A stretch of 64,000 nt of DNA from contig NZ_QMIG01000006.1 of the NCBI RefSeq assembly GCF_003287285.1, positions 1 to 64,000 on the forward strand, given 5' to 3'. How positions within the stretch are numbered: position 1 is the stretch's first letter; every line of letters begins with the position of its first letter. This document shows positions 1 through 64,000 of this stretch, piece after piece. The notes under the pieces were generated by a model that worked only from the letters and a program-made list of their open reading frames with translations, did not search any database and was not told the DNA's origin. The DNA comes from Phytoactinopolyspora halophila. Its GTDB lineage: Bacteria; Actinomycetota; Actinomycetes; Jiangellales; Jiangellaceae. A program made the position numbers and the translations under genes.

Positions 1-51
1 ACCCGCGACTACCAGCCCACCGGCCTGCCACGAGGACCCCACAAAAGCGAA
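1..51. other. Window edge, no assignable gene
   Basis: The plus strand is open from base 1 to a TGA at 58-60, so this could be the last codons of a gene lying outside the window, but there are too few residues to recognise and the stop falls inside the tRNA terminator hairpin. Confidence 0.2.
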
Positions 52-81
52 ACAGGGTGACCCTCCGAGGGTTCACCCTGT
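52..81 (-). terminator. Rho-independent terminator of tRNA-Ala
   Basis: A strong hairpin (arms ACAGGGTGA-CCCT and AGGGTTCACCCTGT, one bulged base, CCG loop) lies 28 bases downstream of the tRNA on the minus strand. On that strand it is followed by a T-rich run (TTTCGCTTTT), the usual layout of an intrinsic terminator. Confidence 0.8.
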
Positions 82-108
82 CGCCGATGTCTTGAGAGAT
101 CACAAGGG

Positions 109-181
109 TGGAGCTGAGGGGACTCGAACCCCTGGCCTTCTCGTTGCGAACGAGACGCGCTACCAACTGCGCCACAGCCCC
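109..181 (-). tRNA. tRNA-Ala (anticodon CGC)
   Basis: The minus strand folds into a full 73-base cloverleaf: acceptor GGGGCTG pairs with CAGCTCC, the T-arm has the GTTCGAGTC core, and the anticodon stem TCTCG/CGAGA encloses the loop TTCGCAA, giving anticodon CGC for the alanine codon GCG. The discriminator base is A. CCA is not encoded. The gene lies immediately downstream of glpR on the same strand and has its own terminator. Confidence 0.97.
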
Positions 182-242
182 TCGTCAGACCGCCAGTCAG
201 ATTACCATTCCAGCGGCCCGAACGCCGAATCGCGCGAACCGA

Positions 243-1133
243 TCACTCGCCTACCGCACGCCGCTTCTCCGGCGTCTCCTCGGCGCCGGCCTCGGACTCG
301 CGTGCCTGCTGCGCGGACGCCGAGCCGTTCGCCGTGTGCGACGGCAGGTCGAACGATTTGCCGGGCTCCAGCCGGCCGGACGTCCACGAGCCAGGCTGGC
401 TCAGATCGATCGTCCGGGTCGCACGGGGTGCCTTGGGCTTCGTCATGTACGTCGGAAGCGGCACCTTGACCGGCTCCCACGTGTCCTCGGCTGGCGCCTG
501 AGGTTCTGGCGGGTCGAGGACGGCAATCCGCTTGCCGGTCTCCTCATCTGCCGCCGAGCCCTCGGATGCCTGCTCACTCGCCGCGTCGCGGGCACGCTGC
601 CTCGCTATCCGGCGCCGCAGCACCGCGAGGCGGCGTTGCTGCTCGACCGCCGCCCGCCGGGCCAATGCCAGGAATCCGACGAGAGCGCCGATCGACAGTG
701 CTGGTGCCCACCCGGGCAGCTGCCCGGCATAGGTCCCGGCGACGACTACCACGGTGGTCAGCATCACGAGGAACAGCATTCGCCGCCGGCGCATCGCCGC
801 CCGGTTGAAGGAATCGCTCAACCGGCGCAGCGCCAGTTCGTCGCGCGTCAGGGGGCGCTTCGACCTCCCCCTCCTCGCGTTCGCCGGAGCAGGCATTTGA
901 TCATTATGCCCCTCCTCGTCGCTGCCGGTAACCCCCGACTCGCCGGTGGCGTCGGCTCGTGGTCGATGGGGAGCGTGTCGTGACTTCGACGGCTGATTCA
1001 GTACCCGGACACCGTTCGCGACATCGGTCTCGCGTGCACGCTCTACCTCTTCGTTGCGACGCACCCATCGAGGCACCAATACGGCAAGCCATGCAGCGAC
1101 GATCGCCGCATAGATCAGGCCGCTGTACCCCAT
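243..1133 (-). CDS. glpR: GlpR/SepX-type divisome membrane protein
   Basis: This is a 296-residue actinobacterial membrane protein. The N-terminus (MGYSGLIYAAIVAAWLAVLV, residues 1-20) is one membrane segment followed by the PRWVRRNEE motif typical of the family. Two further hydrophobic segments lie at about 119-136 and 142-158, followed by a basic helical and then low-complexity cytoplasmic tail. The family is SepX of Streptomyces, needed for septum stability, and GlpR of Corynebacterium, the membrane receptor for the gephyrin-like Glp. Here the gene ends the galU-glp-moaC-mog-rimJ run, so its presumed partner Glp is encoded about 1.7 kb upstream on the same strand. The identification rests on the N-terminal motif and gene order. 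Confidence 0.75.
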   Translation of the reverse strand: MGYSGLIYAAIVAAWLAVLVPRWVRRNEEVERARETDVANGVRVLNQPSKSRHAPHRPRADATGESGVTGSDEEGHNDQMPAPANARRGRSKRPLTRDELALRRLSDSFNRAAMRRRRMLFLVMLTTVVVVAGTYAGQLPGWAPALSIGALVGFLALARRAAVEQQRRLAVLRRRIARQRARDAASEQASEGSAADEETGKRIAVLDPPEPQAPAEDTWEPVKVPLPTYMTKPKAPRATRTIDLSQPGSWTSGRLEPGKSFDLPSHTANGSASAQQARESEAGAEETPEKRRAVGE

Positions 1134-1278
1134 GGCATCAGACGGTACGGCGCTCGGCGTCCCAGGCGGTGGACCTGCTCCGGTGTGTCGCGGGTAACGG
1201 ATGTGACGCCTGTGACGGAAGGCTCCGTATTCGTCCTGCCAGCAGCACCGACGTTATGCCCGTGACCAGCCAAGAAGT

Positions 1279-1896
1279 TCAGCGATCGTGCAGGCGCTGC
1301 GACTCTTTCCACCGGCACAACAGGCCCTCAGGGACATCCTCCACCGTGAGGGCGAACGAGCGATGGTCGCGCCAGGCGCCATCGATATGCAGGAGCCGTG
1401 GACGCATTCCCTCTTCACGAAAACCCAGCTTCTCCACGACCCGCAACGATGCATGGTTCTCCGGGCGGATGTTGACTTCCAGGCGGTGCAGCTCCGCCCG
1501 GAAGAAGCAGAAATCCACCGCCACGGCCAATGCCGTCGGCGCTATCCCCCGTCCCGCGAGCGCGCCGTCGACCCAGTAGCCGACGGTCCCAGAACGTGCC
1601 GAGCCCCAGACGATGTTCGTCACGCCGAGCTGTCCAGCCAGACGCCCCTGATAGGTGATAGCCCACGGCAATGCTTCATCCGCCCGGGCTTGTGCGGAAT
1701 ACATCCGGACCATCTGCCGAAAGCTCATACCGGAGGTCGCCGCCGACGGCGGCGTCGCCTCCCAGGGCTTCAGCCAGGTGGCGTTGCGGGCGCGGATCTC
1801 GGACCATGCCCGTGCGTCGCGATAGCGCAACGGCCGGAGCCCGACTGGCGGATGCTCCAGCTCGACTGGCCATCCCAGCCGGGATCCGCCTCTCAT
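1279..1896 (-). CDS. RimJ/RimL-type GNAT N-acetyltransferase
   Basis: A 205-residue GNAT-fold acetyltransferase using acetyl-CoA, of the group that modifies ribosomal protein N-termini; the real substrate is unknown. Visible family features are the acceptor-side start VGLRPLRYRDA, the motif-A-like GYWVDGALAGRGIAPTAL around the pyrophosphate-binding turn, and the C-terminal NHASLRVVEKLGFREEG block. Its ATG overlaps the stop of mog (ATGA). In actinobacteria this gene is regularly found between the molybdopterin-like genes and glpR/sepX, as here; a role in cell division has not been shown by anything in the sequence. Confidence 0.85.
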   Translation of the reverse strand: MRGGSRLGWPVELEHPPVGLRPLRYRDARAWSEIRARNATWLKPWEATPPSAATSGMSFRQMVRMYSAQARADEALPWAITYQGRLAGQLGVTNIVWGSARSGTVGYWVDGALAGRGIAPTALAVAVDFCFFRAELHRLEVNIRPENHASLRVVEKLGFREEGMRPRLLHIDGAWRDHRSFALTVEDVPEGLLCRWKESQRLHDR

Positions 1897-2390
1897 GGGG
1901 CGTGTCCCTCATCGCGCGGGTGGTCGCCTCCCCAGATCTGGTCCACGGCATGGTGCAGCACGGATGCGAGAACCGCGAGGCCATCACGCACGCCGCCGGA
2001 CGATCCTGGCAGATTCACGACGAGAGCACGGCCGGCACGTCCGGCCACACCACGGGACAGAGCCGCCGTGGGCACGCCCTGTGCGACGCCGTACGCACGA
2101 ATCCCCTCGGCCAGTCCCGGCACCTCGGCATCGATCACGCGCCGGGTCATCTCGGGGGTCGTGTCGTTCGGGTTCAACCCCGTGCCACCCGTGGTCACGA
2201 TGACGTCATACCCATCATCGACCGCCGTGCGCAACGTCGACTCGACCGCCTCCCCATCGGGGATCACGGTGGGACCGTCCACCTCGAAGCCCAGCTCGCG
2301 CAGGCCGTCGACCAGAACCGGGCCACTGCGGTCGGCATAGACTCCCGTGGCCGAACGCGTCGAGACGGTGACCGCCAGTGCCCTCACCAT
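1893..2390 (-). CDS. Molybdopterin adenylyltransferase-like protein (MoaB/Mog)
   Basis: A 165-residue protein of the MoaB/Mog family, which adenylylates molybdopterin before metal insertion. The fold's signature TTGGTGLNPNDTTPE is present, as is the later LPGSSGGVRDGL loop. The ATG at 2390 is chosen; a GTG at 2399 overlapping the moaC stop is an equally possible start and would add three residues. It lies between moaC and the acetyltransferase with almost no spacing, so the three are likely co-translated. No molybdoenzyme lies in the window, so the client enzyme is unknown. Confidence 0.88.
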   Translation of the reverse strand: MVRALAVTVSTRSATGVYADRSGPVLVDGLRELGFEVDGPTVIPDGEAVESTLRTAVDDGYDVIVTTGGTGLNPNDTTPEMTRRVIDAEVPGLAEGIRAYGVAQGVPTAALSRGVAGRAGRALVVNLPGSSGGVRDGLAVLASVLHHAVDQIWGGDHPRDEGHAP

Positions 2391-2395
2391 CCGGT

Positions 2396-2866
2396 TCACT
2401 CTCGTTGCCACCTGCCCGAACGTCCACCGCTCTTCTCCTCGACCCGGACATCCGTGATCACGGCGGCACGATCGATCGCCTTGATCATGTCGACGACGGT
2501 GAGCGCCGCGGCGGATACAGCGGTCAATGCCTCCATCTCCACCCCGGTCCGGTCGGCCGTGCGGACGGTCGCATCGATCTCGACGGCACGATCGGCTACC
2601 TGCACCTCGACGTCGACCCCGTGGATGGCCAGCGGATGGCACAGCGGCACCAGATCCGGTGTGCGCTTGGCGGCCTGAATTCCCGCGATGCGGGCCACGG
2701 CGAGGACGTCCCCCTTGGGTACGTCGCCCGCGCGCAACGCATCGATGACAGCGTCGGAGACCAGCACCCGGCCCGAGGCCCGAGCGGTGCGCGCGGTCAC
2801 CTCCTTGGCCGTGACATCGACCATGCGGGCCGAACCCTCGTCACTGATGTGCGTCAGCCGTGTCAT
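2396..2866 (-). CDS. moaC: Cyclic pyranopterin monophosphate synthase MoaC
   Basis: A 156-residue MoaC. This enzyme converts the MoaA product into cyclic pyranopterin monophosphate, the second step of molybdenum cofactor synthesis. The family start LTHISDEGSARMVDV, the central KRTPDLVPLCHP active-site segment and the late EMEALTAVSAAALTVYD-like block (here VEMEALTAVSAAALTVVD) are all visible. Seven bases separate it from glp/moeA upstream and five bases or an overlap from mog downstream. moaA, moaD and moaE are not in the window. Confidence 0.95.
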   Translation of the reverse strand: MTRLTHISDEGSARMVDVTAKEVTARTARASGRVLVSDAVIDALRAGDVPKGDVLAVARIAGIQAAKRTPDLVPLCHPLAIHGVDVEVQVADRAVEIDATVRTADRTGVEMEALTAVSAAALTVVDMIKAIDRAAVITDVRVEEKSGGRSGRWQRE

Positions 2867-2872
2867 GCGCCG

Positions 2873-4099
2873 TCAATCCCTCCGCTGTTCGAGCCGAACG
2901 GCGTCGACGACCTGGCCTGCGGCCACCTCGGTCAGGTGCTCGGGAACGACGACGAGCGCATTCGCGTAGGCGAGATCGGCGAGCCGGTGAGATTGTTGCG
3001 AGCTGAGCGGTGTCACCAGATACGAGCCATCCGACGAAGGCTGCAACTGGGCGCGGGCGAACTGACGACGGCCTTCCGGAGACCGCATCGATTGCTGCAA
3101 AACCGCTTTCACGCTGGATCGATGGAGGCGAGTCGCGCCGAACATCTTGCGGATCGCCGGGCGGACGAACACTTCGAACGACACGAAGGAGCTCACGGGG
3201 TTGCCGGGCAATGTGAAGATCGGAGTCGATTCTTCACCGATGGTGCCGAAGCCCTGAGGCTTGCCCGGCTGCATCGCCACCTCGTCGAACCTCACCGACC
3301 CGAGATCGGAGAGCACTTCCTTGACGACATCGTAGGCACCCTTGCTGACCCCACCCGTGGTGATGACCAGGTCGGCGCGGACGAGCTGGTCCTCGATGAC
3401 GCTCATGAGCTGCTCGGAGTCGTCGGGAACTGGAGGTATGCGGTAAGCGATGGCGCCCGCTTCGCGGGCCGCGGCGGTCAGGGTGAACGAGTTCGAGTCG
3501 ATGATCTGTCCCAAGCCCACCGGTTGGCCGGGTTCCACCAGCTCGCTTCCCGTCGAGATGACGACGATGCGGGGCTTGGGACGGACGACGACGCGATCGC
3601 GGCCAACTGCCGCGAGGAGGCCGATCTGCGTCGCTCCCAGGGACGTGCCCGCACTCAAGACGACCTCGCCTTCTTTCACGTCCTCGCCCGCCCGGCGGAT
3701 GTGCGCGCCGAGTTTGGGCGGCGACGTCACGCGGACCCGGGCCGTGCCGCCGTCGGTGTGCTCGACCGGGACGATGGCATCCGCGCGCGCCGGAATCGGT
3801 GCGCCGGTCATGATCCGCGCCGACAGGTTCGGGCCGATGGCGCTGACGTCGAGGTCTCCCGCCGCGATGTCCGCGACCACCGGGAGCTCCACCGGGTTCT
3901 CCTCGGATGCCTCGGCCACGTCCTCGGCGCACACGGCGTAGCCGTCCATGGCCGAATTGTCGAACTGGGGCAATGGCCACGGAGCCGCGACGTCTTCGGT
4001 CAGGATGCATCCCTGCGAATCCAGCAGGTGCACGTCCAGAACCGGCAACGGCTGGATCGTCTCGAGGACGTCCGAAAGGTGATCAGCAACTCGTTTCAC
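2873..4099 (-). CDS. glp: Gephyrin-like MoeA family protein (Glp)
   Basis: A 408-residue MoeA/gephyrin-E-domain protein. MoeA inserts molybdenum into adenylylated molybdopterin, but in actinobacteria the paralogue in the galU-glp-glpR cluster (Glp) is a cell-division protein that binds FtsZ and the GlpR receptor. Visible blocks are the N-terminal PLPQFDNSAMDGYA, the ARIMTGAPIPARADAIVPVE segment, VISTGSELV, the TTGGVSKGAYD loop of the MogA-like domain and the LPGNPVSSFV segment, so the molybdopterin-binding residues look retained. Clustering with galU, rimJ and glpR favours the Glp assignment, while adjacent moaC and mog leave a Moco role open. Confidence 0.85.
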   Translation of the reverse strand: MKRVADHLSDVLETIQPLPVLDVHLLDSQGCILTEDVAAPWPLPQFDNSAMDGYAVCAEDVAEASEENPVELPVVADIAAGDLDVSAIGPNLSARIMTGAPIPARADAIVPVEHTDGGTARVRVTSPPKLGAHIRRAGEDVKEGEVVLSAGTSLGATQIGLLAAVGRDRVVVRPKPRIVVISTGSELVEPGQPVGLGQIIDSNSFTLTAAAREAGAIAYRIPPVPDDSEQLMSVIEDQLVRADLVITTGGVSKGAYDVVKEVLSDLGSVRFDEVAMQPGKPQGFGTIGEESTPIFTLPGNPVSSFVSFEVFVRPAIRKMFGATRLHRSSVKAVLQQSMRSPEGRRQFARAQLQPSSDGSYLVTPLSSQQSHRLADLAYANALVVVPEHLTEVAAGQVVDAVRLEQRRD

Positions 4100-4193
4100 G
4101 TGGACACCTTGGCAATCTGGCGAGAGGGATCAGCGTTCGGGGGGTTGCCCGCTCGCGGCGTGGGCGGCCCGATTGCAGCGTGGCTAGCCCGCA

Positions 4194-5111
4194 TCAGCCT
4201 TCCTCCGGAGGGAGCTCGGCGACGAATTCCCGAAGCCACGCCCGAAAGTCCGGGCCCAGGTCCTTGCGTTCACTCGCGAGCCGCACCGTTGTGCGGAGAT
4301 AGTCGAGGCGATCACCCGTGTCGTAACGGCGGCCGCGGAAGACCACTGCCCGAACCCCGCCGCCAGACTCTGCGGGCATACCTGCCAGCGTCTTCAAGGC
4401 GTCGGTGAGCTGGATCTCGCCACCACGTCCCGGAGAGGTCTGGCGGAGAACGCCGAACACGGCTGGGTGCAGGACGTAGCGTCCGATGATCGCGAGATTG
4501 CTCGGCGCGTCGTGTGGATCCGGCTTCTCCACGAGGTCGGTGACCTCGACCACGTCCTCGCCCTCCAGCGCGTGCACCGCGGCGCAGCCATAGAGGTTGA
4601 CGTGTTCCGGGTCGACTTCGATCAATGCGACGACGCTTCCCCCGTACTGCTGCTGCACCTCCAGCATCCGCGACAGCAGCGCATCACGAGGGTCGATCAT
4701 GTCGTCACCGAGCATCACGGCGAACGGCTCGTTACCGACGTGCAAGGCACCGCACAGCACGGCATGTCCGAGCCCGCGTGGATCGCCCTGGCGCACGTAG
4801 TGAATGTCACCCAGAATCTGGGACTTGCGTACCCGTTCGAGTCGCTGGTCGTCACCCTTCTGCTCTAGCGCCGCCTCGAGTTCCCACGCGCGGTCGAAAT
4901 GGTTCTCCAGCGAACTCTTGTTACGGCCGGTGACGAGCAGGATGTCGTCAAGCCCGGACGCCACGGCTTCCTCCACGACGTACTGGATGGCCGGCTTGTC
5001 CACCACCGGCAACATCTCTTTCGGCGTGGCCTTCGTCGCGGGGAGGAACCGCGTGCCCAGACCAGCTGCGGGGATAACGGCCTTCGTCACGGACTTGGTG
5101 AACCCACTCAT
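4194..5111 (-). CDS. galU: UTP-glucose-1-phosphate uridylyltransferase
   Basis: A 305-residue GalU, which makes UDP-glucose from UTP and glucose-1-phosphate for cell-envelope sugars and glycogen-type polymers. The nucleotide-binding signature PAAGLGTRFLPATKATPKE and the VDKPAIQYVVEEAV segment are at residues 13-50, with the later VEKPDPHDAPSNLAIIGRY block also clear. It heads the minus-strand run that continues into glp after a 94-base gap, so glp may have its own promoter. The 92-base gap to the divergent cyclo-ligase gene would hold promoters for both. Confidence 0.96.
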   Translation of the reverse strand: MSGFTKSVTKAVIPAAGLGTRFLPATKATPKEMLPVVDKPAIQYVVEEAVASGLDDILLVTGRNKSSLENHFDRAWELEAALEQKGDDQRLERVRKSQILGDIHYVRQGDPRGLGHAVLCGALHVGNEPFAVMLGDDMIDPRDALLSRMLEVQQQYGGSVVALIEVDPEHVNLYGCAAVHALEGEDVVEVTDLVEKPDPHDAPSNLAIIGRYVLHPAVFGVLRQTSPGRGGEIQLTDALKTLAGMPAESGGGVRAVVFRGRRYDTGDRLDYLRTTVRLASERKDLGPDFRAWLREFVAELPPEEG

Positions 5112-5236
5112 GACGTCACCTTACTAACTGATCGCGCGATACACCCGCCACCACGGCTCGTCGACCGATACGCTCGGCACCACAGCATCGATCCGCCCCG
5201 TCCGTGAAGATCGGCGACGACAAGTACGGTGACAAG

Positions 5237-5827
5237 ATGCCGGTTTCCATACGTGAATCGAAACGCGCCTTACGCGAGCGCGTCACCGCCAACCGTGGCC
5301 AGCTTTCGGCGCAGGCGCTTGCCGCCGGCGCACGCGAACTGCGCGACTTGGCGCTGGAACTGCCCGAGATGGCCACCGCACGGCGCGTGGCGACCTATGT
5401 CTCGGTCGGCGCCGAGCCCGGCACCGGGCCACTGATCGAAGCGTTGTACGAGCGCGGCGTCGAGCTCCTTCTCCCGGTGCTGCTCCCCGACTACGATCTC
5501 GATTGGGGCTACTATCGTGGCCCGTCGTCGCTGGCTAGCGCCCCTAAGGGGCTGCTCGAACCCACCGGGCCGACCCTGGGAGCCGAAGCGATCGCCGAGG
5601 CTGATCTCCTCCTCGTTCCCGCCCTGGCGGTCGATCGACACGGCACGCGCCTGGGCAAGGGAGCCGGTTGCTACGACCGCGTGCTCGCGCGACTCGCCGG
5701 GCAGGCGCCCGCGTTCGTTCTCCTGCACGACGGCGAGATCCTCGACATCCCTATCCCCAAGGAGCCCCACGACGTGCCGGTCGATCGCGCGCTCACGCCC
5801 TCGGGCATACACCACCTGCGACCGTGA
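5237..5827 (+). CDS. 5-formyltetrahydrofolate cyclo-ligase
   Basis: A 196-residue enzyme that uses ATP to convert 5-formyltetrahydrofolate to 5,10-methenyltetrahydrofolate. The N-terminal basic helix (SIRESKRALRERVTANR) and the C-terminal GTRLGKGAGCYDRVLAR motif, which binds phosphate and folate, are typical. The ATG at 5237 is chosen because residues before it do not fit the family; an in-frame ATG at 5204 also exists. It is divergent from galU, a common actinobacterial arrangement, and its end nearly meets the convergent penicillin acylase gene. Confidence 0.93.
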   Translation: MPVSIRESKRALRERVTANRGQLSAQALAAGARELRDLALELPEMATARRVATYVSVGAEPGTGPLIEALYERGVELLLPVLLPDYDLDWGYYRGPSSLASAPKGLLEPTGPTLGAEAIAEADLLLVPALAVDRHGTRLGKGAGCYDRVLARLAGQAPAFVLLHDGEILDIPIPKEPHDVPVDRALTPSGIHHLRP

Positions 5828-5835
5828 GCGCGCCG

Positions 5836-8397
5836 TCACCGCACGTTCAACGTCTCGCGCGGGACAAGGGTGAATCGATGCTCGCCCGCCCGCGCGATCG
5901 CGTCGTCACTCCATCGCATGGGCAGCATCTCCCCGGTGCGCCAGAGCTCGGTCTGATCACCATAGTGCCGATGCCGCGGATGTCCGCTCACTCCCGTGAG
6001 ATCCACCCACCGCGAGGCATCAAGATCGTCGAGGTCGACCACCATCCGCATCGACGGCACCCAGACCACCTCGTAGCCCTCGATCGAATTCCAGGCGTTC
6101 GCCTGCACCGTGGCCGAACCACCACCGACCGCCACGGGATCCAGGTTGAACAGGTCTTCCACCAACCCGATGCCGGATGTCCCGAACGTCTCGTTGGTGA
6201 GAGTCAACGTATGTGAGCGTCCCCACTCCCACATTTCCGGGTCCTTGCCCTGCAACCGGGTCATCTCGTCACGAGCCTTTTCTGCTGCCCGAGCGAGGAT
6301 GTCATCGCGGCCTTCGACGTCGGCCGTCTCGGGCGTGTCCCAGAACGGATCGTCGGGGCTGTCGAGCAGATCCCGCATCACCTCGATCCATCGGGCACCT
6401 CCGCTCGGGCCAAGCGCGTCGGGCAGCTCGTCGCGGAAGGTGAGGTCGAGCACGCTCCGCCAGACCGCGTTGAAGTACGCCGCCGCCCCGGATTCCGGCT
6501 CTTGCATGTAGTCCCACGTGCGCAACATGCGCAACCCATCGCCGTAGTAATCCGGTGGCGCCGGGAGATCGAGCAGGTACGGTACGAGCACCTCGGCAGC
6601 GGCACTGTACGTGTCCATCTGGATGTCGACCATGGTGTCCGCGTCGATCCGCGCGTCGCCTTCGGTCGCGTTGGCGAGCAGTTCCCGGATGCGACCGGCC
6701 CGATGGCCATGGTCGAAATCCGCGGTGAGAAGGAACGGGTACTCGCCACTCGCGACGGGCTGGTTCGCCGTCACGATCATTCCCTCGTCCGGGTTGAACA
6801 CGCTCGGCAGATCGTCGAACGGAATGTAGCCGCGCCACTGATGATCGTTCGTCCACCCCGGAACCGGATAGCGCCCGTCGCCGGCGCCGCGCACCGGAAT
6901 CTTTCCCGGCGCCTGGTAACCGATATTGCCGTCGACGTCAGCATAGACGAGGTTCTGCGCGGGCACCTCGAAAAGCTCCGCCGCAGCACGGAACGACTGC
7001 CAGTCCTGTGCCGCGTTGAGCGCGAAGATCGCATCGGCAGTGCGTCCGGTGTCGAGCGCAGTCCATCTGAGGGCGACCCCGTAGCCCTCGCCTCCCTCCG
7101 GCGCCCCATCGGCCGGCGCCTCGGATCCGGCCTCGCGCATCTCCTCCGAGTGGTCGGAGAGCAGCGGCCCGTTCTGGGTGGAGCGGACGGTAATGGTGAC
7201 GTCCTCGCCGCCGGCCACACGAATCCGCTCCTCGCGTACCTGCATGGGAAACCAGCGATCACCGACGCGATACTCGTCGTCCCGCACGTCTTCGAGGTAC
7301 AGATCCGTGACGTCAGCACCCAGGTTGGTGAAGCCCCAGGCGATCTGGTTGTTGTGACCGATGACGACGCCGGGCAGCCCCGAAAACGAATACCCTGCCA
7401 CCTCGAACGGACATTCCGGGCTGACCTCGCGGCAGTGCAGCCCGACCTGATACCAGATCGACGGCATGGCGGGGCCGAGGTGCGGATCGTTCGCCAGCAT
7501 CGGTGCTCCCGTCTCGGTCAGGGATCCGTCAACGACCCACGAGTTGGAGCCGATTCCCGACCCCTCACCCAAGGTGGCCGGCGCAGCCCGCAACGCCTCC
7601 GCCGCGGAGCGCAGCGCTACGTCGACGTGCTCGATGTCGAACGGTTCGCCGTCCTCGTCGACGAGGTGCTCCGGCTCACGCGTGGTCAGATACTCGTCGG
7701 CGACGATCGGCGAGGCGACCGCGTCGTCGGACTCCGGATAGAGCTGCTCCACCTGTTCGCGCGGCATTTCGGCGGCCAGCAGTGCTCGATCGATCTCGTC
7801 CTCGACGTTTCCCCGGAGATCCCAGGCCATCGCCTTCAGCCAGCTCAGGGAGTCCACGGGGGACCACCGCTCCACGGTCGTGTCCGCACCGTTCAACCCG
7901 AGCAGGGTGTAGGCGAGCCCGAGCTCGCCGCCCGATCGCTCGCCCAGCCAGGCGTTGACCCCATCCGAATAGGCTTGCAGGTATCGCCGGGTTTCGGGAT
8001 CGAGCAGCGGGAGTTCTTCCCGGGCCACGTCGCGCCATCCCATGGTGCGGATGAACGCGTCGGTTTCCACCTGGTCAGCTCCGAAGAGCTCGGATAGCCG
8101 GCCCGACGTGACATGCCGGCGGAAGTCCATCTCCCAGAACCGGTCCTGGGCATGAACATAGCCTTGAGCCCGGAACAGGTCCTCCGCGGTATCGGCGTAG
8201 ATATGCGGTATGCCGTGTTCGTCCCGGATGATCTCGACTTCGGCGGACAGGCGGGGGACGTCCACGGTGCCGTCGTAGTCGGGAAACGGCCGGCGAATCG
8301 ACCAGACTGCCAGGATGGTGGCGGCGATGAGCGCGACTACGATCACGCCGACAAGGATGAGCGACGCGACAGTGATCCGGCGACGAGTCACTGGCAC
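5836..8397 (-). CDS. Penicillin acylase family N-terminal nucleophile hydrolase
   Basis: An 853-residue precursor of the penicillin/AHL acylase family, which hydrolyses amide bonds after self-cleavage into alpha and beta chains. An uncleaved signal anchor spans about residues 10-32. The alpha chain holds the DEHGIPHIYADT and QGYVHAQDRFWEMDFRR blocks. The predicted cleavage is at Gly283-Ser284 in GIGSNSWVVDG, leaving Ser284 as the catalytic nucleophile. Later blocks FSGLPGVVIGHNNQIAWG and DVTDLY fit the family. Length matches known members. The substrate is not predictable: side-chain amides, acyl-homoserine lactones or peptides are all possible. It stands alone, convergent with the cyclo-ligase gene. 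Confidence 0.9.
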   Translation of the reverse strand: MPVTRRRITVASLILVGVIVVALIAATILAVWSIRRPFPDYDGTVDVPRLSAEVEIIRDEHGIPHIYADTAEDLFRAQGYVHAQDRFWEMDFRRHVTSGRLSELFGADQVETDAFIRTMGWRDVAREELPLLDPETRRYLQAYSDGVNAWLGERSGGELGLAYTLLGLNGADTTVERWSPVDSLSWLKAMAWDLRGNVEDEIDRALLAAEMPREQVEQLYPESDDAVASPIVADEYLTTREPEHLVDEDGEPFDIEHVDVALRSAAEALRAAPATLGEGSGIGSNSWVVDGSLTETGAPMLANDPHLGPAMPSIWYQVGLHCREVSPECPFEVAGYSFSGLPGVVIGHNNQIAWGFTNLGADVTDLYLEDVRDDEYRVGDRWFPMQVREERIRVAGGEDVTITVRSTQNGPLLSDHSEEMREAGSEAPADGAPEGGEGYGVALRWTALDTGRTADAIFALNAAQDWQSFRAAAELFEVPAQNLVYADVDGNIGYQAPGKIPVRGAGDGRYPVPGWTNDHQWRGYIPFDDLPSVFNPDEGMIVTANQPVASGEYPFLLTADFDHGHRAGRIRELLANATEGDARIDADTMVDIQMDTYSAAAEVLVPYLLDLPAPPDYYGDGLRMLRTWDYMQEPESGAAAYFNAVWRSVLDLTFRDELPDALGPSGGARWIEVMRDLLDSPDDPFWDTPETADVEGRDDILARAAEKARDEMTRLQGKDPEMWEWGRSHTLTLTNETFGTSGIGLVEDLFNLDPVAVGGGSATVQANAWNSIEGYEVVWVPSMRMVVDLDDLDASRWVDLTGVSGHPRHRHYGDQTELWRTGEMLPMRWSDDAIARAGEHRFTLVPRETLNVR

Positions 8398-8464
8398 AGG
8401 TTAGGTGACGGGCGCGGTGTCCGGAAGATCCGGGGTTTGGATCTCGACCCTGGAATCACTCGAC

Positions 8465-8520
8465 GAAAGGCTCAAGGCTTTCACTGAGTCGTGAAAGGTT
8501 ATAGGCTTGCTACCCTTCAC
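8465..8520 (+). promoter_or_regulatory. Candidate operator region before the SatD-like gene
   Basis: Two inverted repeats built on the same GAAAG unit lie just upstream: GAAAG-N8-CTTTC at 8465-8482 and GTGAAAGG-N14-CCCTTCAC at 8491-8520. The second ends 21 bases before the chosen start. Because the downstream protein has a C-terminal helix-turn-helix, autoregulation at these sites is plausible but unproven. Confidence 0.45.
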
Positions 8521-8541
8521 GCAGGGCATTACGCTTTCGCC

Positions 8542-9126
8542 ATGGTGTATGTCCTCACCGTCGACCAGCGGCGCAGTCGACGTGGCCGGGATCTGGTCGG
8601 CGAGGCCGTGGACATGCTCGCCGAACATCTTCCGAACCCGCTCCTGCCGTTCGAGCGGACCGCCGGCGACGAGTTCCAGGGCGTGCTGGCCGATCCCGGG
8701 GACGCCCTGGAGGCGGCATTGGCGCTCGTCCGGCACGGGTCGTGGAGCATCGGCATCGGTACCGGAGACGCGGAGCAGCCCTTGCCCACCAGCACCCGCT
8801 CCGCACGCGGTCCGGCATTCATCCACGCGCGACACGCGCTCGACACCGCCAAACACCGCCCGCACCGCATCGCCGTGAACGGCATCGACGACCGCACGAA
8901 GGATGCCGATGCCCTGCTCACGCTCATCGCCGCAGTCATCGACAAGCGCACCGACGCTGGTTGGGAAGCCATCGATCTGATCGAATCAGGCTGCGGCCTC
9001 ACCGGCGCGGCCGAGCGGCTCGGCATCAGCCGCCAGGCAGTCGGCCAGCGCCTGTCCGTCGCCTTGTGGCAGCAGGAGAAGGACGTCCACCCGTTGGCGA
9101 TACGACTCCTGGAGGAAGCATCGTGA
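8542..9126 (+). CDS. SatD-like helix-turn-helix protein
   Basis: A 194-residue protein. The N-terminal half begins VYVLTVDQRRSRRGRD and contains ERTAGDEFQGVL, which resembles a degenerate nucleotide-cyclase core and is characteristic of actinobacterial SatD-like proteins. The C-terminal third (DLIESGCGLTGAAERLGISRQAVGQRLSVA) is a clear helix-turn-helix. The combination suggests a ligand-sensing transcription factor. The ATG at 8542 is used because conservation begins there. The next gene is a membrane protein about 80 bases downstream, a pairing common in actinobacteria. The function is not known; the family name comes from a Streptococcus acid-tolerance locus. Confidence 0.65.
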   Translation: MVYVLTVDQRRSRRGRDLVGEAVDMLAEHLPNPLLPFERTAGDEFQGVLADPGDALEAALALVRHGSWSIGIGTGDAEQPLPTSTRSARGPAFIHARHALDTAKHRPHRIAVNGIDDRTKDADALLTLIAAVIDKRTDAGWEAIDLIESGCGLTGAAERLGISRQAVGQRLSVALWQQEKDVHPLAIRLLEEAS

Positions 9127-9203
9127 GTACCCGGCTTCAGCAAAACGCACCCGTGCTGCCCGCTCGGGCATAGCCGACGAGGAGCCCGAGGAGGCATCGA
9201 GCC

Positions 9204-9887
9204 TTGACCACCATCGCACTCGTGACGTTTGCGGCCGTCGCCGTGGCCGGAGCCGTCCTGTGGTACGCGATCGACCGCCGGCGCGAGGAGATCCCCACCT
9301 TCGCTCTCGTTCTCGCCTCGGGCGTGCCGACCTTGTTGCTCGCCGCAGCCGCGCTCTTCGCCTTCGCCGGCGACGAGCCCGCGCGGGATCTCGTCGCACT
9401 CGCACGCGTCCTTGCTGTCGCCGCGGCCGTTCCTGGCGGGGCACTGGTCGCCACCACCTTCCTCCGCCTGACCGACCGCGTCCGGAAGGGGCACGGCTGG
9501 ACCGACGCCCCCACCTATCCGGAATCGCCGGCACCGCCATTCAGCCTCGGCACGAGCGTCGTATCTCCTGCCCCGCCACCACCGCCTCCTCCACCACCAC
9601 ATACGGCAGCGTCCGCTCCAGCCACCACGCGGCCACGCTCCCGCGCGGCCGATCCCGACACGTTGCGCGGCGGGACGACCATCGGGGCACTCGAGCGCGC
9701 CGCCGTCGTCATTACGCTGCTCAGCGGCTGGCCAGAAGGGCTGGCCTTGATCCTTGCCGTCAAGGGCTTCGGGCGCTATCCCGAGTTGCGACGGCCGTCG
9801 GCTCCGGAACGTTTCATCATCGGCACGTTCGCGAGCATCCTGTGGGCGGCGGGCGTCGCTGGCGTCGTGGTGCTCCTGCGCGGGTGA
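9204..9887 (+). CDS. Membrane protein paired with SatD-like gene
   Basis: A 227-residue membrane protein with a TTG start preceded by a GAGGAGCCCGAGGAGG-type purine-rich stretch. Three hydrophobic segments at about 3-22, 31-54 and 63-87 are followed by a proline-rich cytoplasmic linker with a run of about ten prolines near residue 130. A conserved C-terminal block (TIGALERAAVVITLLSGWPE, then LILAVKGFGRYPEL) and a final membrane segment come next. It probably forms a transcriptional unit with the SatD-like regulator. No enzymatic motif is recognisable. Confidence 0.7.
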   Translation: MTTIALVTFAAVAVAGAVLWYAIDRRREEIPTFALVLASGVPTLLLAAAALFAFAGDEPARDLVALARVLAVAAAVPGGALVATTFLRLTDRVRKGHGWTDAPTYPESPAPPFSLGTSVVSPAPPPPPPPPPHTAASAPATTRPRSRAADPDTLRGGTTIGALERAAVVITLLSGWPEGLALILAVKGFGRYPELRRPSAPERFIIGTFASILWAAGVAGVVVLLRG

Positions 9888-10025
9888 GCAGCACGCGTGA
9901 GCACTACGGATGCGGCCAGCTCGCTCGCCGCGTGGACAAAAGGGCCCTCGAAGGCGCATTATTAGCAGTCGGGGTCCGAGAGTGCTAGCCCGGACCGATA
10001 CGGATCAGCCCGGGGAGGATCAGGA

Positions 10026-10409
10026 GTGCCCACATACCAATACACGTGTACCGACTGCGGTGAACCTCTCGAGGTCGTTCAGAGCTTCACGGACGATCCG
10101 CTGACGGAATGCCCGACGTGCCAAGGCCGGCTGCGCAAGGTGTTCTCTGCTGTCGGCGTCGTCTTCAAGGGATCGGGCTTCTATCGAACGGACAGCCGCA
10201 ACGAGTCGAGAAACGGCAGTTCGTCGAAGAACGGGACGAGCAAGGACACGAGCTCGTCCGGCAACGACTCCGGTGGCGACTCGTCGACCGGAGATTCGTC
10301 GTCCGCGTCTTCGTCCACGAGTTCCTCCGATTCGGCCAGCTCCTCCGGCACGTCCGGGGGTTCTGGAAGCTCGTCGTCCGCGACCTCCTCACAACCATCA
10401 GCCGCCTGA
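10026..10409 (+). CDS. FmdB family zinc ribbon protein
   Basis: A 127-residue protein starting with GTG. The first 55 residues are the FmdB domain: YTCTDCG and CPTCQG supply the four zinc-binding cysteines, and RKVFSAVGVVFKGSGFY is the family's ending. Residues 56-127 are almost entirely Ser, Gly, Asn, Thr and Asp, a disordered tail common in actinobacterial members. The family has a loose link to formamidase regulation and no firm function. It is followed by the SAF and MscL genes, a conserved actinobacterial order. Confidence 0.9.
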   Translation: MPTYQYTCTDCGEPLEVVQSFTDDPLTECPTCQGRLRKVFSAVGVVFKGSGFYRTDSRNESRNGSSSKNGTSKDTSSSGNDSGGDSSTGDSSSASSSTSSSDSASSSGTSGGSGSSSSATSSQPSAA

Positions 10410-10533
10410 GGTCATCGCCGGCGTCGAGACCGTCGGCCGGAAGTCACGATCGCGACGTCCGTCGAGACCTGGGGTGAAATCTGCCTGTGGATAACCGCCA
10501 CAGGGGAGCGCCAACCGGCTATGGTCGCGCTCC

Positions 10534-11160
10534 ATGGAAGACCGGCGCGGACATCTCACCCGACTGGCCAGGGCAGCGGCACGGCACCGGCGCCTGCTCG
10601 CTGCCGGCCTGGCCGCTGGAGCCATGGCTCTCGCGATCGAGGCGGCCTCGCGCTCCGCACCGTCCGGCATCGACGTGCTCGTCGCAGCGCATGATCTCGA
10701 CGGCGGCACGACGATAAGCCAGGACGACCTCACCACAACGTCCTTTCCTCCCGATGCCGTGCCCGACAGCGTTCTCGATCTCACCGAGGCCACTGGCGGC
10801 ACGCTGGCAGCTCCCATGCGTGCCGGGGAGCCAGTGACCGACCAGCGCCTGCTGGGCCCCTCGCTGCTCGACGGGTGGGGAGACCATCTCGTGGCGGCAC
10901 CGGTGCGAGTGACCGAAACGGGAGCCGCAGCCCTGATACGACCGGGTGATCGAATCAACGTTCTCGCAGCACCGGCCGACGGGCTGAACCCACCGCGTGT
11001 CATTGCCGAAGACGTCCCCGTGTTGACCGTTGCCGATGACTCCACCCCGGCCAAGGGCACCGTACTCGTCGTGGGCGCGACCGCCGAGCAGGCAACCGAG
11101 CTGGCCCACGCTGCCGTCACATCACGGGTGTCGTTCACGATGGGCGTCCCGGATACGTGA
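10534..11160 (+). CDS. SAF domain protein (CpaB/RcpC-like)
   Basis: A 208-residue protein with an N-terminal hydrophobic helix at about 20-38, then a SAF domain: IDVLVAAHDLDGGTTISQDDLTT leads into a segment like those of Flp pilus assembly protein CpaB, and RPGDRINVLA starts the second half. No pilus genes are nearby, so the protein is probably a stand-alone envelope protein. It lies between fmdB and mscL, the conserved order in this phylum. Confidence 0.75.
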   Translation: MEDRRGHLTRLARAAARHRRLLAAGLAAGAMALAIEAASRSAPSGIDVLVAAHDLDGGTTISQDDLTTTSFPPDAVPDSVLDLTEATGGTLAAPMRAGEPVTDQRLLGPSLLDGWGDHLVAAPVRVTETGAAALIRPGDRINVLAAPADGLNPPRVIAEDVPVLTVADDSTPAKGTVLVVGATAEQATELAHAAVTSRVSFTMGVPDT

Positions 11161-11189
11161 TCGGCTCAGCTCGTGGCTATGGTGCTCCC

Positions 11190-11582
11190 ATGCTCAAAGG
11201 ATTCCGTGAGTTTCTCAGCCGGGGCAACGTCGTCGATCTCGCGGTTGCCATCGTCGTGGGCACGGCCTTCACTGCGGTGATCAACTCGATTGTCGACGGA
11301 TTGATCAATCCGCTCGTAGCCGCGGTCTTCGGTGAGCGAGACCTGACACAGGTCGCGACCTTCACGATCAACAACGCCCAATTCTCGCTCGGGCTGATTC
11401 TCGACGCGCTCTTCAACTTCGTCATCATCGCGGCTGCCGTCTACTTCCTGGTGATCATGCCGATCAACAAGCTCCGGGCGCTCAAAGCACGCGAAGCGGA
11501 ACAAGAGGCGGCGGTCGCCGAACCGTCCGAGGAGGTCGTGCTGCTACGGGAGATTCGCAACTCGTTGCAGAGCCGCACCTGA
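11190..11582 (+). CDS. mscL: Large-conductance mechanosensitive channel
   Basis: A 130-residue MscL, a homopentameric channel that opens under membrane tension to release solutes during hypo-osmotic shock. The start MLKGFREFLSRGNVVDLAVA, the pore helix GTAFTAVINSIVDGLINPL, the periplasmic loop and the second membrane helix (LFNFVIIAAAVYFLVIM) followed by the C-terminal bundle LLREIRNSL are all present. The ATG at 11190 fits the family start; an upstream in-frame start at 11157 would add residues not seen in the family. Confidence 0.96.
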   Translation: MLKGFREFLSRGNVVDLAVAIVVGTAFTAVINSIVDGLINPLVAAVFGERDLTQVATFTINNAQFSLGLILDALFNFVIIAAAVYFLVIMPINKLRALKAREAEQEAAVAEPSEEVVLLREIRNSLQSRT

Positions 11583-11610
11583 ACCGCATGTGAACCGAGC
11601 GAGCGGCGAT

Positions 11611-11751
11611 CTACTCCCAGTGAGGAGGCCGTTCCTCGATGAGACGCTGATCATTCTGGGTTTCGTCGTCGCCCCACCCGCGCCCGGTCTCGTCGTCGGT
11701 GATATCGGGGAGAACCACGAAATCGTCCTCCCAGCCTGCAGATGTACTCAC
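11611..11751 (-). CDS. Small conserved actinobacterial protein, 46 residues
   Basis: A short minus-strand frame with a GTG start at 11751 and TAG stop. It encodes an acidic peptide starting (V)STSAGWEDDFVVLPD, with a central DDETGRGWGDDE and ending RLIEERPPHWE. The RPPHW(E/D) ending and acidic, tryptophan-containing body recur in small actinobacterial proteins of unknown function, from memory of the group. It is 85 bases downstream of the giant helicase-like gene on the same strand and may be in its transcript. Confidence 0.65.
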   Translation of the reverse strand: MSTSAGWEDDFVVLPDITDDETGRGWGDDETQNDQRLIEERPPHWE

Positions 11752-11836
11752 GGGAACAGGATAACGAGCGGGTGCCTCGAACGCTGCCGTTCCCCATACG
11801 GCTTCGCCCCATTCATGCCAGATGAACGAGCGCGGC

Positions 11837-14800
11837 TCATTGCTCGGTGCGTGGGGACGCTTCGGCCCGGCCGACCCGAACCGCGTGGCGCAGCACGTCC
11901 CTGGTGCGGGAATCGTCGAGCGGCAGCTCCAGTTCGGCGGCCATCAGATCCACCACCTCCGCGTCCTCGCGAGCCACATCGTCGGACTCGACCCACCGGG
12001 CCAGCGCTGCCAGCTGCCGCCCGGTGTAGTCCGAGATGGTCCAACCGGGAATGATGGACGGCCGCTCCACCTCCCCCTCACCGGTCTCGACGTCGTCACG
12101 AAGCTCGTCATCGAGATCACTAGGAGATCCGGCATCAACGTCGGCATCGGCCGCAGCGACCGCCCAATCGTACGCGTCTGCCGCGTTCACGGCTTCCTCG
12201 TACGCCTGGACCAGCCGCTTCGCCTCTCCTTCGGGATCCGTGGCCCACGCCTCCGCGTATACACGGTGCACACTCCACCCTCGACGTTCGAGAAGGGCGG
12301 GGCGGATGCGCTCCCTCTCACGCACGGACAGCTGCGCCGGTCCACCCGGAGCATCGGTCTCGACCGCGAGAACGAACCGGTCACGCCGGGTCGGATGGCG
12401 AACCGCCACGGTCACGCCCGAGGCCCCCATCCCGCCGTACGCGATGTCGACGGCAGCGCCCGCCCGGCGCAGCCGCGCCGCGATCGCCTCGGCAAGTGCG
12501 TCGACACCGGGAGGGGGAGCGCCCGCGCTGGAGACCGTCGCCTCGTGCGGCAGCCGTCCGCCCTGCTCGACATATGCGAGAAAATCGCGCAGCGCCTGGG
12601 CACCGGAGCTCGTGAGCCGCCGCGGGCTGAGATCATCCGCACCGAACGTCGACACGACCGTGAACCGTTCCCGCGCCCGCGTGGTGGCAGATGCCAGCCG
12701 GCGTTCACCTCCGGGACGCCCCAGAGCGCCGAACCGGTACAGGATACGCCCGTCCACCGAACGCCCGTAGCCCAGACTGAGAATGATCGCGTCGCGCACG
12801 TCTCCGGCCACACGATCGACATCCTTCACGAAGAACGCTTCGTTACGATCTTCCCGCAGAAGATCGGCTATATCGGGGGCGCGCACGAGCGCCCGGCGCA
12901 GCGCCGCGTCGAGGCGTTCGGCGTGGCGAGGGCCAAGGGTGATGACTCCGAGGCTCTCATACGGCCGATGACGCAAGTGCTCCACGACGAGATCGATCAC
13001 CCGCTTGACCTCAACCGACGAGCTGTCGACGGGGTCGTCGCCACCCGTGGGGGCATCGACCAGTTCGAGTGCCACCCGCCCGGACCCCCAGGCTGCGGGC
13101 ACGCTGGTCATCCGCCCGGAATACGTGGTACGTGCCGCGAAACCCACCAGGCGATCGTCGCGCGCGCGATATTGCGTGCGCAGTGCCAATGCCGGCATCA
13201 CATCCCGCAGCGCCTCGACCACCGACACCGGCGGGTCGTTCGCCCACGGGCCTTCCTGCTCGTCCGGATCCGGAGCCGGTTCCACGGCCGTCGTGAACGG
13301 TGGCTGCGCCAGCTCCTCGTCCGCCACCAGCACGACCCGGCCAGCACGCGCCAGCGCCGGAATCGCCTCCGGCACCGGCATGCGTGCCGCATCGTCCACG
13401 ATCACCACGTCGAACAGCCGCCGCGCGGGCAACGCGCCGGCCACCGACAGTGGCGACATGACCCAGCACGGGATGGCCGCCAGAGCGATGTCCGGCGCGA
13501 GGTCCACGAGCCGGCGCGGTGTACGTGGAACGTCCCGCGCCCCTTCGCCCACCAGCACCTCGGCCTGCCCTTCAAACTCGGCACATGCCTCGCGGACGTG
13601 CGTGGCATGGGCGCGCAGCACCCGTTTCGCGCCGTCAAGCACGCGTGCCTGATCGGCCGCTCTAAACTCCTCGGCGAGCCGCCGGTGTTCAGCCAGGTCA
13701 AACCCGCGCAAGGCGGGGTCGGTCGCGCGCCAGTGGTCGAGCAGTGACGCGAACTGGACGTATTCGAGCGTCTGTACCGCACGCTCCGGGCGGACACCGC
13801 GGTTGCGCAGCTCCTCCAGCAGGGGGTCGAGACCGGCGGCATTGAGCTCGCCTTCCAACGTCGTGAGCCGGGGCAGTGCCCGCAGGTGACGATCATCCAT
13901 GGCGAGTGCATTCAGGCGCCGGCTGAGCTCTGCGAACAACAATTCCGGGAACCCACGAGTGCGGGAATTCGCCTCGGCAAGGACGGCAAGGCGACGACGA
14001 ACCTCCGTCATCGCATCCGCCGCCTTTGCCAGGTACTCACCCGTGCGAGGCAACTTCCCGTCCCGGGCCCGCTGTTTCCATTCCTCCAGGCGATCGCGGG
14101 CGGCAATCAGCTGCTGGTGCAACGACTCGCGCTGTTGCCGGCCCGCTCCGCCGGCCAGCTCGCTGGCCCGCCGGCGTAGCCGCCGCCGGGCCAGCAGACC
14201 GGGCTTGCTCGTCATTCCGGCCCGCGCGGCGCGGCTGCCCGTGGCCGCGACGAGATCGTCGAGAGGCTCGCTCCAGATCTGTGTCCCGAACGTATCGACC
14301 GTCGATTTCACCGACGTCAGCAGCTCGACGATCTCCTCGCATTCGGCCACCGTCGACGGCCCGCTCAGCCCAACCTCGACGGCCGCGCGGGTCACGGCGT
14401 CGCGCAACGCGGGAACGTAGGTGTCGCGCAACCCCACGACGGTGGTGGCAAGGGAGTCAGCTGCCGACGGCGTGCGCACATCCGCACCCCACCAGGGGGA
14501 GCCCTCCTTGGTGAGCGTCAACCCTTCGAGTTCGGCATATTCCCGCATCCGGGCACGCAAATCCGAGGGCGAGGTCATCTGCTCGAGCGCCTCGGCCGGC
14601 ATCCGGACCGATGTGCGTGCCCCCTCGGGAGCGGTCGCGATCGCGACCATCGCATCGTAGGCGCTGATGTTCCACGGCTGTCGCGTCCGGTGGACGGCAT
14701 CGCGATACGCGTCCAGACGCCGCCCGTGTTCGGCTGCGTCCCCGTCGCCCTCGCCATCCTCGTGGGATTGTTCCTCGTCGGCCGGTTCCGGCGTTTGCAG

Positions 14801-15847
14801 CTGGCGCGCCGTCGTGACCACGCGTTGCACCGCCTCGCCCGGGCTCGTGTCACCCACGTCGAGGACGAGATCGCCCAGTCCGGCACAGCTCAGGCGAGTG
14901 GCCACATCCGCCGCCGTAGCGCGCTTCGAGCTGACCACGAGCACGCGCTTGCCGCGCCCCATGAGTTCCGCCGCCATTCCCGCGACCGTCTGCGTGCGCC
15001 CGGTTCCGGGCGGCGCGTCGAGGAGAAAGCTGCCCTCCCCGGCCGCGGCCGCGATCGCATCGAGCTGATCGGCGTCCGTGTCGACGGAAACGTATTCCGG
15101 TGTCGCGCGGGTCGGTGGTACCGCGACCGCTTCGCGCGCCTTCTCGTCCCCAGCAAGAGCCGCGACGACGTCATGCTGCGCCAGCTCGCCGCCAAAGTTG
15201 TCGAGATCACGGCTGAGCAACAGGGGTTCGGTGGCAAACGTCGCGAGCACGGCGCGATGCGCGATGGAGAAGCCGTCAACGACATGAGCTGGCGCGAACT
15301 CGCGCAGTCGCTCGACCGCGGTGGTGTATTTGAGCTGACCCGCATGATCACGAAGGTCGTCGGCGTGGAACCGGAGTCCGATCTGGGTGTCGAGCGCGTG
15401 CAGCAGCACCGGGTTGACCATTGGGTCTTCCCGCACCGTGATGAGGAAATCCGTTTCAGCAGCATCGCGAGCCTCGACCGAGGCCGTGCGCAGCAACAGC
15501 GGCGCCGTGGGCCGGTGCGCGAGGAAAGGATTGGACCATGTGGTGATCCCCACTGCCAGCAGGCTCACCACGAGGCCACGCTCCTCGAAGAGCTCACGCG
15601 CCTTGTCCCGTACCGCCCGGGCCGAACGCAGCGCGGAGCTGCGCAGCGGTTCGTGTGGAAACAGGCTCGACAGCGGCACGGGCGCACCGTCGAGCAGTTC
15701 GCGGCGCGCTTCGGGCTCGGCGGCCGCAAGGTCGAGCGTGCCAACCTTGAGATCGCGGAACGACAGCAGCGGATCACGTCCACCCAGAGCGGCGAGCTCG
15801 TCTCTCCACCGCTCGATAACTTCGGTTGCGCGTTCGCCGTGTCTCAC
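11837..15847 (-). CDS. Giant SF1 helicase-like AAA protein with variant Walker A
   Basis: A 1336-residue protein resembling the DUF4011/UvrD-like superfamily 1 proteins of actinobacteria. After a roughly 250-residue N-terminal domain comes DAPPGTGRTQT (278-287), a Walker A in which the usual lysine is Arg284. FDVVIVDDAARMPVPEAIPAL corresponds to a Walker B/DEAA motif reading DDAA, followed by VVLVADEEL. Later segments include ALRTQYRARDDRLVGFA and a C-terminal nuclease-like or Vsr-like domain (FVLAVETDAP, LLERRGWSVHRVY). The helicase motifs look partly degenerate. Cellular role is unknown; DNA repair or defence are possibilities. No toxin or phage genes flank it. Confidence 0.65.
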   Translation of the reverse strand: MRHGERATEVIERWRDELAALGGRDPLLSFRDLKVGTLDLAAAEPEARRELLDGAPVPLSSLFPHEPLRSSALRSARAVRDKARELFEERGLVVSLLAVGITTWSNPFLAHRPTAPLLLRTASVEARDAAETDFLITVREDPMVNPVLLHALDTQIGLRFHADDLRDHAGQLKYTTAVERLREFAPAHVVDGFSIAHRAVLATFATEPLLLSRDLDNFGGELAQHDVVAALAGDEKAREAVAVPPTRATPEYVSVDTDADQLDAIAAAAGEGSFLLDAPPGTGRTQTVAGMAAELMGRGKRVLVVSSKRATAADVATRLSCAGLGDLVLDVGDTSPGEAVQRVVTTARQLQTPEPADEEQSHEDGEGDGDAAEHGRRLDAYRDAVHRTRQPWNISAYDAMVAIATAPEGARTSVRMPAEALEQMTSPSDLRARMREYAELEGLTLTKEGSPWWGADVRTPSAADSLATTVVGLRDTYVPALRDAVTRAAVEVGLSGPSTVAECEEIVELLTSVKSTVDTFGTQIWSEPLDDLVAATGSRAARAGMTSKPGLLARRRLRRRASELAGGAGRQQRESLHQQLIAARDRLEEWKQRARDGKLPRTGEYLAKAADAMTEVRRRLAVLAEANSRTRGFPELLFAELSRRLNALAMDDRHLRALPRLTTLEGELNAAGLDPLLEELRNRGVRPERAVQTLEYVQFASLLDHWRATDPALRGFDLAEHRRLAEEFRAADQARVLDGAKRVLRAHATHVREACAEFEGQAEVLVGEGARDVPRTPRRLVDLAPDIALAAIPCWVMSPLSVAGALPARRLFDVVIVDDAARMPVPEAIPALARAGRVVLVADEELAQPPFTTAVEPAPDPDEQEGPWANDPPVSVVEALRDVMPALALRTQYRARDDRLVGFAARTTYSGRMTSVPAAWGSGRVALELVDAPTGGDDPVDSSSVEVKRVIDLVVEHLRHRPYESLGVITLGPRHAERLDAALRRALVRAPDIADLLREDRNEAFFVKDVDRVAGDVRDAIILSLGYGRSVDGRILYRFGALGRPGGERRLASATTRARERFTVVSTFGADDLSPRRLTSSGAQALRDFLAYVEQGGRLPHEATVSSAGAPPPGVDALAEAIAARLRRAGAAVDIAYGGMGASGVTVAVRHPTRRDRFVLAVETDAPGGPAQLSVRERERIRPALLERRGWSVHRVYAEAWATDPEGEAKRLVQAYEEAVNAADAYDWAVAAADADVDAGSPSDLDDELRDDVETGEGEVERPSIIPGWTISDYTGRQLAALARWVESDDVAREDAEVVDLMAAELELPLDDSRTRDVLRHAVRVGRAEASPRTEQ

Positions 15848-16021
15848 CCCGCCGAGAGTAGTTGAGGTCAGCGCTCAGAGCGACGCGGACAAGCCGTGGT
15901 CAGCAACAATGCTCCAAACTTGCCGGTCGGCTCGCCGGGTGCGGTGCCGGATATTTGTCGCGCTCGCTCCGATTTGTCCAGATCTGTCGGCGCGTGCCGA
16001 CCGGGAATCGTGTCGCGCCGA

Positions 16022-16759
16022 TCAGTGCAGACCCAAAGGCGCGGCGGCCTTTCGCGCCAGCCGTTCCAGATTGTCGCCTCGCGCGTCGATGACGCGCCGG
16101 TAGTGACCGAAGAGCTCGAAACTGACCGCACCGAAAAGCATCGTCCATGCGTCGATGACATGCAGGATCGCCGATGTCGGGGTACGAGCCAACGCCTCCG
16201 CGAGATCCGGAGGAGCGACAGACGGAAAGGTACTCTTCAACGCCTCGATGTCGGCGGCGAGGGCATCGCTGACACCTCCGGACTCGGCCGGAAGCGAGCC
16301 GTCCGTCCGCCCATTTCCAGCCGCCGCATCCAACGCGATCTCGGCCAGGAGCAACGCCACGTCGCTGGCCGGAGCCGCAGTGTCGTCTGGTGCGGCGTAG
16401 CCAGGAACCGGCGATCCGTAGATCAACGCGTACTCGTGCGGATGCGACCGAGCCCACTCCCGGACAGCCCGGAAGACGGTGAGCCACCGGTCGAGATGCC
16501 GCTCCCGAGCAATCTTCGACTCCGCGCGTCTTGCGGCCTCTCCCACACCCTCGTAAGCGTCGACGATCAGCGCGGTGAGGAGGGCATCGCGGCTGGGAAA
16601 GTACCGGTAGACAGCGGAGGACGCCATGCCCAGCTCGCGCGTCACGGCGCGCACCGAGAGCCCGGCAGCACCCCGTTCGGCCAGTTGACGGCGAGCAGCG
16701 TCCTTGATCTCGCCGATCAGCTCGTCACGAACTCGTTCCCGCAAACCACGTGTGGACAC
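16022..16759 (-). CDS. TetR family regulator with WHG domain
   Basis: A 245-residue repressor with a GTG start at 16759. The N-terminal DNA-binding domain (GLSVRAVTRELGMASSAVYRYFPSRDALLTALI) is a typical TetR helix-turn-helix. The C-terminal ligand domain, with HPHEYALIYGSPVPGY and the later LFELFGH-like region (here VSFELFGHYRRV), fits the WHG class. It is divergent from the NAD-dependent epimerase gene, and two matching palindromes lie in the shared promoter region, so it probably represses itself and that gene. Confidence 0.9.
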   Translation of the reverse strand: MSTRGLRERVRDELIGEIKDAARRQLAERGAAGLSVRAVTRELGMASSAVYRYFPSRDALLTALIVDAYEGVGEAARRAESKIARERHLDRWLTVFRAVREWARSHPHEYALIYGSPVPGYAAPDDTAAPASDVALLLAEIALDAAAGNGRTDGSLPAESGGVSDALAADIEALKSTFPSVAPPDLAEALARTPTSAILHVIDAWTMLFGAVSFELFGHYRRVIDARGDNLERLARKAAAPLGLH

Positions 16760-16799
16760 GAGAGCAGTCTGCCACAGCGATGAGCAACGAACTAATTCG

Positions 16800-16863
16800 A
16801 GAGCAGTGCTCTTGACAAATGTCGACCAGTAGTGAACAGTTAACCATGAAGAGAGCACTGCTC
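16800..16863 (+). promoter_or_regulatory. Two TetR operator palindromes around a promoter
   Basis: The same palindrome GAGCA-N-TGCTC occurs twice: AGAGCAGTGCTCT at 16800-16812 and GAGCACTGCTC at 16853-16863. A TTGACA -35 element (16812-16817) abuts the first copy and points towards the epimerase gene at 16881. The copies are 52 bp apart and flank the likely core promoter, a simple repression layout. Confidence 0.75.
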
Positions 16864-16880
16864 ACAGATTGGATACTCGG

Positions 16881-17852
16881 ATGCCCCTCCACGTCATCGT
16901 CGGCGCCGGACCCGTCGGAACGACACTCGCCACCACCCTGGCCGACGACGGGCACGATGTCCGCATCGTTACCCGTTCCGGCTCCGGTCCCCAGCACCAA
17001 CGGATCGAACGCGTCCAGGCCGACGCCTCCGACTCAACAGCGCTTCGGCCCCTCGTGAAGGGAGCCGCCGCGCTCTACAACTGCGCCAACCCGCCGAGCT
17101 ACCAGCACTGGGCTCGTGTCTGGCCACCGCTAGCAGCATCACTACTCGACGCCGCCGAATCGGCCAGCACCGTCCTGGTGACCATGGGAAACCTCTACGG
17201 CTACGGGCCCGCCACCGAGCCGATCACGCGTGACCACCCGTTGAACGCCACCGACCACAAGGGCACGCTGCGCAACGCCATGTGGCAGGACGCGCTCGCC
17301 GCACATCAGGCCGGCAGGATCCGCGCCACCGAAGCACGTGCCTCCGACTTCATCGGTCCGGGCGTGCAACCGGAGGCCGGGATGAGTGCCCGCTATGTGA
17401 AGACCGCCCTTGCCGGCAAGACCGTCTACATGTTCGGCGACCCCGACGCCGAACACAGCTGGAGCTACATCCCCGACGTGGCCCGCACCCTTGCTGTCTT
17501 GGGAACCGACGAGCGTGCCTGGGGGCAGGCATGGCACGTCCCGTCGCCGCCGCCCGTCTCACCGAGAGAACTCGTGGAATCGGCGTCCCGGGCGGCGGGC
17601 CTCCAGGCGCCCCGGATTCGCCGCGTACCCCGGAACGTGCTGCGCCTCTTCCACCCCTTCTCCGGGCTGCTACGTGAGCTCGATGGCGTGCTGTATCAAT
17701 GGGAGCGACCGTTCGAAATCGACGCCACAGCTACGACGGATACGTTCGGCCTGACGCCGGCACCATGGCCTGAGGTCATCGAGCGGACACTCGAATACTG
17801 GCAATCCGCCCATGTCCGGCGCGGCGCTGGACAACGCCACCAGACCAGCTAG
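16881..17852 (+). CDS. NAD(P)-dependent epimerase/dehydratase family protein
   Basis: A 323-residue Rossmann-fold protein of the extended short-chain dehydrogenase type. The dinucleotide-binding motif VIVGAGPVGTTLATTLADDG is at residues 4-23. A YGYGP segment follows VTMGNLYGYG where the family has its catalytic region, but no plain YxxxK is seen, so it may be a non-canonical member. The substrate is unknown. The ATG at 16881 gives the best N-terminus; a TTG twelve bases upstream is possible. Likely controlled by the divergent TetR through the two GAGCA-N-TGCTC sites. Confidence 0.8.
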   Translation: MPLHVIVGAGPVGTTLATTLADDGHDVRIVTRSGSGPQHQRIERVQADASDSTALRPLVKGAAALYNCANPPSYQHWARVWPPLAASLLDAAESASTVLVTMGNLYGYGPATEPITRDHPLNATDHKGTLRNAMWQDALAAHQAGRIRATEARASDFIGPGVQPEAGMSARYVKTALAGKTVYMFGDPDAEHSWSYIPDVARTLAVLGTDERAWGQAWHVPSPPPVSPRELVESASRAAGLQAPRIRRVPRNVLRLFHPFSGLLRELDGVLYQWERPFEIDATATTDTFGLTPAPWPEVIERTLEYWQSAHVRRGAGQRHQTS

Positions 17853-17929
17853 AGTTGCTCCCCGTGACGGGGGGACACATTCCGGCGATCTTTCGAGCCA
17901 CACTCTCGCGTCTGTGAGGAGTTACCCGA

Positions 17930-18442
17930 GTGAAGCTGCTGGACGAGATCTCCTCGACCAAGGTGGCACGCCCCACGCGAGGACGCGTCTTCGCCACCAT
18001 GTCGATCACACTGACACTGGTGCTCGGTGGCACCTTCTTCGGTTACGCGATGGTCACCGGCACCGACGACGACCCCGGTGATTCGCCGGTGCCGATGTCG
18101 TCGTGGGTCGAGGAAGCCACCGCCGCGTGCGTCACCGTCACGGAAGAACACCCGGTACTCACTCAGGGCCCCGACGCGAGGACCGACGGCGACAACGCCG
18201 AGGACGTCGATGCCGGGGTCACGGCGCTCGCGACCGCTATCAGCGAACTGCCCACCCCCGAAGATGCCAGCGACGAAGACACGGTGAACGAAATCATCGA
18301 GCTCGGCAACGGAGCGGCCGAGGCGTGGAACTCCGCCGCCGAAGGAGGCTCCGAGGACGACGTCGACGAAGCGTCCTCGCTGACAAGTACCTTCGTCGAC
18401 GAGCTCGTCGACCTGGGCGCGGACTGTTCGGCGCTCAACTGA
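17930..18442 (+). CDS. Hypothetical single-pass membrane/exported protein
   Basis: A 170-residue protein I do not recognise. GTG start with GAGGAG eight bases upstream. A short basic cytoplasmic stretch (to about residue 22) is followed by one membrane segment at about 24-43, then a strongly acidic extracytoplasmic domain with two cysteines (AACVTV and the terminal ADCSALN) that could form a disulfide. Helical repeats rich in Glu, Asp and Ala suggest a small helical bundle. It stands alone between the epimerase gene and tRNA-Arg. Confidence 0.65.
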   Translation: MKLLDEISSTKVARPTRGRVFATMSITLTLVLGGTFFGYAMVTGTDDDPGDSPVPMSSWVEEATAACVTVTEEHPVLTQGPDARTDGDNAEDVDAGVTALATAISELPTPEDASDEDTVNEIIELGNGAAEAWNSAAEGGSEDDVDEASSLTSTFVDELVDLGADCSALN

Positions 18443-18602
18443 TGCTCCAGAGGGGCCTCCACTGCCACCTCCGCCACCGCAGGGGAGGCCAGCCGGGACG
18501 ACGAGGTCTTTATGCCTGCACGGCAACCACTTCGACCCGGTGGGCCGGGCCCGATAAGCTAGTTCCGGGTCAAAGCTGGTTCAGCGTTGTGAGGCATATC
18601 GG

Positions 18603-18675
18603 GCCCCCGTAGCTCAGGGGATAGAGCATCCGCCTCCTAAGCGGAGTGCCGCAGGTTCGAATCCTGCCGGGGGCG
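18603..18675 (+). tRNA. tRNA-Arg (anticodon CCT)
   Basis: The 73-base cloverleaf has acceptor GCCCCCG pairing with CGGGGGC, anticodon stem TCCGC/GCGGA around the loop CTCCTAA (anticodon CCT, codon AGG), and T-loop TTCGAAT. CCA is not encoded. Genes immediately downstream look horizontally acquired, and tRNA-Arg genes are frequent integration sites, but no integrase or second attachment copy was found here. Confidence 0.97.
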
Positions 18676-18982
18676 CCCTCTGACCAGCGTCGATACCGGC
18701 GCTCGTCTTCTTTCATTCACCCTCATTACCCCTCGCTGACCGACCCTTGGGGCACGTGGGGGGCACGCGTCGGCGAGGGTCGCGCGATATTGCGCATCAA
18801 ATCTTTCGGCCGACCAACGCCATGGTGCGGCCATCACTGGCCCGGGATTCATCCACGGCGACCGCCTCGTGGTCCTCCCTCATTCCGAGCGACCGCATAC
18901 CCCGTAATCGTTAGGCGGCCCCGACACGGCGACCTCACCACCGGTCGGGGCCTCGACCGAACCTGTACAGGAGGAATCGGCC
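18676..18982. other. Gene-free stretch at island edge
   Basis: About 300 bases after tRNA-Arg hold no convincing gene. Short open frames reading out of the tRNA are artefacts. Near the end, AGGAGG at about 18969 is a strong ribosome binding site for the GTG at 18983 of the broken gene that follows. Confidence 0.5.
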
Positions 18983-19373
18983 GTGAAATCCCAACTTACA
19001 CACCTTCACCGCGACCGCGAGATGGGCACGTCAGGGCTGGGTCGTGGTGTGCGACGAATATCCGAATGTCCGCGTTTCGGTGCGTACGCTCTCACGGGCG
19101 GGTGCTGAGCAGCGCCGGGCGTTGGCGGACATGTTGGAAGTGGCGGGCGAGTTGGTCACCGTTGAGGTGATCCCGATACTTCCGGACGAGATCCAGAAGC
19201 GCGTGGACCGTTCCCGGCGCTTTCGGCGCTACGCGGTGCTGGCGCAACGGCGCGCGAGCCGAGAGTGGCGTCTGGCCGCCCGCGAGTTGTACGCGTCGGG
19301 GATGAGCATGCGCGATGTGGCCACCGTGCTGGGGGTGTCTCATCAGCGCATCTCGCAACTGGTGGCACCATGA
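18983..19373 (+). pseudogene. Frameshifted HicB-like helix-turn-helix gene
   Basis: A strong AGGAGG lies eight bases before a GTG at 18983, whose frame (VKSQLT...) soon loses similarity. From about 18999 a frame shifted by one base reads TFTATARWARQGWVVVCDEY, a HicB-type N-terminus, and runs through VRVSVRTL to a C-terminal helix-turn-helix (MSMRDVATVLGVSHQRISQL). No start codon serves that frame before the GTGs at 19044/19047, which would delete the first strand of the HicB fold. A one-base indel near 18998 explains this best. The stop overlaps the GntR start (ATGA). A shorter functional HTH protein from 19044 remains possible. Confidence 0.6.
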
Positions 19374-19648
19374 CCGGCCTGCGTGAACACTCGCCGATAC
19401 CACCGTTCACGTGCGACGATGAGGGTCCCGAGTATCTGTACATTACGGTTGCTGAACACCTCGCTGCGCGTATCCGTTCCGGCGAGCTGCCGGTGCGTGC
19501 CCGTTTGCCGGGTGAGCGTGATCTTGCGGTCGAGTATGGCGTGGCGATTGGCACCGTTCGTCGTGCTACCCGTGTTTTGCGCGCGCGGGGCCTGGTGGTG
19601 ACGTTGCCCGCGAAGGGCACCTACGTGCTGCGAGCTCCTTGCCGGTGA
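19370..19648 (+). CDS. Short GntR family regulator
   Basis: A 92-residue protein consisting of essentially just a GntR winged helix: YLYITVAEHLAARIRSGELP, then LPGERDLAVEYGVAIGTVRR and RGLVVTLPAKGTYV. No effector-binding domain follows. Such short GntR proteins are typical of actinomycete integrative elements and accessory islands. The start overlaps the stop of the preceding HTH gene, indicating co-translation. Confidence 0.85.
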   Translation: MTGLREHSPIPPFTCDDEGPEYLYITVAEHLAARIRSGELPVRARLPGERDLAVEYGVAIGTVRRATRVLRARGLVVTLPAKGTYVLRAPCR

Positions 19649-19711
19649 CCGGCACCACGGCATGCCGGACGAGGACCTCGACGACGGGTGAGAGCGTGGG
19701 GCCAGGTGAGG

Positions 19712-19853
19712 GGTGTTGCCCTCGTAGCTGCCATCTGTCGGTCGAAGCTGCGGGGGGTTCCAGGGTGATCGAAGATCATCACGAAGTGACGCCGGTAGGC
19801 GCCCTTGACCCCCGCAGCGCAGGCCGAACAATGGCCGCGTCGAGGGCAACACC
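19712..19853. repeat. 142-bp inverted-repeat element without transposase
   Basis: The ends are a perfect 13-bp inverted repeat (GGTGTTGCCCTCG at 19712-19724, its complement at 19841-19853). Inside, similarity continues with matching GCCAT, TCGG and GCTGCGGGGG blocks (19747-19756 against 19809-19818), so the two halves are imperfect mirror images over about 60 bp each. The centre contains two small palindromes with GAA loops, GATC-GAA-GATC and TCAC-GAA-GTGA. The element encodes nothing convincing and may be a MITE-like remnant or a large regulatory hairpin. Confidence 0.6.
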
Positions 19854-19946
19854 GCGCTGGCAGGGCAGGCAGACACCGCGACCCGGGGGCGGCTGCCGAC
19901 GACGGACAGCCCGCTGAGCGACAAGGGGTCTTCGTGATGCGTGGTT

Positions 19947-20012
19947 GGGTGCGTGCCCGGGTGCCCGGAACGGCCCGCCAGGGGCGCATGCCCGGCACCC
20001 GGGCACGCACCC
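19947..20012. repeat. Perfect 19-bp inverted repeat
   Basis: GGGTGCGTGCCCGGGTGCC at 19947-19965 is exactly repeated in inverse orientation at 19994-20012, with a 28-base gap. It lies in the otherwise gene-free 19649-20137 interval, between the GntR gene and the VapB-type gene. No T-tract follows, so it is not a standard terminator. Confidence 0.7.
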
Positions 20013-20137
20013 GGCGGCGAGCGCAGCGAGCCGCCCTTGATCTCTAAGAGGTCAACTCGGCAATCTTCGCTTCAAGACATCGGTTCGGACGACCGCGATG
20101 CTGGTGCACGTTCGGCGAGTAGCGCTAAAGTAGCGCT

Positions 20138-20374
20138 ATGAGAACGATCCAGGTGCGGGAGATCCCCGACGACGCCTACGACACCATCCGCGCCCGTGCA
20201 CGGGCGGAGGGCAAGTCGTTGCAGGCATACATGCGTGATCAGGTCATCTCGATGGCCCGGCGCCCGTCCAAGCGTGAGGCCGTGACCGCAATCGAAGAGG
20301 CGCTGGCTCATTTTGGTCCAGTATCCACCACGGCGACGGAGATCAGTGACGACGTGCAGGCTGACCGCCGCTGA
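20138..20374 (+). CDS. VapB/FitA-type antitoxin
   Basis: A 78-residue protein whose N-terminus (RTIQVREIPDDAYDTIRARARAEGKSLQAYMRD) is a ribbon-helix-helix DNA-binding domain as in FitA/VapB antitoxins. The acidic C-terminal tail would neutralise the PIN toxin encoded next. Its stop overlaps the toxin start by one base (TGATG), the normal arrangement. Autoregulation by the pair is expected from the family. Confidence 0.88.
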   Translation: MRTIQVREIPDDAYDTIRARARAEGKSLQAYMRDQVISMARRPSKREAVTAIEEALAHFGPVSTTATEISDDVQADRR

Positions 20375-20769
20375 TGTCGTTCGTCGTTGACGCCTCGGCG
20401 CTGATGTACGCGAACATCGCCAACGAGGACGCCGCTGCTCGGCTGCGTAACCGGCTCCGTGATGAAACCGTTCACGCGCCACACCTCATCGACGCCGAGC
20501 TTGGAAACGTGCTGCGTCGCCAGGTCATGCGTGGAACCATGACAGCTGATCATGGCGCTGCAGTGCTTCGGCACGCCCCCAGGCTCATTGACCATCGATA
20601 CGACCACACGGGATCTATCGCGACGGCAGCGTGGGCGCTTCGGGAGAATGTCACCTTCTATGACGCGATCTACGTCGCGCTCGCCGCCGCCCTGGACGTG
20701 CCGCTCATGACGGCCGACCAGCGATTGTCCACCGCGCCGAGGTTGCCTTGTGCGCTTGAGACGCCGTAG
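20374..20769 (+). CDS. PIN domain ribonuclease toxin (VapC-type)
   Basis: A 131-residue PIN-domain protein. The acidic metal-binding residues are visible: Asp6 in VVDASAL, Glu42 in DAELGNVLRR, Asp97 in FYDAIYVALA and Asp115 in TADQRL. VapC toxins cleave tRNA or rRNA when released from the antitoxin; the target here is unknown. All four residues are present, so the toxin looks intact. Confidence 0.9.
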   Translation: MSFVVDASALMYANIANEDAAARLRNRLRDETVHAPHLIDAELGNVLRRQVMRGTMTADHGAAVLRHAPRLIDHRYDHTGSIATAAWALRENVTFYDAIYVALAAALDVPLMTADQRLSTAPRLPCALETP

Positions 20770-20785
20770 GTAGCTGCTCGGTCGG

Positions 20786-21187
20786 TCAGATCAGATCGGC
20801 ACGCCAGTAGATGGCGGTGGCATGGTTGGGGTGTGCTGGTTCGGTCGTGTACGAAATGTGCATGGTCCAGTCCTCTTCCAGCAACGTACCTACGCCAGCG
20901 TTGTTGATCAGCACGTCGATCTTCGAATGCGGGCCGTGCAGCTCAGCGGCAGCTGCGCGGATCGATTCCAGCGACGTCAGGTCCAACTCCTGCACCACGG
21001 TGTCGCCGGCGATACGGGCGGCTGCCCGCTTGCCCTTCTCGACGTCTCGCACCGCAAGCACTACCGACGCTCCATTTTCGGCAAGGGCCCGGGCGGCTTC
21101 GAAGCCGAGACCAGTGTTGGCGCCGGTCACGACCGCTACTCGGCCCTTCTGATCGGGGATGTCGCGTTCGGTCCATTTCTCGTCCAT
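20786..21187 (-). pseudogene. Truncated short-chain dehydrogenase
   Basis: The first 99 residues are a good retinol-dehydrogenase-like SDR: VAVVTGANTGLGFEAARAL (TGxxxGxG cofactor motif) through ELDLTSLESIRA to VLINNAGV. Directly after NNAGV the sequence becomes unrelated (GTLLEEDWTMHISY...) and stops at 133 residues, so the catalytic Tyr-x3-Lys, substrate loop and last three strands are missing; the family is normally about 300 residues. GGAGG sits five bases ahead of the ATG at 21187. The gene is divergent from a TetR gene with three shared operators, so its control region has outlived the enzyme. Confidence 0.8.
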
Positions 21188-21204
21188 GACATCCTCCATT
21201 TACG

Positions 21205-21271
21205 GACCGCCGGTCTGTTACTTGCCACGACTTTAAGAGACCGGCGGTCTGTTGTCAAGAGACCGCCGGTC
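21205..21271. promoter_or_regulatory. Three TetR operator palindromes
   Basis: GACCG-N-CGGTC occurs three times in the divergent promoter region: 21205-21215, 21239-21249 and 21261-21271, the last two extended as AGACCG-N-CGGTCT. The third ends six bases before the TetR start codon, so binding would directly block its transcription. Confidence 0.85.
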
Positions 21272-21277
21272 TGTAAA

Positions 21278-21952
21278 ATGCAGCGTATGACGTTCCAGCG
21301 GGCACGCAGCGTGGAGCAGCGGCAGGTCCGCCGCCAGGCGATCTTGGACACGGCGGCGTCGATGCTCGCCGAAATGCCAGTAGCCGAGGTGAGCCTCAAC
21401 GAGATGAGCCGGAGAGTCGGCTTGGCCAAGTCGAACGTATTGCGCTACTTCGAGTCTCGTGAGGCGGTGCTGCTCGAACTGCTGGACGGTGCCCTGCAGG
21501 CGTGGCTGGCGGAGATATCGGACGAACTCGCCGCGAGTGTCGATCCACAGCTATCAGCGAGGGAACGCGGAGACCAGCTAGCTGCGGTCCTTAGTCGGTC
21601 ACTCGCAGGTGCCACCACGCTGTGCGATCTCATCAACGCACAGCCCGGTGTTCTGGAGCACAATGTGTCAGTCGACGTGGTCGTGCACTACAAACGATCA
21701 GCCTTACACCTTCTCGCCACCATGATCGACCTCGTGCGCAGCCACCTACCCGAACTGCGCGACCATGCCAGGATGGTGTGCATGACGACCTTGATCCTAG
21801 CAGGCGCGCTGTCGACCTACGGCCGACCTTCCGCCAGCACCCTCGCAGCCTACGAGGTGGACCCCACCCTGGCCGAGCTCCACCTGGACCTGGCCAGCAT
21901 GCTGGAGAGTGCCGTCGGCACCCTGATCACAGGCGCGCTCGCCAGCGACTAG
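21278..21952 (+). CDS. TetR family regulator
   Basis: A 224-residue repressor. The helix-turn-helix is in VSLNEMSRRVGLAKSNVLRYFESREAVLLELL. The C-terminal ligand domain is of a common type with the FGRPSAS-like segment (here TYGRPSASTLAAYE). The ATG at 21278 is taken as the start; a second ATG at 21287 is possible. There is no clear ribosome binding site for either, and the operator ends six bases upstream, so the mRNA may be nearly leaderless. Expected to control itself and the broken dehydrogenase. Confidence 0.88.
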   Translation: MQRMTFQRARSVEQRQVRRQAILDTAASMLAEMPVAEVSLNEMSRRVGLAKSNVLRYFESREAVLLELLDGALQAWLAEISDELAASVDPQLSARERGDQLAAVLSRSLAGATTLCDLINAQPGVLEHNVSVDVVVHYKRSALHLLATMIDLVRSHLPELRDHARMVCMTTLILAGALSTYGRPSASTLAAYEVDPTLAELHLDLASMLESAVGTLITGALASD

Positions 21953-22099
21953 CGCCTGAGGGGCACCCAGGGAATGAATCTAGGCGAGGTCTGTTGAACT
22001 GCGGCGGGAACCAAGTGCTTCGTCATCGACACCACGATGCGGGCTACCGACGGGAAGGTGCAGCTAGCTCTGTCGTCCGGCCGCCGAATCAAGGCGGTA

Positions 22100-23335
22100 C
22101 TACCGTCCCACTGTCGGCTCGCCCCCGAACGATGCATATTCGGCCCTTAGCGGGATATGCACCGTCACGTCCATCCCTCCGTCCGGCCTTCCGCGAGCGG
22201 ACACGGCACCTCCGTGCGTCGTGACGATGGCTTTGACGATGGACAGGCCGAGCCCGAAGCTGTGGCGCCCGTTTACGGCGTCTTCGGACCGTCGCCGTTG
22301 GAACGGTTCGAAGAGGTTATCCACTTCGTAATCATGTAGGACCGGGCCCGAGTTGCTGATTGTCAGATATGCCTGCGTGTACTCGATTCCGGTCGTCACA
22401 AGCGCCCAGCCGTTGTCCACGTTGTGTCGCAGCGCGTTCTCAACCAGATTCCGGGTCAGCTGTTCCAGCAACACCGGGTCACCTCGTATGGGCGCGACAT
22501 GAAGCTCGGACTCCAGCATCACTCCCAGTTCGTCCGCCATCGTGTGGTGTGCCGCCGCGACATGATGCGCGACGTCGTCCAAGTCCACAGCTACCGGCCT
22601 CTCCAGTACGTTCTGGCTGTTCGCCAGAAACAGCATCCCGTTGACGAGCCTGGTGTGGCGTTCATTGATCTCGAGCAACGAGCGGGCGAAGTGGATCGAG
22701 TCCGGCGTCGCGGAAGGTCTGGTCATCTCGAGTTCGATCAATCCACGCTCCATGGCAAGCGGCGTGCGTAACTCATGGGACGCGTGGGCAACGAATTGCC
22801 GCTGTGCGTCGAAGGCCTCATCAAGGTTGTCGAGCATCGCGTCGAAGGTATCGGCGAGTCTCTTGATCTCGTCGTCACGGCCGGTGAGCGCAATACGTTC
22901 ACTGAGGTCTCGCTCCACACCACTGGAATTCGCGATGCGCTGCGCAGTGGTGGTGATCGCCCGCAACGGCCGCAGCCCGCGGCCGGCGACGGCCCATCCG
23001 GTTGCCGCAGCGACCAAGCCCACGCCGAGCACGGCGAGGCTTCCCTGGGTGGCCAAGGCGTTCAGAGCGGCATCCTTGATCTCCTCTTGCTCCGCCTGAG
23101 CTTGGGCGACCACCTGTTCTAACGGGACCTCGGAGCCGTCCGGCATCGTGACCGTCGAGTCCTCGGACCGGGCCGCCTCTTCCCGCAGCTGTGCAATGCG
23201 AGAGTCTTCTCCGCCGCCGGTGAGCTGCTCGTCAAGGCGATGCTGGACGACAACATAGAGGGTGGCCAGGGACAAGGCCCCAGCCAGCACGAACATCCCG
23301 CCATAGAGCAGGGTCAGCCGCAAGCGCAAACTCAC
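22100..23335 (-). CDS. Two-component sensor histidine kinase
   Basis: A 411-residue membrane kinase. Membrane segment 1 (LRLTLLYGGMFVLAGALSLA) and segment 2 (about residues 100-125) flank a roughly 70-residue acidic extracytoplasmic loop. A HAMP domain follows (GRGLRPLRAITTTAQRIA). The phosphoacceptor His lies in FVAHASHELRTPLA, with N-box LVENALRHN and G-box HSFGLGLSIVKAIV for ATP. The GTG at 23335 is chosen. It lies 23 bases downstream of its response regulator. The stimulus is probably an envelope-active compound, given the divergent exporter genes. Confidence 0.92.
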   Translation of the reverse strand: MSLRLRLTLLYGGMFVLAGALSLATLYVVVQHRLDEQLTGGGEDSRIAQLREEAARSEDSTVTMPDGSEVPLEQVVAQAQAEQEEIKDAALNALATQGSLAVLGVGLVAAATGWAVAGRGLRPLRAITTTAQRIANSSGVERDLSERIALTGRDDEIKRLADTFDAMLDNLDEAFDAQRQFVAHASHELRTPLAMERGLIELEMTRPSATPDSIHFARSLLEINERHTRLVNGMLFLANSQNVLERPVAVDLDDVAHHVAAAHHTMADELGVMLESELHVAPIRGDPVLLEQLTRNLVENALRHNVDNGWALVTTGIEYTQAYLTISNSGPVLHDYEVDNLFEPFQRRRSEDAVNGRHSFGLGLSIVKAIVTTHGGAVSARGRPDGGMDVTVHIPLRAEYASFGGEPTVGR

Positions 23336-23358
23336 CGGCCGCGCGTGGCGCACAGCTG

Positions 23359-24015
23359 TCAGGGGATGCGGTACCCGGCTCCGGGCACCGTCTCGATCAC
23401 CGGGGGATTGCCCAGCTTGCGCCGGAGCTTCATCACCGTCACTCGCACCGTGTTCGTGAACGGGTCGATGTTCTCGTCCCATGCCTTCTCCAGTAACGTC
23501 TCGGCCGAGATGACCGCGCCGTCTGCACGCAGCAGCTCGGTGAGCACCGCGAACTCTCGATTCCCCAGGGCGATAGGGCGGCCGTCACGCGTGGCTTCGC
23601 GCCTGTGCGGGTCGATGCGAATGCCGGCCCGTTCGAGTGTCGGCTGGACTGGAGTGACCGAACGCCGGGCGAGCGCGTGCACCCGTGCCGACATCTCCGC
23701 GAACGCGAACGGCTTGGTCAGGTAGTCGTCAGCACCGATCGCGAGTCCCTCCACCCTGGCTCGCACTGTCGTGGCCGCAGTCAGCATGAGAACCCTGGCC
23801 CGCGAGTCCCCGTCCACTATCGCCCGGCAGACGTCGTCGCCGTGCATCTTCGGGAGGTATCGGTCTAGTACGACCACGTCGTAGTCATTCACCATGATCC
23901 TCTCCAGCGCTTGCTCGCCGTCGTAGGCCATGTCCACGGCGAATGACTCGCGCTGCAACCACTGCGCAATCGCATCCGCCAGTACGGGCTCATCCTCGAC
24001 GACGAGTACCCGCAT
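23359..24015 (-). CDS. OmpR-family response regulator
   Basis: A 218-residue regulator. The receiver domain has the acidic pair at EDE (7-9), phosphoacceptor Asp51 in VVVLDRYLP and Lys102 in YLTKPFAF. The C-terminal winged helix (LGNREFAVLTELL ... NTVRVTVMKLRRKLG ... ETVPGAGYRI) is of the OmpR/PhoB type. A GGAGGTGGT ribosome binding site precedes the ATG at 24015. Four half-sites with 11-bp spacing lie between this gene and the export operon, which is the likely regulon. Confidence 0.94.
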   Translation of the reverse strand: MRVLVVEDEPVLADAIAQWLQRESFAVDMAYDGEQALERIMVNDYDVVVLDRYLPKMHGDDVCRAIVDGDSRARVLMLTAATTVRARVEGLAIGADDYLTKPFAFAEMSARVHALARRSVTPVQPTLERAGIRIDPHRREATRDGRPIALGNREFAVLTELLRADGAVISAETLLEKAWDENIDPFTNTVRVTVMKLRRKLGNPPVIETVPGAGYRIP

Positions 24016-24055
24016 GCGCCGACCACCTCCTGCCTTCGATTGTTCACCAGGACAC

Positions 24056-24101
24056 ATAACCACGAGATAACCGCCGGGCGCGGTGGTTACGGCCTGGTTA
24101 T
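24056..24101. promoter_or_regulatory. Paired 11-bp-period response regulator sites
   Basis: ATAACC occurs at 24056-24061 and 24067-24072, and its complement appears as GGTTAC at 24085-24090 and GGTTAT at 24096-24101. Each pair has exactly an 11-bp period, and the pairs face each other. Tandem half-sites one helical turn apart are what OmpR-family dimers bind. Confidence 0.7.
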
Positions 24102-24169
24102 CCGGCTGGCGCTGCACTGGACGAAGAACGCGGCAACCGCCAGACGAGAACTCTCGGAGGAACGACGAA

Positions 24170-24736
24170 GTGAGGACTACAACGATCAAGGCACGAGCAC
24201 TCGTGACCGCCGTGATGACGGCCATGGTGTTCACCGGGTGCGGCTCGGGGGACTCGACTGACGACTGGAGCCCGCAGGTCGAAGCTTCCCCAAGTGATGA
24301 AGCTCAGCCGGACTCGCCGCAGGAACCATCCGATACGGATTCGTCCGAGTCCGAATCCGGCGGGCCGGAGGCGGAGGATCAGACATTCGCCGAATGTATG
24401 CGTGATCATGGCATCGATATGTCCGATCCGGACCCCCAGACGGGGATACCGGAGCTGGACCCTTCCGTCGATCCGGACAACCCGACTGTGCGCGACGCTA
24501 TGGACGAGTGTGAACACCTCATGGAAGGCGGTGGGCGGGCGGCCCCGGACGACCAGGACATGGCCGCATATCTGGAGTTCGCCCAGTGCATGCGAGAGAA
24601 CGGGCTGCCCGATTTCCCCGATCCGCAACCAGGCTCCGATGGCGTGTTCGGCGATGCGGACGTGGACCGGAGCGATCCAGCGTTCCAGCAGGCCGCTGAG
24701 GCGTGCCAGCACCTGCTCGACGAGTCCCGAGAGTGA
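24170..24736 (+). CDS. Lipoprotein with duplicated FxxCMRxxG motif
   Basis: A 188-residue lipoprotein. GTG start after CGGAGG. The signal peptide ends with a lipobox at VFTGC, giving lipidated Cys24. A Ser/Glu/Pro-rich spacer follows, then two copies of a small cysteine motif: FAECMRDHGIDMSDPDP and FAQCMRENGLPDFPDPQ. Each copy has a second Cys further on (ECEHLM and ACQHLL), suggesting paired disulfides. Proteins of this type are commonly encoded next to MacB-like exporters in actinobacteria; a substrate- or signal-binding role is inferred from that. Confidence 0.8.
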   Translation: MRTTTIKARALVTAVMTAMVFTGCGSGDSTDDWSPQVEASPSDEAQPDSPQEPSDTDSSESESGGPEAEDQTFAECMRDHGIDMSDPDPQTGIPELDPSVDPDNPTVRDAMDECEHLMEGGGRAAPDDQDMAAYLEFAQCMRENGLPDFPDPQPGSDGVFGDADVDRSDPAFQQAAEACQHLLDESRE

Positions 24737-24738
24737 TC

Positions 24739-25842
24739 ATGCACAGCGCAAACACGGTCATGTCCACCCTCATCTTGCGATTTCGTCGGCGATGGATGCT
24801 GGTCACCGGCGTCCTCCTGGTCGCACTCGTGGTGGCGTTCGCCGCCGCCGGGTTCGGCGGCGGCGAGCCCAGCACGACGGCCAGCAGCGGCGACGGGCTC
24901 CCGCCGGCGACGGCAGAGATCACGACCGAAACGTTAACCCAGACCCAGCACATCGACGGGATCCTCTCTCACGGAGAGCCGGAACCGCTGATCGTGCAGG
25001 CGACCTCCGGCGTGGTGACGTGGATCGCGGCGCCGGGAACGATCCTCGAGGAGGGCGAGGCCGTCTACGAGGTGGACGGCACGCCCGTGATCCTGGTCCA
25101 CGGTTCCGAGCCACCGCACCGCACGCTCGACGTCCAGACTGTCGGCTCGGACGTCGAGCAGTTCGAGTCCAGCCTCGCCGACCTCGGATACGAGGGCTTC
25201 GACGTGGACGACACGTACAACGAGGATACGGCGACAGCGGTGGAAGCGTGGCAGGAGGACTCGGGCCTCGATCCGACGGGTGAGGTCCCACCCGGACAAA
25301 TCGCCGTGGTGGAGCACGACATCCGTATCGCGCTCCACGGTCTCGACATCGGCAGCCGTCTCGGTGCCGAGCTCAATCAGACTGTCCTGACGTACTCCGG
25401 CACCAAGAAGCTGGTGAGCGTCCCGCTCGACGTCGACAAACAGCAGTATGTCGCGGAGGGGGACTCCGGCACGGTGACCCTTCCAGACGGCACCACTGTC
25501 GAAGGCACCGTGACGTACGTGGCTGCGGCGACGCAGGAGATCGAAGGTGAAGGTGGTGGCGAGTTCATCCCGGTCGAGGTGTCGATCGAGAACCAGGAGA
25601 CCCTGGACGGCTACAACGCCGCACCCGTCACGCTCGACATCGTCACCGGCGAGGCTACAGACGTCCATTCCGTACCGGTGACCGCTCTAGTGGCACTCGG
25701 CGGCGGTGGTTACGGACTCGAAGTGCTCGAGAACGGTGAGACAAGCTACGTGCACGTGGAAACGGGGATGTTCGCCGACGGCATGGTCGAGATCAGCGGT
25801 CCGGGCATCTCCGAGGGCATGACCGTGGGGGTGGCGGAATGA
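24739..25842 (+). CDS. Periplasmic adaptor with peptidoglycan-binding domain
   Basis: A 367-residue membrane-fusion-like protein. One N-terminal membrane segment at about 18-38, then the lipoyl/barrel-sandwich half (LIVQATSGVVTWIAAPGTIL, EGEAVYEVDGTPVI). A PG-binding-1-like helical domain is inserted at about 115-160 (VEQFESSLADLGYEGFDVD ... ATAVEAWQ). The second half of the adaptor carries VPLDVDKQQYVAEGDSGTVT. This architecture is the actinobacterial counterpart of MacA/HlyD adaptors. The stop overlaps the start of the ATPase gene. The ATG at 24739 is chosen, with 24760 as an alternative. Confidence 0.85.
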   Translation: MHSANTVMSTLILRFRRRWMLVTGVLLVALVVAFAAAGFGGGEPSTTASSGDGLPPATAEITTETLTQTQHIDGILSHGEPEPLIVQATSGVVTWIAAPGTILEEGEAVYEVDGTPVILVHGSEPPHRTLDVQTVGSDVEQFESSLADLGYEGFDVDDTYNEDTATAVEAWQEDSGLDPTGEVPPGQIAVVEHDIRIALHGLDIGSRLGAELNQTVLTYSGTKKLVSVPLDVDKQQYVAEGDSGTVTLPDGTTVEGTVTYVAAATQEIEGEGGGEFIPVEVSIENQETLDGYNAAPVTLDIVTGEATDVHSVPVTALVALGGGGYGLEVLENGETSYVHVETGMFADGMVEISGPGISEGMTVGVAE

Positions 25843-26564
25843 CCGTGAAGCAAAAACCCGTCGTCGTTCTGGACTCGGTGTCGAAGGTCTACGCCGCCGG
25901 AATCCGGGCGCTCGATGACGTCAGCATCACTATCGAAGCCGGCGAGCTGGTGGGGATCGTCGGCCCGTCCGGGTCAGGGAAATCGACCATGCTCAACGTC
26001 CTGGGCACACTGGACCGCCCGACGTCGGGAAAGGTCTTCGTCAACGGACATCACGTGGGTGAGCTGACCGACCGGCAGCTGTCGGCGCTGCGGGCGCGCA
26101 CCATCGGCTTCGTGTTCCAGCAGTTCCACCTGGCGCCCGGAGTATCCGCGCTCGACAACGTCGCCGACGGGCAACTGTATGCCGGTGTCACCCGCGCCGT
26201 TCGGTTGCGCAACGCCGAGCGGGCGCTGATCCGTGTCGGGCTCGGCCACCGGATCGGGCATCGCCCACACGAGCTGTCCGGTGGCGAGCGTCAACGGGTG
26301 GCGATTGCTCGCGCGATCCTCGGTGATCCAATGCTGCTACTGGCCGACGAACCGACCGGAAACCTGGACACGACAGCAGGGGAAAGCGTCGTTGCGCTCC
26401 TACGCGAGCTGCATACGTCGGGTACCGCCGTGGTGGTCATCACGCATGATCATGAAATCGCTGATTCGCTGCCGCGACAGGTACACATGCGCGACGGGCG
26501 CATGATCTCGGAGGCGGCCATCGTGGCCGCAGTCGGACGGGGAAGCCAGGAGGTGTCGTCGTGA
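25839..26564 (+). CDS. MacB/LolD-type ABC transporter ATPase
   Basis: A 241-residue ATPase. Walker A GPSGSGKST is at residues 42-50; the Q-loop reads VFQQFHL; the signature is LSGGERQRVAIARA; Walker B is LLLADEPTGNLD; and the H-loop VVITHD follows. The set matches the MacB/FtsE/LolD group, which drives mechanotransmission rather than simple transport. It overlaps the adaptor upstream and the permease downstream by four bases each, so the three subunits are made together. Confidence 0.95.
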   Translation: MTVKQKPVVVLDSVSKVYAAGIRALDDVSITIEAGELVGIVGPSGSGKSTMLNVLGTLDRPTSGKVFVNGHHVGELTDRQLSALRARTIGFVFQQFHLAPGVSALDNVADGQLYAGVTRAVRLRNAERALIRVGLGHRIGHRPHELSGGERQRVAIARAILGDPMLLLADEPTGNLDTTAGESVVALLRELHTSGTAVVVITHDHEIADSLPRQVHMRDGRMISEAAIVAAVGRGSQEVSS

Positions 26565-27784
26565 ATGCCGACCGGAGACCAGGGGGCCGGGAGCTCACCC
26601 CGGCCCGCATGAACCTCGGTGACCTTATCCGCGTCGGGAGTGCCGGGCTACGGTCCCGCCCCACCCGGATCCTGCTGTCCGCGCTCGGTATCGCCGTCGG
26701 TATCGCCGCGATGATCTCGGTCATTGGTATCTCGTCGTCCAGCCGCGAGGACTTCAACCAGCAGATCGCCGCACTTGGCACCAACCTGCTCACTGTCAGT
26801 CCCGGGCAGGACCTGTTCGGGGAGGAGGCGCATCTGCCGGAGACGGCCGAGAGCATGATCGACCGGATCGGGCCGGTGGAGTCGGCTACCTCGGTGGGCA
26901 TCCTGTCGGACACGATGGTCTATCGCAACGATCACGTCCCCGAGGAGAAGTCTGGCAGCATCGCGGTGATGAGGGCCCAGACCGGCCTGCTCGACACCAT
27001 CGGTGGCACCGTGGCCGCTGGCTCATTCCTTACCGAGGCGATGCAGGACTTTCCTGCCGTGGTACTCGGAGCCACCGCGGCCGACCGGCTCGGTGTCGGG
27101 TCGGTCGGCCCGGAACAGCAAGTCTACCTCGGTGAGCAGTGGTTTACCGTCATCGGCATCCTCGACCCGGTCCCGCTAGCGCCGGAGATCGACACAGCGG
27201 CCCTCGTCGGCTGGCCTGTCGCGACCGACATACTCGATTTTGACGGCCACGCCACGACGATCTACACCCGCACGGATCCGGATGCAGTAGAGGCGGTACA
27301 GGATGTCCTCGGACCCACCGCAAATCCGGAGGCGCCACACGAGGTGGACGTGTCCCGCCCGTCCGACGCCCTGGCGGCGCAGCACGCCGCCGACGACACG
27401 CTCAGTGCGTTACTGCTGGGTCTCGGATCGGTGGCGCTGCTGGTAGGCGGCATTGGAGTAGCCAACACGATGGTGATCTCGGTTCTGGAACGCCGCGGGG
27501 AGATCGGACTCCGACGTTCGCTGGGAGCCACCCGTGGCAACATCCGCAACCAATTCCTCGCGGAGGCGCTGTTCCTGTCGACACTGGGAGGAGCCGGCGG
27601 GCTAGTCCTCGGGGTGGGTGTCACCACCCTGTACTCCACCATCCAAGGATGGCCGACCCTGGTTCCGGCGTGGGCCATCGCCAGCGGTATCGGGGCCACC
27701 TTGATCATCGGGGCGCTCGCCGGCCTGTATCCGGCGGTGCGAGCATCCCGACTTGCCCCGACCGAAGCGCTAGCCGTCCCCTGA
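26561..27784 (+). CDS. MacB-like ABC transporter permease
   Basis: A 407-residue FtsX-fold permease. The first membrane helix includes RILLSALGIAVGIAAMISVIG, followed by a roughly 200-residue extracytoplasmic MacB periplasmic core domain. Three more helices come at the C-terminus (VALLVGGIGVANTMVISVLE; LGGAGGLVLGVGVTTLY; GATLIIGALAGLYPAVRASR). The coupling sequence ERRGEIGLRRSLGATRGNI is typical. With the ATPase, adaptor and lipoprotein it forms an exporter probably induced by the divergent two-component system, perhaps against antimicrobial peptides. Confidence 0.93.
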   Translation: MNADRRPGGRELTPARMNLGDLIRVGSAGLRSRPTRILLSALGIAVGIAAMISVIGISSSSREDFNQQIAALGTNLLTVSPGQDLFGEEAHLPETAESMIDRIGPVESATSVGILSDTMVYRNDHVPEEKSGSIAVMRAQTGLLDTIGGTVAAGSFLTEAMQDFPAVVLGATAADRLGVGSVGPEQQVYLGEQWFTVIGILDPVPLAPEIDTAALVGWPVATDILDFDGHATTIYTRTDPDAVEAVQDVLGPTANPEAPHEVDVSRPSDALAAQHAADDTLSALLLGLGSVALLVGGIGVANTMVISVLERRGEIGLRRSLGATRGNIRNQFLAEALFLSTLGGAGGLVLGVGVTTLYSTIQGWPTLVPAWAIASGIGATLIIGALAGLYPAVRASRLAPTEALAVP

Positions 27785-27812
27785 CGTCCGGGCCCTGGGT
27801 CACACTGGTGCC

Positions 27813-28463
27813 ATGGAGGCAGCTACGTCCGGCCGGACGAATCGTGGTTTGTACGCCGGACTGGCCGCCGGCACGGCAGGTGCCGTGGTATTGGCCACCG
27901 TGGGTCTACTGCTCGACGATCACCTGCCACTGGTCGACGTATGGGCGCTGGATGTATTACGCACCACGCAGGGCGAGCCGGCCTACACCGTCGTGACCGC
28001 GGTGAGCGACGGGCTCGGCGCGGTGTGCGTCGGCGGTGCCGCAGCGGCCATAGCGTGGCTGGTCTGGCAGGCACCGCGGCACGCGTGGAGACTTGCACTG
28101 GGATATGTCCTGCTGTTTCTCCTCCTTGCCGGCTCGGCGGAACTGTTGAAAGCGGTGTTCGCCCGGCCCCATCCCGTCGGCATGGCCGACTGGAGTTTTC
28201 CGAGCGCGCACGTCGCCATCGTGGCCACGGCGACGCTTATCACCGTCGGGATCCTCGGAAGGCTCATCACACGATGGCGAAGGCATCTCGTGATGCTGGC
28301 GGTCATCGTCGTCGCCGTCATCGCCGTGACCCGGGTGTGGCTGGGTGAGCATCATGTCACCGACGTGGTCGCGACGGCGGCTGGTTACGCGGGTCTCGGA
28401 TATGCCGGCCTGCGCTTGCTCGACACCTGGCTGGTCGCGCGCTCGGTGGACCGTGCCCCCTGA
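27813..28463 (+). CDS. PAP2 family membrane phosphatase
   Basis: A 216-residue membrane protein with about six helices. The three PAP2 phosphatase motifs are complete: K113-AVFA-RP119, PSAH (130-133) and R174-x5-H180-x3-D184. Likely substrates are undecaprenyl pyrophosphate or phosphatidic acid-type lipids; a role in recycling the cell-wall lipid carrier would suit the preceding envelope-stress exporter. It begins 29 bases after the permease stop and may be part of that operon. Confidence 0.9.
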   Translation: MEAATSGRTNRGLYAGLAAGTAGAVVLATVGLLLDDHLPLVDVWALDVLRTTQGEPAYTVVTAVSDGLGAVCVGGAAAAIAWLVWQAPRHAWRLALGYVLLFLLLAGSAELLKAVFARPHPVGMADWSFPSAHVAIVATATLITVGILGRLITRWRRHLVMLAVIVVAVIAVTRVWLGEHHVTDVVATAAGYAGLGYAGLRLLDTWLVARSVDRAP

Positions 28464-28598
28464 GCCGGCTGGCGATACCGTGAGAGTGTTCAACGCCATA
28501 CGCGAAACCGCGGAGGGGCACCCGGGCGGAACCGGCCGTCGGACTACGCTTGGTTCTCGCGGATGTAGTACAGCGGATCTGCGCGGAGCGGAGGCAGC

Positions 28599-29606
28599 GT
28601 GCTCGATATCAGTGGGCTGACGTGGGGGGTGACGATCGGTCTGATCGTCGCACTGTTCACGGTCGACCTCGTCCTGTCCGCCACGCGTCCGCACGAGGTC
28701 AGGTTCCGCGAGGCGAGCCTGTGGACGGTGTTCTACATCCTCGTCGCGGTCGCCTTCGGCGTATGGTTCGCAGCCCAGCACGGTGGCGACTTCGGCACGG
28801 AATACTTCACCGGTTACATCGTCGAGAAGAGCCTCTCCGTCGACAACCTGTTCGTCTTCGTCATCATCATGGCCACCTTTGCCGTGCCGATCGAGCACCA
28901 GCGCATGGTGCTGACCATCGGCATCGCGCTGGCTCTGGTCATGCGAGCGATCTTTATCGCGCTCGGCGCCACCCTCTTGTCGCTGTTCTCCTTCATGTTC
29001 CTGCTGTTCGGCCTGCTACTCATCTACACGGCCGTGCAGCTGTTCAGGCACCGCGACGAAGACCCCGATATCGAGGACAATGCCGTCGTCAAGGTTGCCC
29101 GCCGCGTGCTGCCGATCACGCAGGAGTACGTCGGGGGGCGGCTGCTCACCCGCGTCGACGGCCGCCGCATGGTGACTCCGATGTTCATCGTGCTGATCGC
29201 GATCGGCAGCGTCGACCTGCTGTTCGCACTCGATTCCATTCCAGCGGTGTTCGGCATCACCGGAGAGCCCTACATCGTCTTCACGGTCAACGCCTTCGCC
29301 TTGCTCGGCTTGCGCGCGTTGTACTTCCTCGTGAAGGGGCTACTCGACCGGCTGGTGTACCTGTCTACCGGCCTGTCGGTGATCCTCGCGTTCATCGGTG
29401 TCAAGCTGATCCTGCATTGGGCACACGTCGACATCGACGAGCGTTTCCCCGAAATTCCCACGCTCGTCAGCCTCGCCGTCATCATTGTGGTGCTGTCCGC
29501 GGCGACGGTGGCGAGCGTGATCAAAGCCCGGCGGGACCCCGAAGCCAAGGCCCACTCCGGATCGTTGCGCGCACACCGCCAGGACCAGTCGACCGATCAC
29601 CACTGA
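28599..29606 (+). CDS. TerC/Alx family membrane protein
   Basis: A 335-residue integral membrane protein with about nine helices. The TerC signature is clear: EKSLSVDNLFVFVIIMATF, the acidic SVDLLFALDSIPAVFGIT, and ALLGLRALYFLVKGLLDRL. TerC/Alx proteins are linked to tellurite resistance and to manganese export and metallation of exported proteins. GTG start. I looked for the manganese-responsive yybP-ykoY motif upstream and did not find it. Confidence 0.93.
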   Translation: MLDISGLTWGVTIGLIVALFTVDLVLSATRPHEVRFREASLWTVFYILVAVAFGVWFAAQHGGDFGTEYFTGYIVEKSLSVDNLFVFVIIMATFAVPIEHQRMVLTIGIALALVMRAIFIALGATLLSLFSFMFLLFGLLLIYTAVQLFRHRDEDPDIEDNAVVKVARRVLPITQEYVGGRLLTRVDGRRMVTPMFIVLIAIGSVDLLFALDSIPAVFGITGEPYIVFTVNAFALLGLRALYFLVKGLLDRLVYLSTGLSVILAFIGVKLILHWAHVDIDERFPEIPTLVSLAVIIVVLSAATVASVIKARRDPEAKAHSGSLRAHRQDQSTDHH

Positions 29607-29983
29607 GGGGATGCCAACCAGGCATCATTAGGATTTGAGTCGATTGGCCACGTCGATGATTAGCGCTTCATGAGCCACGTCGAAATCGACTTCATCGATC
29701 ACCGAGATCAGCCGATCCAAAACCGCTTCCATGGCCCGCCCTTTTCCGCGCTCAATCAATTTTAGTGAAACTTCCAGATGATCGGGCCAATCCTTCTAGG
29801 AAATATTCGACCGCGCGGACAAGCGCGGCCGGCGGCCCGAGACCCACGTAGGCTGTGTTGCCGATAGTCGAACGTTCCGGTTCCCCTCGTAGGGAAGTGT
29901 GAACGTTTCGCAGCGCGCAATGGAAGTCACCGATGCCCGACGCCGGTGGGTGACGGGGCATCCCCGTCACCCACCGGTCAGGA
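29607..29983 (-). other. Gene-poor stretch with possible gene remnant
   Basis: This 377-base interval has lower GC than its surroundings. On the minus strand one frame reads ...VRAVEYFLEG up to about 29795, while a frame shifted by one base continues as a plausible peptide (DHLEVSLKLIERGKGRAMEA ... IIDVANRLKS, stop near 29635). The pattern suggests a small decayed gene, but neither half belongs to a family I recognise. Confidence 0.3.
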
Positions 29984-32251
29984 TCAAGAAGACTGGCTGT
30001 AGGTCTGCACCTGTGACGAGTTCCAGGCGTCGTCGATAGCCCGGTACTCGAGCGTCTCTCCCCGCTTCACCACGACCGGCCGGGAGCCGTCGTACTCCGT
30101 CCAGTCGCCACCGTCAACGCGGTAGTGGATCGCAGGGTCGTCGTCGGTGTCGTCGTCGGCGCGCAACCACAGCACGGCGGCACCTCGACTCTTCGACGAC
30201 GCAGGCTCGGCCGACACCTCCGGCGCGGTCGTGTCATCCGGCATCGTGTATCGCAGCAGGCGGGTGCTGGATCCGATGATGTACAGGTCGCCGTACCGAT
30301 CGCGGGCCAGCTCCTGCACGCGCGGGCCGTCGTCGCCACCATAGAGAGTGGTGACCTCGCCGGTGATCTGGTCGAGCACAAACAGCTGGCTCGCGGCAGA
30401 GCCGAACAGACGGCCCTCGTCGAACAGCAACCGATTGTCATCACCGTAGCGATCGATCCCGGCGTCAGGGTCGATGTCGATCGTGCGGATGGTCTCTTTG
30501 GCTTCCAGGTCGAACTCGAAGACCGTCCGGCTGTCGGCGATGCCCCACAGGTGGCCGTCGTCGTCCATCGCCAGCCCCGACACGGTCGAGGCACCTGGCA
30601 CCGGAACCTCCGACCACAGGGTTTCGGTTGACACCGGGTCCCAGGCAAACAGCACAGCCTCGTCGGTCACCGGGTCGACGCCGTAGCCACCTTCGATCGA
30701 CGTACCGCCGAACAGCAAACCGTCGTGCTGGACCAGCGACACCGGCGACTGGTTCTCGACCACGTCGCGATACACCTGATGCGTGCCCTCGTCCGGCTGC
30801 CAGTGGGTGATGGCGCCGCCATGCTGGCCCGTCGTCGGGACAGACGCAATCGCGACCGTGCCGGGTACGGCGTCGAGCTCGACAAAGGCCTTGGTCCGGT
30901 TCTGGTCATCGCCGATCCGCAGCGGCGACGGCGGATTGGTCCGGTAATCCCACGGTTGCGACGGATCGTAGCGGTAGAGGTAACCCTGCGGGTAGCGACC
31001 GAAGACGAGATCATCACCGAACGTCCCGAAACCTTCGACCTGGCTGGTGCCATTCAGCAGCTCAAAGCCCTCGCCGTCCGGATCGTACTTACCCATACCG
31101 GGCGGGCTCAGGAAGGCGCCGGCGTAGATGTTCCCGAGCGGTCCGGCACCGAGGCTGATCAACGGGGCACCGGCGCCCATCAGGTCCGGTACCTGGTACG
31201 AGCCTTCTCCGGTTTCGAGGTTCCAGGCGTACGTGCGGCCCTGTCGCCAGTAGGTGAGCGCGAGCCAAGGACCGGTGCCGTCGAGATCGACCCACCCCCA
31301 CGACTCCGGCGTGGCGTTGGGACTCTTGCCGGTACCGGTCAGCTCACCGGTACTGAGATCGTAGCGTGTGACCTCACCGTTCAGCCGCAGGTAGACCGCA
31401 TCGGGGTCGGTCGGGGAGATCGGCGACACCCGCGCGTTCGCGCCGCTGAGCCGGTCCACCCATTCACCGGTCGTCACGTCCATGACGTGCATGTCAGTGG
31501 TGCTGACGAACAGGAGATCGTCACGCAGGTCCAATGCCGTGATCTTGTCCCCGGAGTGGTCCTCCGGCAATGCGATCTCGGTGAAGTCACCGCTGTTCCG
31601 GTCGTACTCGGCGAGGCGCGCGTTCGGCTGGGTGCCGACGTAGACCGTGTCACCGTCAGGGAAGATGGACCCGATGTACTGCTCGCCCTCGAGCGCCTGG
31701 CCGTGGTCGGTGATATCACCGGAGTCGGGATCGAGTGAATACAGCCGCCCGCCCGGGTAGGTACCGAACCAGACGGTCTCGTCGGGGCCGACCGCCACCG
31801 ACCACACACGCTGGCCTTCCGGAGCCGGCCCGAGATGTTCGATCTCGGTGTCACCAGGCTGATATCGATACAGATGGCTGACGTCCGACGTGGCGAAGTA
31901 GATGGTGCCGTCCACCGGAGACTTCCCCAGGGTCCGCTGGCTGCTGTTGCCATACGGCACCCGGGTCTGCAGCACGTTCTCGTTCGTGCGCAGATTCATG
32001 ACGGTGAACTCGGCGTTGGTGTTGGGATTTCCGGAGACGACGTAGTAGCCGAGGGGCGTACCGTCCGGCGTTTCCCCGATCGCCGAACTCAGCGTCTGCG
32101 CCTTGCGTACGGGCTCGCCGAGGTTGGTGATCGAGCTCTCGTCGGTGGTCGATACGGCCCCGGGTGCCGCGGCCGTACTCCCAGCGGACAGCCCGACAAC
32201 CATAGCGGTCGCGGCTATGAGGGAGAATAGTACGCGGATCGGGCTCGTCAT
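29984..32251 (-). CDS. Secreted beta-propeller protein
   Basis: A 755-residue exported protein. The signal peptide is residues 1 to about 29 (MTSPIRVLFSLIAATAMVVG ... ending STAAAPG). The body is a chain of short beta repeats of the form YxxxPDSGDITDHG/LYRYDP/VWFGTYPGG, typical of a quinoprotein- or NHL-like propeller with around seven or more blades. A C-terminal beta-sandwich of about 90 residues (DDTTAPEVSAEPASSKS onwards) resembles bacterial Ig-like domains. AAGGGG precedes the ATG at 32251; longer upstream reading is not supported. The neighbouring DUF1961 and sulfatase genes suggest carbohydrate binding or degradation. No catalytic residues are identified. Confidence 0.8.
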   Translation of the reverse strand: MTSPIRVLFSLIAATAMVVGLSAGSTAAAPGAVSTTDESSITNLGEPVRKAQTLSSAIGETPDGTPLGYYVVSGNPNTNAEFTVMNLRTNENVLQTRVPYGNSSQRTLGKSPVDGTIYFATSDVSHLYRYQPGDTEIEHLGPAPEGQRVWSVAVGPDETVWFGTYPGGRLYSLDPDSGDITDHGQALEGEQYIGSIFPDGDTVYVGTQPNARLAEYDRNSGDFTEIALPEDHSGDKITALDLRDDLLFVSTTDMHVMDVTTGEWVDRLSGANARVSPISPTDPDAVYLRLNGEVTRYDLSTGELTGTGKSPNATPESWGWVDLDGTGPWLALTYWRQGRTYAWNLETGEGSYQVPDLMGAGAPLISLGAGPLGNIYAGAFLSPPGMGKYDPDGEGFELLNGTSQVEGFGTFGDDLVFGRYPQGYLYRYDPSQPWDYRTNPPSPLRIGDDQNRTKAFVELDAVPGTVAIASVPTTGQHGGAITHWQPDEGTHQVYRDVVENQSPVSLVQHDGLLFGGTSIEGGYGVDPVTDEAVLFAWDPVSTETLWSEVPVPGASTVSGLAMDDDGHLWGIADSRTVFEFDLEAKETIRTIDIDPDAGIDRYGDDNRLLFDEGRLFGSAASQLFVLDQITGEVTTLYGGDDGPRVQELARDRYGDLYIIGSSTRLLRYTMPDDTTAPEVSAEPASSKSRGAAVLWLRADDDTDDDPAIHYRVDGGDWTEYDGSRPVVVKRGETLEYRAIDDAWNSSQVQTYSQSS

Positions 32252-32271
32252 ACAGACCCCTTTCCAGTAGG

Positions 32272-32290
32272 GACGGAATACAATTCCGTC
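32272..32290 (-). promoter_or_regulatory. 19-bp operator-like palindrome before the propeller gene
   Basis: GACGGAAT-ACA-ATTCCGTC is a perfect palindrome ending 20 bases before the propeller start codon. Its position fits a repressor site over the start of transcription, or a 5' leader hairpin. Confidence 0.6.
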
Positions 32291-32841
32291 ATGTCCTAAA
32301 CGTGGGTACAGAGTTTTCTCGGTCACAGGCATCCGCGTCAAGGGTTTCACGCGCCAATATGCCGCTTCCCTTCCCCGATCATGGTGCCAAGGCGCCAACC
32401 ACACCGACGGAAACACACGTACGTGTGCTGCGATGATGCGGGCCGGCACGGCAACGTGACACGCGGATCGAAAGACACCATTCGGCGAGCAACAAAGCCC
32501 TGCTATCGCAGACAGCCGCCCGTAGACGACCACGCCGAGATGTCGAGCCCGGGCCTCGCACGGCACGAGATCATCCATTGACCGCTGCCGCGGATCCGAA
32601 GTACTACGACCGGCTGGTCGCGACCTTGCGAGACGGCACTGCACCGCGGAAGCACGCCGCGAGTGAGTACAATTACGGCGACATTTTAATTGAATTAAAG
32701 TCATTGACCTAATGGGTTCGCCTCGATATGGTCGTGCCCAACCACGAAGCCCCGCACCACGGGTGCGCCAGACGCCGGGAGAACGATGCGACCGTCCGGC
32801 ACCGCTAATTGGCCAAGCGTCGTGTTCGGGCTGAGGAGGAC
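32291..32841. other. Intergenic region with AT-rich palindrome at 32685-32699
   Basis: About 550 bases separate the propeller and DUF1961 genes and hold no gene I can support. The striking feature is TTTAATT-G-AATTAAA at 32685-32699, a perfect AT-only palindrome apart from its centre, in a very GC-rich genome. It is about 155 bases upstream of the DUF1961 unit and just before TTGACC (32704-32709), a possible -35 element. It is a good operator candidate for the divergent carbohydrate locus. Confidence 0.5.
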
Positions 32842-32883
32842 ATGTACGTGATCGATCCCACCTATGCGGGTGCTCTCCGGTAG
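32842..32883 (+). other. 13-codon frame abutting the DUF1961 gene
   Basis: A strong GAGGAGGAC ribosome binding site is followed by ATG at 32842, encoding MYVIDPTYAGALR and then TAG, immediately followed by the ATG at 32884 (TAGATG). The short frame is in the same phase as the downstream gene. It is either a leader peptide coupling translation, or the true N-terminus of the DUF1961 protein interrupted by a nonsense codon. Confidence 0.5.
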
Positions 32884-33594
32884 ATGGACCCGGAGGAGCG
32901 TCCCTATCGGATCGGCCGGCAGATCTATGCGAACCCGTTGTCATCAGAGGCCGACGTCGCCGATTTCCGCCTGGAAGGTTCGGCACACGTGACCTTTCCG
33001 CACGGTCGCATGCGGCTGGCGAACGTCCTCGATCCCGCGGAGGGGCAGCGAGCGAACTTCGTGCTCTGGTGTCCGCATGACCTCCCACCAGACATCGCGA
33101 TCTCGTGGACGGTACTTCCGGTGCACGAGCCCGGCCTTTGCATGCTCTTCTTCGCGGCGGCCGGCAGGAACGGCGAGGACATCTTCGACTCCACGCTGAA
33201 CGCGCGCGACGGGGAGTACGACCACTATCGCTACGGGGACATCAACGCTCTGCACGTGTCCTACTTCCGGCGCACTACTGCTGAAGCGCGCGCGTTCCGC
33301 ACGTGCAACCTGCGTAAGAGCCACGGATTCCACCTTGTCGCTCAAGGCGGTGATCCCCTACCGGACGTCGACGAGATGCTCGAACCGTACCGGGCCACAG
33401 TCCTCACCTGCGGCCCCGACGTCGAGTTGTGGATCAACGATCTGCAGATCTTCACCTGGCACGACGACGGCCACAGCTACGGTCCGCCTCTCGGCGGCGG
33501 GAAGATCGGCTTCCGTCAGATGGCGCCCCTCGTGGCCGAGTACGAAGATCTTCAGGTGCACAGCGTCGAGCGACTCGCCGGACAGTCTCTCTAA
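32884..33594 (+). CDS. DUF1961 family protein (YesU-like)
   Basis: A 236-residue protein closely resembling Bacillus YesU and other DUF1961 proteins: YRIGRQIYANPL at the start, FVLWCPHDLPPDI, PGLCMLFFAAAGRNGEDIFD, YGDINALHVSYFRR and the closing GGGKIGFRQMAPLVAEYEDL are the family's conserved blocks. The fold is a concanavalin-like beta-sandwich, and the family sits in rhamnogalacturonan and other polysaccharide-use loci. There is no ribosome binding site directly before its ATG; translation probably depends on the 13-codon frame ending one base earlier. Its stop overlaps that of the convergent sulfatase gene. Confidence 0.88.
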   Translation: MDPEERPYRIGRQIYANPLSSEADVADFRLEGSAHVTFPHGRMRLANVLDPAEGQRANFVLWCPHDLPPDIAISWTVLPVHEPGLCMLFFAAAGRNGEDIFDSTLNARDGEYDHYRYGDINALHVSYFRRTTAEARAFRTCNLRKSHGFHLVAQGGDPLPDVDEMLEPYRATVLTCGPDVELWINDLQIFTWHDDGHSYGPPLGGGKIGFRQMAPLVAEYEDLQVHSVERLAGQSL

Positions 33595-35384
33595 GGCTCG
33601 GTGCTCGTCGGATCGAGCGCCGCGAGCTCCTCGGCGATGGCACGCACCGTCGGCCACGGCAGCAGCCCGATGGCCAGGGCGGCGGCACGGTACAGGGACA
33701 GATCCCCAGCGAGCCTCGCCACCGGGCCCGTGGAGATCTGCGGTGCGTGCCGGTCCAGGATCTCCGCCGCCGGCGCATGCGAGAGCAGGTCTGCCAGTGG
33801 CGAGTGGACGCTATAGGCGCCCTCCGGGAAATCCGCCGCAGCAGGTGGGGGTGCGGCGGCGCTCACGGCACGCTCGTAGTGTGCCCCGGCGAGGAGATGG
33901 GCGCCCGTGATCGGCCCATCGGCCGGCAACCCGAGCCGTTCGTACTGGCTCGCTGGCGCGTCGTTCGTCCGCATCAGCTCGACGAGTGCGCCAGCCATCC
34001 GCATTTCCAGTTCGTCGTCGACGAGCGGTGCCTCCTGCTGCGGGTCGTGGCGCAAATCGAACAGCAGGGTGCCGAAGGCATACGGGTTGGTAGCGCTGTA
34101 TCCGGGAACCCTGAGCAGCGGCACGCCCTTGGTGAAGTCGAACGGTGCGGCGAGTTCGGCCGGACGGAGCTCCTGGGGCGCGAAGTGTCCACGCATGTGC
34201 GTGGGCATGAGCGTGTGCTCGAACAGGGGCGTGTTGGACTCGGACACGGGCGAGCGCATGTACACGTAACGGCCGTCGGTCACGCTGACGTGACCGCCGA
34301 AAGCTCCGAACAGGCCGAACTGGCGTACGGGGGTGTCGTCGGCGATTGTGCCGGCGAGCGGCGCCCCCTGAACGTCATCCGGGATGGTGACGCCAAAAAA
34401 GTCCAGCATGGTCGGCGCCAGGTCGATGGTCTGCACCAGGCTCGCCCGGCGCTCGCCCGCCACCCGGGAACGCGGATCCCACATGAACAGGGGCGTGTGG
34501 ATCGTCTCGTCGTACCAGGGAGGCGCGGCCTTGCCCCACCATTCATGCTCACCTAGCAGGAAACCGTGGTCGGTGCAGACGATGAGCATCGTGTCATCCC
34601 ACAGCGAGAGCTCGTCCATCAGATCGAGCACCCGGCCTAGGGAGTCGTCGCACATGCTCAGCAGCGCCGCGTACCGGTGGCGCACGTGCGCCGCGGTGGC
34701 GTCGTCCTCGACAACCTGCTGGTAGTCAGGCCAGTCATGCTCCGGGCCGGAATAGTCCTCCGGGTACAGCTTGTGGAAGCTGGGATGGCTGAAGAAGGGC
34801 TCATGCGGGTCGAACGTCTCGATCTGCACCATCCAGCCGTCCTCGCCGGCATTGGTCCGGATGAACTCGCAGCCGGCGTCGAACGTGCGCGTCTGCGGGT
34901 GGGTGCTGAGGTCGTCCATGTACCGGCGATTGATCAGATCCTGCCGCCACTGGCGGTGCCGATCGACCCTGAGCGTCTCCGGGATGTCCGGGCCCGCCAC
35001 GCAGCCCTTCCAGGGATCGCCCTCCTGTCCGCGGACCAGCTCGAACGTGCTGTAGCGCGGATGGTACGTGGCGCCCCCGTCTTCCCAATAGTGCTGATGG
35101 TCCGTGGCTAGGTGCGTGTGCACGCCCGCCTGTCCCAGCAGTTCCGGCATCGAATCGTCGTACGGTTCGAGCGGTCCCCAACTGCGGTGGAGGAAGTTGT
35201 ACCGTCCGGTGTGAAGCTCGCGCCTGGCTGGAGCGCAGGGCATCGAGCCGGCATAGCAGTTGTCGAAGGTCGCCGCCCGCTCAGCCAGGCGGCTGAAGTT
35301 CGGCGCATGGACCCAATCCGCACCGCCGTAAGGGGGAAGGTAGCGCCGGTTGAGGCTGTCGAACATCACCAAGATGGCCTTCAT
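33591..35384 (-). CDS. Cys-type family S1 sulfatase
   Basis: A 597-residue arylsulfatase-fold hydrolase. The modification site is Cys50 in MPCAPARRELHTG (C-x-P-x-R), which would be converted to formylglycine by a formylglycine-generating enzyme. Metal-site Asp9 lies in LVMFDSLNRRYLPPYG, and the second metal pair is in VCTDHGFLLGEHEWWGK. No signal peptide is visible, so a cytoplasmic enzyme acting on imported oligosaccharides, or a phosphonate/phosphate hydrolase of the same fold, is possible. It is convergent with the DUF1961 gene. No formylglycine-generating enzyme is encoded in the window. Confidence 0.9.
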   Translation of the reverse strand: MKAILVMFDSLNRRYLPPYGGADWVHAPNFSRLAERAATFDNCYAGSMPCAPARRELHTGRYNFLHRSWGPLEPYDDSMPELLGQAGVHTHLATDHQHYWEDGGATYHPRYSTFELVRGQEGDPWKGCVAGPDIPETLRVDRHRQWRQDLINRRYMDDLSTHPQTRTFDAGCEFIRTNAGEDGWMVQIETFDPHEPFFSHPSFHKLYPEDYSGPEHDWPDYQQVVEDDATAAHVRHRYAALLSMCDDSLGRVLDLMDELSLWDDTMLIVCTDHGFLLGEHEWWGKAAPPWYDETIHTPLFMWDPRSRVAGERRASLVQTIDLAPTMLDFFGVTIPDDVQGAPLAGTIADDTPVRQFGLFGAFGGHVSVTDGRYVYMRSPVSESNTPLFEHTLMPTHMRGHFAPQELRPAELAAPFDFTKGVPLLRVPGYSATNPYAFGTLLFDLRHDPQQEAPLVDDELEMRMAGALVELMRTNDAPASQYERLGLPADGPITGAHLLAGAHYERAVSAAAPPPAAADFPEGAYSVHSPLADLLSHAPAAEILDRHAPQISTGPVARLAGDLSLYRAAALAIGLLPWPTVRAIAEELAALDPTSTEP

Positions 35385-35644
35385 GAACCCGAATCCCTCT
35401 CATTTCCCGCCCGACGCGGTGGTTATCTTCTTCATGCCTTGCGTACCTCCTCGCCGAATCAGGCGAGATCCAGGGCGACGAATATCGGACTGGCTTAAAT
35501 TACTGTTGCGGACAGTCCTAGTCAAAGGATCCCCTGGAACAACGGTGGCATGCCCGTGACATTTTCCAGACACACGCGGCACAGATTCACAGTCACCGGC
35601 CGGGAGGCACCAGGAACGAGCGCGACCGGGAGGAGCGCCGCTCC
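35385..35644. promoter_or_regulatory. Sulfatase upstream region with small palindrome
   Basis: The sulfatase promoter must lie here. GAGGAGCG-C-CGCTCCTC at 35630-35646 is a perfect palindrome overlapping the regulator gene's stop codon; it could end that transcript. An AT-rich patch (GGCTTAAATTACTG near 35494) is a possible promoter element. Confidence 0.4.
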
Positions 35645-36980
35645 TCAGCGAGGAAGTTTGTCGACGAGAAGCTGATACGGCCGCGGTGGGCGACCGACCT
35701 TACTGGATCGCGCAGGCGGCATCGGCCACGCCAACCCCTCGTCGACGAGGGTGTTCAGCATCCGTCGCGCCGTTCGCAGGGTCACGCCCAGAAGCTCGGA
35801 GACTCGCTCCGCATCGACGACCCGCTCGTCGCCGGGCTCCTCACCCAGCTTGTCAGCGAGGCGCGCCAGCATCTCGATGGCCTTCGCGTCCTTCGCCGGC
35901 GGCTGGACCGGCTGGGCGGGACCGGCCTGGCGCCCCGCCGGCAGTTGGAGGATGGTTTCGCCGGGAGCCACCAGGTAGGCCACGTCCCCGTTGACCGTAG
36001 CCGCCTTGTCGACAGCCGACTGCGCGTTGAGGCTCTGCCTCGCGGGTGGTGCGGCCGAGCCCCAGCCCCACTTCCAGATTCACGCCAACCTCGCTCGTCA
36101 ACCGTCCGAGGAACGGCGCGACGGTGAGCTCGTCCGTGGCGATATTGAGCGAGCCCATCGTGGTCACGATCAAGTAGCTGTGCTCGTCGCGCGGGAGCAC
36201 CGCCGCATCCATGGGCCGGGCCTCGCGGAGCAGCTCCCGGTACAGCGACAGCTTCAGCTCCTGATACCAGTAGTTGCTCGGGCTCGCGTGCGGGAACGCG
36301 CCGCTAGGTACCCGGACGATCGCGGTGACGATGCGGGACTCTTCCAGCTTGGCGCCGCTGCCCATGAGCGCGGCGGTCTGCAGCACGTGCCGCAGGGTCG
36401 CGCCCGCCGGAGTCATCTTCAGCGACGGCACGCCGGTATCGGCGAGGGCGGCGGCCACACTGGGCACCGTGGTGACCGCACCGGTCGTCTCGCCGCGCTC
36501 GTACAGGCCGCGGTGGAATTCGAAGAACTCCTCCGCCGACTCGGGCTCCACGTACTGCTTGACGTGCACCTGACGCGGGTCGAGCTCCAGCTCGCGATAT
36601 GCCGCGTGCAGATCATCAGGTGACACGGAGTCGACGCTGATCCGCAACGGGTCGAAGATCTCTTCCAGGGCACCGCGCAGGAGCGTGCCGTACAGCGCGG
36701 CTCCCCCGACCGGAGCGTATGTGGCGGGAACGGGCAGATCGCCGTGGCGCATTGCGACGTCGTACGGCAGCGGCCCGGCGAACAGGATGACGTCCACCCT
36801 CGATGCGATCTTGGCCGCCTGTGCGGGCGCCTCGTGCTCGTCGCCGTAAACGGCAGCGACCAGCCGCCAGGATGGGTTTCCGGAGTTGCGCGCGACGCCC
36901 ATGATCCGATGGACGATCTCATCGCCCCCGACGACACCGATGGTGATCTCCTCGCGCGTCCCACTCCCCGGTTGGTGCAT
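35645..36980 (-). pseudogene. Frameshifted two-domain transcriptional regulator
   Basis: The first frame (ITIGVVGGDEIVHRIMGVAR to VGLGLGRTTREAE) encodes a ligand domain followed by a GGDEF-like or GTP-cyclohydrolase-III-like domain, recognisable by its VGLGLGRTTREAE ending. At 36029-36035 the reading shifts: the sensible continuation LNAQSAVDKAATVNGDVAYL lies in another frame, which runs on through ERVSELLGVTLRTARRMLNTL (winged helix) to a stop at 35645. Removing one C from GAGCCTC restores a single protein of about 445 residues. In the actual sequence the HTH domain is lost. The intact protein would be an obvious regulator for the adjacent sulfatase/propeller locus. A sequencing error cannot be excluded. 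Confidence 0.75.
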
Positions 36981-37043
36981 GAGCTGCTCCTGCTGATAAT
37001 CGCGCGTACCTATGCCGTCCATGGTCGCACCGGTGATCGGGGG

Positions 37044-37970
37044 CTACGCCCGGCCACGTACCACGCCACCCACGACCGCGGCACTCACGACGTCGACCAC
37101 GATGAACAGCACCCGGACGGTGAGCGCCACGGCCGCCGCGACCCCTGCGGAGCTCAGGCTCGCCGCCAGCGCGACGAAGACTGCCTCACGTACGCCGATA
37201 CCGCCGGGAGAACCGACGACGACGAACCCGACGAACCACGACACGACCGCAGCGAATACCAGGTTGCGCGGATCCGGCGCGACCGGAGCGAGGGACACCG
37301 CCACCAGCCAGGTCGACATGCCGATGGCCACCCACGCCGGAACGTGCCACAGGACCAGCACGACAGACTCAGGCCACCGCGGCACCGGCACGTCCAGCTT
37401 GCGGCCGCTCACCCTGCGGCCGAGCCGCAACACGCCGTTCACCACGCGTGGGTGCAGGCCGAGCACGCCCACGGGCAGCACTAGCAGCACGAGCCACCAG
37501 TCACCGGCCGTGGTACCCGCATCCACTACGTCGAGCAGCAGCGCGACCACCGCGGTGAGCAGGGCCGCCAGATAGGTCACGACCATCGACAGCACCGTGC
37601 TTGCGTAGGCCGCCGCGCCCGGAACTCCACCACGCCGGGCCATCTCACCGCGGCCAACCACCGGCCAGATCCCGCCCGGCACGTACTTGCCGAGCTGGCC
37701 AACGTAGTAACGGTACAGGGTGTCGACGACGGAACGTCGAACCCCCAGCACGGCGAGGCACCGCCGCCACCCCAGGCCAACGAGCAGCATCCCACCGGCC
37801 CCCACCAGCACAGCCGCCACGAGAGGCACCGGCGTCGCGCCCGAGAGCGACGACCTCACGTCGTCCCAGCTCCGCAGTAACTCACGAAGGACGAAGGCCA
37901 GGCCAGCCACCGCGATGAGCGAGCCGATCCACCGGCCGGCCCGCCGCACCGTCAAGGGTTTCCCGGACAC
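37044..37970 (-). CDS. Lysylphosphatidylglycerol synthase TM-region (UPF0104) family protein
   Basis: A 308-residue membrane protein with about eight helices. The family motifs YRYYVGQLGKYVPGGIWPVV and VVGSPGGIGVREAVFVAL are both clear. Members often act as flippase-like partners in surface glycan pathways; a catalytic domain for aminoacyl-lipid synthesis is absent. GTG start at 37970, seven bases after the stop of the FrhB-like gene, indicating an operon. Confidence 0.85.
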   Translation of the reverse strand: MSGKPLTVRRAGRWIGSLIAVAGLAFVLRELLRSWDDVRSSLSGATPVPLVAAVLVGAGGMLLVGLGWRRCLAVLGVRRSVVDTLYRYYVGQLGKYVPGGIWPVVGRGEMARRGGVPGAAAYASTVLSMVVTYLAALLTAVVALLLDVVDAGTTAGDWWLVLLVLPVGVLGLHPRVVNGVLRLGRRVSGRKLDVPVPRWPESVVLVLWHVPAWVAIGMSTWLVAVSLAPVAPDPRNLVFAAVVSWFVGFVVVGSPGGIGVREAVFVALAASLSSAGVAAAVALTVRVLFIVVDVVSAAVVGGVVRGRA

Positions 37971-37977
37971 GGCCGCA

Positions 37978-39333
37978 CTACCGGAACATGGCGGTGGTCT
38001 CGCGGGTGGCCGCACGATCCGCGGAGGGGTCGCGGCCGGCGCGCAACACCCGGTGGGTGAACCAGTCCCAGTACCGGGAGAAGTATCGCCCGAGTTCCTT
38101 GGTGGCCTTGCGCCAGAACAGGTAGCGGTAGCGGCGGGCACGCTGCAGCTCCAGCTTGCGTTCCAGCTCGTGGTGGAACTCCTCGACCTCGCTGCGGCTG
38201 GCCAACTGCGCGGCCGGACGGTTCGGCCCGTCCATCACCGGACGGTGCAGCCCTCGCTCGTCGAGGTAATCGGCGTACGCATACGCGAAATTGCCGAACG
38301 CGATCCGCGGCTTCTGGGACTCGCGGATCTCGTTGACCGTGACCTCGGTGAAGACCACCCGATCGGAGTCTGCCAAGTCCCGCACCAGCTCGTCGCTCTC
38401 GGGGCGCCGATTGATCACCAGACTGATACCGGCTTTGGTCGACAGCGTGCTCGCCAGCCAGGCATCACCCACCACGATGTCGGCGAGGAAGTTCGCATGG
38501 TTGATGCACAGATGGCAGCGCCGGGTGTTGAAGCTGCGGTCGAAGGCCACCTGGTAGCCGAAGTCGAGCCGGCGACTCGTCGCGTGCTCGCGCCCGTCGT
38601 CGGTCCAGATGCGAAGCTTGCCGATGGGCCCGCCACCCCGGTAGGAGACGTCGACGATCCGATCGGGGTCGATGCCCTTGAACTCGCAGATCGCCCGGAT
38701 CGAGTGCCAGTTGTACTGCCAGCCGCATAGCAGTCCGATGGTGGTGTGGATGCGTCCCCTCAGGTGCGGTTCGTGGGTGAAGATGTAGTTGTAGATGCCC
38801 TCCAGTTCGCACGGAATCGCGGCGACAACGTAGCGGCCCTCGTTCTCCCGCAACAGTTCCAGCACCCGGTGTTTGGGGAGGTTGTGGTAAATCGATCCGG
38901 GTAGCTGATCGACCTCGGCCACGTCGGTGATCAGCCCCGGCGCGAAGTTCAGGCCCTCGACATGCTTGAGCACGATCGCGCCGTCGACGTCGTCCCGCGA
39001 CAGAAGTTCGATCAGGAGTTCCTTGATCATCCCTCCCGAGCTGGCCTGGTGATTGCGATCGCCATCGGTACTCTGGGCCAGCATCACGCTGTGCACCACA
39101 CCATAGGCGCCCTGCTCCGCACCGGGGAACAGGAGATCTTGCAGGCGGGTGAAGTCGACCTCGATCGCCGGGCAGACGTCGGCTGCTGCTTGATTCCCGG
39201 GATGGGACGGCTCGAAGATCTGCTTTTCCGGGTGGAGCTTCAGCTCGATCGACGGGTCGGCCAGCACGCAGGCACCGCACGCGATGCACAGGTCGTTCTC
39301 CAGAACGCCGCGCAGGTCCGCCGGTCGACTCAT
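37978..39333 (-). CDS. Coenzyme F420 hydrogenase beta-subunit (FrhB-like) family protein
   Basis: A protein of about 451 residues. An N-terminal ferredoxin-like cluster site reads CIACGACVLADP, with a further DVCPAIE cysteine. The FrhB N-terminal and C-terminal domains follow (SSGGMIKELLIELL; AAIPCELEGIYNY; RRCHLCINHANFLADIVVGDAW). In bacteria such proteins are usually encoded beside polysaccharide pyruvyl transferases, as here, and probably act as redox enzymes on surface glycans rather than as hydrogenases. The ATG at 39333 has GGAG nine bases upstream; an ATG at 39351 is the alternative. Confidence 0.85.
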   Translation of the reverse strand: MSRPADLRGVLENDLCIACGACVLADPSIELKLHPEKQIFEPSHPGNQAAADVCPAIEVDFTRLQDLLFPGAEQGAYGVVHSVMLAQSTDGDRNHQASSGGMIKELLIELLSRDDVDGAIVLKHVEGLNFAPGLITDVAEVDQLPGSIYHNLPKHRVLELLRENEGRYVVAAIPCELEGIYNYIFTHEPHLRGRIHTTIGLLCGWQYNWHSIRAICEFKGIDPDRIVDVSYRGGGPIGKLRIWTDDGREHATSRRLDFGYQVAFDRSFNTRRCHLCINHANFLADIVVGDAWLASTLSTKAGISLVINRRPESDELVRDLADSDRVVFTEVTVNEIRESQKPRIAFGNFAYAYADYLDERGLHRPVMDGPNRPAAQLASRSEVEEFHHELERKLELQRARRYRYLFWRKATKELGRYFSRYWDWFTHRVLRAGRDPSADRAATRETTAMFR

Positions 39334-39467
39334 GATCTTTTGCTCCGTCATCGTGATTACCACACCCACGCTCAGCACAGCTAGCTGTGACACCATACGC
39401 TGAGGCCGCTCAGCTTCGCATCACCGGCAGGAGAGGCTCGCGGGCGACGAGGGGAGGAACGAGGCTG

Positions 39468-40730
39468 ATGACCATGTACGCCATCGTCGGCGGCACGCTG
39501 TGGGGGAACCGGGGTGCGGAGGCCATGGTCACGACGACGATCGGCCGGATACGCGAGCGCGACTCCGATGCGTCGTTCCTGCTGATGTCCTACTTCCCGG
39601 ATCGCGATCGCGAACTCGTGCAGGACGACGCCGTGCAGGTCGTCGATGCTCGGCCGGCGCGAACGGTGGTGCAATGGCTGTTCTCGCTGTCGAGCCGCAT
39701 CACCCGAATCCTCGGTCTCCGCCTACCAGATTCGATGCTTCCCTCATCGGTGCGCTCGCTACGCCGATGCGACGCCCTGTTCGACGTATCGGGTATCTCC
39801 TTTCACGACGGCCGTCTGGCCGTCGTCGCCTACAACCTGATGTGTGTCTGGCCCGCCCTGCTGTTGAAGGTTCCGGTCGTCCGGCTCTCGCAGGCGATGG
39901 GGCCCTTCCGGCACCCGCTGAACCGCATACCGGCACGATGGGTGACATCTCGCTCGTTGCACACGTTCGCGCGTGGGAACCTCACCGCCGGGTACGTCCG
40001 CCAGCTCGGTGTCCGATCCGACAGGTGGAGCATCGCGGCGGATCTCGCCTTCGCCTATCGCCCGGGCGACAGTTTGACCTCGGAAAACGAAGAGGCGGTG
40101 AACAAGTTACGGGCCCACCTCGAACGTATCCGGGACGGCGGGACTTCCGTCGTAGCGCTGGTTCCCAGCTCCCTCGTCTGGAAGAAGATGGCCCGCGAGG
40201 GCGGTGACTACGTCTCGTTGCTCCACGGGCTGATCGGTGATCTCCATCAGCGCGGGCTGCACGTGCTCGTCATGCCAAACGCGACCCGCGCCGATACCGA
40301 TGCCTCGCGCAACAACGACATCGCCGTGATCAGAAAACTGCGGGAACGCATCGACACCGACCCCGCCAACGTCGACTCGGACGGCGTGAGCTATGTGGAC
40401 GTCGACCTCAACACGGCCTCGATCCGGTCCCTGGTCGGCCTGTGTACACTCCTCGTCACCTCCCGCTTTCACGCCATGGTGGCGGCTCTGGCGCTGGGCG
40501 TACCCACCCTGGTCATGGGCTGGAGCCACAAGTATGAAGAGGTTCTGGACATGTTCGGAAGCACCGCCGACGCGGTGGACTTCTCCGCGGCCGAGAAGAA
40601 CGTTCTTCCAATGGTCGATCGCCTGCTCGCCGAGCATGATGCGGTCCGCGGGCGCATTCTTGAGGCCCTCCCCCACGCCGTCGCATCGGCCGAATCCCAA
40701 TTCGAGCTCGTCGATCGACTCCATCGGTAA
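39468..40730 (+). CDS. Polysaccharide pyruvyl transferase family protein
   Basis: A 420-residue transferase of the WcaK/CsaB family, which adds ketal pyruvate from phosphoenolpyruvate to sugars of surface polymers. The N-terminal block MYAIVGGTLWGNRGAEAM with its nucleotide-like GG...NRGAEA motif, the DVSGISFHD segment and the C-terminal TSRFHAMVAALALGVPTLV block are typical. GGAGG lies upstream of the ATG. It is divergent from the FrhB-like gene across about 130 bases and followed after 21 bases by a membrane glycosyltransferase. Confidence 0.9.
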   Translation: MTMYAIVGGTLWGNRGAEAMVTTTIGRIRERDSDASFLLMSYFPDRDRELVQDDAVQVVDARPARTVVQWLFSLSSRITRILGLRLPDSMLPSSVRSLRRCDALFDVSGISFHDGRLAVVAYNLMCVWPALLLKVPVVRLSQAMGPFRHPLNRIPARWVTSRSLHTFARGNLTAGYVRQLGVRSDRWSIAADLAFAYRPGDSLTSENEEAVNKLRAHLERIRDGGTSVVALVPSSLVWKKMAREGGDYVSLLHGLIGDLHQRGLHVLVMPNATRADTDASRNNDIAVIRKLRERIDTDPANVDSDGVSYVDVDLNTASIRSLVGLCTLLVTSRFHAMVAALALGVPTLVMGWSHKYEEVLDMFGSTADAVDFSAAEKNVLPMVDRLLAEHDAVRGRILEALPHAVASAESQFELVDRLHR

Positions 40731-40751
40731 CCGGAAGGAAAGCGGGACGAC

Positions 40752-42485
40752 GTGCTGTCGAGAGCGTCCGGGACGGCTTCCCGGAACGAGGTCGCCAACG
40801 AGCGCGTGATGCGCTGGGCGCCCACGGCGCTCGGCGTCGTCGCGGGGCTTGTCCTCGTGGTCCTTGCTGGACAGGCGTTCCTCGGTGCGGCCCAGATCGG
40901 GATATCCACCGACGAGCCCGTACACCAGGCGCGAATGAATCAATGGTTCGCCAACGGTTGGTACCTCCCGCCGTACTTCTTCGATCACGGTGTCATCGAC
41001 CCGGCCATCGCGACCGGCCGCAAGCACTCCTACGGCGCGGCGTTCGGCATTTTCGGCCACGTGGCCGCCGTCATCACCGGCGCCGAGAGCTGGGGAACCA
41101 CGGAACCGACCGCCGCGGCTTACACGGCGCGTGGATTCGCCCTCGTCACGCTCGGACTGCTCGGGGCGCTGGCCGTGGGATACGCACTTCTCGTCACCAC
41201 GGGCAGGTGGGTCATCGGAGCCTGGGCCGCCGCGGCAACCTTCGCGATCCCGCTGTGGGTGGGCTACAGCATGTTCGCGGTGAAAGACATCCCGGTTGCG
41301 ACGGGATGGACCCTCGTCACGACCGGCATGATCATCGCGCTCGTCCCCACAACGCGAAGATTGCGCCCGGTCACCGTCACGCTCCTGTGTTTCGCTGGTG
41401 TGTGGTTCTCGTTCGGCGCGCGGACCGCGCTGTGGATACCGCTCGCCGCGTCGGCGATCACGTTCGCCTTTCTGGTGGGCTGTAGCCCGTTCCGGCAACG
41501 GATCGCCACGAGCGTCAGGGGCGTGGCCATCGGCTTGGCTTCGGGCTTGGTGGCCGTCGCGATCTTGCATTACCGCAATGTGGCCACCCCCGTGGAGTGG
41601 CTGGTTAGTGCAGTCTGGACGGCAGGAGATTTCCACTGGACGGGAACCACGTTGACTGCCGGGCAGCTCGTGAGCGAGAAACCGCCCTGGTGGTACATAC
41701 CAGCCTGGCTCGGCGGATCCACCCCGTTGCTGGTGCTCCTGCTGTCAATCATCGGCACCATCCTGGTCGCCCGGCTCGTGCTGCGTCGCCAGCACCACAC
41801 GACCGGTGCGCTCAGTGATCGCCTGAGCCACCCGCACGCCGGGATGCTCCTGTGGGTTCAGCAGGCACTTCTCCTGCCGGCCGTCTCCACCATCGGCGAC
41901 GCCACGATGTACGCGGGGCTGCGCCAACACCTGTACATCGTGCCCGCACTAGCTGCTGTCGCCGGGTTCGGTGCGTACTGTATCGTGCAACGCTTCGGGC
42001 GCGGATGGCCCAGCGCCGCCGTCACCGTGCTGCTGATCCTCGCCATCGCGGTGCCGGCGTGGGAGCAGAGCCGGCTGTTCCCGTACAACTTCGTCTACAA
42101 GAACGTCGCGGCCGGCCCGGTCAACGACCGCTGGGAAACGGATATGCACTGGGTATCAGCGCGCGAAGCGCTCGCCCGCGTGCCTTCCGACGAATCGGTG
42201 CGTTGTTACACGAACGCGGTCGTGCAGCCTCCAGACGATGTCGTCGAAGCATCCGTGCACTGGTGTGACGAGGACGACCAGGTGCGCGCGTTCCTCGACG
42301 AACAGGGCAGTGACGGCACGCCGGAGCGAGCTCCCGGCCAGGCGTGGGTCATCGCACGCAAGTACCGGGGCACGCCACCTGCCGAGGGGTGTGTGGAGCA
42401 CGACAACATCACCCGGCCCCTCCGTGGCGAGAACGTCGTGATCTCCTACGTACTGACCTGCGAGCCTGCCGCCCTGCAAGAGTGA
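40752..42485 (+). CDS. Membrane glycosyltransferase (GT39/GT83-like)
   Basis: A 577-residue integral membrane protein with about ten helices and a C-terminal soluble domain. Near the start, ISTDEPVHQARMNQW places an acidic pair in the first external loop, as in polyprenyl-phosphate-sugar-dependent glycosyltransferases of GT-C fold. Four cysteines in the C-terminal domain (RCYTN, HWCDE, EGCVEH, LTCEP) suggest disulfides in an extracytoplasmic region. Donor and acceptor are unknown; the neighbouring pyruvyl transferase implies a cell-surface glycan. Confidence 0.78.
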   Translation: MLSRASGTASRNEVANERVMRWAPTALGVVAGLVLVVLAGQAFLGAAQIGISTDEPVHQARMNQWFANGWYLPPYFFDHGVIDPAIATGRKHSYGAAFGIFGHVAAVITGAESWGTTEPTAAAYTARGFALVTLGLLGALAVGYALLVTTGRWVIGAWAAAATFAIPLWVGYSMFAVKDIPVATGWTLVTTGMIIALVPTTRRLRPVTVTLLCFAGVWFSFGARTALWIPLAASAITFAFLVGCSPFRQRIATSVRGVAIGLASGLVAVAILHYRNVATPVEWLVSAVWTAGDFHWTGTTLTAGQLVSEKPPWWYIPAWLGGSTPLLVLLLSIIGTILVARLVLRRQHHTTGALSDRLSHPHAGMLLWVQQALLLPAVSTIGDATMYAGLRQHLYIVPALAAVAGFGAYCIVQRFGRGWPSAAVTVLLILAIAVPAWEQSRLFPYNFVYKNVAAGPVNDRWETDMHWVSAREALARVPSDESVRCYTNAVVQPPDDVVEASVHWCDEDDQVRAFLDEQGSDGTPERAPGQAWVIARKYRGTPPAEGCVEHDNITRPLRGENVVISYVLTCEPAALQE

Positions 42486-42500
42486 TCCCGCGAGCGCCGG

Positions 42501-44144
42501 CTACTGCTGGTCGACGGCGAAGACGATGAACCCCCTGCCGCGACTGTCGAGTTGGGGATGGTGCAGATCGTAGCGTTCGCCGAGCCATTCGAGGGTATCC
42601 GGGAAATCCGCGGTACCCAGGTGTGGAAACAAGAGAATCAGATAGTCGTGCTCGGCTATCACCGGCTCGACGCGAGCCAACGTCCGTAGCTCTCCCTCGC
42701 GTTCCTCGTCGATGGACAACGGCTCGTGAACGCGCACGCTGTCGCTGAACTTCTCGAAGTAGAACGTCGCCAGGGACATGTCGCGGTGCGACGCCTCGAG
42801 CACGATATACCTGCTGTCCTCGTCGGCGTGCACGACGTCGACGACTCGCTGCACGGACCCGCGCCAGTCGTCCTTCGTGGCGGTCGCGGCGCGGTACGTC
42901 CCGGGAAGGATCAACGTCGCGATCACGACGACTGTCACGACCGCCGGAGTCGCTGCCGGGAGCTCACTGCCACGCACCCGCCTCCACGCCCGTCCTACCT
43001 GGCGAACCGCTTCTTCGACCGTCAACACGACGAGCGGTGCCAGCGGAACGACGCAGAACAGGAAGTAGCGCATGTTGTAGCGCTCGACACCGAGTGTCGA
43101 GAAGACGATATAAACCGCAACCATGGGAAGGACGAGCCACGCCACGAGATAGGCAACGCTCCAGGCCCGCTGTCGATCGACGCTGAGACCACGTCCACGA
43201 GCGAGCTCCACCAGCGAGCGCGCGAGCAGCAGGATGGCCGCGACCAGCCCGGCCCACGCTACGAGACGCGGGGGGTCGATATTCGGATACACGACGCTAT
43301 CGAGTAGCAACTCCCCCGGAGACAGCACCCGACCTTCGACCGGATAGGCGTCCGCGCGGCGATCGACGTCGTCGATCAACACCCGCCCCCACACCACGGC
43401 GAAGATCGCGCCCTGCAGCAGATACATTCCGATCGCCGTGCCCAGTCCCGGTAGCCAGCGCCGGACGGGCCACTCGCGTAGGACGAAGACTCCCACGAAG
43501 GCGGCCTGGGCCACCCAGAAGAAGACCGTGTAGTAGTGCGTGAGCAGCAGGGCCGCATTGGTGACGGTGAACAGTATCGCTGGTGGTGAAAGCAGCGTGA
43601 CCCGCCAGCCGGAACTCGCGCCGGACCGCAGCATCCGCGACAGGAGATATGACGAGAGGGTCACCAGGAAGACCGTCTGGGCATATGACCGAGTCTCGAG
43701 CGCGTAGTAGAAAGGCAGGTACATCAACGCGAAGATGGCCGCGGATGCCAGCGCCACGCGCCGCGCGAAGGCATGTCTGAGCAACGCGTAGAGGCACAGG
43801 GTCGCCAGGGTGACGTACAGGTTCGACAGCGTCCTGGTGGCAGCCTCGGAATCCCCGAACCAGTTCATCCAGTGGAAGAGAGTGAACTGGTACAGCGGGG
43901 GGTGGACCGAATTCTCGGCCAGATTACGTACGGCCTCGATGGCTCCGTCGTTCCATCGGCCGTAGACCGCGACCGAGTACAGCTCGTCGAGCCAGTACGA
44001 ATTCCACCCGGACAGCAGCCATCGGGCCAGGAACGAGCCCACGAGTATCGCGATGATTACTATCTCGTCCCGGAGCCACGTGCCGAGATGGCGGGAAAGC
44101 CCGCGCCCGGACGACGCTTCCCCCGCTACGCGTGTGCCCGTCAT
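42501..44144 (-). CDS. GT-C glycosyltransferase (ArnT/PMT-like)
   Basis: A 547-residue membrane protein of about eleven helices. The first external loop has YWLDELYSV, with the catalytic acidic pair, followed by NSVHPPLYQFTLFHWMNWFG; both are classic for dolichyl/polyprenyl-phosphate-mannose-type transferases. A C-terminal globular domain of about 120 residues contains ASHRDMSLATFYFEKF. It is convergent with the other GT-C gene and probably acts in the same surface-glycan pathway. Confidence 0.85.
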   Translation of the reverse strand: MTGTRVAGEASSGRGLSRHLGTWLRDEIVIIAILVGSFLARWLLSGWNSYWLDELYSVAVYGRWNDGAIEAVRNLAENSVHPPLYQFTLFHWMNWFGDSEAATRTLSNLYVTLATLCLYALLRHAFARRVALASAAIFALMYLPFYYALETRSYAQTVFLVTLSSYLLSRMLRSGASSGWRVTLLSPPAILFTVTNAALLLTHYYTVFFWVAQAAFVGVFVLREWPVRRWLPGLGTAIGMYLLQGAIFAVVWGRVLIDDVDRRADAYPVEGRVLSPGELLLDSVVYPNIDPPRLVAWAGLVAAILLLARSLVELARGRGLSVDRQRAWSVAYLVAWLVLPMVAVYIVFSTLGVERYNMRYFLFCVVPLAPLVVLTVEEAVRQVGRAWRRVRGSELPAATPAVVTVVVIATLILPGTYRAATATKDDWRGSVQRVVDVVHADEDSRYIVLEASHRDMSLATFYFEKFSDSVRVHEPLSIDEEREGELRTLARVEPVIAEHDYLILLFPHLGTADFPDTLEWLGERYDLHHPQLDSRGRGFIVFAVDQQ

Positions 44145-44307
44145 CGCGCCGCCGGAGATCGCCGCATGGTTTCAGTCTAGATGCGCCATCTATGCGGCCT
44201 GGACTGGGAGGTTTCTCCTGCCCTGCACGCTGAGTGCCCCTAAGCGACGATCGGAAAGCGCTTGCTCACGTGCGTTCAACGTGCAACGCACGCCATGAGA
44301 GCGGCCC

Positions 44308-45417
44308 CTACGCTTGGCCTGCCGGCGTGGGAGGGCCGACGCCGACCTCGCCATCCTGCGGCCGGGAAATCGACCGTACTGGTAACGGATGGACGCGTTC
44401 GGCCACATGCCGAAGTGGGTCCTCCCGCGCGACCTCCCGATTGATGATCATTTCGGCGAGCAGACCCAAGCTGACCAGTTGCATCGCCAGCACGACGAAC
44501 AACACGCCCAGCAGCAGCAGTGGCCGGTCGCCGATGGCCTCGTCCGCGAACAGCCACAGTCCGGTGAGATAGCTCAGAATCGCCATTCCGAGCAGTCCCA
44601 TGAGGAGCCCGACACCGCCGAACAGGTGGGCGGGGCGGTGGGTGTAGCGCGTGAGGCTCATGATCGTGAGCAGGTCCAGCCCGCCGCGGGCATAACGTTC
44701 GAGCCCGAACTTCGAGGATCCATACTGGCGCGGCCGGTGGTTGACCGACTGCTCCACCACCCGGAAGCCTTGCGCATGGCTGATCGCGGCGAAATATCGA
44801 TGCATCTCGCCGTAGAGTGGCGTGTTCACGAAGACTTCACGGCGCGCGACCTTCAACCCGCAGTTGTGATCGCGGAGCTTCAACCCCGTCACCGCGCCAG
44901 TGAGAAAGTTGAACACCTTGGACGGGATTCGCTTACCCAGCGGGTCCCGACGCTGAGCCTTGTGGCCTGCCACGACATCAGCTGGTTCGGCCAAGCGCGC
45001 GATCATTCCCGGGATCTCCGCGGGATCATCCTGCAGATCGCCGTCGAGCGTGACGATGATCTTTCCAGTCGATGCCGCGAACGCCGCTGCCAACGCTGCC
45101 GACTTGCCGAGGTTTCGGCGGAAACGAAGGCCACGAATCCGGGAGTCCGGCCCGCTCAACCGCACGATCTCCGACCACGATCCGTCCGTGCTGCCATCGT
45201 CGACGAAGACGAGCTCCCACTCCCGGCCGGCGACATCGTCAGCTGTCCGGGAGTCCAAGACGGTGGTGATCTCCCACGTCAACTGCTCCAGGGACGCGGC
45301 CTCGTCCTTGACGGGAACCAGAACGGAGATGTCGACCGCCGTCATCGCCGCGGTCATCTCGGACATCTCCGTGTCCGAATACGTGGACACGTCAGAAGAT
45401 GAGTTGATCAGTGTCAT
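44308..45417 (-). CDS. GtrB/ArnC-type family 2 glycosyltransferase
   Basis: A 369-residue polyprenyl-phosphate glycosyltransferase. The GT2 domain has SVLVPVKDEAASLEQL, LVFVDDGSTDGSW, the DGDLQDDP metal motif and HNCGLKVARREVF. Two membrane helices follow (LLMGLLGMAILSYLTGLWLF; LLLGVLFVVLAMQLVSLGLL). The enzyme would load a sugar on the lipid carrier for GT-C enzymes such as the one encoded downstream. The start is uncertain, with ATGs at 45417, 45366 and 45345 (MSEM, MTAAM-type starts) all in frame. Confidence 0.88.
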   Translation of the reverse strand: MTLINSSSDVSTYSDTEMSEMTAAMTAVDISVLVPVKDEAASLEQLTWEITTVLDSRTADDVAGREWELVFVDDGSTDGSWSEIVRLSGPDSRIRGLRFRRNLGKSAALAAAFAASTGKIIVTLDGDLQDDPAEIPGMIARLAEPADVVAGHKAQRRDPLGKRIPSKVFNFLTGAVTGLKLRDHNCGLKVARREVFVNTPLYGEMHRYFAAISHAQGFRVVEQSVNHRPRQYGSSKFGLERYARGGLDLLTIMSLTRYTHRPAHLFGGVGLLMGLLGMAILSYLTGLWLFADEAIGDRPLLLLGVLFVVLAMQLVSLGLLAEMIINREVAREDPLRHVAERVHPLPVRSISRPQDGEVGVGPPTPAGQA

Positions 45418-45764
45418 CGAGATTCCTTGCTCGATCGTCAGGAGTGCATGCCGCGCATCCCGTCGGGAAATGCTCCACCAGCATCGAGGATCGAGGATCC
45501 CGGTCCACGCGTTCCGCCGTCGACCGTTCCGCGATGCATGTCATACGTTTTGCGAGCTCGGCGCATGGCACGTCCATGTCATCACGCCCGGCCCGTGCCG
45601 TCCAGTCCGGCCACCGCCAGTGGGTATTGCTCCACTCCGAAAGTTGCGGCATACTCTATGAAAGTTTCATGAAACTCTCGGCGTTGGCTCAGGTCAGCGG
45701 GCCGGACGCCAACGGTGACGTGGCTAGCCATGACGGCAAGAGTCCCCGTTCGTAAGGTCCCAGC
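45418..45764 (+). promoter_or_regulatory. Xylanase upstream region with repeated GAAA-type sites
   Basis: No gene is seen in this interval. Three related motifs lie at 45637-45649 (CCGAAAGTTGCGG), 45660-45668 (GAAAGTTTC) and 45671-45680 (GAAACTCTCG). They resemble the CGAAA-N-TTTCG-like operators before Streptomyces xylanase genes, so LacI-type repression of the xylanase relieved by xylo-oligosaccharides is plausible. They lie 85-128 bases ahead of the start codon. Confidence 0.5.
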
Positions 45765-47156
45765 ATGATCACTCACACACCACACCGAGTGGCCCTCACC
45801 AGCGCGGCGCTCGTCGCCGCCGGGCTCATCGTCACCAGCAGCTCGGCCACCGCCCAGGAGACACTGCGCGGCGCGGCCGACGAACAAGGCCTGCGCATCG
45901 GCGCTGCCGTTGCCAACGGTCCCCTCAGCAACGAGTCCCAGTACCGCGACGTCCTCAGCACCGAGTACAACGGTGTTACGGCCGAGAATTCCATGAAATG
46001 GGAGTCCCTGCAGCCCAGCCAGGGACAGTTCAACTGGTCCGACGCGGATGAGATCGTCGACTTCGCCCAGTCCAACGGCCAGTCCGTGCACGGTCACACG
46101 CTCGTGTGGCACAGCCAGACGCCGAACTGGGTGCAGAACCTGCAGGGTCAAGACCTGCAGGATGCGATGGAAAACCACATCAACACCGTGATGGGACGCT
46201 ACGCGGGCGACGTGGAATCTTGGGACGTCGTCAACGAACCGATCGGGGACGACGCGAACTTGCGGAACTCGTTCTGGATGCAGGAACTGGGCGAGGACTA
46301 CATCGCCGAGGCGTTCCAGATCGCACGATCCGCCGACCCGAACGCCAAGCTGTACATCAACGACTACAACATCGACGGCATCAACGCGAAGAGCGATGCC
46401 TACTACGATCTCGTGTCAGACCTGCTCGACCAGGGCGTGCCGATCGACGGGATCGGTTTCCAGGGCCACCGGGTGCTGGGAGACGTGCCCAGCTCGCTCG
46501 AGGACAACATCCGCCGGTTCGCCCAGCTCGGCCTGGAAGTCCAGCTCACCGAGATAGACATCCGGATCGACACTCCTGCCAGCGACAGCGAGTTGGAGCA
46601 GCAGCGGGACAACTACGAGGAGATGGTGAACGCCTGCGTCTCGGTGAACGGCTGTGTCGGCGTCACCACATGGGGAATCACGGATCGGCACTCCTGGGTG
46701 CCCGACCAGTTCGACGGGCAGGGCGCGGCCCTCCCCTTCGACGAGAACTACAACAAGAAGCCCGCCTACTACGGGATCTTGGAAGCGCTCGGCGGCGAGG
46801 GAGACCCCGGCAACGGAAACGGTAACGGCGACACCGCCTGCGAGGTGAACTATTCCGCCAATGACTGGGGTGGCGCACCCGGATTCACTGCCTCGGTGGA
46901 TATCACCAATACCGGGTCGGGCACGATCGATGGCTGGACGCTGGAATTCACCTTCCCCGGCGATCAGACCATCACCGACAGTTGGTCCGCCGATTGGTCG
47001 CAGAGCGGCGCCGACGTGACCGCGACCAACGCGAGCTGGAACGGCACCATCGGGCCGAACCAGTCGATCTCCATCGGCTTCAACGGTTCCTATACCGACA
47101 GCAACCCGGCACCCACCGAGTTCACCCTCAACGGGGAGCCCTGCACCACAGGTTGA
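45765..47156 (+). CDS. Secreted GH10 endo-1,4-beta-xylanase with CBM2
   Basis: A 463-residue exported enzyme that cleaves the xylan backbone. Signal peptide to about Ala30 (SSATAQ). The GH10 barrel spans about 33-342, with acid/base Glu158 in DVVNEP and nucleophile Glu263 in LTEIDIR; TAENSMKWE and GHTLVWHSQTP line the active site. A Gly/Asn linker (344-357) leads to a family 2 carbohydrate-binding module (358-460) closed by Cys359 and Cys460, with surface tryptophans. All key residues are present. It stands alone and is followed by two strong hairpins. Confidence 0.96.
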   Translation: MITHTPHRVALTSAALVAAGLIVTSSSATAQETLRGAADEQGLRIGAAVANGPLSNESQYRDVLSTEYNGVTAENSMKWESLQPSQGQFNWSDADEIVDFAQSNGQSVHGHTLVWHSQTPNWVQNLQGQDLQDAMENHINTVMGRYAGDVESWDVVNEPIGDDANLRNSFWMQELGEDYIAEAFQIARSADPNAKLYINDYNIDGINAKSDAYYDLVSDLLDQGVPIDGIGFQGHRVLGDVPSSLEDNIRRFAQLGLEVQLTEIDIRIDTPASDSELEQQRDNYEEMVNACVSVNGCVGVTTWGITDRHSWVPDQFDGQGAALPFDENYNKKPAYYGILEALGGEGDPGNGNGNGDTACEVNYSANDWGGAPGFTASVDITNTGSGTIDGWTLEFTFPGDQTITDSWSADWSQSGADVTATNASWNGTIGPNQSISIGFNGSYTDSNPAPTEFTLNGEPCTTG

Positions 47157-47163
47157 TTCTCAT

Positions 47164-47192
47164 GTGACCCCGGACCGCGACTCCGGGGTCAC
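47164..47192 (+). terminator. Hairpin after the xylanase gene
   Basis: GTGACCCCGGA-N7-TCCGGGGTCAC forms a perfect 11-bp stem seven bases after the xylanase stop. There is no long T-run, as is common for actinobacterial terminators. Confidence 0.75.
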
Positions 47193-47215
47193 CACTTGTC
47201 CCTTACTCCATCCTT

Positions 47216-47260
47216 CGTGCGTGCGCTGGTCAGCAGGCGATGCTGACCAGCGCACGCACG
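47216..47260. terminator. Perfect 20-bp stem between convergent genes
   Basis: CGTGCGTGCGCTGGTCAGCA at 47216-47235 and its exact complement at 47241-47260 enclose a 5-base loop. The hairpin ends three bases before the stop codon of the convergent acyl-CoA synthetase gene and probably ends transcription from both sides. Confidence 0.8.
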
Positions 47261-47263
47261 ATG

Positions 47264-49138
47264 TCAGGCTCGTAGAATCGGGCGCAGGGCATCCAGTACT
47301 CCTGGATCCTCGATCGTGGACGGCACCGGAGCGTCGCCCTCGTCGGCGATGGCCCGCATGGTCTTGCGCAAGATCTTGCCCGAACGCGTCTTCGGGAGCC
47401 CGTCCACAACGGAGATGTCCCGCACGGCCGCGATCGCACCGATCTCGGTGCGTACCGCGGTGGCGAGCTCGTCACACAGGTCGTCGTGGTCGATGTCGAT
47501 TCCCGACTTGAGGACGACGAATCCGCGCGGCAGCTGCCCCTTCAGGGGATCCTGCACACCGATCACCGCGCATTCCGCCACGGCAGGATGCGCGGCGAGC
47601 ACCGCCTCGATCGAACCCGTCGACAGCCGATGTCCCGCCACGTTGATCACGTCGTCGGTGCGGCCCATGACGTACAGGTAGCCGTCGCCGTCGATGTACC
47701 CGCCGTCGCCGGTGACGTAGTAGCCGTCGTGCCGGGAGAGGTAGGACTCGATGAATCGCTGGTCGTCTCCCCACAAGGTCGGCAACGTTCCGGGCGGCAG
47801 TGGGAGCTTGATCGCAATATCGCCTTCGCCCCCAGCCGGCAGCGGATTTCCCGTCGGGTCCAGAATTCGAACGTCATAGCCGGGAACGGGCACGCTCGGC
47901 GAGCCCGGCTTGATCGGCATCGGCTCCAGGCCACGGAGATTCGCGCAGATGGGCCAGCCCGTCTCGGTCTGCCACCAGTGATCCACCACGGGAACGCCCA
48001 AGGTCGTGCCGGCCCAGTGATACGTCTCCGGATCCAGCCGTTCACCGGCAAGAAACAGGGTCTCGAACGTCGAGAGATCGTAGTGGCCGAGCAACTCGCC
48101 GTGCGGGTCCGCCTTGCGGATCGCCCGGAACGCGGTCGGCGCGGTGAACAGTGCCTTGGCGCCGTGGTCCGAGATCACGCGCCAGAACGCGCCGGCGTCC
48201 GGCGTGCCGACCGGTTTGCCCTCGTACAGCACCGTGGTCGCGCCCGCGATGAGCGGTGCGTAGACGATGTACGAGTGTCCCACGACCCACCCGACGTCGG
48301 ACGCGGTGAAGAATACCTCGCCCGGGGCGATGTTGTAGACATTGGCCAGTGACCATGCCATGGCCACGGCATGCCCGCCGTTGTCGCGAACGACACCCTT
48401 GGGTTTTCCGGTGGTTCCCGAGGTGTAGAGCACGTACAGCGGATCGGTCGCCGCCACGGGCACGCATGACACCGGCTCGGCGGCGTCGACCGCGTCGTTC
48501 CAGTCCACGGTCCGCTCACCGAGCTTGGCTGGTGCCTGTTCCCGCTGAAACATCACGAGTCGATCCGGCTGGTGCTCCGTGATCGACAAGGCCTGCTCCA
48601 GGATCGGCCCGTACTCGACCACCCGGGTGGGTTCGATCCCGCAGGACGCCGCCACGATCACCGCGGGCCGCGCGTCGTCGATCCGGCTGGCCAGCTCGCG
48701 TGCGGCGAACCCGCCGAACACAACCGAATGCACCGCGCCCAGCCGGGCACAGGCCAGCATCGCGACCACGGTCTGAGGGATCATCGGCATGTAGATGACC
48801 ACCCGATCGCCATAGCTCACACCCAGCTTCGCGAGCGCTCCGGCACATCGCTCGACCCGGGCGAGCAGGTCTCGATAGGTGTAGCGCTCCATGCGTCCGG
48901 TCACCGGCGAGTCATAGATCAGGGCGACCTGCTCGCCCCGGCCCGCATTGACATGACGGTCGAGCGCGTTGTGACACGTATTGAGCACACCGTCGGGAAA
49001 CCAGCGGTAAAGCGGCGCCTCGGAGGAGTCCAGGGCACGGCTCGGGAAATCGACCCAGTCGACCGACCGTGCCGCGGTCAGCCAGAAGCTCTCGGGGTCG
49101 GTCAGGCTCTGGTGATACAGCTCGGCGTAGCGGCCCAT
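47264..49138 (-). CDS. prpE: Propionyl-CoA synthetase-like acyl-CoA ligase
   Basis: A 624-residue adenylate-forming ligase closest to PrpE/acetyl-CoA synthetases, activating a short-chain acid with ATP and CoA. The start YAELYHQSLTDPESFWLTAA fits the family, as do VLYTSGTTGKPKGVVRDNGG (P-loop-like A3), VVDHWWQTETGWP (A5), YYVTGDGGYIDGDGYLYVMG (A7) and the acetylatable lysine in PKTRSGKILRKTMR (A10). GGGAGGT precedes the ATG at 49138. It is divergent from the GAF-LuxR regulator gene. Propionate rather than acetate as the substrate is inferred from overall resemblance. Confidence 0.88.
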   Translation of the reverse strand: MGRYAELYHQSLTDPESFWLTAARSVDWVDFPSRALDSSEAPLYRWFPDGVLNTCHNALDRHVNAGRGEQVALIYDSPVTGRMERYTYRDLLARVERCAGALAKLGVSYGDRVVIYMPMIPQTVVAMLACARLGAVHSVVFGGFAARELASRIDDARPAVIVAASCGIEPTRVVEYGPILEQALSITEHQPDRLVMFQREQAPAKLGERTVDWNDAVDAAEPVSCVPVAATDPLYVLYTSGTTGKPKGVVRDNGGHAVAMAWSLANVYNIAPGEVFFTASDVGWVVGHSYIVYAPLIAGATTVLYEGKPVGTPDAGAFWRVISDHGAKALFTAPTAFRAIRKADPHGELLGHYDLSTFETLFLAGERLDPETYHWAGTTLGVPVVDHWWQTETGWPICANLRGLEPMPIKPGSPSVPVPGYDVRILDPTGNPLPAGGEGDIAIKLPLPPGTLPTLWGDDQRFIESYLSRHDGYYVTGDGGYIDGDGYLYVMGRTDDVINVAGHRLSTGSIEAVLAAHPAVAECAVIGVQDPLKGQLPRGFVVLKSGIDIDHDDLCDELATAVRTEIGAIAAVRDISVVDGLPKTRSGKILRKTMRAIADEGDAPVPSTIEDPGVLDALRPILRA

Positions 49139-49324
49139 CGGTGTTACCTCCCGATCCACCTGGCGTCCTGAGCATGACACCCGGTGATAGCGAGCGCACC
49201 CGTCACGCGGCAACGGGCCACCCACTTTCGAAGGCACGAACTCACGGGACCGCCGGCCCGAATCGATTGCGTCCTCCGCAAAGCCGGTCCATACTCCAGA
49301 CAGGCTCCGCGACGGGAGGTGACG

Positions 49325-50158
49325 ATGGAATCCCACACACTTACCCCGCGCGAACAGCTCGATCGGCTGGTCACCGACCTGCCGCAGCAGGCGGGCATCC
49401 ACGCGGCCTTCGCCGGATTCGTCACCACACCCGGCGACAGCCTGATCATCGAGAGCCTGTCCGGTACCGATCTCGCGCCGCTGGCGAACTTGCGGGTGGA
49501 CGCGGGAGCTGGCCTGGGTGGCAAGGCCCTCACACTTGGCAAGCCGGCATCCGTCAGCGACTACGAGCGCGCCGGCGGCATCACGCACCATTACGACCGG
49601 CAGGTGATAGCTGCCAGGCTGCGCTCGATGGTGGCCATTCCCGTGTCGCTCGATGGGCGCCCGCACGCCATGGTGTACGGCGCCCTGCGCACACCCGTGC
49701 CGTTCAGCGACGTCCGATTGTCCATCCTGCGCCGCGCCGCGCGCTCGTACGAGCTCGACCTTCGGGTTGCCACGGAGGTCGAACGCCGCCTGGCCGAACT
49801 CGACCCGTCCGGCTCGCTGGTTCAGATGCGCCAGGAGCTGCGCGACCTTCGCGCCGAGGTTCGTTCACTCGCCGGACGGGTCGCAGACCCGGACCTCCGT
49901 GCCCGTTTGGAACGGCTGGGTGAACGGACAGCAGCCGGCGAAGGAGACCGAGAGGGACCGGTTCCGGCGCTGCGTCCTCGGGAACTCGAGACGATCGAAC
50001 AGGTGGCCGCCGGCAGCAGCAACGCCGACGTCGCACGCCGTCTGGGGATCGAGACTTCCACCGTGAAGGCCTACCTGAAATCGGCGATGCGCAAGATGGG
50101 CGTGCACAACCGGGTCGCGCTCGTGGTCACCTGCCGGCGGCACGGGCTCATCCCGTAG
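49325..50158 (+). CDS. GAF domain LuxR-type regulator
   Basis: A 277-residue regulator. A GAF domain (about 25-155) includes GAGLGGKALTLGKPASVSDY and the AARLRSMVAIPVS block typical of actinobacterial regulators of acid catabolism. A helical linker follows, then a C-terminal LuxR helix-turn-helix: LRPRELETIEQVAAGSSNAD, ARRLGIETSTVKAYLKSAMRKM. GGGAGG precedes the ATG at 49325. It is flanked by two acyl-CoA synthetase genes, one divergent and one convergent, and probably senses a carboxylic acid or CoA ester to control them. Confidence 0.88.
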   Translation: MESHTLTPREQLDRLVTDLPQQAGIHAAFAGFVTTPGDSLIIESLSGTDLAPLANLRVDAGAGLGGKALTLGKPASVSDYERAGGITHHYDRQVIAARLRSMVAIPVSLDGRPHAMVYGALRTPVPFSDVRLSILRRAARSYELDLRVATEVERRLAELDPSGSLVQMRQELRDLRAEVRSLAGRVADPDLRARLERLGERTAAGEGDREGPVPALRPRELETIEQVAAGSSNADVARRLGIETSTVKAYLKSAMRKMGVHNRVALVVTCRRHGLIP

Positions 50159-51836
50159 ATCGCGCGTCCATATCGCGATACTCGCCTGGCGGGCGGGCAT
50201 CGCCGGAGCGTTGCGCCTCGGCCGACCTGAGCTCCACCCGCCGGATCTTGCCGGAGATCGTCTTGGGAAGCTCGGCGAACTCCAGCCTGCGGATCCGCTT
50301 GAAGGGGGCAAGGTGCTCGCGGGTGTAATCGAAGATCGCCCGCGCGGTCGGCTCGTCGGCGTTCCACCCCTGGGCGACCACGACGTACGCCTTCGGAACG
50401 GCCAGACGTATCGGATCCGGCGACGGCACCACGGCCGCCTCCGCGACGGCGTCGTGTTCCAGCAGCACGCTCTCCAACTCGAACGGAGAGATCCGGTAAT
50501 CCGACGCCTTGAAGACGTCATCCGTGCGGCCCACGTACGTGATGTAGCCGTCCGGGTCTCGCGTGCCGATATCGCCGGTATGGTAATAGCCGCCACGCAT
50601 CACCTCCGCGTTGAGATCCGCGTCGTCGTGGTAGCCGACCATCAACCCCAGCGGACGTGATGCGAGGTCGATGCAGATCTCACCTTCCCCACCCGGTTCC
50701 CCCGTGACCGGGTCGAGCAGCTCGATCTGGTATCCCGGAGCGGGCCGCCCCATGGAGCCCGGTTTGATCGGCTGGCCGGGCGGATTGGCCACCTGCACCG
50801 TGCTCTCCGTCTGGCCGAACCCGTCGCGGACGGTCACGCCCCAGGCCTTGGCAACGTGCTCGATCACCTCCGGATTGAGTGGCTCGCCGGCACCCACCAC
50901 CTTCGTCGGCGGCGTGGTCAGCCGGCGGAGATCGGCCTGGATCAGCATTCGCCACACCGTCGGAGGCGCGCAGAAACTCGTCACGGCGCACCGGTCCATC
51001 TCGGCCAGCAAGCGAGCCGCATCGAAACGTGTGTAGTTGTAGATGAAGACGGTGGCCTCGGCATTCCACGGCGCGAACACGTTGCTCCAGGCGTGCTTCG
51101 CCCAGCCCGGCGAGGAGATGTTCAGATGAACATCGCCGGGCTCCAGCCCGATCCAGTACATGGTGGACAGATGGCCAGCCGGGTACGACGCGTGCGTGTG
51201 CTCCACGAGCTTCGGTGTGGACGTCGTGCCCGACGTGAAGTAGAGCAACAGCGTATCGGTGGCCCGGGTGGACCCGTCGGGCTCGAACGCCTCCGGCGCA
51301 CCGTCCGCGTCGGCATAGCTCAACCAGCCCTCGACCGGCTCACCCACGGAGATCCGCGTGTAATCACCGGGCACGTCGGCGAACGTTCCCGTCTGCGTGG
51401 CGGACGTGATGACGTGCGCCACGCGACCACGGTCGACCCGGTCACGCAGATCCGCTGGTGTGAGAAGCGTCGTCGCCGGAATGACAACGGCGCCGAGCTT
51501 CATCGCGGCGAGCAGCGACTCCCACAGCTCCACCTGGTTACCCAGCATGAGGATGATCCGGTCACCACGGCGCACGTTCTGGGCGCGCAGCCAGTTGGCC
51601 ACCTGGTCAGACCGGCGGGATAGCTCCTGGTACGACCACCACGCCTCCGAGCCGTCCTCCTCGACGATCCACAGCGCACGGGTGTCGTTGCCGCGAGCGA
51701 TGACGTCGAACCAGTCCAGCGCCCAGTTGAACTCGTCCAGCTCGGGCCAGGCGAATTGCGCGTACGCGGTCTCGTAGTCCGTCCGGTGCCGCAGAAGGAG
51801 GTCCCGGGCCGCGCGAAGGCTGGATGTGCCGCTCAT
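50148..51836 (-). CDS. AMP-binding acyl-CoA synthetase
   Basis: A 562-residue adenylate-forming ligase of the medium-chain type. It shows DTLLLYFTSGTTSTPKLVEHTH (A3), VRDGFGQTESTVQVANPPG (A5), YYHTGDIGTRDPDGYITYVG (A7), and the lysine in PKTISGKIRRVELR (A10). The lack of a signal or membrane segment indicates a cytoplasmic enzyme. Its 3' end overlaps that of the convergent regulator gene by 11 bases. The substrate is unknown; aromatic or medium-chain acids are possible, given nearby aromatic catabolism. Confidence 0.88.
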   Translation of the reverse strand: MSGTSSLRAARDLLLRHRTDYETAYAQFAWPELDEFNWALDWFDVIARGNDTRALWIVEEDGSEAWWSYQELSRRSDQVANWLRAQNVRRGDRIILMLGNQVELWESLLAAMKLGAVVIPATTLLTPADLRDRVDRGRVAHVITSATQTGTFADVPGDYTRISVGEPVEGWLSYADADGAPEAFEPDGSTRATDTLLLYFTSGTTSTPKLVEHTHASYPAGHLSTMYWIGLEPGDVHLNISSPGWAKHAWSNVFAPWNAEATVFIYNYTRFDAARLLAEMDRCAVTSFCAPPTVWRMLIQADLRRLTTPPTKVVGAGEPLNPEVIEHVAKAWGVTVRDGFGQTESTVQVANPPGQPIKPGSMGRPAPGYQIELLDPVTGEPGGEGEICIDLASRPLGLMVGYHDDADLNAEVMRGGYYHTGDIGTRDPDGYITYVGRTDDVFKASDYRISPFELESVLLEHDAVAEAAVVPSPDPIRLAVPKAYVVVAQGWNADEPTARAIFDYTREHLAPFKRIRRLEFAELPKTISGKIRRVELRSAEAQRSGDARPPGEYRDMDARSTG

Positions 51837-51915
51837 GCACCGGTCTTAACGGGACCTCGATCGGCAAGGCAACCGGACATCCACTAAAGGAGGTAGTGCC
51901 ACCGCCACGGGGCAG

Positions 51916-53124
51916 TCACGCCCTCACCACGCGACCGGTCACGTCGCCGAAGTCAATTCGAGATCCGTCGGCACCCGGTGCCGTCGCCGTGATCCGCACC
52001 TGGTCGCCGTCCTGGAGGAATGCCCGCGTGCTCCCATCGGCCAGGGTGAGATGTTCGGCCCCGTTCCACGTCAGTTCGAGCAACGATCCTCGCTGCTGCT
52101 TCTCCGGACCCGATACCGTTCCGGACGCGTAGAGATCGCCGGTGCGTACCGACGCGCCGTTGACCGTCATGTGCGCGAGCATCTGGGCCGGCGACCAGTA
52201 CATCTCCCGGTACTGCGGGCGGGCGACGACGTCGCCGTTGAGTTCGAGCGCGAGATCGAGGTCGAGGTTCCACGCCTCGTGTTCGGTCAGATACCCCATG
52301 GGCTCGGGATCCTGCGGCGGCACCGGTGTCCGCGCGTCCTGCAACGCCTGCAGCGGCACGATCCACGGCGAGATGGACGTGGCGAACGATTTGCCGAGGA
52401 ACGGCCCGAGGGGCACGTACTCCCAGGCCTGAATGTCCCGGGCGGACCAGTCGTTGACCAAGCAGGCGCCGAACACGTGGCCGGCGAAGTCCGCGGTGGT
52501 GAGGGGCGTACCGAGCGTACTGGGAACGCCGACGACGAATCCGACCTCCACCTCGACGTCGAGTTTCGCCGAGGGACCGAACGACGGCGTGTCGTCGGAC
52601 GGCGCCTTGCGCTGCCCGGACGGGCGAACCACGGGGGTATCCGACACGACCACGGTGCCCGAGCGGCCGTGGTAGCCCACCGGAAGGTGTTTCCAGTTCG
52701 GCAGCAAGGGGGTGGCGTCCGGGCGGAATATCCGTCCGACATTGGTGGCATGGTGCTCGCTGGCGTAGAAGTCCACGTAGTCGGCGACCTCGATCGGCAG
52801 GTGCAGCGTGACCTCGTCGAGTGGATGAAGTGCCGAACCGAGAGCGTCGCGGTGTGCGGAGTCCGTGAGCAGCTCGACGATGCGGGTCCGAACGCTCGTC
52901 CACGCCGCCGGGCCCGTGGCCATGAAGGCGTTCAGCGATGGCCGGGCGAACACGTCGTTGTCGATCTCCGGCTGATCGGCGAACGCGGCGGCGAGATCCA
53001 GCACGTGATCGCCGATACGCACGCCCACGCGGGGCTCGGCGCCCGCGGGCGCGAACACCCCGTACGGCAGGTTCTGCAATCCGAACCCGGAACCCTCCGG
53101 TATGGGTACCCACGTCTCGTTCAC
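51916..53124 (-). CDS. fahA: Fumarylacetoacetase
   Basis: A 402-residue enzyme for the last step of tyrosine degradation, splitting fumarylacetoacetate to fumarate and acetoacetate. The N-terminal SH3-like domain starts WVPIPEGSGFGLQNLPYGVF. The catalytic region has DFYASEHHATNVGRIFR (metal Asp and catalytic His), the metal pair in VEVEVGFVVG and NDWSARDIQAWEYVPLGPFLGKSF. GTG start at 53124. A palindromic repeat lies immediately upstream at 53152-53222. It is separated by that repeat from the hypothetical gene and hmgA, which share its pathway. Confidence 0.94.
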   Translation of the reverse strand: MNETWVPIPEGSGFGLQNLPYGVFAPAGAEPRVGVRIGDHVLDLAAAFADQPEIDNDVFARPSLNAFMATGPAAWTSVRTRIVELLTDSAHRDALGSALHPLDEVTLHLPIEVADYVDFYASEHHATNVGRIFRPDATPLLPNWKHLPVGYHGRSGTVVVSDTPVVRPSGQRKAPSDDTPSFGPSAKLDVEVEVGFVVGVPSTLGTPLTTADFAGHVFGACLVNDWSARDIQAWEYVPLGPFLGKSFATSISPWIVPLQALQDARTPVPPQDPEPMGYLTEHEAWNLDLDLALELNGDVVARPQYREMYWSPAQMLAHMTVNGASVRTGDLYASGTVSGPEKQQRGSLLELTWNGAEHLTLADGSTRAFLQDGDQVRITATAPGADGSRIDFGDVTGRVVRA

Positions 53125-53151
53125 TCGTCGATCATCCTTTCTCCCACCCCT

Positions 53152-53222
53152 CTCCTTTCCCATGATCATGAACACTAGTCGGCTCATATCCTCGACTAGT
53201 GTTCATGATCATGGGAAAGGAG
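53152..53222. repeat. Palindromic repeat, copy A
   Basis: Perfect 30-bp inverted arms at 53152-53181 and 53193-53222 enclose 11 bases. The core CCCATGATCATGAACAC is shared with copy B at 61526-61606, while the outer flanks differ in sequence yet still pair within each copy. It separates fahA from the upstream hypothetical gene and reaches into the end of that gene's coding frame. Confidence 0.9.
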
Positions 53223-54086
53223 GGTGAGGTTGCGGGCCTCGGCCAGCGGTGTGCTCGTGCTGCACGAACCGTAACTGACCAGTATCGCCCGCGCCCGCTC
53301 GGCAGCCTCGTCATCCACGTCTTTCACCCGGCGGATCAGCTGGGACGCGTCGTCCATCCGCAGCGTCCGGGCGACGACGTCGGCGTCCGCTCCGAGCACG
53401 GCGTCGACAGTGGCCACGAGCACGTTCACGTAGCCGTGATGCACGAAGCCGGTGCTCGCGTCGGTGTGCCGGACCGCGTGGTGCAGTCCTGCCGTCGCCT
53501 TCACCATCACACCTGTACGTGCCGCCGCGACCAGGGCGAGGGCGAGCTGCTCCGGCGACGGGAACAGCTCAGCGCGGACGCCGCCACAGCGTAGCTTTAC
53601 CCCGACCGGCCGCCCCTGCGCTCCCGCCGCGATGGCCTCGACCAGGATCGGGACGTCGTTCCACGACACCGGCTCGACAAAGAGGGGAACCTCGTCCGCG
53701 ACCCCCGCCTCTGATACGGCAGTCAGCGCGGCGCCCAGCGCCGCACCGGGATCACCATGCCCGGTACGCGCCAGCGGGAACTCCACTCCAGCCAGCGCCA
53801 GCCGCTCATCTGCCGCGACCTGTGCGACGGCATCGGCGAGACCATCCGCACCCGAGTCCGCGATCAGGCCGACGTCGAAGTGATCGGTACCGGCCAGCGC
53901 TTCCCGCAGCTCGGTGATGCGCGAGACGGGGCACAGAAACCGATGGGTGAGAACGGGGCTGGCCGCGCCCAGATCGGCTCGATGGCGGGCGACGGCGTCG
54001 GGCATGTCCAGCGCCGTGGGCGGAAAGAGGCCGGCGTCGTCCACGAGCGCTCGCATCAGGCTTGAGGCGACCGGTGCCGGGCTCAT
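53196..54086 (-). CDS. Conserved hypothetical protein of the homogentisate locus
   Basis: A 296-residue protein I cannot assign to a named family. The sequence reads like an alpha/beta barrel: ALAGVEFPLAR, VPLFVEPVSW, PVGVKLRCGG and GVMVKATAGLHHAVRH could be successive strands with a lysine and histidines near their ends. The ATG overlaps the hmgA stop (ATGA), so it is translated with that gene. The final residues (LLSHDHEH) and the TAG stop are encoded by palindromic repeat copy A, so the original C-terminus has probably been replaced. A role in tyrosine catabolism is inferred from position only. Confidence 0.7.
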   Translation of the reverse strand: MSPAPVASSLMRALVDDAGLFPPTALDMPDAVARHRADLGAASPVLTHRFLCPVSRITELREALAGTDHFDVGLIADSGADGLADAVAQVAADERLALAGVEFPLARTGHGDPGAALGAALTAVSEAGVADEVPLFVEPVSWNDVPILVEAIAAGAQGRPVGVKLRCGGVRAELFPSPEQLALALVAAARTGVMVKATAGLHHAVRHTDASTGFVHHGYVNVLVATVDAVLGADADVVARTLRMDDASQLIRRVKDVDDEAAERARAILVSYGSCSTSTPLAEARNLTLLSHDHEH

Positions 54087-55288
54087 CCCTGGGCCCTCCG
54101 CGCCCACGTCCACGCATACTCCGGATCCTCGCACGCCAGGCCACCCTCGCCGAGCTGCAACGGGGCGAAGGTGTCTACCATGACGGCCAACTCGTCGAAG
54201 TACTCGACGCCGATACTGCGCTCGTAGGCACCCGGCTGCGGCCCGTGCGACCAGCCTCCCGGGTGCAGCGAGATAGAACCCTGGCCGATACCGGAACCCT
54301 TGCGGGCCTCGTAGTTGCCGCCGCAGTAGAACATGACCTCATCGGAGTCGACGTTCGAGTGGTAGTAAGGCACGGGGATGGACAGCGGGTGGTAATCCAC
54401 CTTCCTCGGCACGAAGTTGCAGATGACGAAGTTGTGGCCCTCGAAAGCCTGATGGACCGGCGGGGGCTGGTGAACCCGCCCGGTGATCGGTTCGAAATCG
54501 GAGACGTTGAACGTGAACGGATACAGGCACCCGTCCCAGCCGACGACATCGAACGGATGCTTCGAGTAGACGAATCGGGTGCCCACGAGACCCTGTGCAC
54601 CGCGATGCTTGACATACACCTCGACGTCGTCGCCATCGATCACGAGCGGTTCCGTCGGCCCGTGCAGGTCGCGCTCGCAGTACGGGGCGTGCTCTAGGAA
54701 CTGGCCGTAGCGGGACAGGTATCGCTTGGGCGGTGCGATGTGCGAGTTGGCCTCGATCACGTAGGCACGCAGTGGCTCGTCGCCGTGTGGGAGCCAGCGG
54801 TGCGTCGTCGCCCGCGGCACGATCACTTGGTCACCCTGCCGGACCGGGAGCACACCGAAGACCGTTTCGACGGTGCCGGAGCCGGATTCGATGTACACGC
54901 ACTCGTCGCCCACGGCATTGCGATACAGCGGCGACGTCTCGCCTGCAACGACGTAGGAGATACGCACGTCGGCATTACCGAGGACGAGCCTGCGGCCGGT
55001 GACGACGTCGATCGACTTCCACGCCATCTCCCCGGCATCCGCGAACAGATCGTGCAGCTTCAAGTGCCGGGGTTTGAGGGGGTGATTTGCCGTGAGCGAG
55101 AGATCGGGGAGCTCCCACGGCTGGGCATCGGCGATGGTCGACGGGATGGTGCGGTGATAGAGCAAGGACGAGTCGCTGGAGAACCCTTCCTCACCCATGA
55201 GTTCTTCGTAGTACAGGCCACCGTCTGGGCGGCGGTGTTGCGTGTGCCGTTTCGGTGGGACATCGCCCACGCATCGGTAATGCGCCAT
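54083..55288 (-). CDS. hmgA: Homogentisate 1,2-dioxygenase
   Basis: A 401-residue cupin-fold iron enzyme that opens the homogentisate ring to maleylacetoacetate. Characteristic segments are the YRCVGDVPPKRHTQHR start, QVIVPRATTHRW, the PFTFNVSDFEPITGRVHQPPPVHQAFEG block and the iron-site region PYYHSNVDSDEVMFY with the later SLHPGGWSHGPQPG histidines. It is first in the run with the hypothetical protein and fahA. A palindrome in the divergent promoter region and the facing IclR gene indicate specific regulation. Confidence 0.95.
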   Translation of the reverse strand: MAHYRCVGDVPPKRHTQHRRPDGGLYYEELMGEEGFSSDSSLLYHRTIPSTIADAQPWELPDLSLTANHPLKPRHLKLHDLFADAGEMAWKSIDVVTGRRLVLGNADVRISYVVAGETSPLYRNAVGDECVYIESGSGTVETVFGVLPVRQGDQVIVPRATTHRWLPHGDEPLRAYVIEANSHIAPPKRYLSRYGQFLEHAPYCERDLHGPTEPLVIDGDDVEVYVKHRGAQGLVGTRFVYSKHPFDVVGWDGCLYPFTFNVSDFEPITGRVHQPPPVHQAFEGHNFVICNFVPRKVDYHPLSIPVPYYHSNVDSDEVMFYCGGNYEARKGSGIGQGSISLHPGGWSHGPQPGAYERSIGVEYFDELAVMVDTFAPLQLGEGGLACEDPEYAWTWARRAQG

Positions 55289-55328
55289 CGTCGGCCTCCT
55301 CGCCACGATGCTTGACCAGAGCGAATAT

Positions 55329-55343
55329 CGCACTTAATGTGCG
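55329..55343. promoter_or_regulatory. IclR operator candidate
   Basis: CGCAC-TTAAT-GTGCG is a perfect 15-bp palindrome midway between hmgA and the IclR gene, 41 bases ahead of hmgA. A related half-site GGCAC follows at 55349-55353. Size and position suit an IclR dimer repressing hmgA. Confidence 0.7.
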
Positions 55344-55390
55344 TTTAAGGCACTATTGACACTAGGTACCGGCCGGAAGCCCGTCAAGAC

Positions 55391-56119
55391 ATGACCGACC
55401 CCGAGTACGCCACGACGACGCCCGTGGCCCCATCGATGCCTGCCACCGCACCCACCGCGGGGTCGAAGACGCTGGACAACGGCGTACGATTACTCAAGAC
55501 ACTGGCCCGGCATCCGCGCGGGCTAACCATGACCGACCTGGCCACAGCACTGGGTGTACATCGCACCGGCGTCTACCGCCTGCTCGGCACGCTTACGCGC
55601 CACGGCCTGGTCACGCAGACACCCGACAATCGCTACCGGCTCGGCCTCGCCGTCATCGAGCTGTCCGGTGCCGTCCGGCCCGACCTACAGTCCATCGCCC
55701 ATCCCGTGCTGCGAGAGCTGGCCGACCATACCGACGCCACCGCATTCCTCTCGCTCCTCGACGGGGACGACGTGGTCAGCACCCTGGTGGTCGAACCGCT
55801 GCATGCCGACGCGCACGTGGCATACCGGGTAGGAACCCGCCATCCGGCGACGCGCGGCTCCGCGGGCATGGCAATTCTCGGCGCGCTTCCGCCTCGTGCC
55901 GGTGAACGGGAAGAGATCGCCGTCGCGCGCGAGCGTGGCTACTCGGTCAGTCAGGGCGAGATCCAGCGAGGTGCCTGGGGTCTTGCCGCCCCCGTGCGAC
56001 CCCGCACCGGCACTCCGGAGGCTTCTGTCGGTGTCGTGGCACTCCAGCCACTCGACGAGGACGAGGTCGCACGCCTCGTGATCGACGCGGCCGGCGCGAT
56101 CGGCGCGCTCGTGCCCTGA
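55391..56119 (+). CDS. IclR family regulator of homogentisate genes
   Basis: A 242-residue regulator. The winged helix (LDNGVRLLKTLARHPRGLTM, ALGVHRTGVYRLLGTLTRHG) is followed by the IclR effector domain, slightly shorter than usual (YRVGTRHPATRGSAGMAILGA). The ligand is probably homogentisate or a related intermediate, as inferred from the divergent hmgA. The first 25 residues are a Pro/Thr/Ala-rich extension, so translation may start later. Confidence 0.88.
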   Translation: MTDPEYATTTPVAPSMPATAPTAGSKTLDNGVRLLKTLARHPRGLTMTDLATALGVHRTGVYRLLGTLTRHGLVTQTPDNRYRLGLAVIELSGAVRPDLQSIAHPVLRELADHTDATAFLSLLDGDDVVSTLVVEPLHADAHVAYRVGTRHPATRGSAGMAILGALPPRAGEREEIAVARERGYSVSQGEIQRGAWGLAAPVRPRTGTPEASVGVVALQPLDEDEVARLVIDAAGAIGALVP

Positions 56120-56146
56120 TGACCAGCGGTACGTCACCGCGTACAG

Positions 56147-56566
56147 CTAAGAGGCGCCAACGACGGCCGGGGCATCCACCATGTCCAGCGTGCGGCGAGC
56201 GGCAGCCACCGCCGCGGGGCGGGTCCAGTAATAGACCCACGTGCCGCGGCGCTCACCATCGATCAGGCCCGCTTCACGCAACACCTTGAGGTGGTGGCTG
56301 ATGGTGGGTTGCCGAAGTTGGAAGCTCGCGACCAGGTCACACACGCAGATGCCGTCCTTCGAATTCGCGGCGATCAGCGCCAGGAGCTGTAGCCGCACCG
56401 GATCGGCGAGCGCCTTGAACAGCGCGGCTTGTTCGACCGCGTCCTCCGCACCCAGCGGCGCGGGTTCGGCCCCACAACAGCTCACCCGATCCGCCGCCGT
56501 GTCCGGCGACGTGTGCTCGGGCTCGCAGCAACTCGCCGGGTCGGTGGCTCCATCGTGGATCGACAT
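56147..56566 (-). CDS. arsR: ArsR family metalloregulator
   Basis: A 139-residue repressor. A cysteine-rich N-terminus (SCCEPEH, SCCGAEP) precedes the ArsR winged helix: LFKALADPVRLQLLALI, DGICVCDLVASFQLRQPTISHHL and EAGLIDGERRGTWVYYW. The CVC pair in the ICVCDL helix is the classic arsenite-sensing site; the extra N-terminal Cys pairs may add ligands. It is divergent from arsM with palindromes between them. Confidence 0.93.
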   Translation of the reverse strand: MSIHDGATDPASCCEPEHTSPDTAADRVSCCGAEPAPLGAEDAVEQAALFKALADPVRLQLLALIAANSKDGICVCDLVASFQLRQPTISHHLKVLREAGLIDGERRGTWVYYWTRPAAVAAARRTLDMVDAPAVVGAS

Positions 56567-56640
56567 GTTTCTATATTGACATCTATCGATGAATGGTGCC
56601 ACAGTTGCCTCTTATATAGATGCCTATCTATTAAAGAAGT
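56567..56640. promoter_or_regulatory. ArsR operator region
   Basis: ATAGAT-N4-ATCTAT at 56616-56631 is a clean palindrome and a related sequence, GACATCTATCGATG, lies at 56578-56591 just ahead of arsR. Both contain ATCTAT, and the region is AT-rich in contrast to its surroundings, as expected for divergent metal-responsive promoters. Confidence 0.65.
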
Positions 56641-56707
56641 TCACGATGCCGCGACAGACTCCGCGACATTGGCCACACCCGTCATCCGCCACCCCGAACG
56701 GAGACTC

Positions 56708-57508
56708 ATGAGTACCAACGACCTACGCGAACAAGTTCGGCAAAGCTACGCGGCCTCCGCCCGTGCCGTGACCACACCGGCCGAACCGGCCGACGCCGTG
56801 AAGCAAGGCGGCTGTTGCGACTCAAGCACGGCATCCAGCAGCTGCGGCCCCAGCGACGTCGAAGTCGTCGACGGCTTCGGCGCACAGCTGTACGAGACCG
56901 AAGATCAAGACCTGCTGCCCGCCGAAGCGCTAGCTGCCAGCCTCGGCTGCGGCAATCCCCTTGCCGTGGCCGAGCTACGCCCCGGCGAGACCGTTCTCGA
57001 CCTCGGCTCCGGTGGCGGCATCGACGTGCTGCTTTCCGCGCAGCGCGTCGGACCGGAAGGCAAAGTGTACGGCCTGGACATGACCGAAGAGATGCTCGCT
57101 CTCGCACTCGCCAACGCGCGCCAGGCCGGCGCCAGCAACGTCGAGTTCCTCAAGGGAACCATCGAAGAGGTACCGCTACCGGCCGGCACCATCGACGTCG
57201 TGATCTCCAACTGCGTCGTCAACCTCTCCACCGACAAGCCGGCCGTGTTTGCCGAGATGTACCGCGTTCTCAAGCCCGGTGGACGCGTCGGCATCACCGA
57301 CGTCCTCGCCGAGGACCACCTGAGCCCGGCCAAGCGGGCCGAGCGGGGCTCCTACGTCGGCTGCATCGCAGGTGCGCTGTCGTTCTCCGAGTACCGCGCC
57401 GGTCTGATCGAAGCCGGCTTCGCCGACGCCACGGTGGAGCCGACACATCAGGTCACGGATGGGATGCATTCCGCGATCGTCCGCGCGACGAAGGCACCAG
57501 CCAGCTAG
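56708..57508 (+). CDS. arsM: Arsenite S-adenosylmethionine methyltransferase
   Basis: A 266-residue ArsM that methylates As(III) with SAM, yielding volatile methylarsines. The three arsenic-binding cysteines are present: Cys81 (LGCGNP), Cys169 (SNCVVNL) and Cys219 (YVGCIAGA). The SAM motif VLDLGSGGGIDVLLSA starts at residue 96. An additional CC pair near residue 36, in a short N-terminal cysteine-rich stretch (QGGCCDSS), may help capture metal. It is controlled by the divergent ArsR. Confidence 0.94.
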   Translation: MSTNDLREQVRQSYAASARAVTTPAEPADAVKQGGCCDSSTASSSCGPSDVEVVDGFGAQLYETEDQDLLPAEALAASLGCGNPLAVAELRPGETVLDLGSGGGIDVLLSAQRVGPEGKVYGLDMTEEMLALALANARQAGASNVEFLKGTIEEVPLPAGTIDVVISNCVVNLSTDKPAVFAEMYRVLKPGGRVGITDVLAEDHLSPAKRAERGSYVGCIAGALSFSEYRAGLIEAGFADATVEPTHQVTDGMHSAIVRATKAPAS

Positions 57509-57586
57509 ATCCGAGGAAACTCGACCGGATGATCCGACAGCCCGGCAGTCCGACAGTCCGACGGCGAACCGGATCTTCCCGGAAGA

Positions 57587-58567
57587 TTATGCGGGCAGGT
57601 GAGCAGGCTGGGTGATCCGCCGGAGCTCGGGTTCGCTGGCGTTGGCCCCGGTACACATCACCGCGACGCGCTCGCCGGCGAACCGGCCCGGATAGGCCAG
57701 GAGGGCGGCAAGCGCGGCCGCGCCGGCGCCTTCGGCGAGCGTGTGCGCGTCGCGCAGCATCACCCACTGCGCTTCGAGGATGGTGGCGTCGTCGACGAGC
57801 AGGAAGTCGGCCAGGCGCTCCTGCATCACGCTCTGGGTGAGCTCGAACCCGCAGCCGGTGGCCAGGCCTTCCGCCTTTGACCGGTTCGGCCGCCGCATCA
57901 TCTCTCTGGCTTCCCAGGAGTCGTGCGCGGCCGGCGACGCCGACGACTGCACGGCGACGACCTCGCACGCCGGCGCCAGCGCGGAAGCAACCAGGCAGGC
58001 ACCTGCCGCACCGCTACCGCCTCCCACCGGAACGAGCACGACATCGACGTCGGGCTCCTGTTCGAAGAGCTCGACGTAGGCCGTGGCGACGCCCGCGATG
58101 AGCGCGGGCTCGTTGCCGGCGCTCACCATTCGGGCGCCTCGCTCGGCGGCGATCTTCTCTGCCAGTTCGCGTGCCTCGTCGAGCGTCTCTCCCGACTCGA
58201 TGAGTTCGGCACCTCGAGCTCGCACGGCCGCCGCCTTCGCGGCGTTCGGATTCTCCGGCATCACGATCACGCAGGACGCTCCGGTCTGCGCCGCAGCGTA
58301 GGCCAGCGACTGCGCGTGGTTGCCCGTGGAGTAGGCCACGATGCCGCGCTCGCGCTCCGCAGGAGCCATCGTGGCCAGGAGGTTAAGGCCACCACGGACC
58401 TTGAACGCTCCTGTCGGCTGCGCGTTCTCGTGCTTGATCAGGGCGTGCACGCCCACAGTGGAATCCAGCGCCGGATACGACCACAGCGGGGTGGGCGGGA
58501 GCTGGCCGTCGAGCACGCGCCGGGCCCGAAAGATGTCGCCGATGGTGGGGAGCTGGAAGACTGGCAT
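57587..58567 (-). CDS. Threonine/serine dehydratase family PLP enzyme
   Basis: A 326-residue fold-type II PLP enzyme. The cofactor lysine is Lys56 in PTGAFKVRGG, asparagine in STGNHAQSLAYAA faces the ring and the phosphate loop is PVGGGSGAAGA. There is no C-terminal ACT regulatory domain, as in catabolic dehydratases. The exact substrate (threonine, serine or a related hydroxy amino acid) is not set by these motifs. It is divergent from a LysR gene. Confidence 0.88.
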   Translation of the reverse strand: MPVFQLPTIGDIFRARRVLDGQLPPTPLWSYPALDSTVGVHALIKHENAQPTGAFKVRGGLNLLATMAPAERERGIVAYSTGNHAQSLAYAAAQTGASCVIVMPENPNAAKAAAVRARGAELIESGETLDEARELAEKIAAERGARMVSAGNEPALIAGVATAYVELFEQEPDVDVVLVPVGGGSGAAGACLVASALAPACEVVAVQSSASPAAHDSWEAREMMRRPNRSKAEGLATGCGFELTQSVMQERLADFLLVDDATILEAQWVMLRDAHTLAEGAGAAALAALLAYPGRFAGERVAVMCTGANASEPELRRITQPAHLPA

Positions 58568-58647
58568 GTGACCACGATGTCACGCGCTAAACGATAGGTC
58601 CAATATAGGTTTTCAACAAAAGCATCGAATATATCTATGATTGAGCC
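58568..58647. promoter_or_regulatory. LysR binding region
   Basis: The AT-rich intergenic gap between the dehydratase and LysR genes contains ATAGGT twice with an 11-bp period (58594-58599 and 58605-58610), suitable for adjacent LysR subunits on one face of the helix. Confidence 0.4.
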
Positions 58648-59541
58648 ATGGATCTCACCCGGCTGCGAGTGTTCGCCGCCGTCGCGCGGCACGGTTCGGT
58701 CACCGGCGCGGCCGAAGCCTTGCACTATGCCCAGCCATCGATCAGCCACCACCTCGCCCGGCTCGAAGCCGAAGTCGGCACGCCCCTCATCCAGCGCGCA
58801 GGGCGTGGCGTCCGGCTCACCCAAGCCGGGCGCCTCCTCGCGCTCCGCGCCGAGGAGATCCTGGGCCGGGTCGACTCCATCCAAACGGAGCTCGCAGCCC
58901 ACGCCGGCCTTCGAGCCGGCCGGGTACGGCTGGCGGCGTTCCCGTCTGCTCTCGCCACGCTCGTGCCGCCTGCGGCCGCCCGGCTTGCCGTCGACGCTCC
59001 GGAGCTCGAACTCGCCCTCGTCGAGGCCGAGCCCCCGGAATCTCTCGCCGCGCTACGCAACGGCGACGTCGACGTCGCGCTGGCCTTCGAACACGACACT
59101 CCGGCAACACCCGCACCGGCCATCACCTCGACGGTGCTGCTGGAGGAACCTCTCTACGTGGTCACGCCCCTGCATCGCACCTGGGAGGGGCGCCGTTCCG
59201 CCCTGGCGACCTACGCCGACGAACGCTGGATCGCCGGATGCGAGCGGTGCCGCGCGCACCTCCTGGCCTCGTGCGCCGAAGCCGGATTCACCCCGACGAT
59301 CGAGTTCGAGACCGACGACTATGTGGCGGCGCAGGCACTCGTCGCCGCGGGCGTGGGCGTGACGACGCTGCCCGGGCTGGCCCTGCTGGCCAGCCGCAAC
59401 GACGACGTGCGTATCGACCCGATCCCCGGCGATCATCGCCGCGTGATCGCGGTGACATACGGGACGCCACACGCACGCCCCGTTCAGGCCTTCCTCGACA
59501 TCCTCATGGCCACGCTCACCCCACCCGATTGGCCGGCGTAG
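58648..59541 (+). CDS. LysR family regulator
   Basis: A 297-residue regulator with an N-terminal winged helix (DLTRLRVFAAVARHGSVTGA, QPSISHHLARLEAEVGTPL) and a periplasmic-binding-protein-like effector domain (RVRLAAFPSALATLVPPAAA; later VAAGVGVTTLPGLAL). It is divergent from the PLP dehydratase gene, its probable target. Its ATG follows a short AT-rich promoter region. Confidence 0.92.
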   Translation: MDLTRLRVFAAVARHGSVTGAAEALHYAQPSISHHLARLEAEVGTPLIQRAGRGVRLTQAGRLLALRAEEILGRVDSIQTELAAHAGLRAGRVRLAAFPSALATLVPPAAARLAVDAPELELALVEAEPPESLAALRNGDVDVALAFEHDTPATPAPAITSTVLLEEPLYVVTPLHRTWEGRRSALATYADERWIAGCERCRAHLLASCAEAGFTPTIEFETDDYVAAQALVAAGVGVTTLPGLALLASRNDDVRIDPIPGDHRRVIAVTYGTPHARPVQAFLDILMATLTPPDWPA

Positions 59542-59597
59542 ATACGTCAGGCTCGGACGCAGGATAGCTATACAGGCATGTTGATATGGTTAGCAAT

Positions 59598-59840
59598 ATG
59601 AAGACGACCGTAGATCTGTCTGATGTGCTCCTCCGAGAAGCGCAGGAGACCGCACAACGGAAGAACACGACCTTGAAAGCACTGATCGAGTCCGGTCTGC
59701 GCAAGGTTCTGGCCGAGCAGTCCGAACGCTCGCAGTTCACGCTTCAGGACGCGAGCGTCGATGGCCGTGGGCTGCAGGACGAGTTCCGGAATGCTGGGTG
59801 GGAAAAAGTGCGGGACACCATCTACGAGCGCACTACATGA
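59598..59840 (+). CDS. VapB-type antitoxin
   Basis: An 80-residue protein. KTTVDLSDVLLREAQETAQR is a ribbon-helix-helix start of the VapB/DUF2191 kind; the C-terminal part would wrap the toxin. Start at 59598, or 59586 with four more residues. Its stop overlaps the toxin start (ATGA). Confidence 0.85.
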   Translation: MKTTVDLSDVLLREAQETAQRKNTTLKALIESGLRKVLAEQSERSQFTLQDASVDGRGLQDEFRNAGWEKVRDTIYERTT

Positions 59841-60274
59841 TCGCCCTAGATACGAACATCCTGGTCTACGCGCACCGCCAGGATTCCGAGTTTCATAGCG
59901 CAGCTGCCCAGCAGGTCAAGGCGCTTGCTGAGGACATAGCCACCTGGGCGATTCCTTGGCCGTGCATTCACGAGTTCTTTGCCATCGCGACTCATCCGAA
60001 GATCTATGACCCGCCCAGCACCACAGAGCAGGCCATCATCCAGATCGAGGCCTGGCTCCAATCTCCGAGCCTGACCGTCCTCGGCGAACCGCACGGATAC
60101 TGGAACGAATTGAAGACGCTACTCGACAGCGGAAAGATCAAAGGTTCCGCCGTGCACGACGCCCGAATCGCCGCACTTTGCAGTTCCCACGGTGTGCGCG
60201 AACTCTGGAGCGCCGATCGCGACTTCAGCCGGTTTCCGTCGTTGCGGGTACGGAATCCGCTCCTCCAGCAGTAG
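59837..60274 (+). CDS. PIN domain toxin (VapC-type)
   Basis: A 145-residue PIN-domain ribonuclease. The acidic residues are Asp5 (ALDTNILVYA), Glu46 (CIHEFFAIA), Asp108 (AVHDARIAAL) and Asp127 (SADRDFSRF), a complete active site. The sequence differs clearly from the VapC at 20374, so this is a separate family. Convergent with paaE, whose stop is 32 bases away. Confidence 0.9.
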   Translation: MIALDTNILVYAHRQDSEFHSAAAQQVKALAEDIATWAIPWPCIHEFFAIATHPKIYDPPSTTEQAIIQIEAWLQSPSLTVLGEPHGYWNELKTLLDSGKIKGSAVHDARIAALCSSHGVRELWSADRDFSRFPSLRVRNPLLQQ

Positions 60275-60308
60275 CGATGGAGCGGCAGATCCTCGGAAAG
60301 GACGTCGC

Positions 60309-61391
60309 TCAGGTGTCGTAGTCAACGACGACCTTGTCAGACTGCGGCAGCCCCTGGCACGTGACGACGAAACCCTCTTCGACCTCGGACTCCTCCAGCG
60401 CGAAGTTCCGCCGCATGTGTACCTTGCCTTCGATCACCTTCGCCCGGCACGTACCGCAGACACCGCCCTTGCAGGCGAATGGAAGGTCCGGTCGGGCCTC
60501 CTGCGCGCCGTCAAGAATCGACATTTCCTGCGGAACCGTAGTGGTGGTCGAGCGGCCGTCGAGGATGATCGTCACCTCGCTCGTCGGCCCCTCGATCGGC
60601 GCCTCCTCGTGCCGCACCGGCGGGGGCGGGACGTCGTCGACGTAGAACAGCTCCCGATGGATCCGATCGGCGGGCACGCCCAGCTTCTTCAGGAGTGTCT
60701 GGACATCGGCGACCATGCCGAACGGACCACACAGCCACCAGTGCCCGACGTTCTCGACGTCAAGGAGGGCATCGAGCAGCTCGCTCAGCTTCTGGGCATC
60801 GAGGCGGCCGCTGAACAGCTCGACGTCACGCGTCTCCCGGGACAATACGTGAACCAGCTCCACCCGGTCCGGATGACGGTCCTTGAGCTCGGCGACCTCG
60901 TCGGCGAACATCACCGTCTCCGTGCGCCGGTTGCCATAGAACAGGGTGATCGACGACTCGGGATGGGCGAGGACGGTCTCGGCGATGGAGAGGACCGGCG
61001 TGATCCCGGAACCGGCGGCGATGAGCACGTGATGCGCCGGTGCCTGCGGGTCGGGGGTGAAACTTCCCGTGGGCGTGCCCACCTCGATCACGTCGCCCGG
61101 CCGGACCTCGTGGACCAACCAGGTGGAGAACAGGCCGTCCGGCACCTCCCGCACCCCGATCCGTGGAGGCGCGCCCTCGGGAGCACAGATGGAATACGAC
61201 CGCCGCTCATCTCGGCCGTCGACAAACCGGCGCACGGTTAGCGACTGGCCGGCACGGAACGTGTAGGCGTCGGCGAGCTCCGCCGGAACGTCGAACGTGA
61301 TCGCCACGGCGTCGTCACACAGGCGATCGACGCGCGCGACCCGCAGCGAGTGGAAGTCTCCCCGATGCCGGGGCTTCGCCGTCGTGGTCAC
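60309..61391 (-). CDS. paaE: Phenylacetyl-CoA epoxidase reductase subunit
   Basis: A 360-residue reductase that passes electrons from NADPH to the epoxidase diiron centre. The ferredoxin-reductase part binds FAD (RRSYSICAP) and NAD(P) (VLIAAGSGITPVLSIAETVL; WLCGPFGMV). The C-terminal plant-type 2Fe-2S domain has CKGGVCGTCRAKV and the fourth Cys in VVTCQG. GTG start two bases after the paaD stop. Last gene of the paa run on this strand. Confidence 0.94.
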   Translation of the reverse strand: MTTTAKPRHRGDFHSLRVARVDRLCDDAVAITFDVPAELADAYTFRAGQSLTVRRFVDGRDERRSYSICAPEGAPPRIGVREVPDGLFSTWLVHEVRPGDVIEVGTPTGSFTPDPQAPAHHVLIAAGSGITPVLSIAETVLAHPESSITLFYGNRRTETVMFADEVAELKDRHPDRVELVHVLSRETRDVELFSGRLDAQKLSELLDALLDVENVGHWWLCGPFGMVADVQTLLKKLGVPADRIHRELFYVDDVPPPPVRHEEAPIEGPTSEVTIILDGRSTTTTVPQEMSILDGAQEARPDLPFACKGGVCGTCRAKVIEGKVHMRRNFALEESEVEEGFVVTCQGLPQSDKVVVDYDT

Positions 61392-61393
61392 CG

Positions 61394-61990
61394 TCAGATC
61401 TCCTTGACGTGTTCGAAGGGTTCGGTGCAGGAGCGACACCGGCGCAGTGCCTTGCACGCAGTCGCGCTGAACCGCGACACCTCCTCGGTGTCCGGCGATC
61501 CGCACTGGGGACAGCGCACAGCGCTCCCGCCCCCTCTCCCATGATCATGAACACTTTCCGACCACATAGGCCCGCTAGTGTTCATGATCATGGGAGAGGG
61601 GGCGGGTTCGAGGGTCAGGGGGACCGGACCTTGCTGCGGGCTCGGTGCGGCGCCGGGCGGTGCGATCCCGGCCTCCGCGAGCTTGCGTTTGCCCTCCTCG
61701 CTGATCCAGTCGGTACTCCACGGAGGATGCAACACGGTACGCACCTCGACGTCGTCGTATCCGGCTTCGTGCAAGGTGCGTACGAGGTCGTCGCGCATCG
61801 TGTCCATCGCGGGACACCCCGTGTAGGTGGGAGTGATCGACACGATGACCCGGCCGTCCACGACATCGACATCGCGCAGGACGCCGAGATCCGCGAGCGT
61901 GAGCATGGGCAGCTCCGGATCGGTGACGGTTTCCGCGGCGGCCCGCGCATCGGCGACGACGTCGTGGTGCCGAGTGCTCGTCATGCTCAC
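61394..61990 (-). CDS. paaD: PaaD with an in-frame palindromic insertion
   Basis: A 198-residue PaaD, an accessory protein thought to mature the epoxidase or its Fe-S partner. The N-terminal DUF59/MIP18 domain (about 12-110) includes VTDPELPMLTLADLGVLRDV and TPTYTGCPAMDTM. The C-terminal zinc-ribbon-like domain reads VRCPQCGSPDTEEVSRFS and KALRRCRSCTEPFEHVKEI. Between them, residues 129-155 (PAPSPMIMNTSG ... HDHGRGGG) come wholly from palindromic repeat copy B; typical PaaD proteins run directly from a PVPLTL-type linker into VRCPQCGS. The reading frame is kept and all metal-binding cysteines are intact, so the protein is probably functional. The start overlaps the paaC stop. Confidence 0.92.
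   Translation of the reverse strand: MSMTSTRHHDVVADARAAAETVTDPELPMLTLADLGVLRDVDVVDGRVIVSITPTYTGCPAMDTMRDDLVRTLHEAGYDDVEVRTVLHPPWSTDWISEEGKRKLAEAGIAPPGAAPSPQQGPVPLTLEPAPSPMIMNTSGPMWSESVHDHGRGGGSAVRCPQCGSPDTEEVSRFSATACKALRRCRSCTEPFEHVKEI
61526..61606. repeat. Palindromic repeat, copy B, inside paaD
   Basis: Perfect 30-bp arms (61526-61555 and 61577-61606) enclose 21 bases; the total is 81 bp, exactly 27 codons in phase with paaD. The core CCCATGATCATGAACAC is identical to that of copy A. The outer GC-rich flanks (CCCGCCCCCTCT) differ from copy A but pair perfectly here. Confidence 0.93.
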
Positions 61991-62937
61991 CACCGGCCCT
62001 CCGGGTGCGCCCGCGCCACGCTCTGCATCTCCGCCAGCAGGTAGCCCATGGCCTCGGTGTGCACGCCGTCGCGTCCGAGCTTGCCGGCCACTCCCGGGAT
62101 CGGTGCCACCTCGGGGCGCTCCAGGCTCGCCGCCTTGAGTACCTGGGCGAGGACGTCGTCGAACTCGGAACGCAGCGTGCCCGGATCGATCGCGACCGCA
62201 GGCGCCGTATCGTGATCGCCGCCACGAGCACCGTCGCCATTGCCCTCGGCTGCCTGGACGGCGAGGCGCTGCTCCACCGGGTGCGCGGTGAACAGCTCGT
62301 CGACGTAGGGCCAGACCGCCTCCAACGCGGCGCGCATCCGCCGGTGCGACTCGTCCGTGCCGTCTCCGAGCCGGACCGTCCACTGTGCGGCGTAGTCGCG
62401 GTGATACGTGATCTCCTTGACGCCCTTGGCCGCGATCGCCGCCAGGACGGGATCGCGGGAGACCCGCAGCCGGTCCAGCAGCGCGAGCCGCCACGTGGAG
62501 AAGACGAGCAGCCGGGTGACGAGCTCGGCGAAGTCGCCGTTCTCCAGCTCGACCAGGCGGACGTTGCGGAACTCGTGCTCGGGGCGGAAGAACGCGTAGT
62601 AGTCCTCCCCGTGACCACCGCCGTCGGCCGCTCCGGCCCGGGTCAACAGGAGGCGTGCCTGTCCGAGCAGGTCCAAAGCGATGTTGGCAACCGCGACTTC
62701 CTCTTCGAGCTCGGGCAGCCAGGTGCACCACTGCTGCAACCGGTGCGACATGATGAGAGCATCGTCGCCCAGCATCACGCAGTACGCCGCCAGGTCAGCG
62801 CCGTCCACACCGTCGGGCAGCGTCGTGTCGACACCGGAGAGCGGATCCTCGAACCCGGTGCCGAACGCCCACCGCGCATCGTCCTGACCTTCGGTCAGTG
62901 CCTCGTACGCGTTGTCGAAACCCATCGGCGACCTCAC
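61987..62937 (-). CDS. paaC: Phenylacetyl-CoA epoxidase structural subunit PaaC
   Basis: A 316-residue ferritin-like subunit that supports the catalytic PaaA within the epoxidase complex. Recognisable segments are YCVMLGDDALIMSHRLQQWC, EEEVAVANIALDLLGQARLL, YYAFFRPEHEFRNVRLVE and KEITYHRDYAAQWTVRLGDG. The GTG at 62937 overlaps the paaB stop (GTGA); an ATG at 62925 is an alternative. An insertion rich in Gly, Asp and Ala (about 237-250) lies in a loop. Confidence 0.93.
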   Translation of the reverse strand: MRSPMGFDNAYEALTEGQDDARWAFGTGFEDPLSGVDTTLPDGVDGADLAAYCVMLGDDALIMSHRLQQWCTWLPELEEEVAVANIALDLLGQARLLLTRAGAADGGGHGEDYYAFFRPEHEFRNVRLVELENGDFAELVTRLLVFSTWRLALLDRLRVSRDPVLAAIAAKGVKEITYHRDYAAQWTVRLGDGTDESHRRMRAALEAVWPYVDELFTAHPVEQRLAVQAAEGNGDGARGGDHDTAPAVAIDPGTLRSEFDDVLAQVLKAASLERPEVAPIPGVAGKLGRDGVHTEAMGYLLAEMQSVARAHPEGRW

Positions 62938-63224
62938 ATGTGCGGCACGTTCTCGGGAATGTCGTAGAAGGTGGGATGGCGATACACCTTGTCCGCGGCC
63001 GGAGCGAAGAAGGGATCTTTCTCGTCCGGGCTGGACGCCGTGATGTCCGACGCCTTCACGACCCAGATGCTCACACCCTCGTTGCGCCGGGTGTAGACGT
63101 CGCGCGCGTGGCGCAGTGCCATCTCGGCGTCACCTGCGCGCAGCGAACCGACGTGCACGTGGTTCAATCCACGCTTGCTGCGGACGAACACCTCGTAGAG
63201 TGGCCACTCGCCTCGTTCACTCAT
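62934..63224 (-). CDS. paaB: Phenylacetyl-CoA epoxidase subunit PaaB
   Basis: A 96-residue subunit that bridges PaaA-PaaC units. EWPLYEVFVRSKRGLNHVHVGSLRA at the N-terminus and ARDVYTRRNEGVSIWVVKASDI are family hallmarks. A purine-rich GGAAGTGAG precedes the ATG. An 80-base gap with a hairpin separates it from paaA, unlike the tight spacing of the following genes. Confidence 0.95.
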   Translation of the reverse strand: MSERGEWPLYEVFVRSKRGLNHVHVGSLRAGDAEMALRHARDVYTRRNEGVSIWVVKASDITASSPDEKDPFFAPAADKVYRHPTFYDIPENVPHM

Positions 63225-63257
63225 CTCTCGCTCACTTCCTCCCGGCGACGTCCCCGC

Positions 63258-63307
63258 TGATCATCAACGATCGTCACCATCATCATGTGCCGGATCGTCA
63301 ATGATCA
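63258..63307. repeat. Imperfect hairpin between paaA and paaB
   Basis: TGATCATCAACGATC at 63258-63272 faces GATCGTCAATGATCA at 63293-63307, matching at 13 of 15 positions around a 20-base loop. The outer end includes the paaA stop codon. It shares the TGATCAT string with the palindromic repeats but is otherwise different. It may stabilise or attenuate the paa transcript between the two genes. Confidence 0.6.
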
Positions 63308-64000
63308 CGACACCGCGGCGTGGCTGTGCTTGGCGGCGTGGGCGGCCGCGGCCTCACGCACCCACGCTCCGTCCTCATGGGCGCGACGACGGTGGGCCAA
63401 ACGCTGCGCGTTGCACGGCCCGTTGCCGGAGATGACCTGTTTGAACTCGCTCCAGTCGATCTCGCCGAAGTCGTAGTGGCCGCGCTCGTCGTTCCAGGCC
63501 AGCTCCGGGTCCGGCAGGGTCACGCCCAGAGCCTCCGCCTGCGGCACGGTCATGTCGACGAAGCGCTGGCGCAGCTCGTCGTTGGTGTGCCGTTTGATCT
63601 TCCACTCCATCGACTGGGCGGTGTTCGGGGAGTCGTGATCCGGCGGGCCGAACATCATCAACGACGGCCACCACCACCGGTCGGTGGCGTCCTGCACCAT
63701 CTGCCGCTGTTCCTCGGTGCCGCGCATCATGGTCATCAGTAGCTCGTAGCCCTGCCGCTGGTGGAACGACTCCTCCTTGCAGATACGCACCATGCCTCGC
63801 GCGTACGGGCCGTACGAGCTGCGGCACAGCGGCACCTGGTTGCAGATCGCCGCGCCGTCGACGAGCCAGCCGATCACTCCGACGTCGGCGAAATTCAGCG
63901 TCGGGTAGTTGAAGATCGACGAATACTTCTGCCGGCTGTCGATGAGTTTCTCGGTCATCTCCGTCCGGTCGGCCCCCAGCGTCTCGGCCGCCGAGTAGAG
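63305..64000 (-). CDS. paaA: Phenylacetyl-CoA epoxidase catalytic subunit PaaA (partial)
   Basis: The last 232 residues of PaaA, running off the window edge; the full protein is about 310-330 residues. PaaA carries the diiron site that epoxidises the aromatic ring of phenylacetyl-CoA. Seen here are [39 protein letters not shown] with the EExxH iron ligands (EESFH), and [19 protein letters not shown] near the end. The ATG at 63958 is internal, since the frame stays open and homologous to base 64000. Confidence 0.95.

Follow-up and report, generated by a model that had tools for sequence, protein, structure and literature searches.

Repeats of the REP type have been described mainly in phyla other than the Actinomycetota, with RAYT transposases as the usual explanation for them. 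REPs (GTAG/CGTC, BIMEs) are palindromes of 20–40 nt with a stem of 5–13 bp, which end on one side in an unpaired tag (GTAG or CGTC), have an associated RAYT (Y1), reach dozens to hundreds of copies per genome and fall into stem subfamilies that differ by complementary changes (PMC3733652, PMC1525189). They are found in convergent and tandem gaps near stop codons and gene 3′ ends, in some cases supplying the stop codon or lying within a gene (PMC3733652), and serve as targets of insertion sequences (IS; PMC1525189); work cited in PMC12306157 attributes lowered expression in E. coli to REPs lying at most 16 nt from a stop codon. Further systems that bear comparison are bidirectional intrinsic terminators, with a strong hairpin between convergent genes, a stem base that is C-rich on the 5′ and G-rich on the 3′ side and a U-tract; DNA-uptake-sequence terminators, whose core word is also abundant singly; Rickettsia palindromic elements (RPE), found mainly in frame within coding sequence; and MITEs. 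Here we describe a palindromic element that resembles each of these in part. A search of the open-access literature revealed no description of this element family, and the one report pairing Phytoactinopolyspora with 'palindromic' concerned CRISPR repeats only.

Two copies of the element in a 64-kb window

The DNA analysed is a 64-kb stretch (the window) that contains two long hairpins, copies A and B, neither of which is assigned to a strand. Copy B (53152–53222) consists of 30-nt arms (53152–53181/53193–53222) that are 100% complementary and enclose an 11-nt loop, with its conserved 49-nt core, TGATCATGAAC...GTTCATGATCA, at 53163–53211; copy A (61526–61606) also has 30-nt arms (61526–61555/61577–61606) with 100% complementarity, a 21-nt loop and a conserved 49-nt core at 61542–61590. 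Both were identified through inverted-repeat listing and folding. The preliminary description had assigned perfect 30-bp arms with loops of 21 and 11 nt to A and B, which the inverted-repeat listing reproduces exactly, and it was equally correct that the outer arms are unlike between the copies, yet paired inside each of them. RNA folding of either strand gave about −61 kcal/mol for copy B and −70 to −77 kcal/mol for copy A, compared to means of −23 to −31 kcal/mol for shuffled sequences (z = −12 to −14 for A and B on both strands). The sequence common to both copies, CCCATGATCATGAACAC, has four exact occurrences in the window and five when up to three mismatches are allowed, where 0.13 are expected.

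A short conserved word occurring as inverted pairs at gene ends could also represent a DNA-uptake-type signal in inverted arrangement, with a second role as a 3′ hairpin, as in Neisseria and Haemophilus. This reading was rejected because, in contrast to the uptake systems, single half-sites are nearly absent: 148 of 151 half-sites in 524 kb of Phytoactinopolyspora sequence are paired, as are all four in the window. We regard it as extremely improbable.

Copy B is located between the fumarylacetoacetase gene downstream of it (51916–53124, minus strand) and a minus-strand gene without NCBIfam/Pfam match (gene X, 53196–54113), the frame of which enters copy B and ends in its inner arm (...SHDHEH, stop). 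In the gene X orthologue of a relative (G021), the element likewise lies just 3′ of the stop codon. Gene X is itself conserved, with a homogentisate dioxygenase-like gene and the fumarylacetoacetase gene as neighbours.

Copy A lies inside paaD (61394–61993, minus strand), where it is read in frame (PSPMIMNTSGPMWSESVHDHGRGGG) between the FeS-assembly and zinc-ribbon domains and lengthens PaaD by ~24 residues when compared to short-linker orthologues. It is missing from all five Phytoactinopolyspora PaaD orthologues, two of which have long, unrelated linkers; relative to orthologous PaaD sequences, copy A is identified as an in-frame insertion in paaD. As a palindromic insert translated in frame within a conserved protein, copy A resembles the RPE, from which the element is set apart (by description, not by sequence) in that just three of 104 copies, copy A among them, are intragenic.

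Elsewhere in the window, perfect hairpins of 21 bp (47215–47261) and 16 bp (29943–29977) with short loops lie between convergent genes and are likely ordinary bidirectional terminators, and a GC-rich, near-perfect palindrome with arms of ~20 bp (19947–20012) is unrelated to the element. An Rfam scan of the window returned two tRNAs and nothing else.

Family size and distribution

The pattern TGATCATGAAC-N27/28-GTTCATGATCA revealed 133 copies with both ends exact in the 5.04-Mb, 77-contig genome to which the window belongs (the host genome), a number that is a lower bound for the family, being restricted to exact-ended copies; a control using the reversed pattern gave 0 matches in the same genome. 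Among the matches listed, the length is 49 or 50 nt, except for a few copies of 47–48 nt, and the copies analysed in detail are a sample of 104 to 120 rather than all. An RNA-model search of the host genome afforded at least 150 scored candidates, which counts both strands and is not a copy number. In the related genus g6, four of five genomes contain 35, 107, 93 and 46 copies, with Phytoactinopolyspora halotolerans, limicola and endophytica among the genomes that have the element; the copy numbers of the host and these four relatives (133 and 35–107) lie within the range of REPs. Within the same family, genus g3 has one copy, and the 12 genomes of genus g5, which is probably Jiangella, have zero. 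Over 394 sampled genomes of the class, the element was detected in six, every one from the Jiangellaceae, and in none from outside this family; the viral contigs searched also gave no element. As far as sampled, the element is thus a dispersed palindromic repeat confined to the Jiangellaceae, and this confinement to one actinobacterial family and its near-strict length distinguish it from REPs.

Conservation and pairing of the inner stem

The core is a nearly fixed, near-perfect palindrome of 49/50 nt with conserved TGATCATGAAC ends and a stem of ~22 bp to which the outer arms are added, placing it outside the size range of REPs. When 42 copies were aligned, their ends proved symmetric (mostly CCCATGATC), with no conserved GTAG or CGTC tag. 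The inner arms are genome-specific and covary, only the terminal 11 bases being fixed by the search pattern in the covariation test: in the 50-nt class, 10 of 11 varying pairs change on both sides, with a covariation score of 0.219 compared to 0.105 for shuffled alignments, and the effect is weaker in the 49-nt class (0.109 compared to 0.073); 0 of 500 shuffles scored as high in either class. The compensatory change surmised in the preliminary description was therefore recovered in the inner stem of both length classes, above all shuffles. In the 49-nt class of Phytoactinopolyspora, one inner position pairs at chance level (paired and unpaired equally often), and there is also one conserved mismatch: the palindrome is hence not strictly enforced everywhere, which weakens the case for simple selection for an RNA hairpin.

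Outer arms

Directly outside the core, CCCA/TGGG and CCGC/GCGG occur as alternatives that tend to match within a copy, and the outer flanks (~20 nt) are rich in C 5′ of the core and rich in G 3′ of it. In a survey of 104 copies (30 from the host genome and 74 from Phytoactinopolyspora), perfect outer arms of at least 12 bases were found in 7 of the 30 host copies and 10 of the 74 Phytoactinopolyspora copies, where between-copy pairings predict 0.07 and 0.26, respectively. These long perfect arms (12–28 bp) are copy-specific and present in a minority of copies, whilst most copies pair over approximately the first 6 bases and are near chance beyond base 6. Copies A and B belong to this real but minority class with long outer arms. 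The preliminary description had spoken of compensating flanks and had held that unpaired flanks in other copies would speak against this. Compensating flanks are real and far above chance in the minority; most copies, however, have unpaired outer flanks, and outer pairing is thus not a generally maintained feature, although where present it is not due to chance.

Identity of the arms could also result from hairpin-templated repair or replication template switching rather than from selection. The 50-nt class contains perfect palindromes with idiosyncratic inner arms, which is consistent with such a process, as is the minority of copies with perfect, copy-specific outer arms; in the Phytoactinopolyspora sample, all long-armed copies are perfectly paired inside. 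However, long-armed copies of the host genome are no better paired inside than the others (7.71 compared to 7.65 of 11), and conserved internal mismatches persist, so that we consider this origin possible but doubtful. We also regard as quite unlikely that the element inserts into existing C-rich/G-rich hairpins, with the outer arms belonging to the target. Outer arms that vary from copy to copy and, in the host genome, show no relation to inner pairing would suit this explanation, but no empty TGATCA-centred palindromes were present in the sequence examined, the paaD linker is too short for the arms in three of five Phytoactinopolyspora orthologues and orthologous nnrD sites have no matching hairpin.

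Placement relative to genes

Using gene calls from a simple codon-bias gene finder, 33 copies were placed in convergent, 44 in tandem and 7 in divergent gaps, where intergenic length would predict 16, 39 and 29: the element is enriched in convergent gaps and avoids divergent ones. Of the gene 3′ ends that face the element, 45 coincide exactly with its TGA and 39 lie 0–30 nt before it; in genes reading into the element, this TGA is in frame 53 times, whereas the other two frames account for 14 and 7 cases (53 compared to 14, p about 2e-6). Copies are also present within probable operons, between hisA and hisF and between a purine nucleoside phosphorylase-like gene and the gene that follows it (these names, and that of the nucleotidyltransferase-like gene below, come from sequence resemblance and not from a family search). 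Mostly extragenic placement in convergent and tandem gaps near gene 3′ ends, supply of stop codons, occasional intragenic copies and stem subfamilies with complementary changes are all shared with REPs, and the earlier view of a dispersed palindromic family with compensatory inner-stem changes and REP-like placement is supported.

The preliminary description had also suggested a family of bidirectional transcription terminators, in which the hairpin would be selected at gene 3′ ends. The element does resemble such terminators in its enrichment between convergent genes, in a GC-rich stem base with C on the 5′ and G on the 3′ side and in stop codons that abut the hairpin, and compensatory evolution is known for terminators (PMC5381666). 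Unlike bidirectional intrinsic terminators, however, it has no T-tract on either side: at least five T in the 8 nt downstream were found for 4 of 208 sides, compared to 5 in shuffled sequence. More than half of the placed copies are located between co-oriented genes, probable operons included, copy A lies inside paaD and upstream of paaE, and the conserved primary sequence, an 11-mer, is unexplained by selection for stem strength alone. Owing to the missing T-tract and to the copies in probable operons and in paaD, the canonical intrinsic form is unsupported, and we regard a terminator family as possible but doubtful.

Transposase search and probable interrupted copies

In order to be a REP/RAYT system proper, the element would have to be mobilised by a Y1 tyrosine transposase, as the preliminary description had raised. 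Copy number, palindromy, distribution and use as an IS target match REPs, but Y1/RAYT (PF01797) is absent from the host genome and from all 22 family genomes, whilst control searches were positive in E. coli and others; moreover, the element has no GTAG/CGTC tag and is symmetric and longer. Mobilisation by RAYT is accordingly not supported and appears very improbable.

At four contig ends of the host genome (C10:97364, C14:67, C30:68 and C48:68; L218–L221), element half-sites run into shared IS-like ends. There are two such ends, CGGGCTCAAGCGGTGCTTGCAACG... and GCAGGTTCAATCGGTGCTTGCAATGAG..., and the ends of the IS resemble CTCAAGCGGTGCTTGCAA. As C30 and C48 seem to hold one half each of a single element, the IS was probably inserted in the centre of the hairpin; judging from these junctions, element copies appear to be interrupted at their centre by an IS, and such use as an IS target is also found for REPs. 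Seven matches to the IS110-type transposase (PF02371) are present in the genome, and none of the loci inspected carried the IS ends seen in the elements.

Shared sites and turnover

The neighbouring gene was traced in relatives for approximately 18 host sites, four of which are occupied likewise in at least one Phytoactinopolyspora genome: 3′ of the purine nucleoside phosphorylase-like gene, between hisA and hisF, at gene X (copy B) and at a nucleotidyltransferase-like gene. In most comparisons, the interior of the element at these shared sites is nearer to copies from the same genome than to the orthologous copy, and hence suggests that copies evolve in concert or that preferred sites have received insertions repeatedly, two processes that are indistinguishable here. 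Occupancy differs between species: in 100 kb of synteny between two Phytoactinopolyspora genomes (G018 and G019), a counterpart in G018 was found for two of the eight G019 elements, with a C-G to G-C double change in one of these pairs, and turnover of the element therefore appears substantial. Three of the six unmatched G019 sites were not alignable on both sides.

The element resembles MITEs in being short, dispersed, self-complementary and non-autonomous; neither a pair of terminal repeat and target duplication nor a cognate transposase was found for it, and empty sites are too diverged. At the sites compared, neither a duplication of the target nor a clean empty site could be recognised, orthologous sites being too diverged, and this divergence also applies to the orthologues of the paaD, DAHP synthase and M16 peptidase sites, which were compared for a native flank copied into the other outer arm.

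A second family is present in P. limicola: perfect palindromes of 58–68 nt with TGATCAT ends and a different interior (TTGGCTTTTGACTACCGGATCC...; L067:4049-4116, L110:6435-6502, L238:308-371 and L255:1399-1456). At the hisA-hisF site, P. limicola has such a TGATCAT-ended palindrome where relatives have the main element. Further long hairpin repeats of P. limicola and g5 genomes, each present at two loci, are unrelated to the main element (L048:3110-3177 and L298:681-750; L072:1-55 and L240:1885-1959; L123:3282-3353 and L126:1-58).

Discussion

We consider it probable that the element represents a REP-like, palindromic and dispersed repeat of the Jiangellaceae that would act as a 3′-end RNA hairpin and spread as non-autonomous DNA through an enzyme other than the Y1/RAYT transposase. 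It is best filed as a tag-less, RAYT-less variant of the REP type, since it behaves in a REP-like manner but differs in tag, in size and in the absence of RAYT. Transcripts of either strand would fold into a hairpin of 22–40 bp at the 3′ end of the mRNA or between cistrons, where the hairpin may act as a cap that shields the upstream message from 3′ exonucleases and may delay ribosomes at the neighbouring stop codon, as described for REPs; the element would survive where the harm that it causes is small. A more far-reaching alternative, which seems rather unlikely, is an undescribed mobile palindrome system of Actinomycetota that is independent of Y1/RAYT and directed to stop codons, that on insertion gains, or itself produces, inverted outer arms peculiar to each copy, and that is homogenised per genome to the point where shared ancestral sites, too, have the interior typical of their genome.

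For the REP-like repeat that we favour, its existence as a large, structurally conserved family in an actinobacterial family where no Y1 transposase is detectable suggests that the spread and homogenisation of such repeats can also be achieved in other ways. With genomes containing from 0 to 133 copies and shared sites exhibiting different interiors, movement, target choice and arm homogenisation become directly testable in this family.
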